A stretch of 64,000 bases of DNA. Origin: an uncultured Oscillospiraceae bacterium (GTDB taxonomy: Bacteria; Bacillota; Clostridia; Oscillospirales; Oscillospiraceae). The notes under the pieces are model-generated. The model searched no databases, had not been told where the DNA came from, and was given only the letters and a program-made list of their open reading frames with translations. The stretch is taken from positions 1 to 64,000 of the forward strand of contig CAJOIC010000007.1 in the NCBI GenBank assembly GCA_905234625.1, written 5' to 3'. Positions within the stretch are counted from its first letter, which is position 1. Every line of letters starts with the position of its first letter. The position numbers were made by a program, and so were the translations under genes. Below are positions 1 to 64,000 of the stretch, piece after piece.

Positions 1-23
1 TTCACACCATAATTCTAACGCAA

Positions 24-72
24 ACAGAGGCACCAGCCAACCCCTTTTCGGGAAAGCTGGTGCCTTTGTTTC
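24..72. terminator. Intrinsic (possibly bidirectional) terminator hairpin
   Basis: aggcaccagc...gctggtgcct inverted repeat followed by T-rich tract; lies just downstream of the minus-strand thioesterase gene. Confidence 0.7.
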
Positions 73-107
73 ATTCGGCGCTATTCTGCAACGCGCCCTG
101 TTCGCGT

Positions 108-821
108 TCATTTATAATAGATCGCCGCGGTGAATTTCCCGGGACTCTCACACCAGAGGCCGTCGTCCGAGCAGGCCCAGTCCAGGACCACGTCCTCATC
201 GGGATAGATCTCCGCCCGATAGTCGATGCGCAGGGCCTTCCAGGGATGCGTCCGGTGGAACTCCCGGTCCGGCAGGTCGCACACCCAGTCCATGTACCGG
301 GTGTTGGTCAGGTGCCCGTTGATGTCCGTCTCGGTGAAACGCACCCGCCGGGTGTCTCTCCGCTTTTCCTCGGGGCCCTTGATGGGGCGCATCCGGGGCA
401 GGGGGGCATTGTCCGGCTCCGGGGTGGGCAGGGTGATCTTCGGCACGTCCGGGCTCATCATGGAGTGGGTCTTGAGAGACGACAGCACCCACATGGAGCA
501 GCCGGAGATGAGCTCGTTCCCCTCCGTGTCCAGCATCTCATAGTGGAAGGGGAATATCCCCGAGCGGCTGCGCTTGGCCCAGCCCCGGACCGTCACCTCC
601 TCGGCATGGAGCGGCAGGCGCGTCGCCTGAGCCTCCACCTTCGCCGCCACCCAGATGGCGTCCCGGGAGAGCATCTCCCCCAGACCTACGCCCCAGCCCT
701 CCGTCAGGGCCTCGGAGCAGTCCTGGAACATACAAAGGACCGCGGAGGGTTTGATGCGCTGGAAGGTGTCGCAGTCCCGCATGAACAGCTTGTGTTTGAT
801 TTCGTAGATCAGTTCGTCCAT
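108..821 (-). CDS. Acyl-ACP thioesterase family protein
   Basis: 237-aa ORF; hotdog/thioesterase style MDELIYEIKHKLFMRDCD..., RVRFTETDINGHLTNTRYMDWV motif. Confidence 0.85.
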   Translation of the reverse strand: MDELIYEIKHKLFMRDCDTFQRIKPSAVLCMFQDCSEALTEGWGVGLGEMLSRDAIWVAAKVEAQATRLPLHAEEVTVRGWAKRSRSGIFPFHYEMLDTEGNELISGCSMWVLSSLKTHSMMSPDVPKITLPTPEPDNAPLPRMRPIKGPEEKRRDTRRVRFTETDINGHLTNTRYMDWVCDLPDREFHRTHPWKALRIDYRAEIYPDEDVVLDWACSDDGLWCESPGKFTAAIYYK

Positions 822-828
822 ACTGTTT

Positions 829-866
829 CAAAAAACAGGCGGAAGCTTTCGCTTCCGCCCTTTTCA
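829..866 (-). terminator. Intrinsic terminator of rpsB-tsf
   Basis: minus strand gggcggaagcgaaagcttccgcctgttttttg. Confidence 0.8.
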
Positions 867-878
867 TTTGACAGGCTA

Positions 879-1801
879 TCAGCCGTTCACCATCTTGGCG
901 ACTTCGGCGGCGAGGTCGTCCTCGCGCTTCTCGATGCCCTCGCCCTTCTCAAAGCGGACGTAGGACTTGACGCTGATGGGAGCGCCCACTTCCTTCGCAA
1001 CGGCGGCCACATGAGCGGCGACATCCTCGCCCTCTCCCTTGACGTAGGCCTGCTGCAGGAGGCAGATCTCCTTGTAGTACTTCTCGATGCCGCCCATCAC
1101 GATCTTCTCGATGATGTTCTCGGGCTTCTTGGCGTTCTTGGGGTCCTGCTTGGCGGCGGCCAGGCGGACTTCCTTCTCATGCTCGATGAACGCGGCGTCC
1201 ACCAGTGTCTTGTCGAGGTACTGGGGGTTCATGGCGGCGATCTGCATGGCCACGTCCTTGCCCAGCTCGGTGACGGCGGGAGCGGTGCTCTCGGTGTCAA
1301 GGGTCACAAGGACGCCGATCTTGCCGCCCATGTGGACGTAGGGGACGGACACGCCGCCCTCGACGCGCTGGAAGCGGCGGATCTGGATGTTCTCACGGAT
1401 GGCGAGGAACAGCTCGTTCTTCGCGTCGGCGACGGTGGTGGCGCCGTCTACCCACTTGGCGGCCTGCAGGGCCTCCACGTCGGCGGGGTTCTCCTTGGCG
1501 ATGACCACGGCCAGATCCTTCACGAAGGCCTGGAAGAGCTCGTTGCCGCCGACGAAGTCGGACTCTCGCAGTTGACCTCGACAACGACGCCGATGCCGTC
1601 CACGACGGCGGCGTAGGCCATACCCTCGGCCGCGACGCGGTCCGCCTTCTTGGCGGCGCCGGCCAGGCCCTTTTCGCGCAGATAATCGACGGCCTTGTCC
1701 ATGTCGCCGTCGCAGGCCTGGAGGGCCTTCTTGCAGTCCATAAGACCGGAACCGGTCATCTTGCGCAGCTCGTTAACGGTTGCAGCGGTAATAGCAGCCA
1801 T
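879..1801 (-). pseudogene. tsf: Elongation factor Ts, apparent frameshift (N-part 1520-1801, C-part 879-1523)
   Basis: [27 protein letters not shown]...VNCES in one frame continues as ...[25 protein letters not shown] in another; extra 2 nt near 1562-1568 (GAGAGTCCGACTTC instead of GAGTCCGACTTC). Confidence 0.9.
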
Positions 1802-1805
1802 GATA

Positions 1806-2546
1806 TTATTCCTCCTTAGCTTCGGCTTCCTCGGCGGCGGGAGCTTCCTCCACCTCGGCGTCCTGACCCTGACGGCCCTCCTGGATGGCGTTGGCCATGG
1901 TGGCGGAGATCAGGCGGATGGCGCGGATAGCGTCGTCGTTGCCGGGAATGACGTAATCGACCTCATCGGGGTCGCAGTTGGTGTCCACGATGGCCACGAT
2001 GGGGATGTGCAGCTTGCGGGCCTCCGCGATGGCGTTATGCTCCTTGCGGGGGTCGATGACGAACAGGGCGCCGGGGAGCTTCTTCATGTCCTTGACGCCG
2101 CCGAGATATTTCTCGAGCTTCTCCTGCTCCTTCATGAGCTTGATGACTTCCTTCTTGGGCAGCATGTCGAAGGTGCCGTCCTCGGACATGCGCTTGAGCT
2201 GATTCAGGCGATCCACGCGGGTGCGCATGGTCTTGAAGTTCGTCAGCATACCGCCGAGCCAGCGGGCGTTCACATAGTACTGACCCACGCGGGAGGCCTC
2301 CTCACGGACGGCGTCCTGGGCCTGCTTCTTGGTGCCGACGAAGAGCAGGGACTGGCCGTTCTCCGCCAGGGAGCGCACGAAAGCGTAAGCCTCCTCCAGC
2401 TTCTTGACCGTCTTCTGCAGGTCGATGATATAGATGCCGTTGCGCTCCATGTAGATGTACTCGGCCATCTTGGGGTTCCAGCGGCGGGTCTGGTGACCGA
2501 AGTGCACGCCGGCCTCGAGGAGCTGCTTCATAGAAACTACTGCCAT
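1806..2546 (-). CDS. rpsB: 30S ribosomal protein S2
   Basis: [32 protein letters not shown]; adjacent to tsf. Confidence 0.97.
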
Positions 2547-2671
2547 TACGTTTATCCTCCTTGTTTATTCAGTTTTACCCTCCGGACGCTTCATCCTTAC
2601 GACCATCCCGAAACCGTGTTTCCGGAACAGGGTCGCGCGTCGGCGTCCGTGCGTAATTGGCAAGCTGATAT

Positions 2672-2700
2672 ATTATACCAGCGCTTTTCCCCGATTGCAA
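2672..2700 (-). promoter_or_regulatory. Promoter of rpsB-tsf
   Basis: minus strand TTGCAA-17 nt-TATAAT, ~120 nt upstream of rpsB start. Confidence 0.7.
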
Positions 2701-2712
2701 GTGCTTTTCCCG

Positions 2713-2991
2713 CTAAAACAGAGGTTTTTTCGGGCGTTTGCCCCGGCGTATGCCCCGGTCCGACTCCACGAGGATGATATCCTCCCCCACCCTGCTGATG
2801 CACTCCCAGGGCAGGATGTAATCGTCCTCCCGCCCGAAGAGTCCCAGGTACCTGGGCTTCCCCGGGATGATGAGGGCCCGAATGCGGCCCTCGGGCCACT
2901 CGAACTCCGCGTCGCACACATACCCCATCCGGGTGCCGGAGCGGACGTTGATGACCTCCTTGTAGCGAAAATCCGAAAATCGGCAAAGCAT
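2713..2991 (-). CDS. YlmC/YmxH family (PRC-barrel) sporulation-associated protein
   Basis: MLCRFSDFRYKEVINVRSGTRMGYVCDAEFEWPEGRIRALIIPG... Confidence 0.85.
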   Translation of the reverse strand: MLCRFSDFRYKEVINVRSGTRMGYVCDAEFEWPEGRIRALIIPGKPRYLGLFGREDDYILPWECISRVGEDIILVESDRGIRRGKRPKKPLF

Positions 2992-3099
2992 GGCGATCCC
3001 TCCCGGAAAAGCCTATGCGCTTCCTGTCGGAACCATGCCCGGGTTTGTCATTTTTTCCCGGGCATGTTATACTCATCGGGTGAAAAGGATGTGAACACC

Positions 3100-3915
3100 A
3101 TGAAAAACGTCTACGGAAAGCGGGCTTTCGTCACCGGAGCCTCCAGCGGTCTGGGAAAGGCCTGCGCCGAGGCCCTGGCCCAAAACGGCTGCGACGTGCT
3201 GGGGGTATCCCGCTCCTGCGAGGAGACCGTCACGGACTACCCCGGCGGCGGACGCCTCACCCTGCGGCGGATGGACGTGACGGACGATGCCTCCGTGGAG
3301 GCGGTGGCCGGCGCGCTGCCCGGGGTGGATATCGCCGTCCTCTGCGCCGGGATGGGGGTATCCGGTCCTGCGGAGGAGCTGCCCATGGAGCTTGCCTGCC
3401 GGCAGATGGAGGTAAACTACTTCGGCGTGCTGCGGGTGGGCAGAGCCGTCCTGCCGAAGATGCGCGCCCAGGGGCGGGGCCTCTTCCTCGTCATCGGCTC
3501 CGTAGCCGGACGGGTTAGTATCCCCATGCAGAGCCACTACTCCTCCTCTAAATACGCCCTGGAGGCCTACACGGAGGCCGTCGAGATGGAGATGAGGCGC
3601 TTCGGCGTCCGGGCCTGCATCATCGAGCCCGGGGACACCCGCACGGGCTTCACCGACGCCCGCCGGAAGTACGTCCCCGCACCGGATTCCCCTTACGCCG
3701 GGGTGTGCGAAAAAAGCGTGGCCGCCATGGAGCGTGACGAGCGGAACGGCCGTCCCCCCTCCTCCGTGTCCGACGTGGTGCTGAAGCTCGTCGGCAGGCG
3801 CGATCCCCCGGTGCGGGTGGCGGTGGGCTTCCCCTATAAGGCGCTGATGTTCATAAAGCGTCTCCTCCCGGACCGACTTGCCCGCTTCATCCTGACGAAG
3901 CTCTATCTGTCATGA
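3100..3915 (+). CDS. SDR family oxidoreductase
   Basis: GKRAFVTGASSGLGKACAEAL Rossmann motif, YSSSKYALEAYTE catalytic motif; internal ATG at 3100 of longer ORF. Confidence 0.9.
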   Translation: MKNVYGKRAFVTGASSGLGKACAEALAQNGCDVLGVSRSCEETVTDYPGGGRLTLRRMDVTDDASVEAVAGALPGVDIAVLCAGMGVSGPAEELPMELACRQMEVNYFGVLRVGRAVLPKMRAQGRGLFLVIGSVAGRVSIPMQSHYSSSKYALEAYTEAVEMEMRRFGVRACIIEPGDTRTGFTDARRKYVPAPDSPYAGVCEKSVAAMERDERNGRPPSSVSDVVLKLVGRRDPPVRVAVGFPYKALMFIKRLLPDRLARFILTKLYLS

Positions 3916-3931
3916 CCTCCGCGAATTGCAC

Positions 3932-3966
3932 AAATCACGCTCCTGCCGGGGCGTGATTTTTGTTTC
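3932..3966 (+). terminator. Intrinsic terminator
   Basis: aaatcacgctcctgccggggcgtgattttt. Confidence 0.75.
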
Positions 3967-3985
3967 CGCGGGCAGGGTCTCCCCG

Positions 3986-4014
3986 TTGACTTTATCGCTT
4001 TAGTATAGTAGTAT
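3986..4014 (+). promoter_or_regulatory. Promoter of yerC-his operon with tandem TAGTATAG repeat
   Basis: TTGACT-17 nt-TAGTAT; TAGTATAG TAGTATAG TAGT repeated at 4001-4020. Confidence 0.6.
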
Positions 4015-4052
4015 AGTAGTCGAATGATTCCCTATTGGAGGTATATCCCATT

Positions 4053-4346
4053 ATGGCTCTCAAGCACACCGAGCAGACCGATCAGCTTTTCCGTGCCATC
4101 CTGTCCCTGAGGGACATGGACGAGTGCTACAAATACTTCGAGGATCTCTGCACCGTGAAGGAGGTCCTCACCTTCGCCCAGCGCCTGGAGGTGGCGAAGA
4201 TGCTCAAAAACGGTCAGTCCTATCAGCAGACCATCGCCCAAACCGGCGCCAGCTCCGCCACCATCAGCCGCGTGAAGCGTTGCCTGGACTACGGCGACGG
4301 CGGCTACGCGGCGGTGCTGGACCGCTTGGCGGAGGAGGAGGCATGA
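4053..4346 (+). CDS. YerC/YecD family TrpR-related protein (candidate his operon regulator)
   Basis: MALKHTEQTDQLFRAILSLRDMDECYKYFEDLCTVKEVLTFAQRLEVAKML...TGASSATISRVKRCL HTH; upstream ATG at 4035 also possible. Confidence 0.85.
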   Translation: MALKHTEQTDQLFRAILSLRDMDECYKYFEDLCTVKEVLTFAQRLEVAKMLKNGQSYQQTIAQTGASSATISRVKRCLDYGDGGYAAVLDRLAEEEA

Positions 4347-5431
4347 ACGCCCCGGACAGGACCGAGCGTCTCTCCCTGGCCCTGCGGGAACTCTACCAGA
4401 CCCACGGCTATCGGCAGTACAAGGTCAGCAAGTTCGAGGAATACGACCTCTACGCCCGGAACCGGAGCTTCCTGGGGGACGAGCGCATCCTCACCTTCAG
4501 CGACACGGACGGGCGGCTCATGGCCCTCAAGCCGGACGTGACCCTGTCCGTCATCAAGAACACCCGGGACGACGACCGCCTGCGCAAGGTGTGGTACAAC
4601 GAGAACGTCTACCGGGCGGACCGGAACGGCTACGGCTTCCGGGAGATCGTGCAGACCGGTCTGGAGTGCGTGGGTCCCATCGACCTGTACGCCATGGCGG
4701 AGGTGGTGATGCTGGCGGCGGAGAGCCTGGCCGCCATCTCCCCGGCCTATGTGCTGGATCTGTCCCACCTGGGCGTCCTCACCGGGGTGCTGGACGATGC
4801 GAAGGCCGACGGACATACGGCCCGGGCGGTCCTGGCTGCCGTGGGGGAGAAGAACCTCCACGCCCTGCGGGACGTCTGCGAGGCCTTCCCGGCGGAGACG
4901 GGGGCGCTGCTGGAGAAGCTCTGCCTCCTGGGCGGGAGCGCGGAGGAGGTCCTGCCCTCGCTTCTGGCGCTGCCCCTGCCCGCCGCCGCCATGGACGCGG
5001 CCCGGGAGCTCCAAAGCCTCTGCGGCGTGCTGCGGGCCTTCGGGTCATACAACGTGAACATCGACCTCTCCGTGACGGACGACACGGACTACTATAACGG
5101 CCTCATCTTTCGGGGCTTCGTGGACGGCGCAAACACCGGGGTCCTCTCCGGAGGACGGTACGACCACCTGGTCAACCGCATGGGGAAGACCGGCGGCGCC
5201 ATCGGCTTCGCGGTGTACCTCAGCGCACTGGAGCTCATGCTGTACGAAAAGCCCGCCTACGACGTGGACACGCTGCTGGTCTACGACCGGGAGGACGACC
5301 CCACCGCCGTGGCGAGGCGGGTGAAGGAGCTGACCCGGGGCGGAGATACCGTCCGCGCCCAGCTCCGGGGCGAGCCCGCCGTCACCTACCGGCGGCGCGT
5401 GGGCATGGACGGACGGGAGGTCTCGGAATGA
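4343..5431 (+). CDS. hisZ: ATP phosphoribosyltransferase regulatory subunit
   Basis: HisRS-like fold sequence YQTHGYRQYKVSKFEEYDLYARNRSF...; precedes short-form hisG. Confidence 0.92.
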   Translation: MNAPDRTERLSLALRELYQTHGYRQYKVSKFEEYDLYARNRSFLGDERILTFSDTDGRLMALKPDVTLSVIKNTRDDDRLRKVWYNENVYRADRNGYGFREIVQTGLECVGPIDLYAMAEVVMLAAESLAAISPAYVLDLSHLGVLTGVLDDAKADGHTARAVLAAVGEKNLHALRDVCEAFPAETGALLEKLCLLGGSAEEVLPSLLALPLPAAAMDAARELQSLCGVLRAFGSYNVNIDLSVTDDTDYYNGLIFRGFVDGANTGVLSGGRYDHLVNRMGKTGGAIGFAVYLSALELMLYEKPAYDVDTLLVYDREDDPTAVARRVKELTRGGDTVRAQLRGEPAVTYRRRVGMDGREVSE

Positions 5432-6066
5432 AAAGCATGCTGAACATCGCCCTGCCCAAGGGACGCCTGGGAGAGAAGGTCTACGCCATGTTCGAGGCCG
5501 CGGGGTACGCCTGCCCCGCCCTGAAGGAGCAGAACCGGAAGCTCATCTTCGAGAACGAGGAGACCGGCGTCCGCTACTTCTGGGCCAAGCCCTCGGACGT
5601 GTCCATCTATGTGGAGCGCGGCGCGGCGGACATCGGCGTGGCCGGGAAGGACATCCTGCTGGAGTACAGCCCGGACGTCTATGAGCTTCTGGATCTCGAC
5701 ATGGGCAAATGCCGCATGTGCGTGGCGGGTCCCGCGGACTTCCGGGACGATCCCGCCCGGACCCTCCGGGTGGCCACGAAATTCCCCAATATCGCCAAGA
5801 CCTATTATGCCGCCCAGAGCCGGGAGATCGACATCATCAAGATGAACGGCTCCATCGAGCTTGCCCCCATCGTGGGGCTGTCGGACGTGATCGTGGACAT
5901 CGTGGAGACCGGGAAGACTTTGAAAGAAAACGGCCTGGCCCCCCTCCAGGAGATCGTGCCCATCAGCGCGCGGCTCATTGCGAACAAGGCCCGGTTCAAG
6001 TTCCGCAGCGAGGAGATCCGCACCCTCACCGCACGCATCGACCGCATGATGAAGGAAGGAAAATGA
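5428..6066 (+). CDS. hisG: ATP phosphoribosyltransferase, short form
   Basis: MLNIALPKGRLGEKVYAMFEAAGY, 212 aa, HisZ-dependent type. Confidence 0.95.
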   Translation: MKSMLNIALPKGRLGEKVYAMFEAAGYACPALKEQNRKLIFENEETGVRYFWAKPSDVSIYVERGAADIGVAGKDILLEYSPDVYELLDLDMGKCRMCVAGPADFRDDPARTLRVATKFPNIAKTYYAAQSREIDIIKMNGSIELAPIVGLSDVIVDIVETGKTLKENGLAPLQEIVPISARLIANKARFKFRSEEIRTLTARIDRMMKEGK

Positions 6067-6076
6067 GGCGAACGCC

Positions 6077-7363
6077 ATGATGAAGATATACGAATACAGC
6101 CAGGTACCCCTGTCGGACCTGCTCATCCGGACGGTGGAGCGCTCCGGCGTCACCGACGCCGTGCGGGACATCCTCGCGGACGTAGAGGCGCGGGGCGACG
6201 AGGCGCTTTTCGAGTACTCCCGCCGGTTCGACAAGGCGGAGCTCACCTCCCTGGAGGTCTCCCGGGAGGAGATCGACGCGGCCTACGACGCCATGGACCC
6301 GGCCTTCCTCGCCGTACTGGAGAAGGCCGCCGCCAACATCCGGGCCTACCACGAGAACGAGCGGACGGAGGGCTTCCGAGTGGAGCGGCCCGACGGCACG
6401 GTCCTCGGCATGAAGGTGACCCCCATCGAGAATGTGGGCCTCTGCGTCCCCGGACGCACCGCCGCCTACCCCTCCACCGTGCTCATGACCGCCATCCCGG
6501 CAAAGCTCGCCGGGTGCAGCCAGCTCGTCATGGTCTCCCCGCCGGGTCCCGACGGGAAGCAGCCCGCCGCCATCCTCGCCGCGGCGAAGATCGCCGGGGT
6601 GGATCGGATCTTCCGCATCGGCGGCGCCCAGGCCGTGGCCGCCCTGGCCTGCGGCACCGAGAGCGTCCCCAAGGTGGACAAGATCGTGGGGCCCGGCAGC
6701 GCCTTCGTGGCGGAGGCCAAGCGCCAGGTCTTCGGCCGGGTGGACATCGACATGATCGCCGGACCCAGCGAGATCCTGGTGTTGGCGGACGGCACCTGCG
6801 ACCCCGCATATGTGGCCGCAGACCTGCTCAGTCAGGCGGAGCACGACGTTTTGGCCACCGCCGTACTGGTGACGGACAGTCCGGAGCTTGCCCTCTCCGT
6901 CCAGGCGGAGGTGGAGCGGCAGCTTTCCCTCCTGCCCCGGGAGGAGATCGCCCGGGCCTCCATCGAGAACAACGGCAAGATCATCGTGACGGAGGATCTT
7001 CTCACCGCCATCGAGGCCGCCAACGCGCTGGCCCCGGAGCACCTGGAGATCTGCGTGGACGATCCCATGCCCTACCTTGACAAGATCCGGAACGCCGGTT
7101 CCGTCTTCCTGGGGAAATACTGTCCCGAGGCCCTGGGGGATTACCTCGCCGGGCCCAACCACACCCTGCCCACCTCCGGCGCGGCACGGTTCTCCAGCCC
7201 CCTGGGGGTGGACGATTTCGTGAAAAAGACCCAGTACACCTGCTTCACCCCGGCAGCCCTGGAGGCCGTCAGCGGCGATATCGCCCTGTTCGCCCGGCAG
7301 GAGCGGCTGGAGGGCCACGCCCGCTCGGCGCTGGTGCGCTTTGACAGGGAGGTCGTCACATGA
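6077..7363 (+). CDS. hisD: Histidinol dehydrogenase
   Basis: GLCVPGRTAAYPSTVLMTAIPAKLAG, HDVLATAVLVT, NHTLPTSGAARFSSPLGV. Confidence 0.96.
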   Translation: MMKIYEYSQVPLSDLLIRTVERSGVTDAVRDILADVEARGDEALFEYSRRFDKAELTSLEVSREEIDAAYDAMDPAFLAVLEKAAANIRAYHENERTEGFRVERPDGTVLGMKVTPIENVGLCVPGRTAAYPSTVLMTAIPAKLAGCSQLVMVSPPGPDGKQPAAILAAAKIAGVDRIFRIGGAQAVAALACGTESVPKVDKIVGPGSAFVAEAKRQVFGRVDIDMIAGPSEILVLADGTCDPAYVAADLLSQAEHDVLATAVLVTDSPELALSVQAEVERQLSLLPREEIARASIENNGKIIVTEDLLTAIEAANALAPEHLEICVDDPMPYLDKIRNAGSVFLGKYCPEALGDYLAGPNHTLPTSGAARFSSPLGVDDFVKKTQYTCFTPAALEAVSGDIALFARQERLEGHARSALVRFDREVVT

Positions 7364-8436
7364 GCCGGTTCCTCAGCAAGAAGCACGCCTCTCTCGTCCC
7401 CTATGTCCCCGGGGAGCAGCCCCGGGACATGCAGTACGTGAAGCTCAACACCAACGAGTCCCCCTATCCTCCCTCCCCGGCGGTGATCGCCGCGGCGGCG
7501 GCGGAGGCCGGTCGGATGAACCTATACTGCGACCCCGAGTGCACCGAGCTCCGGAAAAAAGCCGCCGCCCTCTACGGCGTGAGGCCGGAGAACATCCTGC
7601 CGGTGAACGGCTCGGACGAGATCCTGTATCTGGCCTTCCTGGCCTTCGGGGACGAGGACCATCCCATCGCCTTCCCGGACATCAGCTACGGCTTCTATCC
7701 CGTGTACGCCGATCTGCTCCACATCCCCGCCCACGTCGTCCCCTTGAAGAAGGACCTGTCCATCGACCCGGCGGATTACCGGGGCCTTAACGAGACCATC
7801 GTGCTCGCGAACCCCAACGCCCCCACGGGCCGGGCCCTGTCCCCGGAGGAGGTCGAGAGCATCGTCGCCTCCGACCCGGACCGGGTGGTCGTCATCGACG
7901 AGGCATACATTGATTTCGGCGGGGTCAGCTGCGTGCCCCTCATAGAGAAGTACGAAAATCTCCTGGTGACCCAGACCTTCTCCAAATCCCGCTCCCTGGC
8001 GGGGGGACGCCTGGGCTTCGGCATCGGATGCGAGAGCCTCATCCGGGACCTGACCACCCTCAAGTACTCCGTGAACCCCTACAACGTCAACCGCATGACC
8101 CAGGCCGCCGGCTGCGCCGCCATCGACGACAACGACTACTACATGGAAAACGCCCGGACCATCATCGAGACCCGGGAATACACCGCCCGTGCGCTGGAGG
8201 AGTTGGGCTTCACCGTTCTGCCGTCGAAGGCAAATTTCCTATTCGCGGAAAGTCCCGCGATCTCCGGCGCCGACCTCTACGCCGCCCTGAAACAGCGGGG
8301 CGTACTGGTGCGGCATTTCGCCAAGGACCGCATCGACAACTTCACCCGCATCACCGTGGGCACCCGGGAGCAGATGGATATCCTCCTGGACAACATCCGC
8401 GCGATTCTGAACGACAAAGGAGGCTCCCCCGCATGA
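7360..8436 (+). CDS. hisC: Histidinol-phosphate aminotransferase
   Basis: PLP aminotransferase; VKLNTNESPYPPSP, TFSKSRSLAGGRLGFGIG. Confidence 0.95.
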   Translation: MSRFLSKKHASLVPYVPGEQPRDMQYVKLNTNESPYPPSPAVIAAAAAEAGRMNLYCDPECTELRKKAAALYGVRPENILPVNGSDEILYLAFLAFGDEDHPIAFPDISYGFYPVYADLLHIPAHVVPLKKDLSIDPADYRGLNETIVLANPNAPTGRALSPEEVESIVASDPDRVVVIDEAYIDFGGVSCVPLIEKYENLLVTQTFSKSRSLAGGRLGFGIGCESLIRDLTTLKYSVNPYNVNRMTQAAGCAAIDDNDYYMENARTIIETREYTARALEELGFTVLPSKANFLFAESPAISGADLYAALKQRGVLVRHFAKDRIDNFTRITVGTREQMDILLDNIRAILNDKGGSPA

Positions 8437-9020
8437 GAAACGCCACCGTCACCCGCAAGACCGCCGAGACGGACATCACCCTGGCCCTGAACCTGGACGG
8501 TACCGGCGAGACAAGCATCGATACCGGCGTGGGTTTTCTCGACCACATGCTGACGCTCTTCGCCAGGCACGGACGGTTCGACCTCATCCTCTCCTGCCGG
8601 GGGGACACCTATGTGGACGATCACCACAGCACCGAGGATATCGGCATCGCCCTGGGGGCGGCCTTCGCCGAGGCGCTGGGGGACAAGCGGGGCGTGACCC
8701 GCTACGGCAGCATGCTCCTGCCCATGGACGAGGCTCTCGTGCTGACGGCGGTGGACCTGTCCGGGCGGAGCACCCTGCGGTACGGCCTTGCCCTCCCCGC
8801 GCAGAAGGTCGGGACCTTCGACACGGAGCTTGTCGAGGAGTTTTTCCTCGCGTTCACCCGCACCGCCGGGGTCACGCTGCACCTGCGGCAGCTGGACGGC
8901 ACCAACACCCATCATATCATCGAGGCCGCCTTCAAGGGCTTCGGACGGGCGCTGCGGCAGGCCGTTGCCTTCGATCCGGACAGCGCCGGGGAGATCCCCT
9001 CCACCAAGGGAGTCCTGTGA
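8433..9020 (+). CDS. hisB: Imidazoleglycerol-phosphate dehydratase (monofunctional)
   Basis: GVGFLDHMLTLFARHGRFDL, DDHHSTEDIGIALG; 195 aa from internal ATG 8433. Confidence 0.95.
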   Translation: MRNATVTRKTAETDITLALNLDGTGETSIDTGVGFLDHMLTLFARHGRFDLILSCRGDTYVDDHHSTEDIGIALGAAFAEALGDKRGVTRYGSMLLPMDEALVLTAVDLSGRSTLRYGLALPAQKVGTFDTELVEEFFLAFTRTAGVTLHLRQLDGTNTHHIIEAAFKGFGRALRQAVAFDPDSAGEIPSTKGVL

Positions 9021-9021
9021 C

Positions 9022-9636
9022 ATGATCGCCATCATCGACTACGGCGTGGGGAACCTGTTCTCCCTGCAGAGCTCCTTTTCCATGATCGGCGCGGACGCCG
9101 CGGTGACCGGCGACCCCGCCGTCATCCGCTCCGCCGACCGGATCATCCTGCCGGGGGTAGGCGCCTTCGAGGACGCGGCGAAAAAGCTCCGGGAGGCGGG
9201 ACTGGACCAGGTCGTCCGCCAGGAGGCCGCCGACGGAAAATACATCCTGGGCATCTGCCTCGGGATGCAGCTCCTCTTTGACGAGAGCCACGAGTTCGGC
9301 GTTCATCCCGGCCTCGGTCTCATCCCCGGGAAGGTCGTCGATATGGGCCCGGTGATCGGCCCGGGGCTGAAGGTGCCCCACATCGGCTGGAACGCTCTGC
9401 ACCTGACGAAGCCCGATCATCCCCTGTGGAGGTACATCCGCCCGGAGGACTGCGTGTATTTCGTCCACAGCTATTATGCCGCGGAGTGCGATAACGCCGT
9501 CCTGGCCACCGCGGAATACGGCGCGTCTCTCACCGCCGCCGTAGGGAAGGACAATGTCCTGGGCTGCCAGTTCCATCCCGAGAAGAGCGGTCCCGTGGGC
9601 CTCAATATCCTGCGGGCCTTCTGTGAAATGAGGTGA
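9022..9636 (+). CDS. hisH: Imidazole glycerol phosphate synthase subunit HisH
   Basis: MIAIIDYGVGNLFSLQSSF, GICLGMQLLFDES; ATG at 9022. Confidence 0.95.
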   Translation: MIAIIDYGVGNLFSLQSSFSMIGADAAVTGDPAVIRSADRIILPGVGAFEDAAKKLREAGLDQVVRQEAADGKYILGICLGMQLLFDESHEFGVHPGLGLIPGKVVDMGPVIGPGLKVPHIGWNALHLTKPDHPLWRYIRPEDCVYFVHSYYAAECDNAVLATAEYGASLTAAVGKDNVLGCQFHPEKSGPVGLNILRAFCEMR

Positions 9637-9640
9637 CGTC

Positions 9641-10357
9641 ATGCTGATCTATCCCGCCATCGACCTGTACGACGGCAAGGCCGTGCGGCTGTATAAGGGC
9701 GATTACGCCCAAATGACCGTGTACAGCGACGATCCCCTCTCCGTGGCGAAGGATTTTGAGGCCGCCGGCGCCAAAAACATCCACATGGTGGATCTCGCCG
9801 GAGCCAAGGACGGCGCCACCCCCAACTTCGACGTGGTAGCCTCCGTGGCGAAAAGCACCTCTCTCAAGGTGGAGATCGGCGGCGGCGTGCGCTCGGAGGA
9901 GATCGTGAAAAAATACCTCGACGCGGGTATCGACCGGGTCATCCTCGGCACCGCCGCCATCACGAACTGGGACTTTTTCTGCGACATGACGCGGAAATAC
10001 CCCGGGCACATCGCCGCGGGGGTGGACGTCCGGGACGGGTACATCGCCATCAAGGGGTGGCTGGAGACCTCGGCCCTCACCTGCTTCGATTTCTGCGAAA
10101 AGCTGTCTAGCACCGGCGTCCGCGCCGTCATATGCACGGACATCTCCAAGGACGGCGCCATGGGCGGCACGAACCGGGCGCTGTACCGGGACCTGACGGG
10201 CCGGTTCCCGGACCTTGACATCATCGCCTCCGGCGGCGTCTCCACCCTGGACGATATCGCCGCGCTGCGGGATATGGGCCTGCACGGGGCCATCGTGGGC
10301 AAGGCGTACTACATCGGCGCCATCGACCTGAAGGAAGCGATCGAGGTGGCAAAATGA
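9641..10357 (+). CDS. hisA: ProFAR isomerase
   Basis: MLIYPAIDLYDGKAVRLYKGDY. Confidence 0.96.
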   Translation: MLIYPAIDLYDGKAVRLYKGDYAQMTVYSDDPLSVAKDFEAAGAKNIHMVDLAGAKDGATPNFDVVASVAKSTSLKVEIGGGVRSEEIVKKYLDAGIDRVILGTAAITNWDFFCDMTRKYPGHIAAGVDVRDGYIAIKGWLETSALTCFDFCEKLSSTGVRAVICTDISKDGAMGGTNRALYRDLTGRFPDLDIIASGGVSTLDDIAALRDMGLHGAIVGKAYYIGAIDLKEAIEVAK

Positions 10358-11112
10358 TAACGAAACGCATCATCCCCTGCCTGGACGTGAAGGACGGCCG
10401 GGTGGTCAAGGGGGTCAATTTTCTGGGTCTGGCGGACGTGTCCAGCCCCGTGAAGCTCGCGGAATACTACTCCCGCTGCGGCGCGGACGAGCTGGTGTTC
10501 TACGACATCACCGCCTCTGCCGAGGGCCGGACCCTGTTCACCGACATCCTCCGGGAGGCCGCCTCCACCATCTTCATCCCCCTCACCGTGGGCGGCGGCA
10601 TCAATACCGTGGAGGACTTCGACCGGGTGCTCAAATGCGGCGCGGACAAGGTCAGCGTGAACTCCGGCGCCATCAAAGATCCGCAGCTCATCTTTGACGC
10701 CGCCAAGCGCTACGGCAGCCAGTGCGTGGTCCTCTCCGTGGACGCGAAGCGGGTGGATGGGCATTACCGCGTCTTCGCCAAGGGCGGCCGGGAGGATACC
10801 GGCATGGACGCCATCGAGTGGATCAAAAAAGGCGTCGATCTCGGTGCGGGGGAGCTGGTGCTCAACTCCATCGATACCGATGGTGTGAAGCAGGGCTTCG
10901 ACCTTGAGATGCTGGCCGCCGCCTGCGACGCGGTGAGCATCCCGGTCATCGCCTCCGGCGGCGCGGGGGGCATCGGCGATTTCGTCACCCTGTTCAAGAC
11001 CCTTCCCAAGGTGGACGCGGGGCTCGCCGCCTCCATCTTCCACTTCGGGGAGGTCACCATCGACGACCTGAAGAACACGCTTTCCGAAAACGATATCCTG
11101 GTAAGGAGATAA
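10354..11112 (+). CDS. hisF: Imidazole glycerol phosphate synthase subunit HisF
   Basis: MITKRIIPCLDVKDGRVVKGVNF. Confidence 0.97.
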   Translation: MITKRIIPCLDVKDGRVVKGVNFLGLADVSSPVKLAEYYSRCGADELVFYDITASAEGRTLFTDILREAASTIFIPLTVGGGINTVEDFDRVLKCGADKVSVNSGAIKDPQLIFDAAKRYGSQCVVLSVDAKRVDGHYRVFAKGGREDTGMDAIEWIKKGVDLGAGELVLNSIDTDGVKQGFDLEMLAAACDAVSIPVIASGGAGGIGDFVTLFKTLPKVDAGLAASIFHFGEVTIDDLKNTLSENDILVRR

Positions 11113-11115
11113 CCT

Positions 11116-11763
11116 ATGTTTGACATCGACAGCCTGAAATTCGACGACAAGGGCCTCATCCCCGCCGTGGTGGTGGATTCCGGCAGCAAAAAGGTGCTGA
11201 CCGTGGCCTATATGAATAAGGAGAGCCTGCGCATCTCCATGGAAAAAGGCCTCACCTGCTTCTGGAGCCGCTCCCGGCAGGAGCTCTGGCTCAAGGGCGA
11301 GACCAGCGGGAACTACCAGCACATCGTATCCATCACCGCCGACTGCGACCGGGACGCCCTGGTGGTGGAGGTGGTGAAGGACGGTCCCGCCTGCCACCTG
11401 GGCACGGACTCCTGCTTCAACGAGGTCATCTACGAGGGCGAGACGCCCCCCGCCTTCCAATACGAGGCGCTGATGGAGCTCCTCAAAGGCCGGAAGGAGA
11501 ACCCGCCCGAGGGATCCTATACCTCCTACCTCTTCGAGAAGGGCCTGGACAAGATCCTGAAAAAGGTGGGCGAGGAGTGCACCGAGGTCATCATCTCCGC
11601 CAAGGACAACGACAAGCCCAACACGGTCTACGAGCTGGGGGATCTGGCCTATCACGCCATGGTGCTCATGGTGGAGATGGGCATCTCCCTGGAGGAGCTG
11701 AAGACGGAGCTTGCCTCCCGGCACGTCATCGACCACAAGGTCAAGCAGGAGAAGATGAAATAA
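11116..11763 (+). CDS. hisIE: Bifunctional phosphoribosyl-AMP cyclohydrolase/phosphoribosyl-ATP diphosphatase
   Basis: [34 protein letters not shown] (HisI) plus [21 protein letters not shown] (HisE). Confidence 0.95.
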
Positions 11764-11780
11764 CCCCCCCGCATCAGAAA

Positions 11781-11830
11781 ACCCGCCGTTCCCGTGACAG
11801 TCCCGGGAACGGCGGGTATTATTATTTTAT
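11781..11830 (+). terminator. Intrinsic terminator at end of his operon
   Basis: acccgccgttcccgtgacagtcccgggaacggcgggtattattatttt. Confidence 0.85.
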
Positions 11831-11836
11831 GCGGTA

Positions 11837-12361
11837 TCACTCCGCGGTGAGCAGATCGATGACCTTGTTGGCGATGGTCTCCGCGCCCGTCCTGAATCGG
11901 CTCTCGACGGCGGCGGCGAGCTCCCCGTCCGGCACGGTCAGGCGCAGGGCGATGACCTCCCCCACCCCGTCCGACAGGCGCAGGCTCACGGACACGGTGC
12001 CATCCTCCTGGGGCTCGGAGGCCGTCTCGATCTGGCGCTCCCGGCGCATCCTGGACACCACCGGCGCCGTCAGTCGGTCCGCCTTGGCCCGGACGGAGTA
12101 GGGAATGCTGGTGCCGACGGCGGCCACGTTCCGGCGGCCCTTCTCGGTGATCTCGTACCGTCCGTCCGTCTCGGCCACGTGGCCGGTCTCCACCAGCTCC
12201 GCGAGGCAGTCCGTATAGTCGAACCAGGTGAAGCCCCCGTCAAACAGCGCAAGATCCGACAGGATCACCGGCTCCACGGGACCGGGGAGCTTTTCAAGGA
12301 TATACAGCAGCAGGATCTTGATGTCCAGTTTGTCGCGGATAAAGCCGAAATGGATGTCCAT
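11837..12361 (-). CDS. DUF4364 family protein
   Basis: MDIHFGFIRDKLDIKILLLYILEKLPGPVEP..., internal start of 248-aa ORF. Confidence 0.75.
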   Translation of the reverse strand: MDIHFGFIRDKLDIKILLLYILEKLPGPVEPVILSDLALFDGGFTWFDYTDCLAELVETGHVAETDGRYEITEKGRRNVAAVGTSIPYSVRAKADRLTAPVVSRMRRERQIETASEPQEDGTVSVSLRLSDGVGEVIALRLTVPDGELAAAVESRFRTGAETIANKVIDLLTAE

Positions 12362-12509
12362 AGCCCGTCTCCTTACCGAAGATACGCCCCTATTATAAAC
12401 CATTTTCCGCCGGAGGTACAGGGGAATTTCACATTTTCCCCCGGGGCGCATAGACTGTACTGAACGCCGGCTTCCGCCGGTACAACAGTTTATAAAGGAG
12501 GGCATCATC

Positions 12510-13277
12510 ATGGCGGAAAGCCAGGAGATCACCGAGGCCGTATGCGTCCATACGAGAAAGATATACGACAGCTGCCGCGACAAGGACTGCGCGGAGGATC
12601 TGCGGGTCTATCCCACCGCAAGCTCCCAGCCGTACATAGACAGCGCCTTCAGCGTGCGCCCCAGCGCCGCGACGCTGCTCTACGCCGACGTCCAGGTGGA
12701 TGAGATCAGCTTCAACCGGGGGTACTACACCGTGGACGTCACCTACTTCTACGACGTGGCGGGCGTCACCTTCCCGGGAGAGAACGCCGTGCACGGCCTG
12801 GCTGTATTCAACAAGCGGGTCATGCTCTTCGGCAGCGAGGGCTCCGCCAAGGTGTTTGCCTCGGACGGCAGCTTCTCCGACGGCAACGCCCAGCCCGTGG
12901 CCGTGGCGGAATGCGTCGATCCCATCATCCTGAACATGAAGCTGGCGGACGCCGTTCCCGGGCCGAGACCTGAGCCCCGGCAGATCCCCCAGAACATCAT
13001 GGACTACTTTGGGGAGGAGCTGGTGCTGGCAGACTGCTGCCGGACCCTCACCTGCACCCTGGGCCAGTTTTCCATCCTCCGGCTGGAGCGTGACAGCCAG
13101 CTCGTCCTGCCGGTGTACGATTACTGCCTGCCCGACAAGGAATGCGAGCCCGGCATCCAGGACGATCCCTGCACCATGTTCAGCCGTATCAACTTCCCCG
13201 TGGACGAATTCTTCCCGCCCGACAGCATCGAGACGGCGGAGGATTATCGCTCCGCAAAGCAGAACCTCGAAGGCTGA
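12510..13277 (+). CDS. Conserved hypothetical, Cys-rich N-terminus (possible spore-associated)
   Basis: 255-aa ORF; VCVHTRKIYDSCRDKDCAEDLRVYPT motif; own RBS aaggagg and terminator. Confidence 0.7.
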   Translation: MAESQEITEAVCVHTRKIYDSCRDKDCAEDLRVYPTASSQPYIDSAFSVRPSAATLLYADVQVDEISFNRGYYTVDVTYFYDVAGVTFPGENAVHGLAVFNKRVMLFGSEGSAKVFASDGSFSDGNAQPVAVAECVDPIILNMKLADAVPGPRPEPRQIPQNIMDYFGEELVLADCCRTLTCTLGQFSILRLERDSQLVLPVYDYCLPDKECEPGIQDDPCTMFSRINFPVDEFFPPDSIETAEDYRSAKQNLEG

Positions 13278-13283
13278 ACTCCA

Positions 13284-13331
13284 CAAAAACCGAAAAGGCC
13301 GCCTCGACGGAGGCGGTCTTATCGGTTTTTC
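13284..13331 (+). terminator. Intrinsic terminator
   Basis: aaaaccgaaaaggccgcctcgacggaggcggtcttatcggttttt. Confidence 0.8.
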
Positions 13332-13358
13332 ATAATCCGGTGCGTTCCGTGGAAAACT

Positions 13359-14040
13359 ATGCTCATGATACTGCGTGAAATAGGTAATTCCATCCTCATT
13401 TACGCCGGGCTCATGCTGCTGATACGCCTGATGGGGAAGCGGCAGCTGGGAGAAATGGAACTGTCCGAGCTCGTCGTCACCATTCTCATATCGGAGGTCG
13501 CTGCCAGACCCATCGTGGAGGAGCACGCCACCCTGCTGGGGGCCCTCGTCCCCGCGGTCACGCTGATGGGGCTGGAGGTCCTGCTGTCGGTGGTCTCGCT
13601 CAAAAACGTGCGTCTGCGGGGCATTCTTTCGGGGAAGCCATCCCTCCTCGTGGTCCGGGGGCGGATCGACCAGGCCCAGATGCGGAAAAACCGCATCACC
13701 CCGGACGAGCTGGCGGAAGCGCTCCGGGACGACGGCCTTCTGGACCTTCGGGACGTTCAGTACGCCGTTCTGGAGACCAGCGGGAAGATTCCCCACGCCG
13801 GAAAAGCAGCCCTCCACCGCCGGGCAGGTGGGCGCGGTGGAGTCCGATCCGGGTTGGCCCGTCATCGTCATCAGCGGGGGCAGGGTCCTGACGGACAACC
13901 TGCGCCGTCTGGGCCGGGACGAAAACTGGCTCCAAAAGCAGCTGAAGCAAAACGGCCTTACCACGCCGGAGCAGGTGTATATGATGACCGCCGACAGTCA
14001 GGACGGGATCTTTCTCGCGCCGATGGAAAAAGACAATTAG
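13359..14040 (+). pseudogene. DUF421/YetF-family membrane protein, frameshifted
   Basis: N-part MLMILREIGNSILIYAGLMLLIRLMGKRQLGEMELSELVVTILISE... and C-part ...GQVGAVESDPGWPVIVISGGRVLTDNLRRLGRDENWL lie in different frames; shift near 13788-13796. Confidence 0.85.
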
Positions 14041-14502
14041 GCGTTCTGGGCCTTGTCCCCCAGGAGCTTCGTCAGCTCCTCCATGAAGGTGTTGATATCC
14101 TTGAACTGGCGATACACCGAGGCGAAGCGGACATAGGCCACCTCACAGATCCTTGAGCCTGGCCATGACCATCTCGCCGATCTCAGCGGTGGAGATCTCC
14201 CGCTCCAGCGCGCCCTGGAGCTCGTTTTCGATCTCGTCGGCCACATCCTCCAGCTGCTGCAGGGACACGGGCCGCTTCTCGCAGGCGCGGACGAGGCCGT
14301 TGATGACCTTCACCCGGTCGAAGCTCTGACGGCTGCCGTCCCGCTTGACCACCACCAGCGGCAGGCGCTCCATGATCTCATAGGTGGTGAAGCGCTTGCG
14401 GCAGGCCATGCACTCGCGGCGGCGGCGGATGGTGCTGCCCTCCTCCGCAGGGCGGGAGTCGATGACCTTGCTCTCCATATACCCACAATAGGGACACTTC
14501 AT
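14037..14502 (-). pseudogene. nrdR: Transcriptional repressor NrdR, frameshifted
   Basis: MKCPYCGYMESKVIDSRPAEEGSTIRRRRECMACRKRFTTYE...MARLKDL then stop; continuation (D)[28 protein letters not shown] in another frame; 2 nt missing near 14143-14147. Confidence 0.9.
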
Positions 14503-14596
14503 GGCTGTTCCTCCCGGTAACACTACATACTGTTCTGCATTATACCACAGGCCGCAAGATATTGCCAGAAAAATATTATGTAACCCTGTAAATATA

Positions 14597-14733
14597 GATC
14601 CAAGCTATACGGTGTAAGCGCAGGGCGAGACCGCGAAGCCGAAGTGTGTGCCGCCAGCAACATCAGAAAAAAGTTGCGCGGCATATACTTCGGCGCCGTC
14701 GGTCCGTCACGAAGGCCGGATATAGCTTGGATC
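14597..14733. repeat. Structured inverted-repeat element (MITE-like or RNA element)
   Basis: perfect 13-bp ends gatccaagctata / tatagcttggatc enclosing a long inner hairpin 14638-14694. Confidence 0.6.
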
Positions 14734-14735
14734 CG

Positions 14736-15332
14736 TTAGATCTCTTCTATGCTGTCCAGGAGCTTTATGAGCTCCTCCCGGGTGACAAGGACGTTCAGCA
14801 CATCCAAAAGGGCGTTGGCGGTGAGGTTTTCCGGCAGGTCCAGAGCCCTCTTGACCCGGGCGCGGCGGACAGCGCTGTCCGGCCGCCCGGAGAGGCCCAG
14901 GGCGTACAGCTCCGCCTTGGTCATGGGCTTTTCCCGGGGCGGGGCGTTTTCCCCCTCGATGGTGGCCCCGGCACGGCGCAGGCAGGTCAGCAGCACCTCC
15001 CCGCTCATGCCCTCCACCCCCAGCTTCCCCTCCTTCCCAGGGCGGCTCTTGCGGCGCTCCTTGCCGGGGACGTCCGGGATATAGGCGTGCTTCACCAGGG
15101 CGGGGTCGATGGCGCTCTTGAGAAAGCTCCGGATGAGGAGCCCGCCGCCGTCGCTGTCCGTGAGGACGATGAGGCCTCGCTTCTCCGCCAGACGGCGCAG
15201 GAGGTCGAGCTTCTCCCGGTCAGAGAAGATGCCGAAGCCGTTCGTCTCCAGGATCACCGTATCCACCACGGTGCTGAGGGCCGCCTTGTCGTAGCGCCCC
15301 TCCACCACGATGGCCTCCCCGACCCGGATCAC
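14736..15332 (-). CDS. rnmV: Toprim-domain protein, ribonuclease M5-like
   Basis: IVVEGRYDKAAL, IVLTDSDGGGLLIRSFL toprim motifs, C-terminal DUF4093-like. Confidence 0.75.
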   Translation of the reverse strand: MIRVGEAIVVEGRYDKAALSTVVDTVILETNGFGIFSDREKLDLLRRLAEKRGLIVLTDSDGGGLLIRSFLKSAIDPALVKHAYIPDVPGKERRKSRPGKEGKLGVEGMSGEVLLTCLRRAGATIEGENAPPREKPMTKAELYALGLSGRPDSAVRRARVKRALDLPENLTANALLDVLNVLVTREELIKLLDSIEEI

Positions 15333-16378
15333 GCCTTGTCCAGCGCCAGGCGAAGGATCAGCTCCTTCATGCGCTCCTCCGGGTCAGGTCCGCCGTCCTT
15401 CATGCCGAAATCGCACTCCACGCACAGCCGCACCGCTCGGGCCAGACGCTCCCGGCTGTAATTGCGGCAGGTGCGCTTGAGGATGCTCAGACCGTAAGAG
15501 TTCCGGCCCAGCTCCGGCACACAGTCCACGATGAAGCTCTCCGGCCGGCGCTCGTCCGCCGCCACCCGGGCGGCATAGAGCCGGCGGAACTGCTCGCTGA
15601 TCATGGCGATCTGGAAGGCGGGGGGCGTGTCCTTGTCCGCCAGCAGATCGGACAGCAGGGACGCGGCCTTATCGTACTCCTTGGCGCCCAGGGCGTCCGT
15701 CAGCTGGAAGATGGTGGTCTCCGGCGCGCGCTTGGCCACGGCGTCGATGTCGGCCCGGAGGACCTCCTCCCCCTTGGCCGCGGCGCAGATCTTCGTGATC
15801 TCCGGGATGAGGGCGTTCATGCGGCTGCCGCATACCCAGAGGAGGTAGCTGGCGGTGCCTCCGTCGATGCGCTTGCCCTGGCTCTCCACCCGGCGGCGCA
15901 CCCAGCGGATCATATCCCCCTCCCCGGGGGAGGTGAATTCCAGGTCGATCCCCTCCTTCCGGAGGGTCTTCACCAGGGTGAGCTTGCCGTCTGGCTTATA
16001 TCCCGGAGCGAAGACGAAGACCACCGTCGTCCACTCCGGCAGATCGGACAAAAGCCCCTTCATAAGCTCCGGGTCATAGCCGGAGGTCCGGTTCACATCC
16101 ATGTCCCGCACCTCCACGAGGGTCCGCTCCCCCATGAAGGGCATGGCCTCCACGGCGTCCCGGAAGCCGCTCATGTCCAGGCCTGGGCCCCGGAAGCGGT
16201 GGAGGTTGAAGGCCTCCGTCCCCTCCTCCACGGCGAGCTTTTTGAGCTCCGAGAGGAAGCTGTCCCGCAGGTAGTCCTCCTCGCCCCGGAGCATATAAAG
16301 CCGCGCGGGTCCCTCAGCCCGGAGCTTTTTGAGCTCCGCGCCGTAGTCAAAAGCCGGTTTTGTGGTCGTCTTCGCCAT
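15329..16378 (-). CDS. holA: DNA polymerase III subunit delta
   Basis: RLYMLRGEEDYLRDSFLSELKKL...FQLTDALGAKEYDKAASLLSDLL. Confidence 0.9.
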   Translation of the reverse strand: MAKTTTKPAFDYGAELKKLRAEGPARLYMLRGEEDYLRDSFLSELKKLAVEEGTEAFNLHRFRGPGLDMSGFRDAVEAMPFMGERTLVEVRDMDVNRTSGYDPELMKGLLSDLPEWTTVVFVFAPGYKPDGKLTLVKTLRKEGIDLEFTSPGEGDMIRWVRRRVESQGKRIDGGTASYLLWVCGSRMNALIPEITKICAAAKGEEVLRADIDAVAKRAPETTIFQLTDALGAKEYDKAASLLSDLLADKDTPPAFQIAMISEQFRRLYAARVAADERRPESFIVDCVPELGRNSYGLSILKRTCRNYSRERLARAVRLCVECDFGMKDGGPDPEERMKELILRLALDKA

Positions 16379-18656
16379 ATCGATCCGTCTCTTTCATCGA
16401 AATCGTCACCGTGCCGTCCTCGTCCGTCCGCAGGACCTCGTCACAGTACCGGTCCAGCCGGTCCAGTCCCTCCTCAGAGGGCAGGCCGTAGGAGTTCACA
16501 CCCACGGAGATCACCGCCGTCTCCGGGTCCGCCGCCCGTAGAAACAGGGCGCTTCCCGCGCTTGCGGAGCCGTGATGTCCCGCCACCAGGACATCCACGT
16601 CCCGCAGGCAGCCCTGCTCCAGAAGGGAGCGCTCCGCCGTCTCCCCCGCGTCCCCCATGACGAGTGCCGTCGCGCCGGGCCAGGAGGCCATGACCACGAT
16701 GCCGCGGTCGTTATCATCCTTCCCCTCCGGCAGCAGCAGGTCGACAGTCAGCTCTCCCAGGGCATACGCCTCCCGGGAGTTCAGCTCCGTCACCGCCGTG
16801 CCGTACCTCTCCGCATAGACGCGGAGCTCTTCGATATCCTCCGGCGCTGCCGCAGCGGGGAGGAGGATCCGGCCCACCGGCATGCGGTACAACAGGGTCT
16901 CCACGCCGTTCACGTGGTCGTCGTCCAGATGAGTGAGGATGAGAAGGTCCACGCTCTTCTTTCCGGCGGCCCGGAGCCAGTCCGCCGCCGTGTCTCCGGC
17001 GTCGGTCATGCCTGAGCCGCCGCAGTCCACCACTACGGAGCTATCCCTGTCCAGCAGGACCACGCACTCCCCCTGGCCCACATCCAGGACGGAGATCTCC
17101 CGCCGTCCCAGCGCCAGCCGGGCGCCGCTCCACAGAAACACCAGACACAGACCCATGACAGCCAGCTCCGCCGGGATCACGGCAGGCCACGCCCGGCCTT
17201 TTCTCCGCAGGACAAGCCACACCGCCAGCATGACATAGACAAGGACCAGCCACACCACCGCCGCCGGGTCCGCGGTGTACAGGCAGGAAAAGGGCCGCCG
17301 GGCCACGGCGCGGAACACCAGAAAGCACCACCGCACGCCCCAGGTCATGACCTGTGCCGCCAGCCGCGCCAGGGTCGGCAGGAGAGCGTTCACACCGCAG
17401 AGGACATACCCCGCCGCGAAGAGGAACTCCACCACCGGCAGCGCCAGCAGGTTCGCGGCGAAGGCAAGCAAGGGCACGGCGCCGAAATAGTACGCCGCTA
17501 CGGGAATGGACAGCGCCGTGGCGCTGAAGGTGGCCGCCAGGTTCGTCAGGATCCTCGGCGGGACGCCCCGCAGGCACTCCGGCAGATGCCGCCAGAGCCG
17601 TCGGAGCCGGGATATCCGGCGCAGGAGCTTTGGCATGAAGAAGGCATAGCCCGCCATGCAGGCAAAGCTCAGCTGCAGGGAGATGCCGCCCACGGCCATG
17701 GGATTTATCAGCAGGATGAGCAGCAGGGCCGCGGCAAGGCCGGTGGGACTGTCGCTCTCCCGGTCCGCCAGAGGCGCGCCCATATAGACGGTCTGCATCA
17801 GCGCCGCCCGGACCACGGAGGGTCCCGCGCCGGACATGAGCACGAACAGCCCCATCACCGGCAGGCACAGGAGCGTGGTACGCTTGCCCCGGCCGAACAG
17901 GCGGCGGATGAACTCCACCAGGATGAACACGTGCATCCCGCTGACCGCCACCGCGTGGAGCACCCCGGCGGCGCGCATATCGCCGTAGAGCTCCGGGTCC
18001 GCGTACAGGTCCTCCTTGTCCCCGGTGAGGAGCGCCTGCATAAAAACGCCCGCGCGTCCGGGAAACAGCGCCCGGCAGGTATTGCCCACATACCGGGCGA
18101 TGCGTTGGGGAAAGTACAGCCACGCCGACGGCGCCCGGCCCAGGAGGGCCACGTCGCCCTTGATGTATCCCGTCATCATCCGTCCCGCCGCCGTGGCGGT
18201 GTGGGACCGCTCCTCGCCCCGGAGCATGGCGGACCGGACCCGGACGGTGCAGGAGATCATGTCTCCCGGCTCCAGCGCCGGAAGCTCATCGTGATAGAGG
18301 TAGAGGTACGCTCTGACATGGGGCGCGCCATCCGTCACCGTGACGGACAGCCGGGTATAGCCCTCCCGCTCCAGGGGCCAGTCCGTCACCCGGGCGGTGA
18401 CGGTCACATCCTGCCCCGTCAGAGCCTCGCAGGGGGCGGCCCTCAGCTCATAGGACCCCCACCAGTACAGCAGGCCCACAGCGGCGGAGAGGATGAGGAG
18501 CATGGCCCGGCGGCGCACCCGCTTCCAGGGCAGGAGGCCCAGGGCGCATACGACAAGGGCTGCCGCGATATACGGCAGCCCCGGAGTCGGCAAAACATAT
18601 TCCGCCAGAAACGCCGCGGCAGCAAAGCCGGTGGCAGCCCATGCGAGCTTCCTCAC
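16347..18656 (-). CDS. comEC: ComEC/Rec2 family DNA uptake channel with metallo-beta-lactamase domain
   Basis: 769 aa; AVSGMHVFILVEFIRRLFGRG, LILTHLDDDHVNGVE, VLVAGHHGSASA. Confidence 0.93.
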   Translation of the reverse strand: MRKLAWAATGFAAAAFLAEYVLPTPGLPYIAAALVVCALGLLPWKRVRRRAMLLILSAAVGLLYWWGSYELRAAPCEALTGQDVTVTARVTDWPLEREGYTRLSVTVTDGAPHVRAYLYLYHDELPALEPGDMISCTVRVRSAMLRGEERSHTATAAGRMMTGYIKGDVALLGRAPSAWLYFPQRIARYVGNTCRALFPGRAGVFMQALLTGDKEDLYADPELYGDMRAAGVLHAVAVSGMHVFILVEFIRRLFGRGKRTTLLCLPVMGLFVLMSGAGPSVVRAALMQTVYMGAPLADRESDSPTGLAAALLLILLINPMAVGGISLQLSFACMAGYAFFMPKLLRRISRLRRLWRHLPECLRGVPPRILTNLAATFSATALSIPVAAYYFGAVPLLAFAANLLALPVVEFLFAAGYVLCGVNALLPTLARLAAQVMTWGVRWCFLVFRAVARRPFSCLYTADPAAVVWLVLVYVMLAVWLVLRRKGRAWPAVIPAELAVMGLCLVFLWSGARLALGRREISVLDVGQGECVVLLDRDSSVVVDCGGSGMTDAGDTAADWLRAAGKKSVDLLILTHLDDDHVNGVETLLYRMPVGRILLPAAAAPEDIEELRVYAERYGTAVTELNSREAYALGELTVDLLLPEGKDDNDRGIVVMASWPGATALVMGDAGETAERSLLEQGCLRDVDVLVAGHHGSASAGSALFLRAADPETAVISVGVNSYGLPSEEGLDRLDRYCDEVLRTDEDGTVTISMKETDRYGEDDHKTGF

Positions 18657-18665
18657 AGTCGTTTC

Positions 18666-19028
18666 TTACGCCATCTGATCTTCCAGGCGCTTGCCGCCCA
18701 GGATGTGGAAGTGGAGGTGACGCACCGTCTGCCCGGCGTCGCCGCCCACGTTCGACACGATGCGGTAGCCGCCGGTGAGGCCCTCCGCCGCGGCGATCTG
18801 CGGGATGACCGCCAGGATGTGAGCCGCCAGGGCGGCATTATCCGCGTTCAGCTCGTCCGCCGAGGCGATATGGGTCTTGGGGATCACCAGGATATGGGTG
18901 GGTGCCTGAGGTGCGATGTCCCGGAAGGCGAAGCAGGCGTCGTCCTCGTAGACCTTCGTGGAGGGGATGTCTCCCCTGATGATATTGCAGAACAGGCAGT
19001 CGGGATCGTAATTCTTCACGTCAGACAT
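18666..19028 (-). CDS. HIT family (HinT-like) protein
   Basis: DCLFCNIIRGDIPSTKVYEDD...VRHLHFHILGGK HxHxH motif. Confidence 0.92.
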   Translation of the reverse strand: MSDVKNYDPDCLFCNIIRGDIPSTKVYEDDACFAFRDIAPQAPTHILVIPKTHIASADELNADNAALAAHILAVIPQIAAAEGLTGGYRIVSNVGGDAGQTVRHLHFHILGGKRLEDQMA

Positions 19029-19054
19029 TGTCAGCTTACCTTTCTATTTTCTGA

Positions 19055-21715
19055 TCAAACGCCCAGCTTTTCGGCTACGAAGTCGTCCACAACAGCCAGG
19101 GCATCGTCCGTTTTGAGGACGTTGGTGCCGCCGCCCATGGCGGAGTCCGGCTTGCCGCCGCCTTTGCCGCCGGCCACGGCGGAGACGGCCTTGATGATGT
19201 CCCCGGCCTTAACGCCCTTGGCCACGGCGTTCTTGCCGCAGACCGCCAGGAAGGAGACCTTCTCCCCGTTCACGGAGGCCAGCACGGCCACCACGTCCGG
19301 GTCCCGATCCCGCAGGAAGTCGCCCAGCTTGCGCAGGTCCTGGACCTCCATGTTGGAACGGGTGGCGGTGAGGACCTTCAGCTCGCCTATCTTCTTGGCG
19401 GAGAACAGGAAGCGGTCCACGTCCCCGGACAGGAGCTGATCCTTCAGCTTCTCCATATCCTGACGCATGGTCTTCATCTCCTGGAGGGTGCCCTCCATGC
19501 GGGAGATCAGCTCCGCGGGGCTGGTCTTCAGCAGGGCCGCGCCCTGGGCCAGCTTCCGGTAGGCCTCCTCCGCCTGATCCAGGAACACCTTGCCGGTAAC
19601 GGCCTCGATACGGCGCACGCCGGAGGCCACGGAGCTCTCGCTGACGATGCGGAAGGGGCCGATCTTCGCGGTATTGTCCACATGGGTGCCGCCGCAGAGC
19701 TCCACAGACCAGCCGCCCATGTCCACCACCCGGACCACGTCGCCGTACTTCTCGCCGAAGAGGGCCATAGCGCCCTTTTCCTGGGCCTGGGCAATGGGCA
19801 TCTCCTGGATGTCCACACCGTCGCCCTTGAGGATCTCCACGCTGACCTGACGGGCGGTCTCCATGATCTCCTCGTCCGTCATGGCGGAGAAGTGGGTGAA
19901 GTCGAACCGCAGGTGGTCAGGCTCCACGAAGGAGCCCGCCTGATGGACATGATCGCCCAGGATATTTTGAAGTGCCTTCTGCAGCAGATGCGTGGCGGAG
20001 TGGGCGCGGCAGATGGCCTCCCGGCGCTCCCGGTCCACCTCGGTCTTCACGGTGTCGCCCACCTTGAAGCCGCCGGAGACCACCTTGCCGTAGTGCAGGT
20101 ATTTGCCGGCGTTGTTCTTCTGGACGTCGGTCACCTCAAAGCGGCTGTCTCCCCGGAGGAACGCGCCGTGGTCGGCGGTCTGGCCGCCCATCTCGGCGTA
20201 GAAGGGGGTCTTGTCCAAAACGATGATGGCCTCCGCGCCGGTGGCGATCTCATGGGTGACCTCGTCGTTGATGACCATGGCGAGGACGGTCCCCTCTCCG
20301 GTGAGGGTCTCATAGCCGATGAACTCCGTGGGGGCATTGTCAAGGCCGAGGTCTATGCCCTTCCAGGCATCCTTACCGTCGCCCAGGGCGTCCCGGGCCA
20401 TCTGGCGCTGCTTCTCCATGAGCTCCTGGAAGCGGTCGGCGTCCACGGTCATGCCCTCCTCCTCGGCCATGTCGGTGGTCAGGTCCAGCGGGAAGCCGTA
20501 GGTATCGTGGAGCAGGAAGGCCGCGTCACCGGGGAAGCCGGTCTCGCCGTTTTTCTTGCACTCGGCCAGGGTCTCGGCGAAGATCCGCAGGCCGCCGTCG
20601 ATGGTGCGGCCGAAGTTTTCCTCCTCCACGAGGATGAGCTTCGTGATGTAGTCCTGCTTCTCCCGCAGGTCGGGGTAGGCGGACTCGTTCTCGTGGACCA
20701 CCATGTCCACCAGCTTGTACAGGAAGGGCTCCTTCATGCCCAGGAGCCGTCCGTGGCGGGCGGCACGGCGCAGCAGGCGGCGCAGCACATAGCCCCGGCC
20801 GTTGTTGGAGGGCATGACGCCGTCGCAGATCATCATGGTGGAGGCACGGATGTGGTCGGTGATGACCCGGAGGGACACGTCCATCTTGTGGCTCTGGCCG
20901 TAGGTGGCGCCGGTGAGCTTCGAGACCTCGTTCGTGATGTTCATGACGGTATCCACGTCGAAGAGGCTGTCCACATCCTGGCAGACCACGGCGAGGCGCT
21001 CAAGGCCCATACCGGTGTCGATGTTCTTCTGGGCGAGCTCGGTATAGTGGTCGTGGCCGTCGTTGTCGAACTGGGAGAAGACCACGTTCCAGACCTCCAT
21101 GTACCGGTCGCAGTCGCAGCCGACGGTGCAGGTGGGCTTGCCGCAGCCGTAGGCGGGGCCGCGGTCATAATAGATCTCGGAGCAGGGACCGCACGGGCCG
21201 GAGCCGTGCTCCCAGAAGTTATCCTCCTTGCCGAAGCGGAAGATCCGCTCCTCGGGGATGCCGACGACGTCCCGCCAGATGGCCGCGGCCTCATCGTCCG
21301 CAGGGGTGGTCTCGTTGCCGGCAAAGACGGAGGGATACAGCCGGTCCGGATCCAGGCCCACCCACTCGGGGCTGGTCAAAAACTCCCAGGCCCAGGGGAT
21401 GGCCTCCTTCTTGAAATAGTTGCCGAAGGAGAAGTTTCCGAGCATCTCGAAGTAGGTGCCGTGCCGGGCGGTCTTGCCGATATTCTCGATATCGCCGGTG
21501 CGGATGCACTTCTGGCAGGTGCAGACCCGGTGGCGGGGAGGCTCCTGCTCCCCGGTGAAGTAGGGCTTCATGGGCGCCATGCCGGAGTTGATGAGCAGAA
21601 GGCTCGGATCGTTCTGGGGGATCAGGGAGAAGCTGGGCAGACGCAGGTGATCCTTCGTCTCGAAGAAGGACAGGAACATCTCCCGCAGCTCGTTCAGACC
21701 GTATTTCTTTTCCAT
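19055..21715 (-). CDS. alaS: Alanyl-tRNA synthetase
   Basis: 886 aa; MEKKYGLNELREMFLSFFETKDHLRLPSFSLIPQNDPSLLLINSGMAPMKPYF; SATHLL, CGGTHVDNT. Confidence 0.97.
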   Translation of the reverse strand: MEKKYGLNELREMFLSFFETKDHLRLPSFSLIPQNDPSLLLINSGMAPMKPYFTGEQEPPRHRVCTCQKCIRTGDIENIGKTARHGTYFEMLGNFSFGNYFKKEAIPWAWEFLTSPEWVGLDPDRLYPSVFAGNETTPADDEAAAIWRDVVGIPEERIFRFGKEDNFWEHGSGPCGPCSEIYYDRGPAYGCGKPTCTVGCDCDRYMEVWNVVFSQFDNDGHDHYTELAQKNIDTGMGLERLAVVCQDVDSLFDVDTVMNITNEVSKLTGATYGQSHKMDVSLRVITDHIRASTMMICDGVMPSNNGRGYVLRRLLRRAARHGRLLGMKEPFLYKLVDMVVHENESAYPDLREKQDYITKLILVEEENFGRTIDGGLRIFAETLAECKKNGETGFPGDAAFLLHDTYGFPLDLTTDMAEEEGMTVDADRFQELMEKQRQMARDALGDGKDAWKGIDLGLDNAPTEFIGYETLTGEGTVLAMVINDEVTHEIATGAEAIIVLDKTPFYAEMGGQTADHGAFLRGDSRFEVTDVQKNNAGKYLHYGKVVSGGFKVGDTVKTEVDRERREAICRAHSATHLLQKALQNILGDHVHQAGSFVEPDHLRFDFTHFSAMTDEEIMETARQVSVEILKGDGVDIQEMPIAQAQEKGAMALFGEKYGDVVRVVDMGGWSVELCGGTHVDNTAKIGPFRIVSESSVASGVRRIEAVTGKVFLDQAEEAYRKLAQGAALLKTSPAELISRMEGTLQEMKTMRQDMEKLKDQLLSGDVDRFLFSAKKIGELKVLTATRSNMEVQDLRKLGDFLRDRDPDVVAVLASVNGEKVSFLAVCGKNAVAKGVKAGDIIKAVSAVAGGKGGGKPDSAMGGGTNVLKTDDALAVVDDFVAEKLGV

Positions 21716-21750
21716 TTCTTTCTACCTCTTATATCTTAGCTTTGATTCAT

Positions 21751-23457
21751 TCAGTCAATGGGGTGCTCCGCCTGGAAGGCCTGCTGCTCTTCAAGGCTGT
21801 TGAAGAAGCTTGTGACGCCGTCATAGGAGTACCAGTACCAGTAATTCGTATCATCGGGCTCGACAGCCGCCTGGATGGAGGCGAGGCCCGGGTTGCAGAT
21901 GGGTCCCGGGGTCAGGCCGGTGTACATATAGGTGTTGTAGGGATCGTCGATCTCCGTGTCGGCGATGGTCAGGGCGAAGGTGTTGGTGCCCTTGATATAG
22001 TTGATGGTACTGTCCAGACCCAGGGCCATGCCCGCGTTCAGACGGTTATAGATGACGGAGGCCATGATGGGCCGCTCGTCGTCGCTGCCGGCCTCCTTCT
22101 CGATATAGGAGGCGACGGTGAGCAGCTCGTGGACGGACAGCCCCCGGTTCGCCGCCTGCCGGCGGATCTCGTCCGTGAGCTTATTGTCCAGGTTCTGCAG
22201 GAAGCGGTTGATGGAGACGGCGGCGTCCTCGCCCTGGTAGAAATCGTAGGTATCCGGGAAGAGGTAGCCCTCCAGCCGGTTCTCGTCGCCCAGGGGACGG
22301 TCCTCCAGGAAGTCATAGTCGAAATCGAAGTTCGCCGCGGCGTCGTAAAGCTCCGACTTGTGGCAGATGTGGTTCTCCTCCAGGAGCGTGAAGACCTGCT
22401 CCACGGAATAGCCCTCGGGGAAGGTGACGCGGGTGATCTCCTGGTTGCCGGAACCGAACTGCAGCGCCGTGACCAGAGCGCGGTAGTCCAGCTCCGTGGA
22501 CACGTCGAAGGTGCCGGGGTCGATCTTCGTCTCCGCGTGGGAGAACTGAGAGAACAGCTTGAACAGCCATTTATACTCGATCATGCCCGCGTTCTTCAGG
22601 GCGTCCGCCACCTGGTCGATGTCCACCTTGATGGGGACCTCCTCTTCATCGATCTCCACGGTGGCGGGCTCGTCCCCCTCCGGCACGTACTCGTCGATGG
22701 TTACGATGGCGGACTTGGGCTCCTTGTTCAGGGCCAGCACGTCCGATGCGAACAGCCACGCCATGCAGGCGAGGATGATGCTCACGCTGATGACGAACAG
22801 GGCGTACAGGATGCCCCCGGCGATGCCGATCCGGCCGTACCGCCGGAAGCGGATGGGGAGATAGTCCCGCAACTCCGGCAGATCCTCATCGTCGGTATAA
22901 TCGTACTCGTCAAGCTCTGAGTCGTACACCAGCATCTGGTCCCCCCGCAGCTCCCGGCCCACCGTGACGGGGTCCGCCCTGCGCCGCACGGCGATGCGGC
23001 GGCGCTGGGCGGCGCTCAGGCGTTTTTTCTGTCCGGACGTCTGGGGCTTGGCAGAAGCGTCGCTCCGCTCCCGGGCAAGCTGAGAGAAATCGTCGTAGAC
23101 CTGCTGCTCCTGCGCCTGCTGCGGGGGCTCTGAGGCGGAGGCGCGGCGCTTGAAGGCATCGAACACGGCGTCCACCTTCTCCGCCCGCTCCTGCCGGGCC
23201 TGCTGTTCCTTTTTCTGGTTCGTCCGGAAGGCGGAGGCCAGGGCGTCCACCCGCTGGGCACGGTCCTCCGCCGGGTCAGGCTCCGGCTCCGGCGCGCGCA
23301 CCGGCGGGAAATCCCCGTCCAGATAGTCGTCGTCGAAGGTGAAGGCGGCCTCCTCCTCGGTCAGATCCTCCGGCTGGGCGCCGGGAAACTCGAACTCGGT
23401 ATCACCCGCGTCCGACCACTCAAAATCGTTATTCTTGTTCGGCGTATTGTCCGACAT
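21751..23457 (-). CDS. mltG: Endolytic murein transglycosylase with long N-terminal cytoplasmic extension
   Basis: VTFPEGYSVEQVF..., LTVASYIEKEAGSDDERPIMASVIYNRL, LTPGPICNPGLASIQAA; TM after ~210-residue charged region. Confidence 0.92.
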   Translation of the reverse strand: MSDNTPNKNNDFEWSDAGDTEFEFPGAQPEDLTEEEAAFTFDDDYLDGDFPPVRAPEPEPDPAEDRAQRVDALASAFRTNQKKEQQARQERAEKVDAVFDAFKRRASASEPPQQAQEQQVYDDFSQLARERSDASAKPQTSGQKKRLSAAQRRRIAVRRRADPVTVGRELRGDQMLVYDSELDEYDYTDDEDLPELRDYLPIRFRRYGRIGIAGGILYALFVISVSIILACMAWLFASDVLALNKEPKSAIVTIDEYVPEGDEPATVEIDEEEVPIKVDIDQVADALKNAGMIEYKWLFKLFSQFSHAETKIDPGTFDVSTELDYRALVTALQFGSGNQEITRVTFPEGYSVEQVFTLLEENHICHKSELYDAAANFDFDYDFLEDRPLGDENRLEGYLFPDTYDFYQGEDAAVSINRFLQNLDNKLTDEIRRQAANRGLSVHELLTVASYIEKEAGSDDERPIMASVIYNRLNAGMALGLDSTINYIKGTNTFALTIADTEIDDPYNTYMYTGLTPGPICNPGLASIQAAVEPDDTNYWYWYSYDGVTSFFNSLEEQQAFQAEHPID

Positions 23458-23606
23458 GGGAACACTCCTTTATTTTAGCCTCTCTCCCTCATTCACCCCG
23501 GACGGGCCCTTGACATAGTATGGCTCGGACGGGACGCGCCGCGTCTCCACCGCGCGGAGAGCGGTCACGAAGATCATTTCTGTGCGCGGAGAAAGGGTAA
23601 CACATT

Positions 23607-23739
23607 ATGTTCTGCAATTCCTGCAATTCCGGCTGGCTCTGGATCATCATCATCCTCATCCTCCTGTTCGCCGCCGGCGGCAACGGCTGGGGCGGCTGCG
23701 GCTGCGGACAACAACGGCTGCGGCTGCGGCTGCAACTGA
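23607..23739 (+). pseudogene. Small Gly/Cys-rich membrane protein, apparent +1 frameshift
   Basis: MFCNSCNSGWLWIIIILILLFAAGGNGWGGCGCG then, removing one base, NNGCGCGCN*; precedes a stop at 23739. Confidence 0.5.
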
Positions 23740-23767
23740 GGTCGATCCGGACCATCCGGGCGGGGCT

Positions 23768-24442
23768 CTATATGAGCCCCGTTTCTTTGATGATGGAGAA
23801 GATCTCGTCGTTTTTCTCCTGCTTCTCACGTTCGGCGCCGTCCTTCAGCCAGTCGATACGCCGCCAGCCGTAATGCTCGCAGGCGAACCGGCCCGTCCTC
23901 AGACAGGCCCGGAGATAGTCGACGTCCTTCTCGTGGATATCGGCGTGGGTGTGGTGCTTCGCCTCCCGGCGGCGCATCCGCGCCACGGAGGTCTCGATGT
24001 CCACATCGAGATACAACACGAGATCCGGCTTCGGCAGCTCCAGGCGGACGTGCTCGAAATCGTACAGCCAGTCCAGGAAGGCGGGGAGGTCCTTCTCCGC
24101 CACCTTGCAGCCCTGGTGGACCGCGTTGGAGGTGGTGTACCGGTCCGAGAGGATGAGGCCGCCGCTCTCATAGAAGCCGCCCCAGTCCTGCTTATAGGAG
24201 GCGTACCGGTCCGCGGCAAAGAAGGTGGCCGCGGCGCAGGCGTTCACGTCCGACGGCCTGTCCCCGAAGGCGCCGTTCAGATACAGGCGGATGAGGGTGG
24301 AGGATTCCTCCCCGTACCGCGGGAACACCGTACTGTAAAACGGGATATTTTCTTTCTGGAACCGCTCCGTCAGCATCCGGTACTGGGTGGATTTCCCGCT
24401 GCCGTCGATGCCCTCCAGAACGATGAGCTTACCTTTTTTCAT
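23768..24442 (-). CDS. tmk: Thymidylate kinase
   Basis: KKGKLIVLEGIDGSGKSTQYRML. Confidence 0.9.
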   Translation of the reverse strand: MKKGKLIVLEGIDGSGKSTQYRMLTERFQKENIPFYSTVFPRYGEESSTLIRLYLNGAFGDRPSDVNACAAATFFAADRYASYKQDWGGFYESGGLILSDRYTTSNAVHQGCKVAEKDLPAFLDWLYDFEHVRLELPKPDLVLYLDVDIETSVARMRRREAKHHTHADIHEKDVDYLRACLRTGRFACEHYGWRRIDWLKDGAEREKQEKNDEIFSIIKETGLI

Positions 24443-25143
24443 GTCTCTTTCCCCGTGATCACGGCCCACACGAACCCCACAAGGCTCAGCTGCCGGAAAA
24501 AGCGCTTCGGCTGCCGCAGCAGCCGGTATAACCATTCAAGCCCCCGCTGACGCCACCGGAGCGGCGCCCGGGGCACCGTGCCCGCCAGAACGTCCACCGA
24601 GCCGCCCAGGCCGATCATGAGCCCCACCGGCAGGTCCCGGTGGGACGCCATCCAGAGCTCCTGCTTCGGCGCGCCGAGGCACACCAGAAGAAGGTCCGGT
24701 CTTGTCTGTCCGATCTCCGCCGTCAGGGGGCGCTCGTCGGTAAAATAGCCGTCGTGACAGCCGGCGATCTCAACGCCCGGGAAGCGCTCCGTCAGCGTCC
24801 GCGCGGCCTTCTCCGCCGCGCCGGGCTTCCCGCCCAGGATAAAAACGCTGCCGGTGAACCGCTCCATAAAGGCCAGCAGGAAATCGTACCCCGCCACCCG
24901 TTGGGGCAGGGGGCGGCCAAGCCGCTTCGACGCCCAGACCACGCCCGTACCGTCCGCCAGGACGAGATCGGCCCCGTTCAGCGCATCCATCACCGCCGGG
25001 TCCCTCCGGGCCGCCATGACGATCTCCGGATTGGGGGTGCATACATACGCCCTCCGGCGCGCCATGAGCTCCCCGGCCCGGGCCACGGCTTCGTCCACGG
25101 TGACGGCGTCGAAGCCCACGCCCAGGACCTCTGTCCGGCTCAT
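24439..25143 (-). CDS. WecG/TagA/CpsF family glycosyltransferase
   Basis: CTPNPEIVMAARRDPAVMDALNGADLVLADGTGVVWASK. Confidence 0.92.
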   Translation of the reverse strand: MSRTEVLGVGFDAVTVDEAVARAGELMARRRAYVCTPNPEIVMAARRDPAVMDALNGADLVLADGTGVVWASKRLGRPLPQRVAGYDFLLAFMERFTGSVFILGGKPGAAEKAARTLTERFPGVEIAGCHDGYFTDERPLTAEIGQTRPDLLLVCLGAPKQELWMASHRDLPVGLMIGLGGSVDVLAGTVPRAPLRWRQRGLEWLYRLLRQPKRFFRQLSLVGFVWAVITGKET

Positions 25144-25856
25144 AGCTGGGAGAACACCTCGCCAATGTTGCCTCGGACGATGAGGTCCGCCTCACTGTCC
25201 CGGGGGGTGACGCCCCGGTTCACCAGGACGAGCTTATGGCCGCGGTAGTAGTTGATGAGGCCCGCGGCAGGATAGACGTTCAGGCTGGTGCCGCCGATGA
25301 TGAGCATATCCGCGTTCGCAATATACCGCACACTGCGCTCCAGGACATCCTGGTCCAGGGCCTCCTCGTACAGCACCACGTCCGGGCGGACGACGCCGCC
25401 GCAGGAGCACAGGGGCACGCCCTCGCAGTCGTTGATATAGGATGGATCGTAGACCTTCCGGCAGCGGGAGCAGTAGCACCGGTGGGTGGAGCCGTGGAGC
25501 TCCAGGACCTCCCGGCTTCCCGCGGCCTGGTGCAGCCCGTCGATGTTCTGGGTCAGGATCGCCTTGAGCTTTCCCTCCCGCTCCCACTCGGCCAGGCGCA
25601 GATGCGCGGCGTTGGGCTTCGCGCCGCGGATGACCAGCTTTTCGTGGTAGAACCGGTAGAACTCCTTGGGGTCCCGCTCAAAGAAGGAGTGGGAGAGGAT
25701 GGTCTCCGGGGGATAGGCCCATTTCTGGTTGTACAGCCCGTCCACGCTGCGGAAGTCGGGGATGCCGCTCTCCGTGGACACGCCCGCACCGCCGAAAAAA
25801 ACGATATTGCCGCTCTCCGCTACCCAGGCGCGCAGCGTCTCGATCGCCTGATCCAT
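25140..25856 (-). CDS. NAD-dependent protein deacylase (sirtuin)
   Basis: IVFFGGAGVSTESGIPDFRS, TQNIDGLHQAAG, zinc Cys motif CSRC...CSCGG. Confidence 0.95.
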   Translation of the reverse strand: MDQAIETLRAWVAESGNIVFFGGAGVSTESGIPDFRSVDGLYNQKWAYPPETILSHSFFERDPKEFYRFYHEKLVIRGAKPNAAHLRLAEWEREGKLKAILTQNIDGLHQAAGSREVLELHGSTHRCYCSRCRKVYDPSYINDCEGVPLCSCGGVVRPDVVLYEEALDQDVLERSVRYIANADMLIIGGTSLNVYPAAGLINYYRGHKLVLVNRGVTPRDSEADLIVRGNIGEVFSQL

Positions 25857-25925
25857 GCGCTTATACCCCACTTTCTGCCAGTATATCAATTTATTATAAT
25901 ATATCCAGTTGGGAAATTCAATAAA

Positions 25926-25962
25926 AACAAAAAAAGAACACACGGGAGAAATCCCGTGTGCT
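25926..25962 (-). terminator. Intrinsic terminator of rpsU
   Basis: minus strand gagcacacgggatttctcccgtgtgttctttttttg. Confidence 0.9.
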
Positions 25963-25975
25963 CTCTATGGATCGA

Positions 25976-26158
25976 TCAATAACGCTTATGTTTGTTCTTG
26001 CGAGCGGCCTCGGACTTCTTGCGGCGCTTGACGCTGGGGCTCTGATAGTACTCCTTGCGGCGCAGATCGTTCATGACGCCGGACTTCTGGCAGCTCCGCT
26101 TAAAGCGTTTGAGCGCGTTGTCGAGAGATTCGCCCTCTTTCACACGGATTTCAGACAT
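25976..26158 (-). CDS. rpsU: 30S ribosomal protein S21
   Basis: [38 protein letters not shown]. Confidence 0.97.
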
Positions 26159-26223
26159 TTGTTTTTCCCTCCTCTCGAATACGCCTCATGTTCTTGATAG
26201 CTTACTAAATATGAACCTTGCAT

Positions 26224-26252
26224 ATTATAATTGGTTCGACCCATGTTGTCAA
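26224..26252 (-). promoter_or_regulatory. Consensus promoter for rpsU
   Basis: minus strand TTGACA-17 nt-TATAAT. Confidence 0.85.
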
Positions 26253-26259
26253 GAAATTC

Positions 26260-28752
26260 TTACTTCCCGGGCTTCAAAATCAGGTTGACGAGCTTGTTTT
26301 TCACCACGATGGTGCGGATAAGCTCCATGCCCTCCATGGCCTTGACCACCTTGGGATCGGCCTTGGCGGCCTCTACGACGATCTCGTCCTCCGCGTCGGC
26401 GGGGACGGTGACGGTGGAGCGGACCTTGCCGTTGATCTGGATGGCCAGCTCCTTCGTGGCCTCGACCATCTTGGACTCGTCGTACGCAGGCCAGGGCTGC
26501 TCCATGGCATAGCCCTCGAAGCCCTGGATCTCCCACAGCTCCTCGCAGAAGTGAGGCGCGAAGGGGCTCAGCAGCAGGAGCAGCGTCTTCATGTCACCCC
26601 GGCTGGGCTTTGTGTCATAGAACTGGTTCACCAGGGCCATCATGGCGGCGATGGCGGTGTTGAACTTCATCTCCTCGATATCCTCGGAGACCTTCTTGAC
26701 GGTGCGGTGGACGGCGGCCTCGTTGGCGGCGGAGAGCTCGTCGCCCTCCAGCCGGCCCTCCGCCAGGGCCCAGATGCGATCCAGGAAGCGCTTGCAGCCC
26801 TTGACGGCATTGTCGGACCAGGTGGCGGTCTTCTCGAAGTCGCCGATGAACATGGTGTACAGCCGCAGGGTGTCCGCGCCGAACTCCTTCACCACATCGT
26901 CGGGATTGACCACGTTCCCCAGGGACTTGGACATCTTCACGGCGGGACGCTGGGCCTCCGCGCCATACTTGCGGATCATCTCATCCTTCTCCTCCTGGGT
27001 GGAGAAATTACCCACATAGTGGGGGTTCTTGCCCAGGATCATGCCGTGGCTGGTGCGCTTGGCGTAGGGCTCCTTGGTGGGGACCACGCCGATATCGTAC
27101 AGGAACTTATGCCAGAACCGGGAATAGAGCAGATGGAGGGTGGTATGCTCCATGCCGCCGTTGTACCAGTCCACGGGAGACCAGTACTGCAGAGCCTCGG
27201 GGGAGGCGATGCCGGTGTCGCAGTCGGGGTCCATATACCGCAGGAAGTACCAGCTGGAGCCCGCCCACTGGGGCATGGTGTCGGTCTCACGCTCGGCGTC
27301 GCCGCCGCACTTCGGGCACTTGCACTCCACCCAGGAGCGCATCTTGGACAGGGGGCTCTCGCCGGTGTCGGTGGGCTCATAGCTCTCCACCTCCGGCAGG
27401 AGGATGGGAAGCTCCTCCTCCGGCACGGGGACCCAGCCGCAGGACGGGCACTTCACCATGGGGATGGGCTCGCCCCAGTACCGCTGGCGGGAGAACACCC
27501 AGTCCCGGAGCTTGAAGTTCACCTTGCGCTCGCCGATGCCCTTCTCCTCCAGCCAGGAGATCATCTTCTCCTTGGCCTCCTCCACGGGCAGGCCGTTGAG
27601 GAATCCGGAGTTCACAAGCATCCCGGTCTCGCAGTCGGTGTAGGCCTCCTTCTCCACATCGCCGCCGGCAACGACCTCGATGATGGGCAGGTCAAAGGCC
27701 TTGGCGAAGTCCCAGTCGCGGTCATCATGGCCGGGGACGGCCATGATGGCGCCGGTGCCGTAGGTGGCCAGGACATAGTCGGAGATGAAGATGGGGATCT
27801 CCTCCCCGTTCACAGGGTTGACAGCGGCGACGCCGTCCAGGCGCACGCCGGTCTTCTCTTTTACAAGCTCCGTGCGCTCGAACTCGGACTTGCGGGCAGC
27901 GGCGGCCTGGTAGGCCTCCACCTCCGCCGCGTTCTTCAGCAGGGGCTTCCACTTCTCAATAAGAGCGTGCTCCGGCGCCATGACCATATACGTCGCGCCG
28001 AAGAGCGTGTCGCAGCGGGTGGTGAAGATGCGCATGGTATCGCCCGCCGTGGTGGCAAAGTCCACCTCCGCGCCCTCGGACCGGCCGATCCAGTTGCGCT
28101 GCTGGGTCTTCACACGCTCGATGAAGTCCACGTCGTCCAGGTCGTCGATGAGCCGCTGGGCATAGGCGGTGATCTTCAGCATCCACTGACTCTTTTCCTT
28201 CTGCACCACCTCGGAGCCGCAGCGCTCGCAAACGCCGTTCACGACCTCTTCGTTTGCCAGGACGCACTTGCAGGAGGTGCACCAGTTCACGGGCATGGTG
28301 GCCTTGTACGCCAGACCGTGCTTCCAGAGCTGGAGAAAGATCCATTGGGTCCATTTATAGTACTTCGGGTCGGTGGTATCCACCACCCGGTCCCAGTCGA
28401 AGCCGAAGCCCAGCATCTTGAGCTGCTCCGTGAAGTGGGCGATGTTCTGCTTCGTCACCTCGGCGGGATGCATATGGTTTTTGATGGCAAAGTTCTCCGT
28501 GGGAAGACCGAAGGCGTCGTACCCCATGGGGAACAGGACGTTGTAGCCCTGCATCCGGCGCTTGCGGGAGACGATGTCCATGGCCGTGTAGGGCCGGGGA
28601 TGGCCTACGTGCAGGCCCTGTCCCGAGGGGTAGGGGAACTCGATCAGGCCATAGAACTTGGGCCGGGGATCGCCGGTCTTCGCCGCGTAGGGCTTCTCGA
28701 CCTCCCAGCGGTCCTGCCATTTCTTCTCAATCGTTTTAAAATCGTATGCCAT
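26260..28752 (-). CDS. leuS: Leucyl-tRNA synthetase
   Basis: 830 aa; [39 protein letters not shown]. Confidence 0.97.
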
Positions 28753-28756
28753 CTCG

Positions 28757-29119
28757 TTATGCCTCTTCCTTGATGATTTCGGAAATATCGATCTCCTGGG
28801 CGTCGTCCCAGAGACGCTCCAGGTTATAGAACGCGCGGGTCTCCTTCTGGAAGATGTGGACGATGAGACTGCCGAAGTCCAGGAGCAGCCAGTTGGAGTT
28901 GCGGTAGCCCTCCCGCCGGATGGGGGGCAGCCCCGCCATGGACAGGCGCTTGTCCACCTCGTCGTACAGGGTGCGGACGTGGGTGGTGGAGTTTGCCGTG
29001 CAGATCACGAAATAGTCGGCGAGGACGGTGAGCTCCTCGGTCTTCAGAAGGCGGATATCCGCGCCCTGCTTGTCGTCCAGGGCCTTGACCGCCAGCTTTG
29101 CCGCTTCAAAAGGTTCCAT
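28757..29119 (-). CDS. rsfS: Ribosomal silencing factor RsfS
   Basis: [43 protein letters not shown]. Confidence 0.93.
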
Positions 29120-29135
29120 AGTATTCTCCCTTGTA

Positions 29136-30337
29136 TTATACTTCGTCGGGTATTCCGTCCGCGTGCATCGGAGCGATGCCCCGCCGCCGCAGCGCGTTCA
29201 GATACCAGATATGACAGTCGATGGTGTTTTGGTGGCAGGGCCAGTCCTTGGAGCGCACCTCGTCGATGCTCATGCGGGTGGCAAGCTCCATGGCCCGGTC
29301 CAGGTCCTCGTAGCACACGGCCCGGAGCTCCGTAAGGCCCGGAAAGCCCGCCCGGCCCGGCTCGATATAGTCCGCGAGGTAGGTGATCCGCTCCAGGGTG
29401 GTCATGGCGGGCCGTCCCGTGGTGTGGAACCGGATGGCGATGGCCGTATCGTCCGCGAGGCCAAAGAGGTCCCGCGCCAGGGCCGCCCCGGTCTTGGCGT
29501 GGAGGAGCTTTTCGCTCTCTCGCTCCAGCTCATCCGTCATGATAGCATATTTATCGCACAGCCGCAACTGGGCATCGTGATCCAGGGCCTTGGTGATATC
29601 GTGGCAGACAGCAGCCTCCGCCGCCTCCCCGGGGTCGGCGCCCCAGCGCTCCGCCAGCTTCACCGCCTCCTGCTCCACCCCCTGCACGTGGGCCACGCGC
29701 TTGGGCTTGAGGTAGGCGTAGGCTCTCGCCCGAAGCCAGGGAAGGTCCGGCTTCGCCCCGTACAGGCGCTTTCGGATGATCTCGGCGTACACCTCCCGGG
29801 GCAGGAGCTCCGCGCCCTCCCGGCGGCATAGCATCTCCCGCAGCTGGGTAGAGGAGACCTCCACCGGCTCGCCGGAGAGGACGTACACAGTGGCGGAAAC
29901 TCCGCGCCCCGGGCGATCTCCGCCTCCCGGCCGGTCTCCCGGGAAAACACCGCCACGGACGCCAGGGAGCAGATGATCTCCGGCTCGTGCCAGTCCGGCA
30001 GGGTCAGGAGCATATCCGTCCCCAGCAGGAAGATGAGCTCATCCTCCGGGTACGTCTCCTTCAGAGCCCGCAGGGTGTCGGAGGTATAGCTCTTCCCCTC
30101 CCGGCGCAGCTCGATGTCCGACGCCTCGGCGCCGGGGATCTCCGCGGCGGCAAGGCGGGTCAGCGCCAGCCGCTCCTCTCCGTCGGGACTGCCGTCCGCC
30201 AGGGCCTTGTGGGGCGGGATGGCGGCGGGGATGAGGAGGATCCTCCCGGGTCCCAGGGCCTCCGCCGCCGCCTGCACCGCCCGGACATGCCCGGCGTGGG
30301 GCGGGTTGAAGGTCCCTCCATAGATAAGGATCCGCAT
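29136..30337 (-). pseudogene. nadD: NadD-YqeK fusion (nicotinate-nucleotide adenylyltransferase + HD phosphohydrolase), frameshifted
   Basis: NadD N-part MRILIYGGTFNPPHAGHV...(29.9-30.34 kb) and C-part VYVLSGEPVEVSSTQLREML...AAVCHDITKALDH (YqeK) in a different frame; shift near 29893-29899. Confidence 0.85.
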
Positions 30338-30338
30338 A

Positions 30339-30635
30339 TCAGCCTTTGGGCAGCTCTATCTTCGCCGCCTTATCGCTCTTCTTATACAGGACGAACACCC
30401 GGCCGATGACCTGGACGCCCTCGGCGCCGCAGGCCTCGCACAGGGCCTGCTGGGCCTCCGCCGCGGTGTACATGCAGGCCTCCTGGACCTTGCCCTTCAC
30501 CAGCTCCCGGGCCGCCAGGGCCTCCTTCGCCTCGTTGATGACGGGGTCGGTGATCCCGGCCTTGCCCACATAGAGGATGCAGTCCTCCTTCTGTGCGAGG
30601 GAGCGCAGGTACGCCCTCTGTTTTCCTGTCAGCAT
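30339..30635 (-). CDS. yhbY: YhbY family RNA-binding (CRM domain) protein
   Basis: MLTGKQRAYLRSLAQKEDCILYVGKAGITDPVI. Confidence 0.92.
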   Translation of the reverse strand: MLTGKQRAYLRSLAQKEDCILYVGKAGITDPVINEAKEALAARELVKGKVQEACMYTAAEAQQALCEACGAEGVQVIGRVFVLYKKSDKAAKIELPKG

Positions 30636-31231
30636 AGTCCGCTCCTTTCCAGCTCCTTCCGGAACGCCGCCAGCGCCCGGGCCCGGTGGGAGATCTGATT
30701 CTTCACGTCCGTGCCCAGCACGCCGAAGGGCTCGTCGTATCCCTCCGGGACGAACACCGGGTCATATCCGAAGCCGCCGTTCCCCGCCGGAGCCTCCGCG
30801 ATGCGGCCGGGACACTCCCCCCGGGCCCGGATGATCTTTCCTCCCGGGGTCACGAGGCAAATGCAGGACACGAACCGGGCGCTCCGGTCCGTCACCCCCT
30901 CCAGCCGCTCCAGGAGGTAGAGGTATTTCTGCTCGTCCGTCCAGTCCTTGCCGCCGCCGAAGCGGGCGGAGTGGACCCCGGGCTCCCCGTTCAGCGCGTC
31001 CACGCACAAGCCGGAATCGTCCGCAATGGCGGGAAAGTTCGTGTACTGCGCCACGGTGGAGGCCTTGAGATAGGCGTTCTCCTCGAAGGTGTCGCCGGTC
31101 TCGTTCACCTCAAAATCCACCCCGGCCACGGCCTGGGGCACCAGGGCAAAGCCCAGGGGCTCCAGGATCGCCTTGAACTCCCTGTATTTTCCCTGGTTGT
31201 TGGAGGCCAGGATAAAGGTCGTCGTATTCAT
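30629..31231 (-). CDS. rdgB: RdgB/HAM1 family non-canonical purine NTP pyrophosphatase
   Basis: FILASNNQGKYREFKAILEPLGF, FPAIADDSGLCVDALNGEPGVHSARFGG. Confidence 0.94.
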   Translation of the reverse strand: MNTTTFILASNNQGKYREFKAILEPLGFALVPQAVAGVDFEVNETGDTFEENAYLKASTVAQYTNFPAIADDSGLCVDALNGEPGVHSARFGGGKDWTDEQKYLYLLERLEGVTDRSARFVSCICLVTPGGKIIRARGECPGRIAEAPAGNGGFGYDPVFVPEGYDEPFGVLGTDVKNQISHRARALAAFRKELERSGLC

Positions 31232-32100
31232 TCCACCATCGCCTCCGCGAATTCCCGGGCGTCGAAGGGCCGCAGATCCTCGACCCCCTCGCCCACGCCG
31301 ACGAGCTTCACGGGCACCCCCAGGCGCTCCGCGATGCCGAAGACCACACCGCCCTTGGCGGTGCCGTCCAGCTTCGTCAGGACGATGCCGGTGATGCCGG
31401 CGGCCTTGGCAAACTGCTCCGCCTGGATGAGGCCGTTCTGTCCGGTGGTGGCGTCCAGCACCAGGAGCACCTCGCAGGCGGCCTCCGGCAGCTCCCGGGA
31501 GACGATCTTCGTGATCTTCGTCAGCTCGTTCATGAGGTTCTGCTTATTGTGCAGACGTCCGGCGGTGTCCACGATGACGACGTCCGTGCCCCGGGCCTTG
31601 GCGGCGGAGCAGGCGTCGAACACCACCGCGCCGGGATCGCCGCCCTCGCCGTGGCGCACGATGTCCGCGCCGGTGCGCTGTGCCCAGATGCCCAGCTGCT
31701 CCGAGGCAGCCGCCCGGAAGGTGTCCGCCGCCGCCAGCAGGACCTTCTTCCCCTGGGCCTTGAAGTACCCGGAGAGCTTGCCGATGGTGGTGGTCTTGCC
31801 GACGCCGTTCACGCCCACCATGACGATGACGGCAGGCTTGGTAGAGAGGTCGAGACCGTCGGTCCCCGCCTCCTCCATCTTGGCGGTGAGGATATCCACC
31901 AGCTTCGCGCGGATGGCCTCCTCCCCCTTCACGCCTCTGGCGCTGCGGAGCTCCTCCGCGGCGTACTCCGCCACGTCTACCCCGGCGTCCGCCAGGATGA
32001 GCTTTTCCTCCAGCTCGTCCAGAAACTCCTCGTCCACCCTGGACATGCCGGAGAACAGTCCGGACAGGAAGCCTTTTTTCTTCTCGCTGAAAAGTGCCAT
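31228..32100 (-). CDS. ftsY: Signal recognition particle receptor FtsY
   Basis: VIVMVGVNGVGKTTTIGKLSGYF, VVIVDTAGRLHNKQNLMNEL. Confidence 0.95.
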   Translation of the reverse strand: MALFSEKKKGFLSGLFSGMSRVDEEFLDELEEKLILADAGVDVAEYAAEELRSARGVKGEEAIRAKLVDILTAKMEEAGTDGLDLSTKPAVIVMVGVNGVGKTTTIGKLSGYFKAQGKKVLLAAADTFRAAASEQLGIWAQRTGADIVRHGEGGDPGAVVFDACSAAKARGTDVVIVDTAGRLHNKQNLMNELTKITKIVSRELPEAACEVLLVLDATTGQNGLIQAEQFAKAAGITGIVLTKLDGTAKGGVVFGIAERLGVPVKLVGVGEGVEDLRPFDAREFAEAMVE

Positions 32101-32115
32101 AGATTTCTGTCTCCT

Positions 32116-35100
32116 TTATGCCGAGGCGGTCTTCTGCGCCTCCGCCAGGTCGAGCTCGATCACCGTCGATACGCCCTTTTCCTGCATGGTGACGCCGAAG
32201 AGCACATCCGCGTACTCCATGGTGCCCCTGCGGTGGGTGATGACGATGAACTGCGTTTTGTTGAGCCTGTGCAGGTACTCCGCGAACCGGATGACGTTCT
32301 CCTCGTCCAGGGCAGCCTCGATCTCGTCCATGACGCAGAACGGCGTGGGCCGCAGCTTCAGGATGGAGAAATACAGCGCGATGGCCACGAAGGCCTTCTC
32401 TCCGCCGGACAGGAGGCTGATGTTCGAGACCGCCTTACCGGGGGGCTGGACCTTGATCTCGATGCCGCAGCCCAAAACGTCGTTCTCGTCCTCCAGGCGG
32501 AGGCTGGCCTTGCCGCCGCCGAAAAGCTCCAGGAAGGTTGCCTGGAAGCTCTCGTTGATGGCGTTGAACTCCGTCACGAAGATCTCCTCCATCTGGCGGG
32601 TGATATCCCCGATGATGCCGAGGAGCTCGTTTTTCGCCTTGGTTATATCGTCCCGCTGCTCGGAGAGGTAGTCGTACCGCTCGCCCACGCGCTTCGATTC
32701 CTCGATGGCCCCCAGGTTCGGGGTGCCCAGGGCGTGGATGGAGCGCTTGAGCTCCGAGATGCGGCGGTTCACCGCCGTCAGGCTCTCCACCGGCTGCCGC
32801 TGCTCCTGGGCGGCGGTGCGGGACAGCTCGTAGGTGTCCCAGAGCTTGTCGATGATCTGGCGCTCCTCCATCTCCGCGGCCATCATCTTCCGTTCGATGG
32901 AGGCCACCGTCCGCTCCTGGTCGATGAGCTGCTCGTTGCGGCGCTGGGCGTCCCGGTCCGCCTGGGTGCGGCTGGCCTCCAGCTCGAATTTCTGCTGGGT
33001 CACCGTTCGGATGCGCTCCCGGAGACCGTCGGCCCGGGCCTTCAGCTCCGCGCCCCGCTCCCCGTTTTTCTCCAGCTCCCCGTCGATGCCCGCGTTTTTC
33101 CGCTCCAGGCTCTCGATGAGGCTCCGCCGCTCGTCTCCTCCGGCAGCCATGGCGAGCTTCACGTTCTCCAGCTGCTCGATGTTCGTTTTCTTGGCGCTTC
33201 GCTCCGCGTCCACGGAGGCGGCGTCCCGTCCGGCGGCGGCCAGCTCCTCCCCGGCGACGTCCATATCGTACCGGGCGGCGGCCAGCTCCCGCTCGGCCTC
33301 GGAAAGGCGCTCCGCCTTCCCGTCCAGCTCCTGACGCAGCTCCTCCCGCTGCGCCCGCAGGCGCTCCAGCTCGTTGGCGCGGGAGATGACCCCCGTGCCC
33401 CTGGCGGCGCTGCCGCCGGTCATGGAGCCGCCCGCGTTTATCATCTGCCCGTCCAGGGAGACGATGCGGAAGGCGTTGCGATTCGCCCGGGCGATGGCCA
33501 CGGCGTCGGAGAGGGTCTCCGCCACCACGGTCCTGCCCAGGAGATTCTCGAAGATATCCGTATAGGTCCGGTCATATTCCACCAGCTCCAGGGCGAGGCC
33601 CAGATATCCCCGCTCTCCCCGGGGCAGGCGCTCCAGGGTCCTGCCCCGGACGGCGTCCAGGGGCAGGAAGGTCCCGCGGCCGCTGTCCCGGCGCTTCAGA
33701 AGCTCAATGGCGGCCTTGCCGTCGTTCTGGGTGTCCACCACGATGTTCTGGGCCGCGGCGCCCAGGGCCGTCTCGATGGCCAGGGCGTACCGGTCCGAGG
33801 TCCGCACAAGGTTCGCCACCGGGCCGTGTACGCCCCGGAGGGTGCCCCGCTCGGCCTCCTTCATGACGGTGCGTACCGCCCTGTTGAAGCCCTCGTATTC
33901 CTTCTCCATCTCCGTGAGCATGGAGATGCGTCCGTCCATGCTGCGGCCGTCCACCGTCAGGCGGGTGACCTCCTCCCGAAGGGAGGCGACCTTGTTCTCC
34001 CGGCCGGACATCTTCATCCGATGCCCGTTCACGATGTTCTGCAGCTGACGGACCTTCGCCGCCAGGGTCTCGTACTGGGCGTCCGCCTCCGTCACCCGCT
34101 CCCGGAGCTGCGCGATCTGCTCCTCCAGAGCGCGGATGCGGCCCTCGTCCTGGCTCATGTCGTTCTGCACACGGCGGATACTGTCCTCGTTGTTGGACCT
34201 GTCCGCCCGCAGCACCGCCGCCACACGGTCGTTCTCGCCGATATCGGCCTCCGCCTCCGACAGCCGCGTCCGCAGCTGCTCGGCCTCGATGTCCTTCTCC
34301 CGCATCTTCTCGCTGATGGTCTCGGATCGCTGATAGTCCTCCGTCAGCGTGCTGCGGGTCTTCTCCAGCTCCGCCTTCGCCTGACCGTAGCTTTCCTTCA
34401 CGGAAGCCGTCTGGGAGGTGAGCTTGTCCAGGGTCTCCATCCAGGCGGACACCTCCGCCGTCTTCAGCTCCTCCCGCAGGACGAGATACTTCTCCGCCAC
34501 GGCGGCCTGCTTCCGAAGGGGCGTCAGCTGCAGCTCCAGCTCGTCGATCTTGTCTCCCACCCGGGTGAGGGTCTCGTCCGTGGCCGCCAGCTTCCGCTCC
34601 GCCTCCTCCTTCCGGAAGCGGAAGCGGGAGATGCCTGCGGCCTCCTCGAAGATCTCCCGGCGGTCCTGGCTCTTGGCGGAGACGATCTCCGCGATGCGGC
34701 CCTGGCCGATGATGGAATAGCCGTCCCGGCCGAGGCCGGTGTCCATGAGGATCTCATGGATGTCCCGGAGCCGGACGCTCTCGCGGTTGATGAAATACTC
34801 GCTGTCCCCGCTGCGGTAGTACCGGCGGGAGATGGACAGCTCGTCGCTGTCGATCTGGAAAAGCCGGGCGGAATTGTCCAGGATCAGCGTCACCTGGGCA
34901 AAGCCCAGGGGATTGCGCTTTTCCGTGCCGCCGAAGATGACGTCCTCCATCTTCCCGCCGCGGAGCGCCCGCGTGCGCTGCTCGCCCATGACCCACAGCA
35001 CCGCGTCCGATATGTTGGACTTCCCCGACCCGTTGGGTCCGACGATCATCGTAACGTCCTTCTCGAACAGGAGCGTGGTCTTGTCCGGGAAGGACTTGAA

Positions 35101-35130
35101 GCCCTGAATTTCAAGCGCCTTCAGATACAA
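32116..35130 (-). CDS. smc: Chromosome segregation protein SMC (short, 1004 aa)
   Basis: MYLKALEIQGFKSFPDKTTLLFEKDVTMIVGPNGSGKSNI; hinge GGSMTGGS; LLSGGEKAFVAIALYFSIL. Confidence 0.95.
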   Translation of the reverse strand: MYLKALEIQGFKSFPDKTTLLFEKDVTMIVGPNGSGKSNISDAVLWVMGEQRTRALRGGKMEDVIFGGTEKRNPLGFAQVTLILDNSARLFQIDSDELSISRRYYRSGDSEYFINRESVRLRDIHEILMDTGLGRDGYSIIGQGRIAEIVSAKSQDRREIFEEAAGISRFRFRKEEAERKLAATDETLTRVGDKIDELELQLTPLRKQAAVAEKYLVLREELKTAEVSAWMETLDKLTSQTASVKESYGQAKAELEKTRSTLTEDYQRSETISEKMREKDIEAEQLRTRLSEAEADIGENDRVAAVLRADRSNNEDSIRRVQNDMSQDEGRIRALEEQIAQLRERVTEADAQYETLAAKVRQLQNIVNGHRMKMSGRENKVASLREEVTRLTVDGRSMDGRISMLTEMEKEYEGFNRAVRTVMKEAERGTLRGVHGPVANLVRTSDRYALAIETALGAAAQNIVVDTQNDGKAAIELLKRRDSGRGTFLPLDAVRGRTLERLPRGERGYLGLALELVEYDRTYTDIFENLLGRTVVAETLSDAVAIARANRNAFRIVSLDGQMINAGGSMTGGSAARGTGVISRANELERLRAQREELRQELDGKAERLSEAERELAAARYDMDVAGEELAAAGRDAASVDAERSAKKTNIEQLENVKLAMAAGGDERRSLIESLERKNAGIDGELEKNGERGAELKARADGLRERIRTVTQQKFELEASRTQADRDAQRRNEQLIDQERTVASIERKMMAAEMEERQIIDKLWDTYELSRTAAQEQRQPVESLTAVNRRISELKRSIHALGTPNLGAIEESKRVGERYDYLSEQRDDITKAKNELLGIIGDITRQMEEIFVTEFNAINESFQATFLELFGGGKASLRLEDENDVLGCGIEIKVQPPGKAVSNISLLSGGEKAFVAIALYFSILKLRPTPFCVMDEIEAALDEENVIRFAEYLHRLNKTQFIVITHRRGTMEYADVLFGVTMQEKGVSTVIELDLAEAQKTASA

Positions 35131-35178
35131 ATCTTACACCTCAAAAATCATAAATATACAAAATATAGTATATCGCGG

Positions 35179-36192
35179 TTAAAGAATCCAGTCAACCACC
35201 AATATGTCGCCGTCCTCCGCCTCTGGCACCTCCGCGATCCGCAGGCCGGACAGGGAAAAGGCCTCTGTCAGAAGGGCGATGTTCCGCCGGTGCTGACCGG
35301 TCATGGCGGAGGTCCTGCCCCTCGCCACCCCCAGGGTGACGGAGGCCCCCGCCGGGACATCCCGCAAAAGCTCCGCCGCTTTGCGCCGCATGAGCTCCGA
35401 GCGCACCAGCTCCCCCAGGGCAGGATGGTACGCGCCGCCCACGGCGGACCCGCCGGAGAGTTCCTCCGTGGGATTGAGACCCAGGCGGATGACAGGGATG
35501 CCCGCCGCCTCGAACAGCGGCAGGATGGCAGCGCAGGTCTCCACGGCCTCCTCCACGGTGTGCTCCCGGTAGGTCCCGGCCCGCCACATACGGCAAAGCT
35601 CCGTCCCCTCCACGATCACCGTGGGGTAGATGCGCACGCCGTCAGGCCCCAGGGCGATGATCCGCCGGGCGGTCTCCGCATCCCGCTCCGTATCCGCCCC
35701 GGGAAGGCCCGTCATCATCTGCAATATCAGCGAAAAGCCCGCGGCCTTCAGGAGCCTCGCGGCGGTCTCCGTGTCCCCGGCGGTGTGGCCCCGGCCGGAG
35801 GCGTACAGCACCTCGTCCACCATGGACTGTGCTCCCAGCTCCACGGTGGAGACCCGGTGCCGCCTGAGCCGCTCGATCACGGCAGCGTCGATGACGTCGG
35901 GCCGGGTAGACAGGCGGATCGAAACGATGGTCCCATCGTCGTAAAACGGCTGGGCCGCGCCTAAAAGCTCCTCCTGTTCCGCAGGGGCGATGGCGGTGAA
36001 GCTGCCCCCGTAGAAGGCCAGCTCCAGACCGCGGAGGCCCTGGCTTTTCGCCCTTTCCAGCGCCTCGGTCACCTCCGCCCCGGATGCAGGCAAAGGGCTG
36101 CCGGAAATGCGCCGCTGATCGCAGAACACGCATTCGTTCGGGCAGCCCAGATGGGGTATGAAGATGGGGAGGATACGCCGCCTTGCCATCAC
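35179..36192 (-). CDS. Radical SAM protein (Elp3-like)
   Basis: HLGCPNECVFCDQRRISG Cx5CxxC-type cluster motif. Confidence 0.88.
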   Translation of the reverse strand: MMARRRILPIFIPHLGCPNECVFCDQRRISGSPLPASGAEVTEALERAKSQGLRGLELAFYGGSFTAIAPAEQEELLGAAQPFYDDGTIVSIRLSTRPDVIDAAVIERLRRHRVSTVELGAQSMVDEVLYASGRGHTAGDTETAARLLKAAGFSLILQMMTGLPGADTERDAETARRIIALGPDGVRIYPTVIVEGTELCRMWRAGTYREHTVEEAVETCAAILPLFEAAGIPVIRLGLNPTEELSGGSAVGGAYHPALGELVRSELMRRKAAELLRDVPAGASVTLGVARGRTSAMTGQHRRNIALLTEAFSLSGLRIAEVPEAEDGDILVVDWIL

Positions 36193-36860
36193 ACGCCGAG
36201 AAGCTCCAGCGCCGCCCTGGCGGCGGCCTGCTCCGCTTCCTTCTTGCTCCGTCCCGTCCCGTCGGCAAAGGCCCCGTCGTGCAGGACCGCCCGGGCGGTG
36301 AAGGACTTGTTGTGGTCGGGTCCGCTCTCGCCGATGATGGAGTACCGCGGCGCGGCGCCGCCCTCCCGCTGGAGAAGCTCCTGGAGCTGGGTCTTATAAT
36401 CCGTGCGCACGGGGCGGCGACCCGCCTCCAGATCCTTCAGGATGCGCTCTTCGATGAAAGCCTCCGCTGGCTCCAGGCCACCGTCCAGAAAGATAGCGGC
36501 GATGATGGCCTCCACGGCGTCCGCCAGGATGGAGACTCTCTCCCGGCCGCCGTTGCACTCCTCGTTCCGGCCCAGGCGGATATACCGGCCCAGGTCCAGG
36601 GTCTTCGCCACGGCGTGAAGGCTCGTCTCGCAGACCAGCTCCGCCCGGAGGCGGGTCATCTCCCCCTCCGCCATGGCAGGGTACAGGCGGCAGATGTTTT
36701 TGGCCGCGCAGAAGCCCAGCACCGCGTCGCCCAGAAATTCCAGGCGCTCGTTGCTGCTAAGGCCCGCCCGCTCGTTGGCGTAGGAGGAGTGGGTCAGGGC
36801 GTTATCGAGATAGCGGCTGTCACGGAACCCGTAGCCCAGCCGCTTTTCAAGTTCTGTCAT
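36189..36860 (-). CDS. rnc: Ribonuclease III
   Basis: NERLEFLGDAVLGF, DAVEAIIAAIFLDGG; C-terminal dsRBD. Confidence 0.95.
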   Translation of the reverse strand: MTELEKRLGYGFRDSRYLDNALTHSSYANERAGLSSNERLEFLGDAVLGFCAAKNICRLYPAMAEGEMTRLRAELVCETSLHAVAKTLDLGRYIRLGRNEECNGGRERVSILADAVEAIIAAIFLDGGLEPAEAFIEERILKDLEAGRRPVRTDYKTQLQELLQREGGAAPRYSIIGESGPDHNKSFTARAVLHDGAFADGTGRSKKEAEQAAARAALELLGV

Positions 36861-37102
36861 CAGATGTCGGCGTGGGCGTTGACGTACTCCACCAGGTCGC
36901 CTACGGTGCGCATCTTTTTCAGGTCCTCCTCGGGGATCTCGCCCATGTTGAACGCGTCCTCCAGCTCCATGACGAGCTCCACCACGTCCAGGGAGTCGAT
37001 GCCCAGATCGTCCACGAAGGAAGTCTCCTCCGAGATCGCGTCCGGGGTCAGGTCGAACTGCTCGCACATCATCTCTACGATCTTGTCATACATAGCTTTC
37101 AT
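36860..37102 (-). CDS. acpP: Acyl carrier protein
   Basis: DDLGIDSLDVVELVMELE phosphopantetheine site. Confidence 0.96.
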   Translation of the reverse strand: MKAMYDKIVEMMCEQFDLTPDAISEETSFVDDLGIDSLDVVELVMELEDAFNMGEIPEEDLKKMRTVGDLVEYVNAHADI

Positions 37103-38127
37103 TCTCCTTCACTGGCAGAAATTTTCATATAGTCAATGTTCGCGGCGATGGCGCCGGCCACGTCCGCCTCGGCGCAGGCGATGGCCTGGCGAACGGCGTT
37201 ATAGATGGCTCTGGCGTCGGAGCTGCCGTGAGCTTTGATAACGGGCTTCGTGATGCCCAGCATGGCGGTGCCCCCCACCTCGGAGGGGTCCAGCATGGCC
37301 TTCATGCCCTTGAGGTCCTTTTTGACCGCCAGGGCCGCCAGCTTGTTTTTCGCGCTGGCATAGAACACGCCCTTGAGCTGGGAGAACATGAACTTCGCTG
37401 CGCCCTCCACGGTCTTGAGCATGACGTTCCCGGCAAAGCCGTCCGCCACGAGGACGTCCATCTTCCCCGTGAGCAGGTCGCTGCCCTCGGCGTTGCCGAC
37501 GAAGTTTATGCGTCCCTCATCCCCGGCGGCCTTCAGGAGCGCGAAGGCGGCTTTCTGCAGCTCGCCGCCCTTGGTGTCCTCCGTGCCCACGTTCAGAAGG
37601 GCCACCCGGGGCTTCTCGCAGCCCAGGATGCGCTCGGCGTAGAAGGAGCCCATGAACGCGAACTGGAGCAGATACTCCGGGGTGCAGTCGGCGGTGGCGC
37701 CGCAGTCGATGAGCACCACGCCCTTATGCCCGTTGGGCAGGACGGGTCCCATGGCCGCACGGCGGATGCCCTTGATGCGCTTGACAATGAGCGTCGCACC
37801 GGACAGCAGCGCGCCGGTGCTGCCGGCGGAGATCATAGCGTCTCCCTCGCCGTCGCGCACCATGCGCAGCGCCACCGCCATGGACGAATCCTTTTTCCGG
37901 CTGCAGGCGCGGGTGGGGTCGTCCTCCATGGTGACCGTTTCCTCCGCGTTCACCACGGAGATATTCGCAAGACCCTCTCCCCCGGCGGCGGCGAGGCAGG
38001 TCTTTACCTCGGCCTCCCGTCCCACCAGGACGATCTCGGCGTCAAATCCCTTCGCGGCGGTGACCGCTCCCTCTACGATGGCCTGGGGGGCGTTGTCCCC
38101 GCCCATGGCGTCCAGGATGATCTTCAT
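37099..38127 (-). CDS. plsX: Phosphate acyltransferase PlsX
   Basis: MKIILDAMGGDNAPQAIVEGAV. Confidence 0.96.
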   Translation of the reverse strand: MKIILDAMGGDNAPQAIVEGAVTAAKGFDAEIVLVGREAEVKTCLAAAGGEGLANISVVNAEETVTMEDDPTRACSRKKDSSMAVALRMVRDGEGDAMISAGSTGALLSGATLIVKRIKGIRRAAMGPVLPNGHKGVVLIDCGATADCTPEYLLQFAFMGSFYAERILGCEKPRVALLNVGTEDTKGGELQKAAFALLKAAGDEGRINFVGNAEGSDLLTGKMDVLVADGFAGNVMLKTVEGAAKFMFSQLKGVFYASAKNKLAALAVKKDLKGMKAMLDPSEVGGTAMLGITKPVIKAHGSSDARAIYNAVRQAIACAEADVAGAIAANIDYMKISASEGE

Positions 38128-39443
38128 ACGGCAAAATCCTCCCGCTTCACGATCTCGTCGATAACGGCGAGAGACCGCTCGGCGATCCTCGTGTTTTTCT
38201 CTCTCTTATTGCGGATGCGCTCGCCCAGGGGCTCGATGATGCCGAAGTTCACGTTCATCGGCTGGAAATCCCCGGTGACGGCGCCGTTTTCGATGTACAG
38301 CGCCAGCGCCCCGATGGCGGTCTGCCGCGGGAAGTCGATGGGCTCCCGGCCCTTCAGCCGCCGGGACAGCTCCAGCGCCGCCAGCATCCCGGAGGCGCAG
38401 GACTCCACATAGCCCTCCACCCCGGTCATCTGTCCGGCGAAGCACAGCCGTTCGTCCGAGCGCAGCCGGTAGTACCGGTCCAGCATCCTCGGAGAGTTCA
38501 GGAACGTGTTCCGGTGCATCTTCCCATAGCGGAGGTATTCCGCATTTTTCAGCGCGGGGATCATGCCGAACACCCGGCGCTGCTCCGGGAAGGTCAGGTG
38601 GGTCTGGAAGCCCACGAGATTGTACACCGAACCGTCGTCATTGTCCCGCCGGAGCTGGACCACGGCGTAATACGCCTCGTTCGTCTCGGGGTTCCGCAGG
38701 CCCACAGGCTTCAGGGGGCCGTACCGCAGGGTGTCCTCGCCCCGGCGGGCCATGACCTCCACGGGCATGCAGCCCTCGAAGACGCCTCCGTCCTCGAAGC
38801 CGTGGACCGCGGCCTGCTCGGCCTTGGCGAGCTCCGCCACGAAGGCCTGATACTCATCCTTATCCATGGGGCAGTTTATGTAATCCGCGGTACCTTTATT
38901 GTAGCGCGAGCCGAACCACGCCTTTGTCATGTCTATGCTGTCGAAGGCGATGAGGGGCGCGGCGGCGTCATAGAAGTGGAGGAAATCCTCCTCCGGACAC
39001 AGCTCCGCGATGGCGGGGATGAGCCCGTCGCTGGTGAGTGGGCCCGTGGCGACGATGCACGGTCCCTTGGGAAACTCTGTCAGCTCCCGCTCCACCACGG
39101 TGATATTGGGATGGGAGCGGATGGCGTCGGTGATGGTCTGAGCGAAAGCCACCCGGTCTACCGCCAGGGCGCCTCCCGCGGGGACCCGGTGACGCTCGGC
39201 GGACATCATCATGAGGCTCCCCAGACGCCGCAGCTCTTCCTTCAGAAGACCCACGGCGTTGGACAGATCGTCCCCCCGCAGGGAGTTGGAGCAGACCAGC
39301 TCCGAGAAGAGAGGGGAGGTATGAGCCGGGGTCATCCTGGCGGGCTTCATCTCATAGAGGGTGACCTCATGGCCCCGCTGAGCCAGCTGCCACGCCGCCT
39401 CGCTGCCCGCAAGCCCTGCGCCGACGACGGATACCGCCGCCAT
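38124..39443 (-). CDS. trmFO: tRNA (uracil-54-C5) methyltransferase, folate/FAD dependent
   Basis: SVVGAGLAGSEAAWQLAQRGHEVTLYEMKPARMTPAH. Confidence 0.96.
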   Translation of the reverse strand: MAAVSVVGAGLAGSEAAWQLAQRGHEVTLYEMKPARMTPAHTSPLFSELVCSNSLRGDDLSNAVGLLKEELRRLGSLMMMSAERHRVPAGGALAVDRVAFAQTITDAIRSHPNITVVERELTEFPKGPCIVATGPLTSDGLIPAIAELCPEEDFLHFYDAAAPLIAFDSIDMTKAWFGSRYNKGTADYINCPMDKDEYQAFVAELAKAEQAAVHGFEDGGVFEGCMPVEVMARRGEDTLRYGPLKPVGLRNPETNEAYYAVVQLRRDNDDGSVYNLVGFQTHLTFPEQRRVFGMIPALKNAEYLRYGKMHRNTFLNSPRMLDRYYRLRSDERLCFAGQMTGVEGYVESCASGMLAALELSRRLKGREPIDFPRQTAIGALALYIENGAVTGDFQPMNVNFGIIEPLGERIRNKREKNTRIAERSLAVIDEIVKREDFAV

Positions 39444-41701
39444 TACGCCTTCGCCTCTTTCCTGGGGCGGCCGCGCTTGGCCTTGGGCTTCTCCTCCGCG
39501 GCCTTTTCCTCGCCGGAGGCGTCGTCGGTCTTTTTCTTCCAGGTGCGGTAGCCCCGCTTATCCTCCGGCAGGAAGTTGGCGCACTCGGTGTTGATGCAGA
39601 AGGGCTTGCGCTGGCCCTTGCCGGAGACCTTGAACATGGTCTTGCCGCAGGCGGGACACTCGTCCTTCACGGGCACGTCGAAGGTCCAGAAATCGCACTC
39701 CTTCCGGTCCTTCCCCTCCGGGCGCTTCTCCCCCACGGGACGGTTCTCGCAGACATAGTAGGGATGCCCGTTCCGGGAGGTGCGCTTGAGGATGCGTCCG
39801 CCGCAGCGAGGGCATTTGCCGGGCATCTCCACCACGATGGGCATGGTGAAGCTGCACTCGGGATAGCCCGGGCAGGCCAGGAAACGGCCGAACCGGCCGG
39901 ATTTGTAGACAAGATTCTTCCCGCAGTTGGGGCAGACCTCCGTGGACACCTCATCGGGCACCTTCAGATGGACCCCCTGGAGAGCCTCCTCGGCGTTGTC
40001 CAGGGAGGCGGAGAACCCGTCGTAGAAGTCGTGGAGGATCTTCTTCCAGTCCTCCTGCCCCTCCTCCACCTTATCGAGGGAGTCCTCCATCCGGGCGGTG
40101 AACTTAACGTCCACGATGTCCGGGAAGCGCTCCTCCATGAGTCCGTTCACGGTCTCACCCAGGGGGGTGGGACGGAGGTACTTCCCCTCCTTCACCACAT
40201 ATTCCCTGGCGGTGATGGTGCTGATGGTGGGGGCGTAGGTGCTGGGCCGCCCGATGCCCTTCTCCTCCATGGCCCGGATGAGGGTGGCCTCGGAATAGCG
40301 GGAGGGGGGCGTGGTGAAGTTCTGCTCCCGGTCCAGCTTCGACAGGGCGACGCTCTCGCCCTCCTTCAGCTCCGGAAGGGGCATCTTGCCCTTGCCGGGC
40401 TCCTCGCCCTCGGTGTCCTCCTCGTCGTCCTTATAGACGTCGGTATAGCCGGGGAAGTCGATCTCGGAGTGGTAGGCCCGGAAGATGTACCCGGCGCACT
40501 CGGAATCGATGGTCATGTTGTCGTAGACGGCGTTGGCCATCTGGCTGGCGGTGAAGCGGCCCCAGATCAGGCGGTACAGCCGGTACTGGTCCCCGGTGAG
40601 GCTCTTGCGCACCCGGTCCGGGGTCATGCTGGGGATGGAGGGGCGGATGGCCTCGTGGGCGTCCTGGGCGTTGGAGCCGGTCTTGTACCGGCGGGGCTTG
40701 CCGTAATAGTACTTGTCGCCATAGTGGGAGCGGATGAAGTCCCCCGCAGCGGCCAGCGCGTCCTCGGACAGCCGCAGGGAGTCGGTACGCATGTAGGTGA
40801 TGAGACCCACGGTGCCCTCGCCCTCGATGTCCACGCCCTCATACAGCTGCTGGGCGATGCTCATGGTGCGCCGGGGGGTCATGCCCAGGCGCCGGGATGC
40901 CTCCTGCTGCAGGGTGGAGGTGATGAAGGGCGGGGACGGGCTGCGCTGCTTCTTGCCGTGCTTCACGGACTGGATGCGGAAGGTCTTGTCCCCCTCCACG
41001 GCCTTGCAGACGGCCTCCACCTCGGCCTCGGAGTGGAGCTCCTGCTTCTTCTCCGTGGTACCGTAGAAGCTGGCCCGGAAAGTCTCTCCCGTAGCGGCGG
41101 CCAGGGTGGCGTAGAGGTACCAGTACTCCTCCGGCACGAAGGAGCGGATCTCGTTCTCCCGGTCGATGACCATGCGGGTGGCCACGGACTGGACCCGTCC
41201 GGCGGAGAGGCCCTTGCGGATCTTGCGCCAGAGCAGCGGGCTGAGCTTATAGCCCACGATGCGGTCCAGGACGCGCCGGGCCTGCTGGGCGTCCACCAGG
41301 TCCCGGTCGATGTCCCGGGGGTTCCGGATGCTGTCCTGGACGACTTTTTTCGTGATCTCGTTGAAGGTGACGCGCCGGGCCTTGTCGTCCGGCAGGTCCA
41401 GAAGCTCCTTCAGATGCCAGGAAATGGCCTCGCCCTCCCGGTCAGGGTCCGTCGCGAGATAGACGGTGTTCGCCTTCTTCGCGGACTTGCGCAGATCGTC
41501 GATGACGTCCTCCCGGCCCTTCACGGGCTGGTAATCCGGGGTGAAATCGTGCTCGATGTCCACGCCCAGGGTGTTGGTGGGCAGGTCCCGGAGATGGCCC
41601 ATGGAGGCCACCACGCGGAAATCCCCGCCGAGATATTTTTCAATGGTCCTTGCTTTCGCGGGAGACTCCACGATCACAAGCTCGCTTTTCGCTTTCGCCA
41701 T
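39443..41701 (-). CDS. topA: DNA topoisomerase I
   Basis: LVIVESPAKARTIEKYLGGDF...; C-terminal zinc fingers; AT-hook-like KRGRPRKEAKA tail. Confidence 0.96.
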   Translation of the reverse strand: MAKAKSELVIVESPAKARTIEKYLGGDFRVVASMGHLRDLPTNTLGVDIEHDFTPDYQPVKGREDVIDDLRKSAKKANTVYLATDPDREGEAISWHLKELLDLPDDKARRVTFNEITKKVVQDSIRNPRDIDRDLVDAQQARRVLDRIVGYKLSPLLWRKIRKGLSAGRVQSVATRMVIDRENEIRSFVPEEYWYLYATLAAATGETFRASFYGTTEKKQELHSEAEVEAVCKAVEGDKTFRIQSVKHGKKQRSPSPPFITSTLQQEASRRLGMTPRRTMSIAQQLYEGVDIEGEGTVGLITYMRTDSLRLSEDALAAAGDFIRSHYGDKYYYGKPRRYKTGSNAQDAHEAIRPSIPSMTPDRVRKSLTGDQYRLYRLIWGRFTASQMANAVYDNMTIDSECAGYIFRAYHSEIDFPGYTDVYKDDEEDTEGEEPGKGKMPLPELKEGESVALSKLDREQNFTTPPSRYSEATLIRAMEEKGIGRPSTYAPTISTITAREYVVKEGKYLRPTPLGETVNGLMEERFPDIVDVKFTARMEDSLDKVEEGQEDWKKILHDFYDGFSASLDNAEEALQGVHLKVPDEVSTEVCPNCGKNLVYKSGRFGRFLACPGYPECSFTMPIVVEMPGKCPRCGGRILKRTSRNGHPYYVCENRPVGEKRPEGKDRKECDFWTFDVPVKDECPACGKTMFKVSGKGQRKPFCINTECANFLPEDKRGYRTWKKKTDDASGEEKAAEEKPKAKRGRPRKEAKA

Positions 41702-41716
41702 AATGCAACCTCTGCC

Positions 41717-42837
41717 TTATAGTTTCCTTGTATAGCGTTTCCCGGCGCTCTGGGTGACATACCCCGCCACCTGGAGCATCGTCAGCGCCGCGAGAGCCTC
41801 CGGCGCGGAGAGCCCCGTGGCCTCGATGAGATCGTCGGCGTGCATGTCCGGTCGGTCCATCGCCTCCAGGATCCGCCGCTGGGGATCGGGAAGACCCGCC
41901 AGCTTCTCCGTGTCAATATAAACTATGTCCCTGGGCTTGTCAATCTCTTTTTTAATAGGTGTGGGCGGGGTATTTTGCGGTTTCAGGTCGAAATCGTCCC
42001 CATAACGCTCCAGGATGTCCCGCCCGGAGGCCACCGTCACCGCGCCAAGCCGCGTCAGGGCGATATACCCGTCGGCGTTGGGCCCATCCGCGGCGGTGGG
42101 GACGGCGAACACGTCTCTCCCCTGCTCCAGGGCCCGGTCCACCGTCACCCGTGAGCCGCTGCGCTCCGGCGCCTCCGCCACGGCCACCCCCAGAGACAGG
42201 CCGGAGATGATCCGATTCCGGGCCTTGAAATCCCCGGAAAACGTCCGTATGCCGGGACCGTGCTCGCTGACGAGCGCGCCCCGGACCGCCAGCTCCCGGA
42301 AGAGCCAGCGGTTCTTGGCGGGATATACCACGTCGATGGCGGTGCCGAGAACGCCCACCACCGTGCCGTTTTCCCGGAGCGCCGCCTCCATGGCGGCGCC
42401 GTCGCAGCCCTCCGCGAGACCGGACACCAGAACGGCGCCGGACCGGGCCAGGTCCCCGCCCAGCCTCGCCGACATGCGCAGGCCGTAGGGTGTGGCCTTC
42501 CGGGTCCCCACCACGGCCACCGTCGCCCGGCGATCCACCTCCGGGAGCCTGCCCAGCACATACAGCACCACCGGCGGGTCCGGGATGGACCGCAGCCGCT
42601 CGGGATGACGCCGACGTTCTTCTCCGCGCACTCCCCCAGGACCCGCTGGGCCTCCTCAAGGCTCTTGTCCATGAGGCGCCTGATCTCCCCGGGGGTGGCT
42701 CCGGCGTTCTCGAACTCCGGACGTCCGGCGTGATACACCGCCTCGGGACCGCCCAGCTCATAGAGAAGATGTCCCTTCAGAAGGGGCGGCACGTTCCGCA
42801 CGCAGGACAGCCACGCCCAGTACTTCAGATCACTCAT
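41717..42837 (-). pseudogene. dprA: DNA processing protein DprA, frameshifted
   Basis: MSDLKYWAWLSCVRNVPPLLKGHLL...CAEKNVGVIP in one frame; PERLRSIPDPPVVLYVLGRLP...VVGTRKATPYGLRMSARL in another; junction near 42599-42608. Confidence 0.9.
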
Positions 42838-42838
42838 A

Positions 42839-43567
42839 TCAGCGCACCATCTCCCACATGACCACCGCCGCCGCCACCCCCGCGTTCAGGGACTCCGCCT
42901 GAGGCCGCATGGGGATGACAGCCGTACCGGCGCACAGGGCCAAAAGCTCCGGGGTCAGTCCCTTGCCCTCGTTCCCCACCGCCACGGCAAGGCCCGTCTT
43001 CGGCAGGTCGCGGATGTCCGCCGCATCGGTGCGGAGGGCCGCGCCATACAGAGGCAGCGTACCCAGGAGTCCGGGCAGCTCCGCGGGGCCGGACGCCCGT
43101 GCCGCAGGCTGGCGAAAGACCGCGCCCATGGAGGCCCGGACGGTCTTGGGGTTATAGGGGTCGGCGCAGGCGCCGCACAGCACCACCAGGTCCATGCCGA
43201 AGGCGTCCGCCGTGCGCAGGACCGTGCCCACGTTCCCCGGGTCCTGGACGTTCTCCAGGACGATGACCCGCGCCAGGCTCTCCGGGGCGGGGAGCTGCCG
43301 CATCCGCACGGAGAACACGGGACCGGAGCTGTTCTGCAGGGGCGTCACCGCCCGGAGGATCTCCGGCGTCACCAGTCGAAAGGGCAGCCCCTCCAGCGGC
43401 TCCGCGGTCAGGACGCAGGTCACCTCCGCGCCGGAGGCAACAGCCTCCGACAGGAGCTTGTCCCCCGCGCCGACGAACTCTCCCTCCCGCTGACGGGCCT
43501 TTCCGTCGGAGGCCAGGGCGATGAACCGCTTCACGATATCGTTTTGTCGGGATCGGATGATCTCCAT
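42839..43567 (-). CDS. TrmH/SpoU family RNA methyltransferase
   Basis: VIVLENVQDPGNVGTVLRTADAFGMD, AVGNEGKGLTPELLALC, IPMRPQAESLNAGVAAAVVMWE. Confidence 0.94.
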   Translation of the reverse strand: MEIIRSRQNDIVKRFIALASDGKARQREGEFVGAGDKLLSEAVASGAEVTCVLTAEPLEGLPFRLVTPEILRAVTPLQNSSGPVFSVRMRQLPAPESLARVIVLENVQDPGNVGTVLRTADAFGMDLVVLCGACADPYNPKTVRASMGAVFRQPAARASGPAELPGLLGTLPLYGAALRTDAADIRDLPKTGLAVAVGNEGKGLTPELLALCAGTAVIPMRPQAESLNAGVAAAVVMWEMVR

Positions 43568-43656
43568 GCCACACACACCATCATTTCCAAAATACATTAT
43601 AAAATAACCACGATTCTCCCTCGCCGTCAATCCTTTTTTAATCCGCGCCGCCGCCG

Positions 43657-43685
43657 TTGCATTATATTCACCGTTTTGCTATAAT
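43657..43685 (+). promoter_or_regulatory. Promoter of flavin oxidoreductase gene
   Basis: TTGCAT-17 nt-TATAAT. Confidence 0.7.
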
Positions 43686-43756
43686 AAATCGAAAGCACAG
43701 GAGAATGTGATCTCACAACTAAACGGCCGCCTTCCGGCGGCGGAACGGAGTTTGCC

Positions 43757-45784
43757 ATGGCGAGATACGACGCGCTTTTATCCCCTATCCGGGTAGGAGA
43801 TATCATCCTCAAGAACCGTATGATGTCCTCCGCCTCCACGCCCCACTTCCTCCAGGGACGGGAGCTCTGGCCCACGGAGAAGATCATCGGCCACTTTGCC
43901 GCCCGGGCGCGCAGCGGCGCTGCCGCCATCACCATCAACCATCTGCACTGCGACGATATGAAGATGCCCGGCCGCACCATCGACGATCCCCCCGCCCACT
44001 TCAACATGTACGAGCTGGACGACGCCACCTGCCAGAACTATATGTGCCAGCTCATCGACGCCGTCCATTGCTACAACAGCAAGGTCACGGGCTATATCAT
44101 GGCTCCCGTGGACAAGTCTCTGGGGCCCCAGCTTCCCCCCGCGCCCATCGGCGGACAGTTCGCGCCGCCCCCTCCCCCGCCCGATCAGCCCCACAACGCC
44201 GAGGACGACGGACCTCCCGCCGTGGACGTGAACAAGATCGACCGGGCCTGGATGGACGCCTTTATCGCGGACTATGTCCAGCAGGCAAGGGACCTGAAGA
44301 CCCTGGGCTTCGACATCGTCAGCATCTACGCCTGCTACCGCAACCAGCCCATGAGCCGCATGTTCAGCCCCATCACGAACCATCGCACGGACGAGTACGG
44401 CGGCTGCCTCGAAAACCGCGCCCGGTTCACCGTCGAGCTCCTCACCGCCCTGCGGAAGGCCCTGGGCAGGGGCTTCCCCATCGAGCTGGTGTTCTCCGTA
44501 TGCGAGCCGGAGGGAGGCTACTCCACGGACGACTGCATCGAATTCGCCCGGCTCTGCGACGGGCTCGTCGATATCCTGCACCTTCGCGGCGGCGAGATGG
44601 ACCCCCAGCACTGCCTGGGCTTCACCTCCCCGGAGGACGTGCCGGAGCCCTATCTCGAGGATATGGCGAAGGTGACGCGGGGCGTCCGCGCCGCAGGCCT
44701 CCATATGGTCGTGGGCGTCAGCTCCGGCATGTTCGACATCGGAAACGCCGACGCCGCCGTCCGCGAGGGCAAGGCGGACCTGGTCTATATGGCCCGCAGC
44801 TGGATCTCCAACCCCAACTACGGCGACCTGGTCTATGAGGGCCGGGGGGAGGACATCGTCCCCTGCGTCCGCTGCAATAAGTGCCACGTCCCCTCCGGAC
44901 GGGAGATGTTCCGCACCATGTGCACCGTGAACCCCCTCATGGGCATGGAGGACCGGCTCTATAAAATGTACCCGGCGGAGGTCCCCAGCCGCAAGGTGGC
45001 CGTGGTGGGCGGAGGTCCCGCAGGTATGGAATTTGCGAAGATCGCCCGGCAGCGGGGACATTCCGTCACCCTGTACGAGGCCTCCGACGCCCTGGGCGGC
45101 ATGGTCAAGCACGCGGATTACGCCGGCTTCAAGTGGCCCCTGCGCCGGTTCAAGGACTACCTGGTCGGCCAGATGGACAAGCTGGGGGTAGACGTGCGGC
45201 TGAACACCCGCGCCACGAAGGAGATGCTCCTGGCGGAGGGCTACGACATGGTGGCCGTGGCCGTGGGCGCCCATCCCATCGCCCCACCCTTCCCCGGGAA
45301 GGACCTGCCCAACGTCCACTACGGCATGACCTGCTACGGGCATCAGGACGAGCTGGGGGACACCGTGGCCGTCATCGGCGGCGGCGAGATCGGCGTGGAG
45401 ACCGCGCTCTGGCTCAATGAGCTCGGCAAGCGCACCATCGTCCTGGAGATGCTCCCGGAGCTCATCCTGGACGCGCCTCACGCCCACTACAAGAACATGG
45501 TCCACAACTACTGGCTGCGCCAGCCCCTGTTCGAGAGCATCACCGGCGTGCGCTGCACGGAGATCCTGCCCGACGGCGTGAAGTACATCGACCGGGACGG
45601 CGTCGAGAAGAAGGTCGTCTCCGACAGCGTCCTGCTCTGCGCCGGCGCCGCCAGCAACACCGACATCGCGGAGTCCCTCATCGGCGCCGCGCCCCAGATG
45701 GCGTTCATCGGAGACGTGAACAAATTCGGAAACGTCCAGAAGGCCGTCCGCGAGGGCTTCGCCGCCGCCATGAACATCAAATAA
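43757..45784 (+). CDS. Old-yellow-enzyme family NADH:flavin oxidoreductase / 2-enoate reductase-like (FMN, 4Fe-4S, FAD)
   Basis: N-terminal OYE TIM barrel, CVRCNKCHVPSGREMFRTMCTVNP cluster motif, VAVVGGGPAGMEFAKIA FAD motif. Confidence 0.9.
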   Translation: MARYDALLSPIRVGDIILKNRMMSSASTPHFLQGRELWPTEKIIGHFAARARSGAAAITINHLHCDDMKMPGRTIDDPPAHFNMYELDDATCQNYMCQLIDAVHCYNSKVTGYIMAPVDKSLGPQLPPAPIGGQFAPPPPPPDQPHNAEDDGPPAVDVNKIDRAWMDAFIADYVQQARDLKTLGFDIVSIYACYRNQPMSRMFSPITNHRTDEYGGCLENRARFTVELLTALRKALGRGFPIELVFSVCEPEGGYSTDDCIEFARLCDGLVDILHLRGGEMDPQHCLGFTSPEDVPEPYLEDMAKVTRGVRAAGLHMVVGVSSGMFDIGNADAAVREGKADLVYMARSWISNPNYGDLVYEGRGEDIVPCVRCNKCHVPSGREMFRTMCTVNPLMGMEDRLYKMYPAEVPSRKVAVVGGGPAGMEFAKIARQRGHSVTLYEASDALGGMVKHADYAGFKWPLRRFKDYLVGQMDKLGVDVRLNTRATKEMLLAEGYDMVAVAVGAHPIAPPFPGKDLPNVHYGMTCYGHQDELGDTVAVIGGGEIGVETALWLNELGKRTIVLEMLPELILDAPHAHYKNMVHNYWLRQPLFESITGVRCTEILPDGVKYIDRDGVEKKVVSDSVLLCAGAASNTDIAESLIGAAPQMAFIGDVNKFGNVQKAVREGFAAAMNIK

Positions 45785-45797
45785 CGGCACACGCTGA

Positions 45798-45836
45798 AAA
45801 TATCCCCGGAAGCCGAGGCTTCCGGGGATATTTATG
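45798..45836. terminator. Bidirectional intrinsic terminator between convergent genes
   Basis: aaatatccccggaagccgaggcttccggggatattt. Confidence 0.88.
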
Positions 45837-45848
45837 TTTCGGTGAAAA

Positions 45849-47708
45849 TCAGCCTTCCACGGTCAGGTGCGCCAGCATGGTGCGCAGGTGCTGGTCGCCG
45901 TACAGGGTCTCCCCGTGATAGCCGCCGATGCGGGAGGAGATCAGCTGGGTCTGGCTGGTGGCGCCGCCGATGGTGACGCACCAGTGGCCGGTGGTGAAGA
46001 TCTCGTCCAGGATCTTCGCGGCCTCCTCCTGCTCGGAGACGGTCTGGGCGTTCTGGTAGGCCTCCATAGCCGCGTCGAATTCGGGATCGTCATAGAAGTA
46101 GCCGGAGGACAGGCCGCCGTTGGCCACCATCATCTTCACCAGCATGAACTCCTCGAAGCCGCCGGCATAGCAGTTGTACTGCCGGGGATCGGTGTCGTCC
46201 GCAGCGATCATGCCCTGCTCCATGACGCCGGCGATACTGTAGGACACGTCCACGCCGATGGCCTTCCAGTAGGACTGCACCAGGACGTAGAGGTCCTGAT
46301 CCTGGAGCTCATCCAGCACGACCTCCAGGGAGAAGCCGTCGGGATAGCCCGCCTCGGCCAGGAGCTCCTTGGCATAGTCCACATCATAGGTGGTCCAGGA
46401 GGCCAGGGTGTCGGCGTCCATCTCCCATTGATAACCGGAGAGGCTGTCGCTCCAGAGGCCGGTGAAGAGCTGCTCGCCGTCGATGCCGAGATAGGCGTCG
46501 ATGGCGTCGCCGTCCAGAGCGTACTGGAGGGCGAGACGGACCCGCTGGTCGGACCAGGGCTGATCCGCCTGATCCAGCTTGAAGCCCACGCCTGCGGGGC
46601 TGGTGCCGGCATAGACGGTCTCCACATAGTCGCTCTCATCCATGGAGGCCTTCACCAGAGCCAGCTGGGTGCTGTTGAGGACGTTGTTGGACTTATCGCC
46701 CACCCAGTCGATGTTGCCCGCGATGAACTGGGCCGCGATCTGGTCGGAGTCGGAGATGTACTGGAGGGTGACCTTGTCGATATAGGGCAGCTGCACGCCG
46801 TTATCGTCGGTCATGTAGTAGTCGGGGTTGGCCTCGAAGACCATGTAGGAGTCCTTCACATACTCGGTCAGGACCCAGGCGCCGGTGCCGCAGACATAAT
46901 CCACGTTGGTCTGCTGCTCGGGGGTGAGCTCATCCCACTCGGGACCCACGATATTGATGGGGTTCGTCAGGAAGGTGGTCAGGGCGATGTCGTTCCAGCT
47001 GCCCTCGGCAAAGTGGAAGGTGACGGTGCGGGCGGCATCGTCGGCCTCGATGACCACGCGGTCGTCAGCGGGCGCCTCGGCAGGCTCCTCCGTGGGCTCT
47101 TCACTGGTCTCGCCGGAGGGCTCGCCGGAGCCGGAGGCGGTGGCGCCGGTCAGGCAGGACAGGGTGCTGACCCAGTCGATCTCGCTCTCGGCCTTGGGAA
47201 CGCCGTCCAGGCCCAGCAGACGGTCATAGCTGTACGCCACGTCGGAGGCGGTCAGCTCGCGGCCGGAATAGCCCACCTGCTTGCCGGACTGGAAGGTGAT
47301 GCCGTCCCGGATGGTGACCACCAGGGTGCCGGTGGCCTCGTCCCAGTCGTAGCTCTCGGCGATCTGGCCGGTGACGCTCTCGGCGTTCAGGTAGAAGGAC
47401 GAGAAGTCGTTCACCTCAGAGCCGTAGTCCATCACGAAGAGGGACTCGTACATCATGAGATAGCAGTAGTCGTTGGCGTTGGCGGGATCGAAGGTGTTGT
47501 AGAACTTGGGATAGTAGAACGTCACCTCGTTAGCGCCGGGGGCAGCGGGCGCCGGGGCGGGGGCAGCCTCCGCTTCCGCGGCAGAGGCGGCTTCCGCGGC
47601 GGGAGCCGCTTCCTCAGCGGCAGGGGCGGACGAGCCGCTGCCGCCGCAGGCGGACAGGGCGAACACCATCGCCAGGGCGCACAGAAGCGCCAGGATACGT
47701 TTGGTCAT
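45849..47708 (-). CDS. Peptide-type ABC transporter substrate-binding lipoprotein (SBP_bac_5)
   Basis: lipobox ALSAC; ITFQSGKQVGYSGRELTASDVAYSYDRLLG; adjacent Dpp/Opp permeases. Confidence 0.9.
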   Translation of the reverse strand: MTKRILALLCALAMVFALSACGGSGSSAPAAEEAAPAAEAASAAEAEAAPAPAPAAPGANEVTFYYPKFYNTFDPANANDYCYLMMYESLFVMDYGSEVNDFSSFYLNAESVTGQIAESYDWDEATGTLVVTIRDGITFQSGKQVGYSGRELTASDVAYSYDRLLGLDGVPKAESEIDWVSTLSCLTGATASGSGEPSGETSEEPTEEPAEAPADDRVVIEADDAARTVTFHFAEGSWNDIALTTFLTNPINIVGPEWDELTPEQQTNVDYVCGTGAWVLTEYVKDSYMVFEANPDYYMTDDNGVQLPYIDKVTLQYISDSDQIAAQFIAGNIDWVGDKSNNVLNSTQLALVKASMDESDYVETVYAGTSPAGVGFKLDQADQPWSDQRVRLALQYALDGDAIDAYLGIDGEQLFTGLWSDSLSGYQWEMDADTLASWTTYDVDYAKELLAEAGYPDGFSLEVVLDELQDQDLYVLVQSYWKAIGVDVSYSIAGVMEQGMIAADDTDPRQYNCYAGGFEEFMLVKMMVANGGLSSGYFYDDPEFDAAMEAYQNAQTVSEQEEAAKILDEIFTTGHWCVTIGGATSQTQLISSRIGGYHGETLYGDQHLRTMLAHLTVEG

Positions 47709-47757
47709 GGTATTTCCTCCTTGATGTTTCCTTTACGTTTTATTAACGGATAACGAG

Positions 47758-47786
47758 ATTATACAGTACCCGCGCCATGGGGTCAA
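47758..47786 (-). promoter_or_regulatory. Promoter for the substrate-binding protein gene
   Basis: minus strand TTGACC-17 nt-TATAAT between permease and SBP genes. Confidence 0.7.
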
Positions 47787-47804
47787 GAAAATGTTACAGA
47801 AATA

Positions 47805-48827
47805 TTACGTCTCCAGCTTCTGGCCGGGCATGCGCTCCGGCAGGACGCCGGTGAGCTTCGCCACCTTCCGGGCGATCTTCCGGGAGTCGTAGGAGCCGAC
47901 GCCGCCCTTGAGCCGGGGGTCCAGCAGGTCCCGGACGCCGTCGCCGAACATGTTGGCGGCGAAGACGGTCAGGGCGATGGCCCCGCCGGGGGCGAAGGCC
48001 AGCCAGGGAGCCACGTACATATAGCTCTTGCCCTGGTTGGAGATGAGGTAGCCCCAGCTGGGGGTGCCGATGTCCACGCCGTAGCCGAGAAAGCTCAGGC
48101 TGGACTCCATGAGGATGACGCCCGCCAGAGAGCCCGCCGCGGCCACGATGATGATGGGCAGGATATTGGGCACCACATGCCGGACGGTCTTCCACATGGC
48201 GGTGCCGCCCAGCAGGTCGGATTCCTTATTATAGCCCGCGTCCTTGATGCTCATGGCGGCGGAGCGGATCATGCGGCTTCCGCCGATGCCGCTGGGGACG
48301 GACAGGGCAAAAATGAGCTGTGGGATGCCATTTCCCAGCATGGACATGATAACGAGAAGCATCAGCATGGAGGGGATGCACTGCCAGCCGTCCACGAAGC
48401 GCTGGACGATGAGGTCGAACCACCCGCCCACGACGGCGGACAGGGTGCCGATGACCACGGAGATGAGGGTGGACAGGATGCAGCAGCTGACGCACAGGAT
48501 GATGGAGGTCCGGGCGCCGTAGATGAGGTAGCTCAGCACGTCCCGGCCCAGGGTGTCCGTACCCAGCCAATGGGGGGCGCCGCCGGAGACCGCCAGGAGC
48601 GTCTGGGCGCTGGTCTTCTCCGCGCTGTTCATGAAGAGGTACGGCTTCTGCATCTTGTTGAAGACGTCCACCTGCATGGCCCCGTCCTGCATGGGATAGG
48701 GGGCGATATAGTCCGCGAAGATGGCCACGAGAAACAGCAGCAGCAGAAACACGAGGCTTGCCGCGGCCAGGGGCTTTTTCCTGAACAGATCCTTCAGGAA
48801 GGGGCGGGCGTTTTTCTTCTTTTTCAT
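47805..48827 (-). CDS. Oligopeptide-type ABC transporter permease (DppC/OppC-like)
   Basis: HWLGTDTLGRDVLSYLIYGARTSIILC; internal ATG 48827. Confidence 0.92.
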   Translation of the reverse strand: MKKKKNARPFLKDLFRKKPLAAASLVFLLLLFLVAIFADYIAPYPMQDGAMQVDVFNKMQKPYLFMNSAEKTSAQTLLAVSGGAPHWLGTDTLGRDVLSYLIYGARTSIILCVSCCILSTLISVVIGTLSAVVGGWFDLIVQRFVDGWQCIPSMLMLLVIMSMLGNGIPQLIFALSVPSGIGGSRMIRSAAMSIKDAGYNKESDLLGGTAMWKTVRHVVPNILPIIIVAAAGSLAGVILMESSLSFLGYGVDIGTPSWGYLISNQGKSYMYVAPWLAFAPGGAIALTVFAANMFGDGVRDLLDPRLKGGVGSYDSRKIARKVAKLTGVLPERMPGQKLET

Positions 48828-48841
48828 GACGGCCCCTCCCC

Positions 48842-49804
48842 TCAGTCGATCTCGACCCGGGGGTCGAGCCATTTATAGCAGATATCCACCAGGAGGTTTA
48901 TGAGCATGACGATGATGGCCATGACCAGGACGCACCCCTGGATGACGGTATAGTCCCGCTGGTCCAGCGCGGTGATGAGCTGCTGGCCGATGCCGGGGAT
49001 ATTGAATAGGTTCTCCAGGATGACGTTGCCGCCGAAGATGCCCGCCACGGAGCCGCCGATGACGGTGACGACGGGGATCATGGAGTTGCGGAAGACGTGC
49101 TTTATGAGGACCCGCCACTCGCCGCAGCCCTTGGCCCAGGCCGTGCGGACGAAATCCGTGCGCATGGTCTCGAGGCAGCAGGTGCGCACCATGCGCAGCT
49201 GCATGCCCGTCTGAGCCAGGGCGCCGATGACGGAGGGCACCAGGAACATCCGCATGTTGGCGCCGAAGTCCTGGAAGATGCCGCTGTATTTGATGTTCGG
49301 CGCGTAGCCCCACCAGGCGGCGGGGTACACCAGCACGATGGAGGCCACCAGGAAGGTGGGCACCGCCATGAAGATGATGGCGAAGACCCGGAAGGTATAG
49401 TCTGGCACGCCGTCCTGCCGGGCCGCGCACCACACCCCCAGAGGCACCGCGAAGAGGATGGTCCAGAACAGCTCCATGAAGCCCAGCTGGATGGTGACGG
49501 GCAGCTCCCGGCCGATGATCTCCCCCACGGATTCATACTGGAACAGGCTGTTGCCCAGATCGCCCCGGAGGACGCCGCCCATCCAGGTGAAGAACTGCAC
49601 CAGGGCGGGCTGATCCAGGCCCAGCCGGACCCGGAGGCTCTCCACGTCCACGGCCTGTCCCGCGGCGGTGAGGCGCTTGACCATATAGTCGAGGGCCGTA
49701 CCGGGGAGCATCCGCATCATGGCGAAGGTGAGGATGCACACCACCAGCACCGTGGGGATGAGGAGCAATATGCGCTTTACGATGTATTTACCCACGCCAG
49801 GCAC
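48842..49804 (-). CDS. Oligopeptide-type ABC transporter permease (DppB/OppB-like)
   Basis: YIVKRILLLIPTVLVVCILTFAMMRMLPG... Confidence 0.93.
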   Translation of the reverse strand: MPGVGKYIVKRILLLIPTVLVVCILTFAMMRMLPGTALDYMVKRLTAAGQAVDVESLRVRLGLDQPALVQFFTWMGGVLRGDLGNSLFQYESVGEIIGRELPVTIQLGFMELFWTILFAVPLGVWCAARQDGVPDYTFRVFAIIFMAVPTFLVASIVLVYPAAWWGYAPNIKYSGIFQDFGANMRMFLVPSVIGALAQTGMQLRMVRTCCLETMRTDFVRTAWAKGCGEWRVLIKHVFRNSMIPVVTVIGGSVAGIFGGNVILENLFNIPGIGQQLITALDQRDYTVIQGCVLVMAIIVMLINLLVDICYKWLDPRVEID

Positions 49805-50801
49805 CTCCCTCCGCCACCTTGTGGCAGGCCACCCAATGACCCCGGACGACCTCCCGGAACGCCGGCTCGGTCTCCCGGCACTCGTCGGAGGCGAAGGGAC
49901 AGCGGGTGCAGAACCTGCAGCCCGCGGGGGGATCGATGGGGTTCGGGATCTCTCCCGTCAGCAGGATGCGCTCCCGGACGCGGTCCACCCGGGGATCCGG
50001 GATGGGCGCGGCGGATATCAGCGCTTTCGTATAGGGATGCAGGGGGTTTTCATACAGGGTCTCGGACTCGGTCAGCTCCATGAACTTCCCGAGATACATG
50101 ACGGCCACGTTATTGGAGATATACCGGACCACGGACAGGTCGTGGCCGATGAAGATGTACGTCAGGCCGAACATGCGCTGCATCTCCATGAGGAGGGTCA
50201 CCACCTGGGCCTGGATGGACACGTCCAGGGCGGAGACCACCTCGTCGCAGATGATGAATTCCGGCTCCATGGCGAGAGCCCGGGCGATGCAGATGCGCTG
50301 CCGCTGGCCGCCGGAAAACTCATGGGGGAACCGGTCGGCAAAGGACCGGCGGATGCCCACGAGCTCCAGAAGCTCCTCCGCTCTGGCGTCAGCCTCGGCC
50401 TTGGACATGGTCTTATGGATGCGGACGCCCTCGGAGATGCAGTCCCGGACGTTCATGCGGGGATCCAGGCTCGAATAGGGGTCCTGCATGACCACCTGGA
50501 TGCGCTTGCGCAGGCGGCGCATGCCCGCCTTGTCCACATCCTTATAGTTCACGCCGTCGAAAATGATCTCCCCCCGGGCATAGGGCGTGGCCCGGAGGAT
50601 GCCGTTTCCCACGGTGCTCTTGCCGGAGCCGGACTCCCCCACGATGCCCAGGGTCTCGCCCTGGCGGATGGTGAAGGAGACGCCGTCCACGGCCTTCACA
50701 TAGCCCACGGTGCGCTTCAAAATGCCACGGGTCACCGGGAAATGTACCTTCAGGTCCCGGACCACGAGAAAATCGTCCCGGCGCGTCGTCTGCTCGTTCA
50801 T
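49788..50801 (-). CDS. Oligopeptide-type ABC transporter ATPase (DppF/OppF-like)
   Basis: [33 protein letters not shown]-terminal Cys motif [14 protein letters not shown]. Confidence 0.94.
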
Positions 50802-51826
50802 GCATCCGCCCCCTTCCATGCCGCCTTGGCCACATCCCGGCGGAAGCACGCGCAAACGTGACCCGGCGATACCTCTTCGTCCCGGGGCCGCTCCTTCCCG
50901 CAGCGCTCGTCCGCGTAGGGACAGCGGTAGTGGAAGGGACAGCAGTCCGGTGGCGTCTTCGACATATCGGGAGGCTCGCCCTCGATGGTGTACAGGCCGT
51001 GGCTCCGGGGAAGATCCAGCCGGGGCACGGCGCGGATGAGGCCCATGGTGTAGGGATGGGCGGGTTCGATGAAGATATCGTCCGTGGAGCCGGACTCCAC
51101 GATCCGTCCGCCGTACATGATCTTCACGGAGTCGGCATACCGCGCCACCACGCCGAGATTATGCGTGATGAGCACGAGGGACGTGCCGAACCGGGTGCGC
51201 ATGTCGTTGAGCTGCTCCAGGACCTGGGCCTGGACCGTCACGTCCAGGGCGGTGGTGGGCTCGTCGGCGAACAGGAGCTTCGGACGGCAGCTCATGGCCA
51301 TGGCGATCATGGCCCGCTGCTTCATGCCGCCGGAGAACTGATGGGGATAGTCCTTCAGCCGCGTCTCCGGGTCGGGGATGCCCACCAGCTCCAGAAGCTC
51401 CGCCGTGCGCCGGGCGGTCTCCTCCCGGGAGACGCCGCGCTCATGGAGGCGGATGTTCTCCTCGATCTGGGCGCCGATGGTCATAACGGGGTTCAGGGCC
51501 GTGCCGGGCTCCTGGAAGATCATGGCGATCTCGCTGCCCCGGATGGCCTGCATCTCCTTGTCGGAGACGCCCATCAGGTCCCGGCCGTCGAAGAGGATCT
51601 CCCCGCCCTTGATGAAGCCGGGGGGATAGGAGATCAGCCGCATGACGGACAGCGCGCTGACGGATTTCCCGGAGCCGGATTCACCGATGATGGCGCAGAA
51701 CTCCCCCCGCCGGACGGAATAGCTCATATCATCCACCGCCCGCAGCTCCCCCGTATCGGTGAAGAAGCTGGTTCTCAGGCGGCGGACCTCGAGGATGTTG
51801 TCACTCATTTTTTCATCACCTGCCAC
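50798..51826 (-). CDS. Oligopeptide-type ABC transporter ATPase (DppD/OppD-like)
   Basis: [34 protein letters not shown]-terminal CCPFHYRCPYADERC. Confidence 0.94.
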   Translation of the reverse strand: MAGDEKMSDNILEVRRLRTSFFTDTGELRAVDDMSYSVRRGEFCAIIGESGSGKSVSALSVMRLISYPPGFIKGGEILFDGRDLMGVSDKEMQAIRGSEIAMIFQEPGTALNPVMTIGAQIEENIRLHERGVSREETARRTAELLELVGIPDPETRLKDYPHQFSGGMKQRAMIAMAMSCRPKLLFADEPTTALDVTVQAQVLEQLNDMRTRFGTSLVLITHNLGVVARYADSVKIMYGGRIVESGSTDDIFIEPAHPYTMGLIRAVPRLDLPRSHGLYTIEGEPPDMSKTPPDCCPFHYRCPYADERCGKERPRDEEVSPGHVCACFRRDVAKAAWKGADA

Positions 51827-51831
51827 AACCG

Positions 51832-51860
51832 ATTATAATATATTCGGCTTATGAGTACAA
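51832..51860 (-). promoter_or_regulatory. Promoter of the oligopeptide transporter operon
   Basis: minus strand TTGTAC-17 nt-TATAAT. Confidence 0.65.
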
Positions 51861-51885
51861 GAGAGATTTCCTTACTGATTTAAAG

Positions 51886-51917
51886 CAATCGGGCGCGAGC
51901 CTGTGCTCACGCCCGGT
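51886..51917 (-). terminator. Putative terminator hairpin after hydE
   Basis: minus strand cgggcgtgagcacaggctcgcgcccgattgcttt; modest T tract. Confidence 0.55.
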
Positions 51918-51924
51918 CGGCGAT

Positions 51925-52989
51925 TCAGTTTTGGCGGCGAAAGCGGGGGGCGTCGCCCCGGCTGACCTCCACCTCGTACCCCACGGAGCGGATGCGGTTC
52001 TGCATGCAGACCCGGCACTCCGCCGCCTCGTCCCCGGTGCAGATCTTCCCGTCGTACAGGAGGTATTTCCCCCGGACGCCGGCGGGGGACAGGTTCGGCA
52101 TGACCACATTGGCCCCCGCCAGGATGCCCTTCTCCCGGCCCCGGGGGTCGATGGTGCCCAGGGCGGTGGTGGCGGGCAGGAGGACCTGGGGGAACATGAG
52201 CCGCAGGATGCCCAGAAGAAACAGGGTCAGCTCCGCCGTTCCCGCAGGTTTGTCCCGGAAGGGGGTGTCCTTATGGGGGATGAAGGGCCCGATGCCGATC
52301 ATGTCCGGCCGGAGCTCCCGGAGGAAATAAAGGTCCGTGATGAGGTGGTCCGTGGTCTGATACGGCGCCTGGACCATCATGCCCGCCCCCACCTGATAGC
52401 CGATGTCCTTCAGGTCATACAGGCATCGGACGCGGTTATCCCAGGACAGCTCCTTCGGGTGGAGAAGGGCATAATGGGCCGGGTCCGCCGTCTCGTGCCG
52501 CAAAAGATAGCGGTCCGCTCCGGCGTCGAACCAGGCCTGATAGCTCTCCCGGCTCCGCTCCCCGACGGACAGGGTCACGGCGCAGTCCGGATGGGCGGAC
52601 TTGACGGCCGATACGATGCGGCATAGGTCCCCGTCGGTGAAGCGCATGTCCTCGCCCCCCTGGAGGACGAAGGTTCGGAAGCCCAGGGCATAGCCCTGCT
52701 CGCAGCAGGCAAGGATATCCTCCTCCGTCAGCCGGTAGCGCTCGCAGTTTCTGTTGCTCCGGCGGATACCGCAGTACAGGCAGTCGTTCCGGCAGTAGTT
52801 CGTAAATTCGATGAGGCCCCGCAGATAGACGGAATTCCCGAAGTTCTCCCGCTGGCGGACCCGGGCCTTTTCAAAGAGATAGTCCGCGGTCTCCCCGTCC
52901 CGCCCGTCGATGAGCTCCCGCAGCGGCTCCCGCTCCAGGGTCCCGGCTTCGAACAGGGCGTCCACGGCGGCTCTGGCGTTCCCGTCCAT
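51925..52989 (-). CDS. hydE: [FeFe]-hydrogenase maturase HydE (radical SAM)
   Basis: EFTNYCRNDCLYCGIRRSNRNCERYRLTEEDIL CxxxCxxC; second Cys motif CRVCMQNR. Confidence 0.93.
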   Translation of the reverse strand: MDGNARAAVDALFEAGTLEREPLRELIDGRDGETADYLFEKARVRQRENFGNSVYLRGLIEFTNYCRNDCLYCGIRRSNRNCERYRLTEEDILACCEQGYALGFRTFVLQGGEDMRFTDGDLCRIVSAVKSAHPDCAVTLSVGERSRESYQAWFDAGADRYLLRHETADPAHYALLHPKELSWDNRVRCLYDLKDIGYQVGAGMMVQAPYQTTDHLITDLYFLRELRPDMIGIGPFIPHKDTPFRDKPAGTAELTLFLLGILRLMFPQVLLPATTALGTIDPRGREKGILAGANVVMPNLSPAGVRGKYLLYDGKICTGDEAAECRVCMQNRIRSVGYEVEVSRGDAPRFRRQN

Positions 52990-52992
52990 TGC

Positions 52993-53247
52993 TCACACCT
53001 TGGAGTAGGCCGTTTTCACCGCAAGCCCGGGCAGCCGCCCCAGCTTCCCCGTCAGGGCGCTGATGGTCTCCCCCGGGGCGTCGATGGCGACGCTGATGAG
53101 GGACACGTTCCGGGCAGGATACGGGATGCCCATGCGTCCGATGATATAGGCGCTGTACTCGTGCAGGAGCGCGTTGAGCTCCAGCACGCTGCCGCTGTCC
53201 TCCACAACGATAGCGATGATGGCAAGGCGCGTTTCCTGTTCTGTCAT
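52993..53247 (-). CDS. TM1266-type iron-only hydrogenase system regulator (ACT-like)
   Basis: LAIIAIVVEDSGSVLELNALLHEYSAYIIGRMGIPYPARNVSLISVAIDAP. Confidence 0.9.
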   Translation of the reverse strand: MTEQETRLAIIAIVVEDSGSVLELNALLHEYSAYIIGRMGIPYPARNVSLISVAIDAPGETISALTGKLGRLPGLAVKTAYSKV

Positions 53248-53248
53248 G

Positions 53249-54463
53249 TCAGTCCTTCCTCCCTGTATCTACCCGGTCCAGGATGCCCTTCACATAGGCG
53301 ATGGTGATGCCGTAGTTCGTCATGGGCACCCCGGCGTCCTTGGCCCGCCGGATGCGCGAGCACACGTATTTGCGGTTGAACATGCAGCCGCCGCATTGGA
53401 TGATGAGATCGTACTGCCCCACATTGTCCGGGAAGTCCGCCCCCGCCGTCACGTCCACCGTAAGGCCCTGCCCGGCTCTCTGCCGGAGCATACGGGGGAT
53501 CTTCACCCGGCCGATGTCCTCGTCCAGAGGCGCGTGGGTACAGCACTCCGCGATGAGGACCCTGGAGCTCTCCGTCAGCCTGTCGATGGCCCGGACGCTG
53601 TCCATGTAGTACCCGATATCCCCCTTGTATCCCGCAAAGAGCACGGAGAAGGAGGTGAGCTTCGTCCCGGCGGGCTTCATAGCGTAAACGGCGTCGAAGA
53701 CCTGGGAGTCCGTCACGATGAGAGCCGGGGGCTCCCGGAGGCTCCCAAGGGCCGCGGGCAGCTCCTCCGGCTGGACGCACAGGGCCAGGCACCGCCGGTC
53801 CAGGCTCTCCCGGATGGTCTGCACCTCGGGCAGGATGAGCCGCCCCTCCGGCGCCTGAGGGTCCTGGGGCATGACCAGAACGACCACGTCCCCCTCCTTC
53901 ACGAGATCCCCCAGGATATACCGCTTTTCCGGCTTCCGGGCCACGGCGGCGATCATGGCCTCCCGGAGGGCGTCGATCCCCTCCCGGGTGAGGGCGCTGA
54001 CCGTCACGGGAGCAAGCCCCGTCTCAGCCTCCACCCGCGCCGCCAGGGCACGGTTCTCCTCCGGAGGACGCCGGTCTGACTGGGTGCATACGGCGATCAC
54101 CGGCGTAGCCACGTCCTTAAAAAACGCCAGCCAGCTCTTCTCCTCCGTCCAGTCCCCTTCTCCGAAGAGGACGACGGCCAGGTCCGCGGACTCCGCGGCC
54201 TTCCGGGAGGCGGCGATGCGCAGCTTCCCCACCTCGCCCGCGTCGTCAAAGCCCGCCGTATCCAGCAGGACGCATGGCCCGATGCCGTGGATCTCCATGG
54301 TCTTCTTCACCACGTCCGTGGTGGTTCCCGCCTCGGGGGACACGATGGAGACGGGCTGGTCCGCCAGGGCGTTTATGAGGGAGGATTTCCCCGCGTTCAT
54401 GCGCCCGAAAAAGCCAATATGGGTCCGGTTCGCCACCGGGGTCCGGCTCAGGGTCTTGTCCAT
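53249..54463 (-). CDS. hydF: [FeFe]-hydrogenase maturation GTPase HydF
   Basis: RTHIGFFGRMNAGKSSLINALADQPVSIVSPEAGTTTDVV; C-terminal AECCTHAPL...CGGCMFNR cluster Cys; internal ATG 54463. Confidence 0.95.
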   Translation of the reverse strand: MDKTLSRTPVANRTHIGFFGRMNAGKSSLINALADQPVSIVSPEAGTTTDVVKKTMEIHGIGPCVLLDTAGFDDAGEVGKLRIAASRKAAESADLAVVLFGEGDWTEEKSWLAFFKDVATPVIAVCTQSDRRPPEENRALAARVEAETGLAPVTVSALTREGIDALREAMIAAVARKPEKRYILGDLVKEGDVVVLVMPQDPQAPEGRLILPEVQTIRESLDRRCLALCVQPEELPAALGSLREPPALIVTDSQVFDAVYAMKPAGTKLTSFSVLFAGYKGDIGYYMDSVRAIDRLTESSRVLIAECCTHAPLDEDIGRVKIPRMLRQRAGQGLTVDVTAGADFPDNVGQYDLIIQCGGCMFNRKYVCSRIRRAKDAGVPMTNYGITIAYVKGILDRVDTGRKD

Positions 54464-55269
54464 GGTCCGTTTTCTCCTTTCTCCAGGATCTCCAGCGGCA
54501 GTACCGCCGCGTATTCCTTCCCGTTCAGGCGCTCCCGCCGGACGGCGATGTCCACCCCGAACAGGGCCCGCATATGCTCCTCGGTGAGGATGTGCTCCGT
54601 CCGTCCGAAGAGATGCATCCCGTTCCCGAAGAGCAAAAGCGCCTTGTCCGACACCCGCAGGGCGTGGTCGGGGTAGTGGGTGTTCAGGATCACGGTGAGC
54701 CGCCGGTCCCGGCACAGCCGTGCGATGAGGTCCAGCACCACCAGCTGGTTCCGGAAATCCAGGCCGGACTCCGGCTCGTCCAGGACGAGATACTCCGGCT
54801 CCGCCGCCAGGGCCCGGGCGATCAGCACCAGCTGCAGCTCTCCGCCGCTGAGGTGAGCGCAGCTCCGGCCCCTGAGACGGCTGATCCCCGCCAGCTCCAT
54901 GGCTTCGGCCGCGATTTCCCGATCTCTCGCCCCGGGCATGGAGAAGTCCCCGAGATAGGGGCTCCGGCCCAGGAGGACCATGTCCTCCGCCAGATAGGAG
55001 AAGGCGGGCTTTCGCGCCTGGGGCACGTACGCCACACGCTGCCACAGCTCCCGGCCCCGAAAGTCCCGGAGCTCCCGGCCGTCGATCACCGTGCTCCCCC
55101 GCTCCCAGGGCAGAAAGCCCAGAAGACACTTGATGAGGGTGGTCTTTCCCACGCCGTTGGGGCCCAGGATGGCCACGGTCTCCCCGGTCTCCGCGGAGAA
55201 GCTCACGTCCCGGAGGATGGGCTCGTTCTTCCCGTAGGCGAAGGTCCCCGCCCGTACTTCGATGCTCAT
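54448..55269 (-). CDS. FecE/BtuD-type ABC transporter ATPase
   Basis: AILGPNGVGKTTLIKCLLGFL, LSGGELQLVLIARALAAEPEYLVLDEP. Confidence 0.94.
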   Translation of the reverse strand: MSIEVRAGTFAYGKNEPILRDVSFSAETGETVAILGPNGVGKTTLIKCLLGFLPWERGSTVIDGRELRDFRGRELWQRVAYVPQARKPAFSYLAEDMVLLGRSPYLGDFSMPGARDREIAAEAMELAGISRLRGRSCAHLSGGELQLVLIARALAAEPEYLVLDEPESGLDFRNQLVVLDLIARLCRDRRLTVILNTHYPDHALRVSDKALLLFGNGMHLFGRTEHILTEEHMRALFGVDIAVRRERLNGKEYAAVLPLEILEKGENGPWTRP

Positions 55270-56270
55270 TCGCTTAGCCCTCCCGTCTTCCGCAGCAGCA
55301 GGATGAACACCGGCGCGCCGATGACCGCCGTCAGGATGGACACGGGGATCTCCGCGGTGTTCACGCACCGGGCCAGGGTATCCACCGCCAGCATGAACAG
55401 CGCGCCGAACAGAACGGAGGCCGGGACCACGTAGCGGTTGTCGTTACCGAAGAGCATCCGGGCGATATGGGGGATGAGGAGCCCCACCCAGCCGATGACG
55501 CCGCAGACGGACACCACCGACGCCGTGGTCATGGCCGCCGCCGCGATGACAAGGGCCCGCACCAGCCGCAGATCCACGCCCATGGCCCTGGCCTCATCCT
55601 CCGACAGGGAAAGGGCGTTGAGCCGAAACCGCAGAAGGAAGATGAGCCCCGTGCCCGCAGCGATCAGAGGCAGGGCCAGCAGCATGGACGCCCGGGTCAC
55701 CCCGGAGAACCGGCCCATGAGCCAGAAGGTGATGACGGGCAGCACATCCTGTGGGTCCGCGATATATTTTATGAGGGACACCAGGGCGGAAAACAGGGAG
55801 CTTATCACCAGGCCCGCCAGGATGACCATAAGCATGGAGGGATCCCGGCCTCCCACGCCCCGGGTGACGGCGAACACCAGAAGCACCGCCGCCACGCCGA
55901 AGACCAGCGCGAGGGCCTGCACCTGGAAGGCTCCGCCCCCCAGGAGGATGCCCAGAGCCGCGCCGAAGGAGGCGCCGTTGGCGACGCCCAGGGTGTCCGG
56001 CGTGGCAAGAGGATTGGCAAACAGGCTCTGGAACGCCGCCCCCGAGGCAGCGAGGCCCGCCCCCGCCGCCAGGGCCATGATGACGCGGGGGATGCGGATG
56101 TTATAGATCGTGGTGTGGACATTGTCCGTCCCCCGCTCCACGAACAGCTCCCGCAGCACACGGCCAGGCTCGATGCGGAACTGGCCCATGCACAGCGCCG
56201 CCAGGGAGAACGCCAGGATCAGCGCCGCCGTCACGGCCATCCAAATATGAAATTTCCTGCGCTGATCCAT
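55266..56270 (-). CDS. FecCD/BtuC-type ABC transporter permease
   Basis: RIPRVIMALAAGAGLAASGAAFQSLFANPLATPDTLGVANGASFGAALGILLGG. Confidence 0.95.
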   Translation of the reverse strand: MDQRRKFHIWMAVTAALILAFSLAALCMGQFRIEPGRVLRELFVERGTDNVHTTIYNIRIPRVIMALAAGAGLAASGAAFQSLFANPLATPDTLGVANGASFGAALGILLGGGAFQVQALALVFGVAAVLLVFAVTRGVGGRDPSMLMVILAGLVISSLFSALVSLIKYIADPQDVLPVITFWLMGRFSGVTRASMLLALPLIAAGTGLIFLLRFRLNALSLSEDEARAMGVDLRLVRALVIAAAAMTTASVVSVCGVIGWVGLLIPHIARMLFGNDNRYVVPASVLFGALFMLAVDTLARCVNTAEIPVSILTAVIGAPVFILLLRKTGGLSE

Positions 56271-56324
56271 GGTCTTCCTCCCCTCCGCGGCGCAAATTCA
56301 ACTATGCTTTTCCAGGCTTTTCAA

Positions 56325-56386
56325 AGCCCGGTCAACTGAGCGGTATCGTTACCGGGCTGAGCTGTATAGGCTACTGCCAGCCCGGT
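56325..56386. repeat. Three alternating inverted copies of agcccggt/accgggct between SBP and permease genes
   Basis: agcccggt 56325-56332, accgggct 56351-56358, agcccggt 56379-56386. Confidence 0.7.
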
Positions 56387-56433
56387 GCGAGTTTAAAAGC
56401 TCTTTTGCATACTTTTCTTCCAAGAAAAGTACG

Positions 56434-57714
56434 TTACTTCCAAGATCCCGCAGCGCTGGAGGGATGATACATGGCCTCGATCTGCTCGTCGGTGAGCTCG
56501 ACGCCGTAGAGGTCGTTATAGTACGCCCGGACATCCGCCGCGAGATCGAACTCGGGGAACAGCGCGGGATAGAGGACCACCGCGAGCCACTCCAGGGTCA
56601 TGGGTGTGTCCACGCCGGGGGTATAGGTGCGGTAGGTGCCGAGGGGCATCTTGTACACCTGACCGTTCGCCACAGCGGAGACAGTGCTCCAGTCGTCGTC
56701 CCCCACGGCGTTGTTATAGAGGTCCTCCGGCTGGGTCTGGGTGAAGTTCGTGATAACGATGACATCCGGGTCCCACTCATAGACCTGCTCCATGGTGATG
56801 ACGGCGTTCTTATTGTCCGCCTCCACCTCGTTGGCCGCGTTCAGGGCCCCGGCGGCATCGCACCACCACTGGCCGAAGAAGCTGGAGCCGGAGGTGACCA
56901 TGGTATTCTCGTCATACTGGAACAGGAACAGCACGTTCTGCCGGTCCGCGTCCTCCATATCCGCCGTCCGGGACTGGATGAGGTCATACATGGAGGTGCT
57001 GAAATCGTGGACCCTCTCCCGGAGCTCCGAGGCGTCGGCGGAGGGATATATCTGGCTGAGCAGATCGATCCAGTTATCGTAGGTCACGATGCAGTCATAC
57101 TGCCACTTCGTGGGAGAGACGGCCACGGACGTGAGCCCCGCGTTATCCAGCTTCTCGCCCAGGGCGGCGTTGCCCGCGTTATAGTACACGATCTGAGGCT
57201 CCAGGGCCATCAGCGCCTCCACGTTCACGTCGTCCCCGCTCATGATGTCGGTGTTCACATCCAGCACCTCCGGATACAGCTCCGACAGGATGCCGTTTTT
57301 GGCGGCGTTCATGCTGGCGGGCTCCATGGCAATGATGGTCTCCGCCGAGCCCAGGAACACCGTCAGCACCGAGGGCAGTGGCAGGATGTCCAGGATCACC
57401 ACCCGGTCAGGGTTCGTGGGCACCGTCACCGTGCGGTCCGCGTGGTCCGTGACGGTCACGGTCCCGGCCTCCCCGGCGGGCTCCTCCGGAGCCTCCGGCT
57501 CAGCATCAGGCTCTTCCGCAGCCGCAGGCTCTTCGGCGGCCGGCTCTTCCGCAGCCGCAGGCTCTTCGACGGCCGGCTCTTCCACGACGGCCGGCTCTTC
57601 CGCCGCGGGGCTTCCCGCGGAGGAACCGCAGGCCGCCAGGGCGAAGAGCATGCACAGGCACAGGCACAGCGCCGTGAGCCGCGAGAGCAGATGGATGTTT
57701 GCAGTTGTTTTCAT
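56434..57714 (-). CDS. FecB/BtuF-like ABC transporter substrate-binding lipoprotein
   Basis: lipobox LAAC, EEPA-rich linker, VTVTDHADRTVTVPTNPDRVVILD periplasmic-binding domain; internal ATG 57714. Confidence 0.9.
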   Translation of the reverse strand: MKTTANIHLLSRLTALCLCLCMLFALAACGSSAGSPAAEEPAVVEEPAVEEPAAAEEPAAEEPAAAEEPDAEPEAPEEPAGEAGTVTVTDHADRTVTVPTNPDRVVILDILPLPSVLTVFLGSAETIIAMEPASMNAAKNGILSELYPEVLDVNTDIMSGDDVNVEALMALEPQIVYYNAGNAALGEKLDNAGLTSVAVSPTKWQYDCIVTYDNWIDLLSQIYPSADASELRERVHDFSTSMYDLIQSRTADMEDADRQNVLFLFQYDENTMVTSGSSFFGQWWCDAAGALNAANEVEADNKNAVITMEQVYEWDPDVIVITNFTQTQPEDLYNNAVGDDDWSTVSAVANGQVYKMPLGTYRTYTPGVDTPMTLEWLAVVLYPALFPEFDLAADVRAYYNDLYGVELTDEQIEAMYHPSSAAGSWK

Positions 57715-57778
57715 TTTATTCTTTCCTTTCTTTCCCCTCCAGCGCCATGGGGCGGTCTCGGGGTTAGTTAACATAATA

Positions 57779-58933
57779 TTACTCCAGCAAACCCCGGACG
57801 GAAAAGTCCGGGCCGCAGAACACCGGCAGGGACGCCCGGTAGATGCGCCCCGAATAGGCCTCGTGAGGGAAGTCGACGAACCGCGTGCCGCCGTCCCTTT
57901 TCAGCGCCACCCGGTACAGCGGATCCGCCACGACGACGGCGGCCCCCCGCATGGCGGCTATGAGCTCCGCCTCGGGGACGCCCTCGTCCTCGTCCGGCCA
58001 GAAGGGATACGCAGGGGCGCCGCCCAGCAGGTTCACGGCATTTGCCAGGGACCTGGCGAAGATCTCCTCCCCGATCACCAGGACGCCTCCCGCCGGGACC
58101 GTCCAGCGCCCGGTATTGCCGAAGCTCCCCCAGGCCGTCCGGTCCTTCCCGTCGATCATGGTATCGGCCACGGCCCGCAGGACGGCTCCCGTCTGCTCCG
58201 GGCCGATGGGCAGGCCCTCCACGATGGGGATACCGCCCTTTTTCTTCATGTGCCGGGCGGGCCTTCGCCCCGCGGAGGACACCACCAGGTTCACCTTCGC
58301 CCGGTAGGCCTTTTCCATGGTCTCAAAGGTGTCTCCCATAGCCATGCAACAGTTAACATAATATCCAGCATCCTCCAGGGCAGAGCGGAGCTTTCCCACG
58401 TTGCCGTTCACGGAGAAGTCCAGGGGCGTGACGCCCACCAGGTTCACGCTGCCGGGCCGGGCGTTCCGAGTCTCCCCGGGGTCGGCGAAGCGGTCCAGCC
58501 ACGCGGTGAGGGCCAGGCCCACGCCGCTGACATAGGACTTGAGGCCGTCCGTAGCCACCGGGAGCACGGGGACGCCGCACTCCTTCTCGATGAGGTACGC
58601 CACGCCCCGGTAGTCGAAGGCGATGATATGGGGGATGGAGGCGCCGCATAGGGTGATGAAGCGAGGAGCCAGATCCCTCGCCGCCTGGACCACGTCCCGG
58701 ATGAGGACGTCGTCGTCCCCCATGACGGCGGTGATCTCGTCCAGGCCGGAGACGTACATAAGGCTGTCCGTATCGAACCAGCGGGGCTCGTCGTGGGTGG
58801 AATACGTGGAGTTGCAGCCCGAGGGGTCGTGGAGCACGGACATGCCCCCCAGCTCATACAGCGCCGAGCACACCCCGGACACATCCGCGGTATATGTGGA
58901 TGTAAACACATGCGTTTGGTAATCGAAAGCCAT
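57779..58933 (-). CDS. Nitrogenase-superfamily component 1 protein (NifK-like)
   Basis: GMSVLHDPSGCNSTY, ITAVMGDDDVLIRDVVQAARDLAPRFITLCGASIPHIIAFD; adjacent NifD- and NifH-like genes. Confidence 0.85.
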   Translation of the reverse strand: MAFDYQTHVFTSTYTADVSGVCSALYELGGMSVLHDPSGCNSTYSTHDEPRWFDTDSLMYVSGLDEITAVMGDDDVLIRDVVQAARDLAPRFITLCGASIPHIIAFDYRGVAYLIEKECGVPVLPVATDGLKSYVSGVGLALTAWLDRFADPGETRNARPGSVNLVGVTPLDFSVNGNVGKLRSALEDAGYYVNCCMAMGDTFETMEKAYRAKVNLVVSSAGRRPARHMKKKGGIPIVEGLPIGPEQTGAVLRAVADTMIDGKDRTAWGSFGNTGRWTVPAGGVLVIGEEIFARSLANAVNLLGGAPAYPFWPDEDEGVPEAELIAAMRGAAVVVADPLYRVALKRDGGTRFVDFPHEAYSGRIYRASLPVFCGPDFSVRGLLE

Positions 58934-59027
58934 TTTTTCTTTTCCTCCCGGGGGTCGCTTGGGGGGCATCCGTCTTCACGCCCGCTGTTGGCAGACGCGC
59001 ATCACAGTTCTTTCGGTCCCTTTTCTT

Positions 59028-60329
59028 TCATGAGAAGGAACATCCGCATCCCCAGCCTTTGATCTGTACCAGCTCCCGCATGGGCTTTTCCGCCTCGCAG
59101 GCCTCCCGCATGAGCTCCATGAGCCGCCGGATGCCCCGGTAGCCGTACATGCCGTCGTTCTCCACGATGTTCACGAAGAAATTCGTGTCCTTGAAATAGG
59201 CGCTTTTCTGGCCTACGGCCAGGAGCTTCCCGGGATAGCCCCGCTCCATGCGCCGGATGTTCCAGCCAAGGGACTGGTAGATCTTCAGCTCCGGCGCGCG
59301 GCGCTGAAGGGCCTCGAACACCTCCCGGGCCTCGGTGAACACGTCCACGAACACGGACTCCACGTTGAAGCCGCGGTCCATAAGGTACAGCGCCAGCTCC
59401 AGGGGCCGGTCCACCGCAGTATAGTCGATAGACACCGGCGTGTCTTCCAGGAGCGCCAGGGTGTCCGCCGCGGCCTTTTCCGTCAGCCGCCGCTCCTCCG
59501 CGATCTCCTCCGGGCTCAGCCCGGGGATGCCGAAGAAGTCCGCCGCCGCGCGCATATCCTCGTCGATGGCGTCATAGTCGTACCCCGGCCGCATGGGCAG
59601 CCACTCCTGCCCCAGACGGAGCTTCATATCCTTCGCCGCCCGGACCGCGGTATTGTGGAAGGTGAAGTTCACCTCCGACGCCGCCATGCGCAGGAATTCA
59701 TCGTAGGTCCGGCAGGTGTTCAGGTCCATGACCGTGATCCCCGCCTGCCGCAGCATCACCGTCAGGTCGCAGTATTCGCCGTACCGAAAGCAGTTGCCCA
59801 CGAGGTTCGCCTGGTTTTTCACCTTCCGGCCGGGCTTCAGAAGCCGATGGATCTGCCGCCAGAGGGAGGGGATCGCCGGGGCCGTGCGGCGCATGATGGG
59901 GTCCATATAGCAGTCGATGAAATCGATATCGGGGTACTTCTCCCGCAGGACCCGGTACACCCGCTGGTAGTTCACCGCCAGGAAGTGGTGGATGCAGCTC
60001 GTATAGATGAGCATGGCCCTGGGCCGGACGGGAAGCTCCGCTATGATCCGCTCGGTCCCCCGCTGGAGGGCCTCCTCCATGTCCCCCTCCAGGATATTGT
60101 CCTCCCCGACGGTGATGGTGGAGAGCCGGTCCATGGCCCCCATCTCCGCCGTGGTCAGGACCACGCCCCGGAGGCAGCTGGTGGGACAGACGAAGATCTC
60201 ATGTGCCTCCGGCACCAGGGTGCCGATGTGCACGATGTTCCACACGCCCCGCACCGGGGAGGCGTAGCTGAGGCCCAGGTCGGCGTTATATTCATATTCC
60301 AGTTCTCCGATGGGCCGAAACTCAAGCAT
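59028..60329 (-). CDS. Nitrogenase-superfamily component 1 protein (NifD-like)
   Basis: PVRGVWNIVHIGTLVPEAHEIFVCPTSCLRGVVLTTAEM, AMLIYTSCIHHFLAVNYQRVY; overlaps NifH-like gene by 8 bp. Confidence 0.85.
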   Translation of the reverse strand: MLEFRPIGELEYEYNADLGLSYASPVRGVWNIVHIGTLVPEAHEIFVCPTSCLRGVVLTTAEMGAMDRLSTITVGEDNILEGDMEEALQRGTERIIAELPVRPRAMLIYTSCIHHFLAVNYQRVYRVLREKYPDIDFIDCYMDPIMRRTAPAIPSLWRQIHRLLKPGRKVKNQANLVGNCFRYGEYCDLTVMLRQAGITVMDLNTCRTYDEFLRMAASEVNFTFHNTAVRAAKDMKLRLGQEWLPMRPGYDYDAIDEDMRAAADFFGIPGLSPEEIAEERRLTEKAAADTLALLEDTPVSIDYTAVDRPLELALYLMDRGFNVESVFVDVFTEAREVFEALQRRAPELKIYQSLGWNIRRMERGYPGKLLAVGQKSAYFKDTNFFVNIVENDGMYGYRGIRRLMELMREACEAEKPMRELVQIKGWGCGCSFS

Positions 60330-61083
60330 GGTCTTCCCCCAGCGCCAGCATGCGCTCCGCCAGACGCCGTATCTCCGCCGCGTAAGCGCAGTCGGGATAG
60401 GCCTCCATGACCCCCCGGTCCCCGTCCTGGGCGTCGGAGATATGGTCGTCCCGGGGCAGGTCCGCCAGGATCTCCGTGCTCAGGTCCTCCGCCAGAGTCT
60501 GTACCTTTTTCAGCTCGTCCGGCACGTTCCGGCGGTTCAGGATAAGGCCGCCCAGGGCGGCGTACCCCCGCTTGCGGAAGTTCTCCACCGCCATGGCGAT
60601 ATTCGCCGCGGCGTAGATGGACATATTCTCCCCGGAGGTCACGATGAACACCCTGTCGGCATAGCCCTCCCGGATGGGCATGGCAAAGCCGCCGCACACC
60701 ACGTCCCCCAGCACGTCGTACAGCACCAGGTCCGGCTTCACGATATCGAAGACGTCCCGCTCGTCCAGGGCCTCGAAGGCCGCGGCGATGCCCCGTCCCG
60801 CGCAGCCGAGCCCCGGGGTGGGACCTCCCGCCTCGGCGCAGACGATGCCCTTATACCCGGTGACGATGAGATCGTCCAGGGTGGCGGCATCCCGCTTCTC
60901 GCGCAGCACGTCCAGCATGGTGGGGATGCGCTGCCCGCCGTGGAGGTACAGGGTGGAATCCGCCTTGGGATCGCAGCCCACCTGCATGACCTTCAGGCCC
61001 AGCTCCGTGAACGCGCAGGACAGCGCCGAGCAGGTGGTGGACTTGCCGATGCCGCCCTTTCCGTAGACCGCAAAACGATACAT
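60322..61083 (-). CDS. Nitrogenase iron protein-like ATPase (NifH-like)
   Basis: FAVYGKGGIGKSTTCSALSCAF, VGCDPKADST, EAGGPTPGLGCAGRGI, DVLGDVVCGGFAMPIREGYAD; SD AAGGAG. Confidence 0.93.
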   Translation of the reverse strand: MYRFAVYGKGGIGKSTTCSALSCAFTELGLKVMQVGCDPKADSTLYLHGGQRIPTMLDVLREKRDAATLDDLIVTGYKGIVCAEAGGPTPGLGCAGRGIAAAFEALDERDVFDIVKPDLVLYDVLGDVVCGGFAMPIREGYADRVFIVTSGENMSIYAAANIAMAVENFRKRGYAALGGLILNRRNVPDELKKVQTLAEDLSTEILADLPRDDHISDAQDGDRGVMEAYPDCAYAAEIRRLAERMLALGEDHA

Positions 61084-61218
61084 ACCGTTCTCCTTCATAA
61101 AACAAAACTCCGCCGGAACGCATCCGACAGAGCAGCAAACGCGAAGGCCCGGGCAGGGGCTTTCGCGGTATTTCCGATCATTCCTCTTTCCGCTCAGAAG
61201 CACTTTGCGGTCAGATGC
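61084..61218 (-). promoter_or_regulatory. Structured 5' leader with P1-like stem versus intrinsic terminator (candidate riboswitch/attenuator)
   Basis: P1 strands 61218-61210 (GCATCTGAC) and 61128-61120 (GTCGGATGC); hairpin 61167-61140; terminator 61132-61099 ending TTTTGTTTT. Confidence 0.7.
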
Positions 61219-61224
61219 ACATAC

Positions 61225-61253
61225 ATATTATCAAGAATGTCCCGTCCTGTCAA
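61225..61253 (-). promoter_or_regulatory. Consensus promoter of nitrogenase-like operon
   Basis: minus strand TTGACA-17 nt-TAATAT. Confidence 0.85.
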
Positions 61254-61277
61254 CGGGTTTCACGCAGTCGGTTTGCG

Positions 61278-61307
61278 TTGACAGGGGCGCTTGGGCTGCG
61301 CTATAAT
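61278..61307 (+). promoter_or_regulatory. Consensus promoter of secreted protein gene
   Basis: TTGACA-18 nt-TATAAT. Confidence 0.85.
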
Positions 61308-61339
61308 TTTCCCGAAGAATCAGTTGAAAGGAGTATCCC

Positions 61340-63304
61340 ATGAAAAAGCTTTTCTGCATCCTGCTTTGTCTCGCCCTGGCGCTGAGCCTCGGCATGACCG
61401 CCATGGCCTCCGGCGAGGCCAGCGGCAGCACCGCCGCCGAACCCACCGTCACCGACGCCGCGGCGAAGGATCCCGACGCCGCCATCACCCTGGACGGCGT
61501 GGCCATGGGCCAGGTCCAGCGCCTCGTGACCACGGCCTCCGTCGCCTATGACGGCGGCGCTTCCGACGAGATCCACTCCACCCTGGCGGGCGTCTCCGTG
61601 AAGGACGGCGTGACCTCCATCATCTCCGACGAGGAGAATACCGTGGGCGTCGCCATCCGCAACACCGGCGCCTTCGTCCTGGGCGGCTCCTCCGATCCCG
61701 CTCTTGTGGCGGAGAAGATCAACTTCTCCTATATCACCAGCATCTACTACCCCGACTGGGAGGCCTTCTGCGGCGCTCTGGGCTATGACGCCTCCCTCAG
61801 TCTGGAGCAGATCGCCCAGTCCATCGTGGACAGCGGCAGCTCCGCCAGCTACACGAACCTGGGTCTGGCCGCCCCCGAGACCGTGGTCCTGAGCGACTAT
61901 GTCATCGATCTGGCCGGCACAGGCACCAACGATATGGGCGGCTTCGGCGCGGCGGTCTATGTGTCCGACAACGCCGTGGCGGAGCTCAACAACTTCCGCG
62001 TCATCACGCGCGGTCCCGGCCGCGGCACCCTGTTCACCCGCTTCGCCGCTGACGTCACGGTAAACGGCTCCACCTTCTACGGCGTGTCCGATCCGAACCT
62101 CGTCTCCATGCAGGGCTGCCCTCCGGGGCTGTTTTTGGAGGGCAAGGTCCGCGCCACCAACGCCGTGGGCGCGTCCCATGTCACCTATAACGGCTCCGTC
62201 GTCATCTCCCAGGGCTGGGGCGCTCTTTCCACCGACAGCGACGACCTCTATACCGATTGGTCGAACCCCACGGAGCTGCACGTGAACGACAGCTACATCG
62301 CCGTCCTCACCAGCGGCTACGGCGCCTACTCTGACGGCGGCGCCCGGGACTACTTTGTCGGCTCCGCCATCGACGTGCCCGACTATGCCGCTGTGGAGAC
62401 CGGCGGCGGCATCGTGTCCTACGACGCCTGCGTCATCAATTCCGGCGAGTACGGCGTCATGACTCACTCCGGCAACAGCTCCGGCGAGATCACCTTCACC
62501 GACACCGAGCTGCATGTGGGCGAGGCCGGCGTCATGCTCCGCGATACCGCCAACACCGTCACCTTCGACAACTGCACCATCGCCTTCGACGGTACCTATA
62601 CCATCGATCCCGCCCTGGCCGCCCGGTACGGCGTGGATATCGCCGACGTGGACGCTCAGTTCGGCACCGTCAACGGCGTGGACCCCGATTACGTCCATAC
62701 CGTTTTCAGCAGCAGCACCTCCAACTGCATCGTGAAGCTCATCCATAACTCCGACGGCGGCTCCGGCACCGAGAGCTCCGGCAAAGCCCCCACCGTCACC
62801 ATCAAGAACTCCGACATGGCCGGCAACATCCTGAACACCGCCGCCATGGAGGGCGACGAATACACCGCCACCAGCGGCCCCGCCGGGGTAGGCGTCCGCA
62901 CCGCCCGCAGCCTGGAGGTCACCCTGGACGCCTCCACCGTCACCGGCGCCATCTCTCTGGGCTCCGATGACTGGGAGGTCACCCACTTCGCCTCCGGCGA
63001 CACCGCCTCCCAGGAGATCGGCTACGCCGAGGCCACCGTTCTCGGCATGTACCGGGAGGGCGACGAGGGCCTGCGTCTTGCGCTGACGAACGGCTCCGTC
63101 TGGGTCGTCACCGAGGATTCTTACCTCACCGAGCTCACCATTGACGCCACCTCCGCCATCGCGGGGGCGGGCGGCGCGTCTGTAACCATGACGGTGGACG
63201 GCGCGGCGACGCCCATCGTCCCGGGTGCCTATTCCGGCGAGATCGTGATCTCCCTGGCCCCCGGCGCTTCGGGAGCCTCCGGCGCTTCCGGCGGTATGGC
63301 GTAA
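61340..63304 (+). CDS. Secreted, predicted right-handed beta-helix repeat protein, unknown function
   Basis: signal peptide MKKLFCILLCLALALSLGMTAMASG; repeated short V-T-x-N-S / ITFTDTELHVGEAGV-like beta-helix coils; Gly/Ser tail GASGASGASGGMA. Confidence 0.75.
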   Translation: MKKLFCILLCLALALSLGMTAMASGEASGSTAAEPTVTDAAAKDPDAAITLDGVAMGQVQRLVTTASVAYDGGASDEIHSTLAGVSVKDGVTSIISDEENTVGVAIRNTGAFVLGGSSDPALVAEKINFSYITSIYYPDWEAFCGALGYDASLSLEQIAQSIVDSGSSASYTNLGLAAPETVVLSDYVIDLAGTGTNDMGGFGAAVYVSDNAVAELNNFRVITRGPGRGTLFTRFAADVTVNGSTFYGVSDPNLVSMQGCPPGLFLEGKVRATNAVGASHVTYNGSVVISQGWGALSTDSDDLYTDWSNPTELHVNDSYIAVLTSGYGAYSDGGARDYFVGSAIDVPDYAAVETGGGIVSYDACVINSGEYGVMTHSGNSSGEITFTDTELHVGEAGVMLRDTANTVTFDNCTIAFDGTYTIDPALAARYGVDIADVDAQFGTVNGVDPDYVHTVFSSSTSNCIVKLIHNSDGGSGTESSGKAPTVTIKNSDMAGNILNTAAMEGDEYTATSGPAGVGVRTARSLEVTLDASTVTGAISLGSDDWEVTHFASGDTASQEIGYAEATVLGMYREGDEGLRLALTNGSVWVVTEDSYLTELTIDATSAIAGAGGASVTMTVDGAATPIVPGAYSGEIVISLAPGASGASGASGGMA

Positions 63305-63325
63305 GCTCTCTCCAAAGCATCCAAA

Positions 63326-63366
63326 AAGCCCATGGAACACATCTTCCATGGGCTTTCCTTTTTGGC
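63326..63366 (+). terminator. Intrinsic terminator
   Basis: aaagcccatggaacacatcttccatgggctttccttttt. Confidence 0.88.
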
Positions 63367-63413
63367 GTGACAGCGGCGTTATCCGGGAATGCACTGACGT
63401 CGCCGAGACGCGG

Positions 63414-64000
63414 TCACCAGAGCTTATACCGCTCCGCTTCCTCCCGGAGCTCGTCCCGGAAGTCGGGATGGGCGATCTCGATGAGGGCCCGGACCCGGTC
63501 CCGCACCGCCATATGCCGCACATGGGCGATGCCGAACTCCGTGACGATATAGTCCGCGATGTTGCGGGAGATGGACACCACGGAGCCATAGTCCAGACCC
63601 GGCCGGATGCGGGAGACCGTCCCCCGCTTCGCGGTGGAGGGGATGGCGATGATGCCCTTGCCGCCCCGGGAATGGAAGGCGCCGTAGGCGAAGTCCGTGG
63701 CTCCGCCGGTGCCGGAGTGCTGGGTGAAGCCCACCCGCTCGGAGCAGATCTGTCCCGTCAGGTCGATCTGCATGGCGGAGTTGATGGACACCATATGGTC
63801 GTTCTGCGCGATGATATAAGGGTCGTTCACATAGCTTGCCCGCAGGACCCGGATACCGGGGTTATAGTCCACATAGTCATAGAAATCCCGGTCCCCCCAC
63901 ATGAAGGTGCAGATGGACACGTCCCGGTTGATGGTCTTGCGCCTGTTCGTCACATTGCCGTTTTTCATGAGAAGGCCCATGGGTGTGCTGAACATCTCCG
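63414..64000 (-). CDS. Acetyl-CoA hydrolase/transferase family protein (4-hydroxybutyrate CoA-transferase-like), C-terminal part, truncated by window edge
   Basis: SINSAMQIDLTGQICSERVGFTQHSGTGGATDFAYGAFHSRGGKGIIAIPSTA. Confidence 0.85.
   Translation of the reverse strand, partial: EMFSTPMGLLMKNGNVTNRRKTINRDVSICTFMWGDRDFYDYVDYNPGIRVLRASYVNDPYIIAQNDHMVSINSAMQIDLTGQICSERVGFTQHSGTGGATDFAYGAFHSRGGKGIIAIPSTAKRGTVSRIRPGLDYGSVVSISRNIADYIVTEFGIAHVRHMAVRDRVRALIEIAHPDFRDELREEAERYKLW

Follow-up and report, generated by a model that had tools for sequence, protein, structure and literature searches.

What controls a nitrogenase-like operon that also carries genes for [FeFe]-hydrogenase maturation? In the window, meaning the whole 64,000-nt stretch of DNA that was analyzed, positions 51925-61083 of the minus strand hold an operon in which nitrogenase-like genes are combined with those for a FecCD-type transporter and for HydE/HydF/TM1266, and relatives of this operon were found in many rumen and gut Bacillota. 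The first gene encodes a nifH-like reductase (60322..61083, ATG at 61083; PF00142), which is followed on the same strand by two nitrogenase component 1-like subunits (59028..60329 and 57779..58969; both PF00148), a substrate-binding protein (56434..57714, with 57714 as the likely start; PF01497), a FecCD-type permease (55266..56270; PF01032), an ABC transporter ATPase (54448..55275), HydF (53249..54490; TIGR03918), a TM1266-family protein (52993..53247; TIGR03959, a relative of PDB 2NZC) and HydE (51925..52989; TIGR03956). On the opposite strand, a perfect divergent promoter, TTGACA-18-TATAAT (61278-61307), lies ahead of a gene (61340-63304) for a 654-aa protein that has no match in Pfam or NCBIfam.

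The operon is preceded by a 135-nt leader on the minus strand, which the initial annotation had read as a candidate riboswitch or attenuator controlling the nitrogenase-like genes. The sigma-70-type promoter TTGACA-17-TAATAT (61225..61253) is present as described there, as are the Shine-Dalgarno sequence AAGGAG of the nifH-like gene (61090..61095) and an intrinsic terminator (CTCTGTCGGA/TCCGGCGGAG plus TTTTGTTTT, 61099..61132), whose hairpin spans 61132-61108 and is followed by TTTTGTTTT to 61099. By folding, the terminator (−18.1 kcal/mol, z −4.1) is far stronger than expected by chance and was matched by none of 200 shuffles, while the region containing the pairing designated P1 gave a z of −2.5 (1 of 200 shuffles). 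P1 had been proposed to join GCATCTGAC (61210..61218) to GTCGGATGC (61120..61128), and because the latter strand lies within the 5′ arm and loop of the terminator, the two structures are mutually exclusive, as had been claimed. An 11-bp hairpin with one mismatch, located between these elements (61140..61167), does exist, with 10 pairs and one mismatch, but it is not conserved in homologs, which rules it out as part of an aptamer. The short CCGC...GCGG stem is also real and has a larger role than it was given, as it forms the center of a conserved hairpin, CUGA-[CCGC]-AAAG-UGCUU-CUGA-[GCGG]-AAAG (61186..61214), that was identified by three covariance models (R1-R3), by covariation counts and by its occurrence, together with the terminator, in the unconstrained minimum-energy fold of the leader. 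Its stem, P2, pairs 61210-61207 with 61193-61190, its lower loop is formed by 61214-61211 and 61189-61186, and its upper loop by 61206-61203 and 61197-61194, such that the 5′ strand of P1, the antiterminator of nif-type leaders, overlaps the lower loop. It is this hairpin, and neither P1 nor the 11-bp hairpin, that defines the class.

The conserved element is 29 nt long and consists of a 3-4 bp P2 stem between two identical CUGA/AAAG internal loops, with the class consensus CUGA-[P2]-AAAG-n(4-8)-CUGA-[P2′]-AAAG. Eleven further leaders of the orthologous operon contain it, and upstream of genes related to the nifH-like gene the motif reads AUCCGA-CYGC-AAAG-n-UUCUGA-GCRG-GAAGAG, followed by a terminator and the start codon. 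P2 was paired in 95.5% of cells (77.6% when shuffled) in 22 sequences, in 93.3% (65.1%) in 81 hits and in 98.4% (73.2%) in 27 hits from genomes absent from all models, a set whose covariation score of 0.785 (0.267 shuffled) was reached by none of 500 shuffles, with the proviso that alignments A3-A5 follow the structure of the model and so lean towards it. The diversity of the pairs is independent of that fitting: C-G, G-C, U-A and A-U pairs all occur at inner P2 positions. The loop pairs exchange as well (AAAG/CUGA to AAGG/CCGA). The homologous leaders from which a covariance model was built covary and contain terminators, and a conserved, structured and covarying core in 5′ leaders is a hallmark of riboswitches. 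A DNA operator is disfavored as an explanation because P2 changes by compensation around invariant loops and because the −10 boxes are located upstream of the element.

Several divergent forms of the element were also observed. Tandem cores, one with CCGA/AAGG loops flanking P2 on both sides, precede TM1266-hydE in one locus (L095, 1451-1543). Six TM1266 leaders (L129, L143, L149, L150, L152, and L153) contain an additional domain of different appearance (e.g., CUGAAUGCACGAGGG..UCCCGAGUGAGAAGGCG), which in three of them (L129, L143, and L150) follows a normal core. This domain is possibly a tandem or variant aptamer. A variant of the form CCUGA-[P2]-GAAA..UUGA-[P2′]-AAAG occurs on contigs with more distant nifH-like genes (L078, L056, and L071), as does a similar one in L088 (CUGACAACGAAA..UUGAGUUGAAAG), at distances upstream of the nifH-like gene of 177 nt in L088, 318 nt in L078 and more than 2 kb in L056 and L071. 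Weak matches (E about 0.8) some 95 nt before a nifH-like gene in two Lentisphaeria MAGs (L061 and L074) suggest that the element or a relative of it extends to another phylum.

The association of the element with particular genes was not anticipated from the nitrogenase-like operon. When R1, the first covariance model, built from leaders of nifH-like relatives, was searched across the order, the same hairpin was unexpectedly found upstream of TM1266, HydE and HydG genes. The R2 search of 243 genomes of the class, some of which had supplied R2 training sequences, gave 43 matches at E < 0.01 besides the window genome. By reference-protein comparison, 33 of these, including one 0.8 kb upstream of TM1266-hydE (in G657), are at genes for TM1266, HydG, HydE, HydG-like proteins, AspA or SsuA/SsuC-type transporters, and the best 29 matches all have a hyd, HydG-like or transporter context. 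An independent test was provided by the R3 search of 348 genomes of the phylum, a sample outside the training set, in which 24 of the 29 loci examined had an H-cluster- or transporter-type context, newly including HydF, an ECF S component and FecCD adjoining TM1266. Among TM1266 leaders collected regardless of the RNA, 15 of 30 loci, several of which were also in the models, had a match at E < 0.01. The element therefore occurs across Bacillota, nearly always directly 5′ of TM1266, hydE, hydG, hydF, aspA and nifH-like operons and of a few transporters, and such a steady link to the genes of one pathway is also typical of riboswitches. The inclusion of AspA is in keeping with the link between ammonia-lyases and H-cluster DTMA synthesis made in one report (PMC11736057). 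An attenuator-like leader does precede the nitrogenase-like operon, as was initially proposed, but it is not specific to that operon, since the majority of copies are found ahead of genes for [FeFe]-hydrogenase maturation.

The element does not correspond to an established class. The window leader has no match in Rfam 15, even at a permissive E of up to 10, which bears out the earlier impression, and no match above the gathering threshold was found at the element in the window or at 18 other loci; the L10 leader (RF00557) gave a sub-threshold match at one locus (30.5 bits versus 44). It is very improbable that the leader belongs to a known riboswitch class in a form too diverged to be detected, or that it is a leader-peptide or T-box attenuator: diverged members can escape Rfam models, yet the other members of the class also lack a credible match at the element. 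A short ORF preceded by a ribosome site is present in just one of 49 leaders, on which grounds a leader-peptide attenuator was rejected, and the T-box was rejected because its motif strings occur in none of the 49 and Rfam likewise finds no T-box. Searches of open-access PMC papers found no description of a riboswitch or leader for hydE/hydG/TM1266 or for nitrogenase-like operons, and a term search of two candidate-RNA surveys found no mention of hydrogenase genes (PMC8632094 and PMC11109978).

The element resembles terminator/antiterminator riboswitches in its structured, covarying 5′ leader core, its alternative pairing with the terminator, its association with one pathway and its occasional copies at ribosome sites. 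It matches no established class of that kind, and its core is a hairpin of about 30 nt in which the two internal loops are identical. A very small core that overlaps the expression platform is also a feature of preQ1-I and other minimal riboswitches, but their conserved nucleotides and genes are unlike those found here. The NiCo (czcD) riboswitch, a multi-helix junction class with a reported Fe(II) response, offers a conceivable likeness in its metal-related biology, and its architecture and the lack of an Rfam match separate it from the element. The element is thus a real, widespread and previously unclassified regulatory RNA, whose core, covariation, gene association, terminator and alternative pairing have been established computationally, and the window leader is its nif-like variant.

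How the core is connected to the terminator differs between the two main types of leader. A terminator separates the core from the gene in almost every TM1266, hydE and nifH leader. In hydrogenase-type leaders, the core 3′ strand (P2′ + AAAGG) is complementary to the 5′ arm of its own terminator (−11.9 versus −9.3 kcal/mol when permuted, 0 of 2000 permutations), unlike the 5′ strand. Nif-type leaders show the opposite, with pairing to their own terminator by the 5′ strand (p = 0.001, permutation) but not by the 3′ strand. The automatic choice of terminator was wrong in some leaders (e.g., L004); when terminators were curated for a second nif-type test, own P1 duplexes had −10.2 versus −7.5 kcal/mol when permuted (0 of 20,000 permutations). 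P1 also covaries over 12 homologous leaders, with both sides changed in six of nine pairs and a covariation score reached by none of 500 shuffles, so the pairing originally proposed for the window is supported. One strand of the core therefore serves as the antiterminator in both designs. On sequence and energy evidence, the platform is mutually exclusive with an alternative fold, as in riboswitches. An ordinary constitutive terminator or mRNA stabilizer that senses nothing would accommodate the strength of the window terminator, and ligand sensing is itself putative, but such an element would not be expected to have conserved unpaired CUGA and AAAG, strong covariation, a specific regulon and complementarity to its own terminator, and the likelihood of this explanation is judged to be minimal.

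The energetics of the window leader are consistent with a switch, bearing in mind that duplex energies leave out tertiary contacts and kinetics. Before the 3′ arm of the terminator is made, P1 (−39.1 kcal/mol) is preferred over the core (−31.8 kcal/mol), and once the leader is complete its unconstrained minimum (−45.4 kcal/mol) consists of precisely the core and the terminator. The initial annotation had a ligand stabilizing P1 and causing antitermination. This polarity is probably reversed, because P1 uses lower-loop nucleotides of the core, and a stabilized core would oppose P1 and favor the terminator. A form of the original proposal, in which ligand-stabilized P1, together with P2, blocks the terminator and turns the window operon on, such that nif-type polarity would be opposite to that of the hydrogenase type, is unlikely but deserves weight, given that P1 covaries, that P1 and P2 are compatible (−36.6 kcal/mol before the terminator is complete) and that nif-type leaders often lose the lower-loop U, which is replaced by C (a C.A mismatch) in about half of them as if P1 outweighed the lower loop. 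Against it, the nucleotides that P1 takes are conserved across the class, and in hydrogenase-type leaders P2′ is itself within the antiterminator, making core and antiterminator mutually exclusive there.

The preferred reading is instead that core formation turns the gene off throughout. In the proposed sequence of events, the pseudo-symmetric hairpin, with its two CUGA/AAAG loops around a covarying 3-4 bp stem, has one strand that can alternatively pair with the terminator 5′ arm as antiterminator (P1 in the window). Stabilization of the core, for which a small metabolite or a metal tied to H-cluster assembly is the likeliest agent, would abolish the antiterminator, allow the terminator to form and shut off the operon. 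A different outlet is predicted where the core lies at the start of the gene. The core of most hydG leaders directly adjoins AAAGAAAGGA, and with a distance of about 50 nt from the beginning of the core to the start codon a terminator would not fit in; a formed core would there occlude the ribosome-binding site and block translation.

The same probably holds for a probable second copy within the operon, CUAA-[CCCC]-GAGA..CUGGA-[GGGG]-AAAG (57730..57767, minus strand), which together with AAAGAAAGGA spans 57767-57724, in the gap that separates the second component 1-like gene from the gene for the substrate-binding protein, immediately 5′ of AAAGGA and ATG 57714. From its sequence, the region 57767-57714 is probably a second RNA copy that overlaps the ribosome site of the latter gene, and the start listed for its ORF, 57774, probably lies too far 5′, with ATG 57714 the likelier one. 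R3 did not detect this copy in the window itself, and it was recognized from elements at the equivalent position in six homologs (L011, L016, L018, L019, L014, and L015), two of which reached E 0.0012 or better with R3, and from exchanged P2 pairs in homologs (CCUC/GAGG, CCUU/AAGG, and CUUC/GAAG). The hydrogenase-type, nif-type and hydG arrangements all fit a single logic, in which a formed core means that the gene is off. That the element represents a new cis-regulatory RNA class for H-cluster maturation genes and the nitrogenase-like operon, with core formation, aided by a putative ligand, leading to the OFF state, is considered probable; ligand binding and OFF polarity are what we infer from these structures and contexts.

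What stabilizes the core is a further question. The idea that it is a riboswitch sensing a product or precursor of H-cluster assembly, through a pseudo-two-fold hairpin aptamer with two equivalent sites, and common to [FeFe]-hydrogenase maturation and the nitrogenase-like system, is slightly favored. The main rival idea, which is rather doubtful, is that the repeated CUGA/AAAG loops are bound by a protein, either TM1266, a putative regulator of the hydrogenase system that would then autoregulate, or another RNA-binding protein, with no small-molecule aptamer involved. TM1266 is the most frequent downstream gene (27 of 81 hits), 24 of the 26 tested genomes that carry the RNA also encode the protein, and a short, pseudo-symmetric RNA would suit an oligomeric protein; the protein-bound, autoregulatory L10 leader is similarly a short structured leader of the kind that an operon product might bind. 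On the other hand, TM1266 lacks a recognized nucleic-acid-binding domain and its only PDB match is the uncharacterized 2NZC, and the absence of a TM1266 match from two draft genomes (G445, 97% complete, and G617, 93%) speaks weakly against it as the sole partner. For a small-molecule riboswitch, hints to the ligand may come from the substrates of transporters that share the leader. SsuA/SsuC-type ABC transporter, ECF S component and FecCD genes share the leader or the operon in a number of loci (L174, L181, and L197; L173, L177, L211, L215, and L232; and L219); for the ECF S component, neither NCBIfam nor the PDB holds a relative from which a substrate could be named.

If this interpretation is true, H-cluster biosynthesis would, as far as the open literature searched shows, gain its first described control at the RNA level, and the signal that governs hydrogenase maturation would become testable. 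The transporters that have this leader could show which compounds the pathway takes up, and the common leader ties the nitrogenase-like operon to H-cluster chemistry. The element is widespread among Bacillota of the gut and rumen, habitats in which hydrogen turnover is important.
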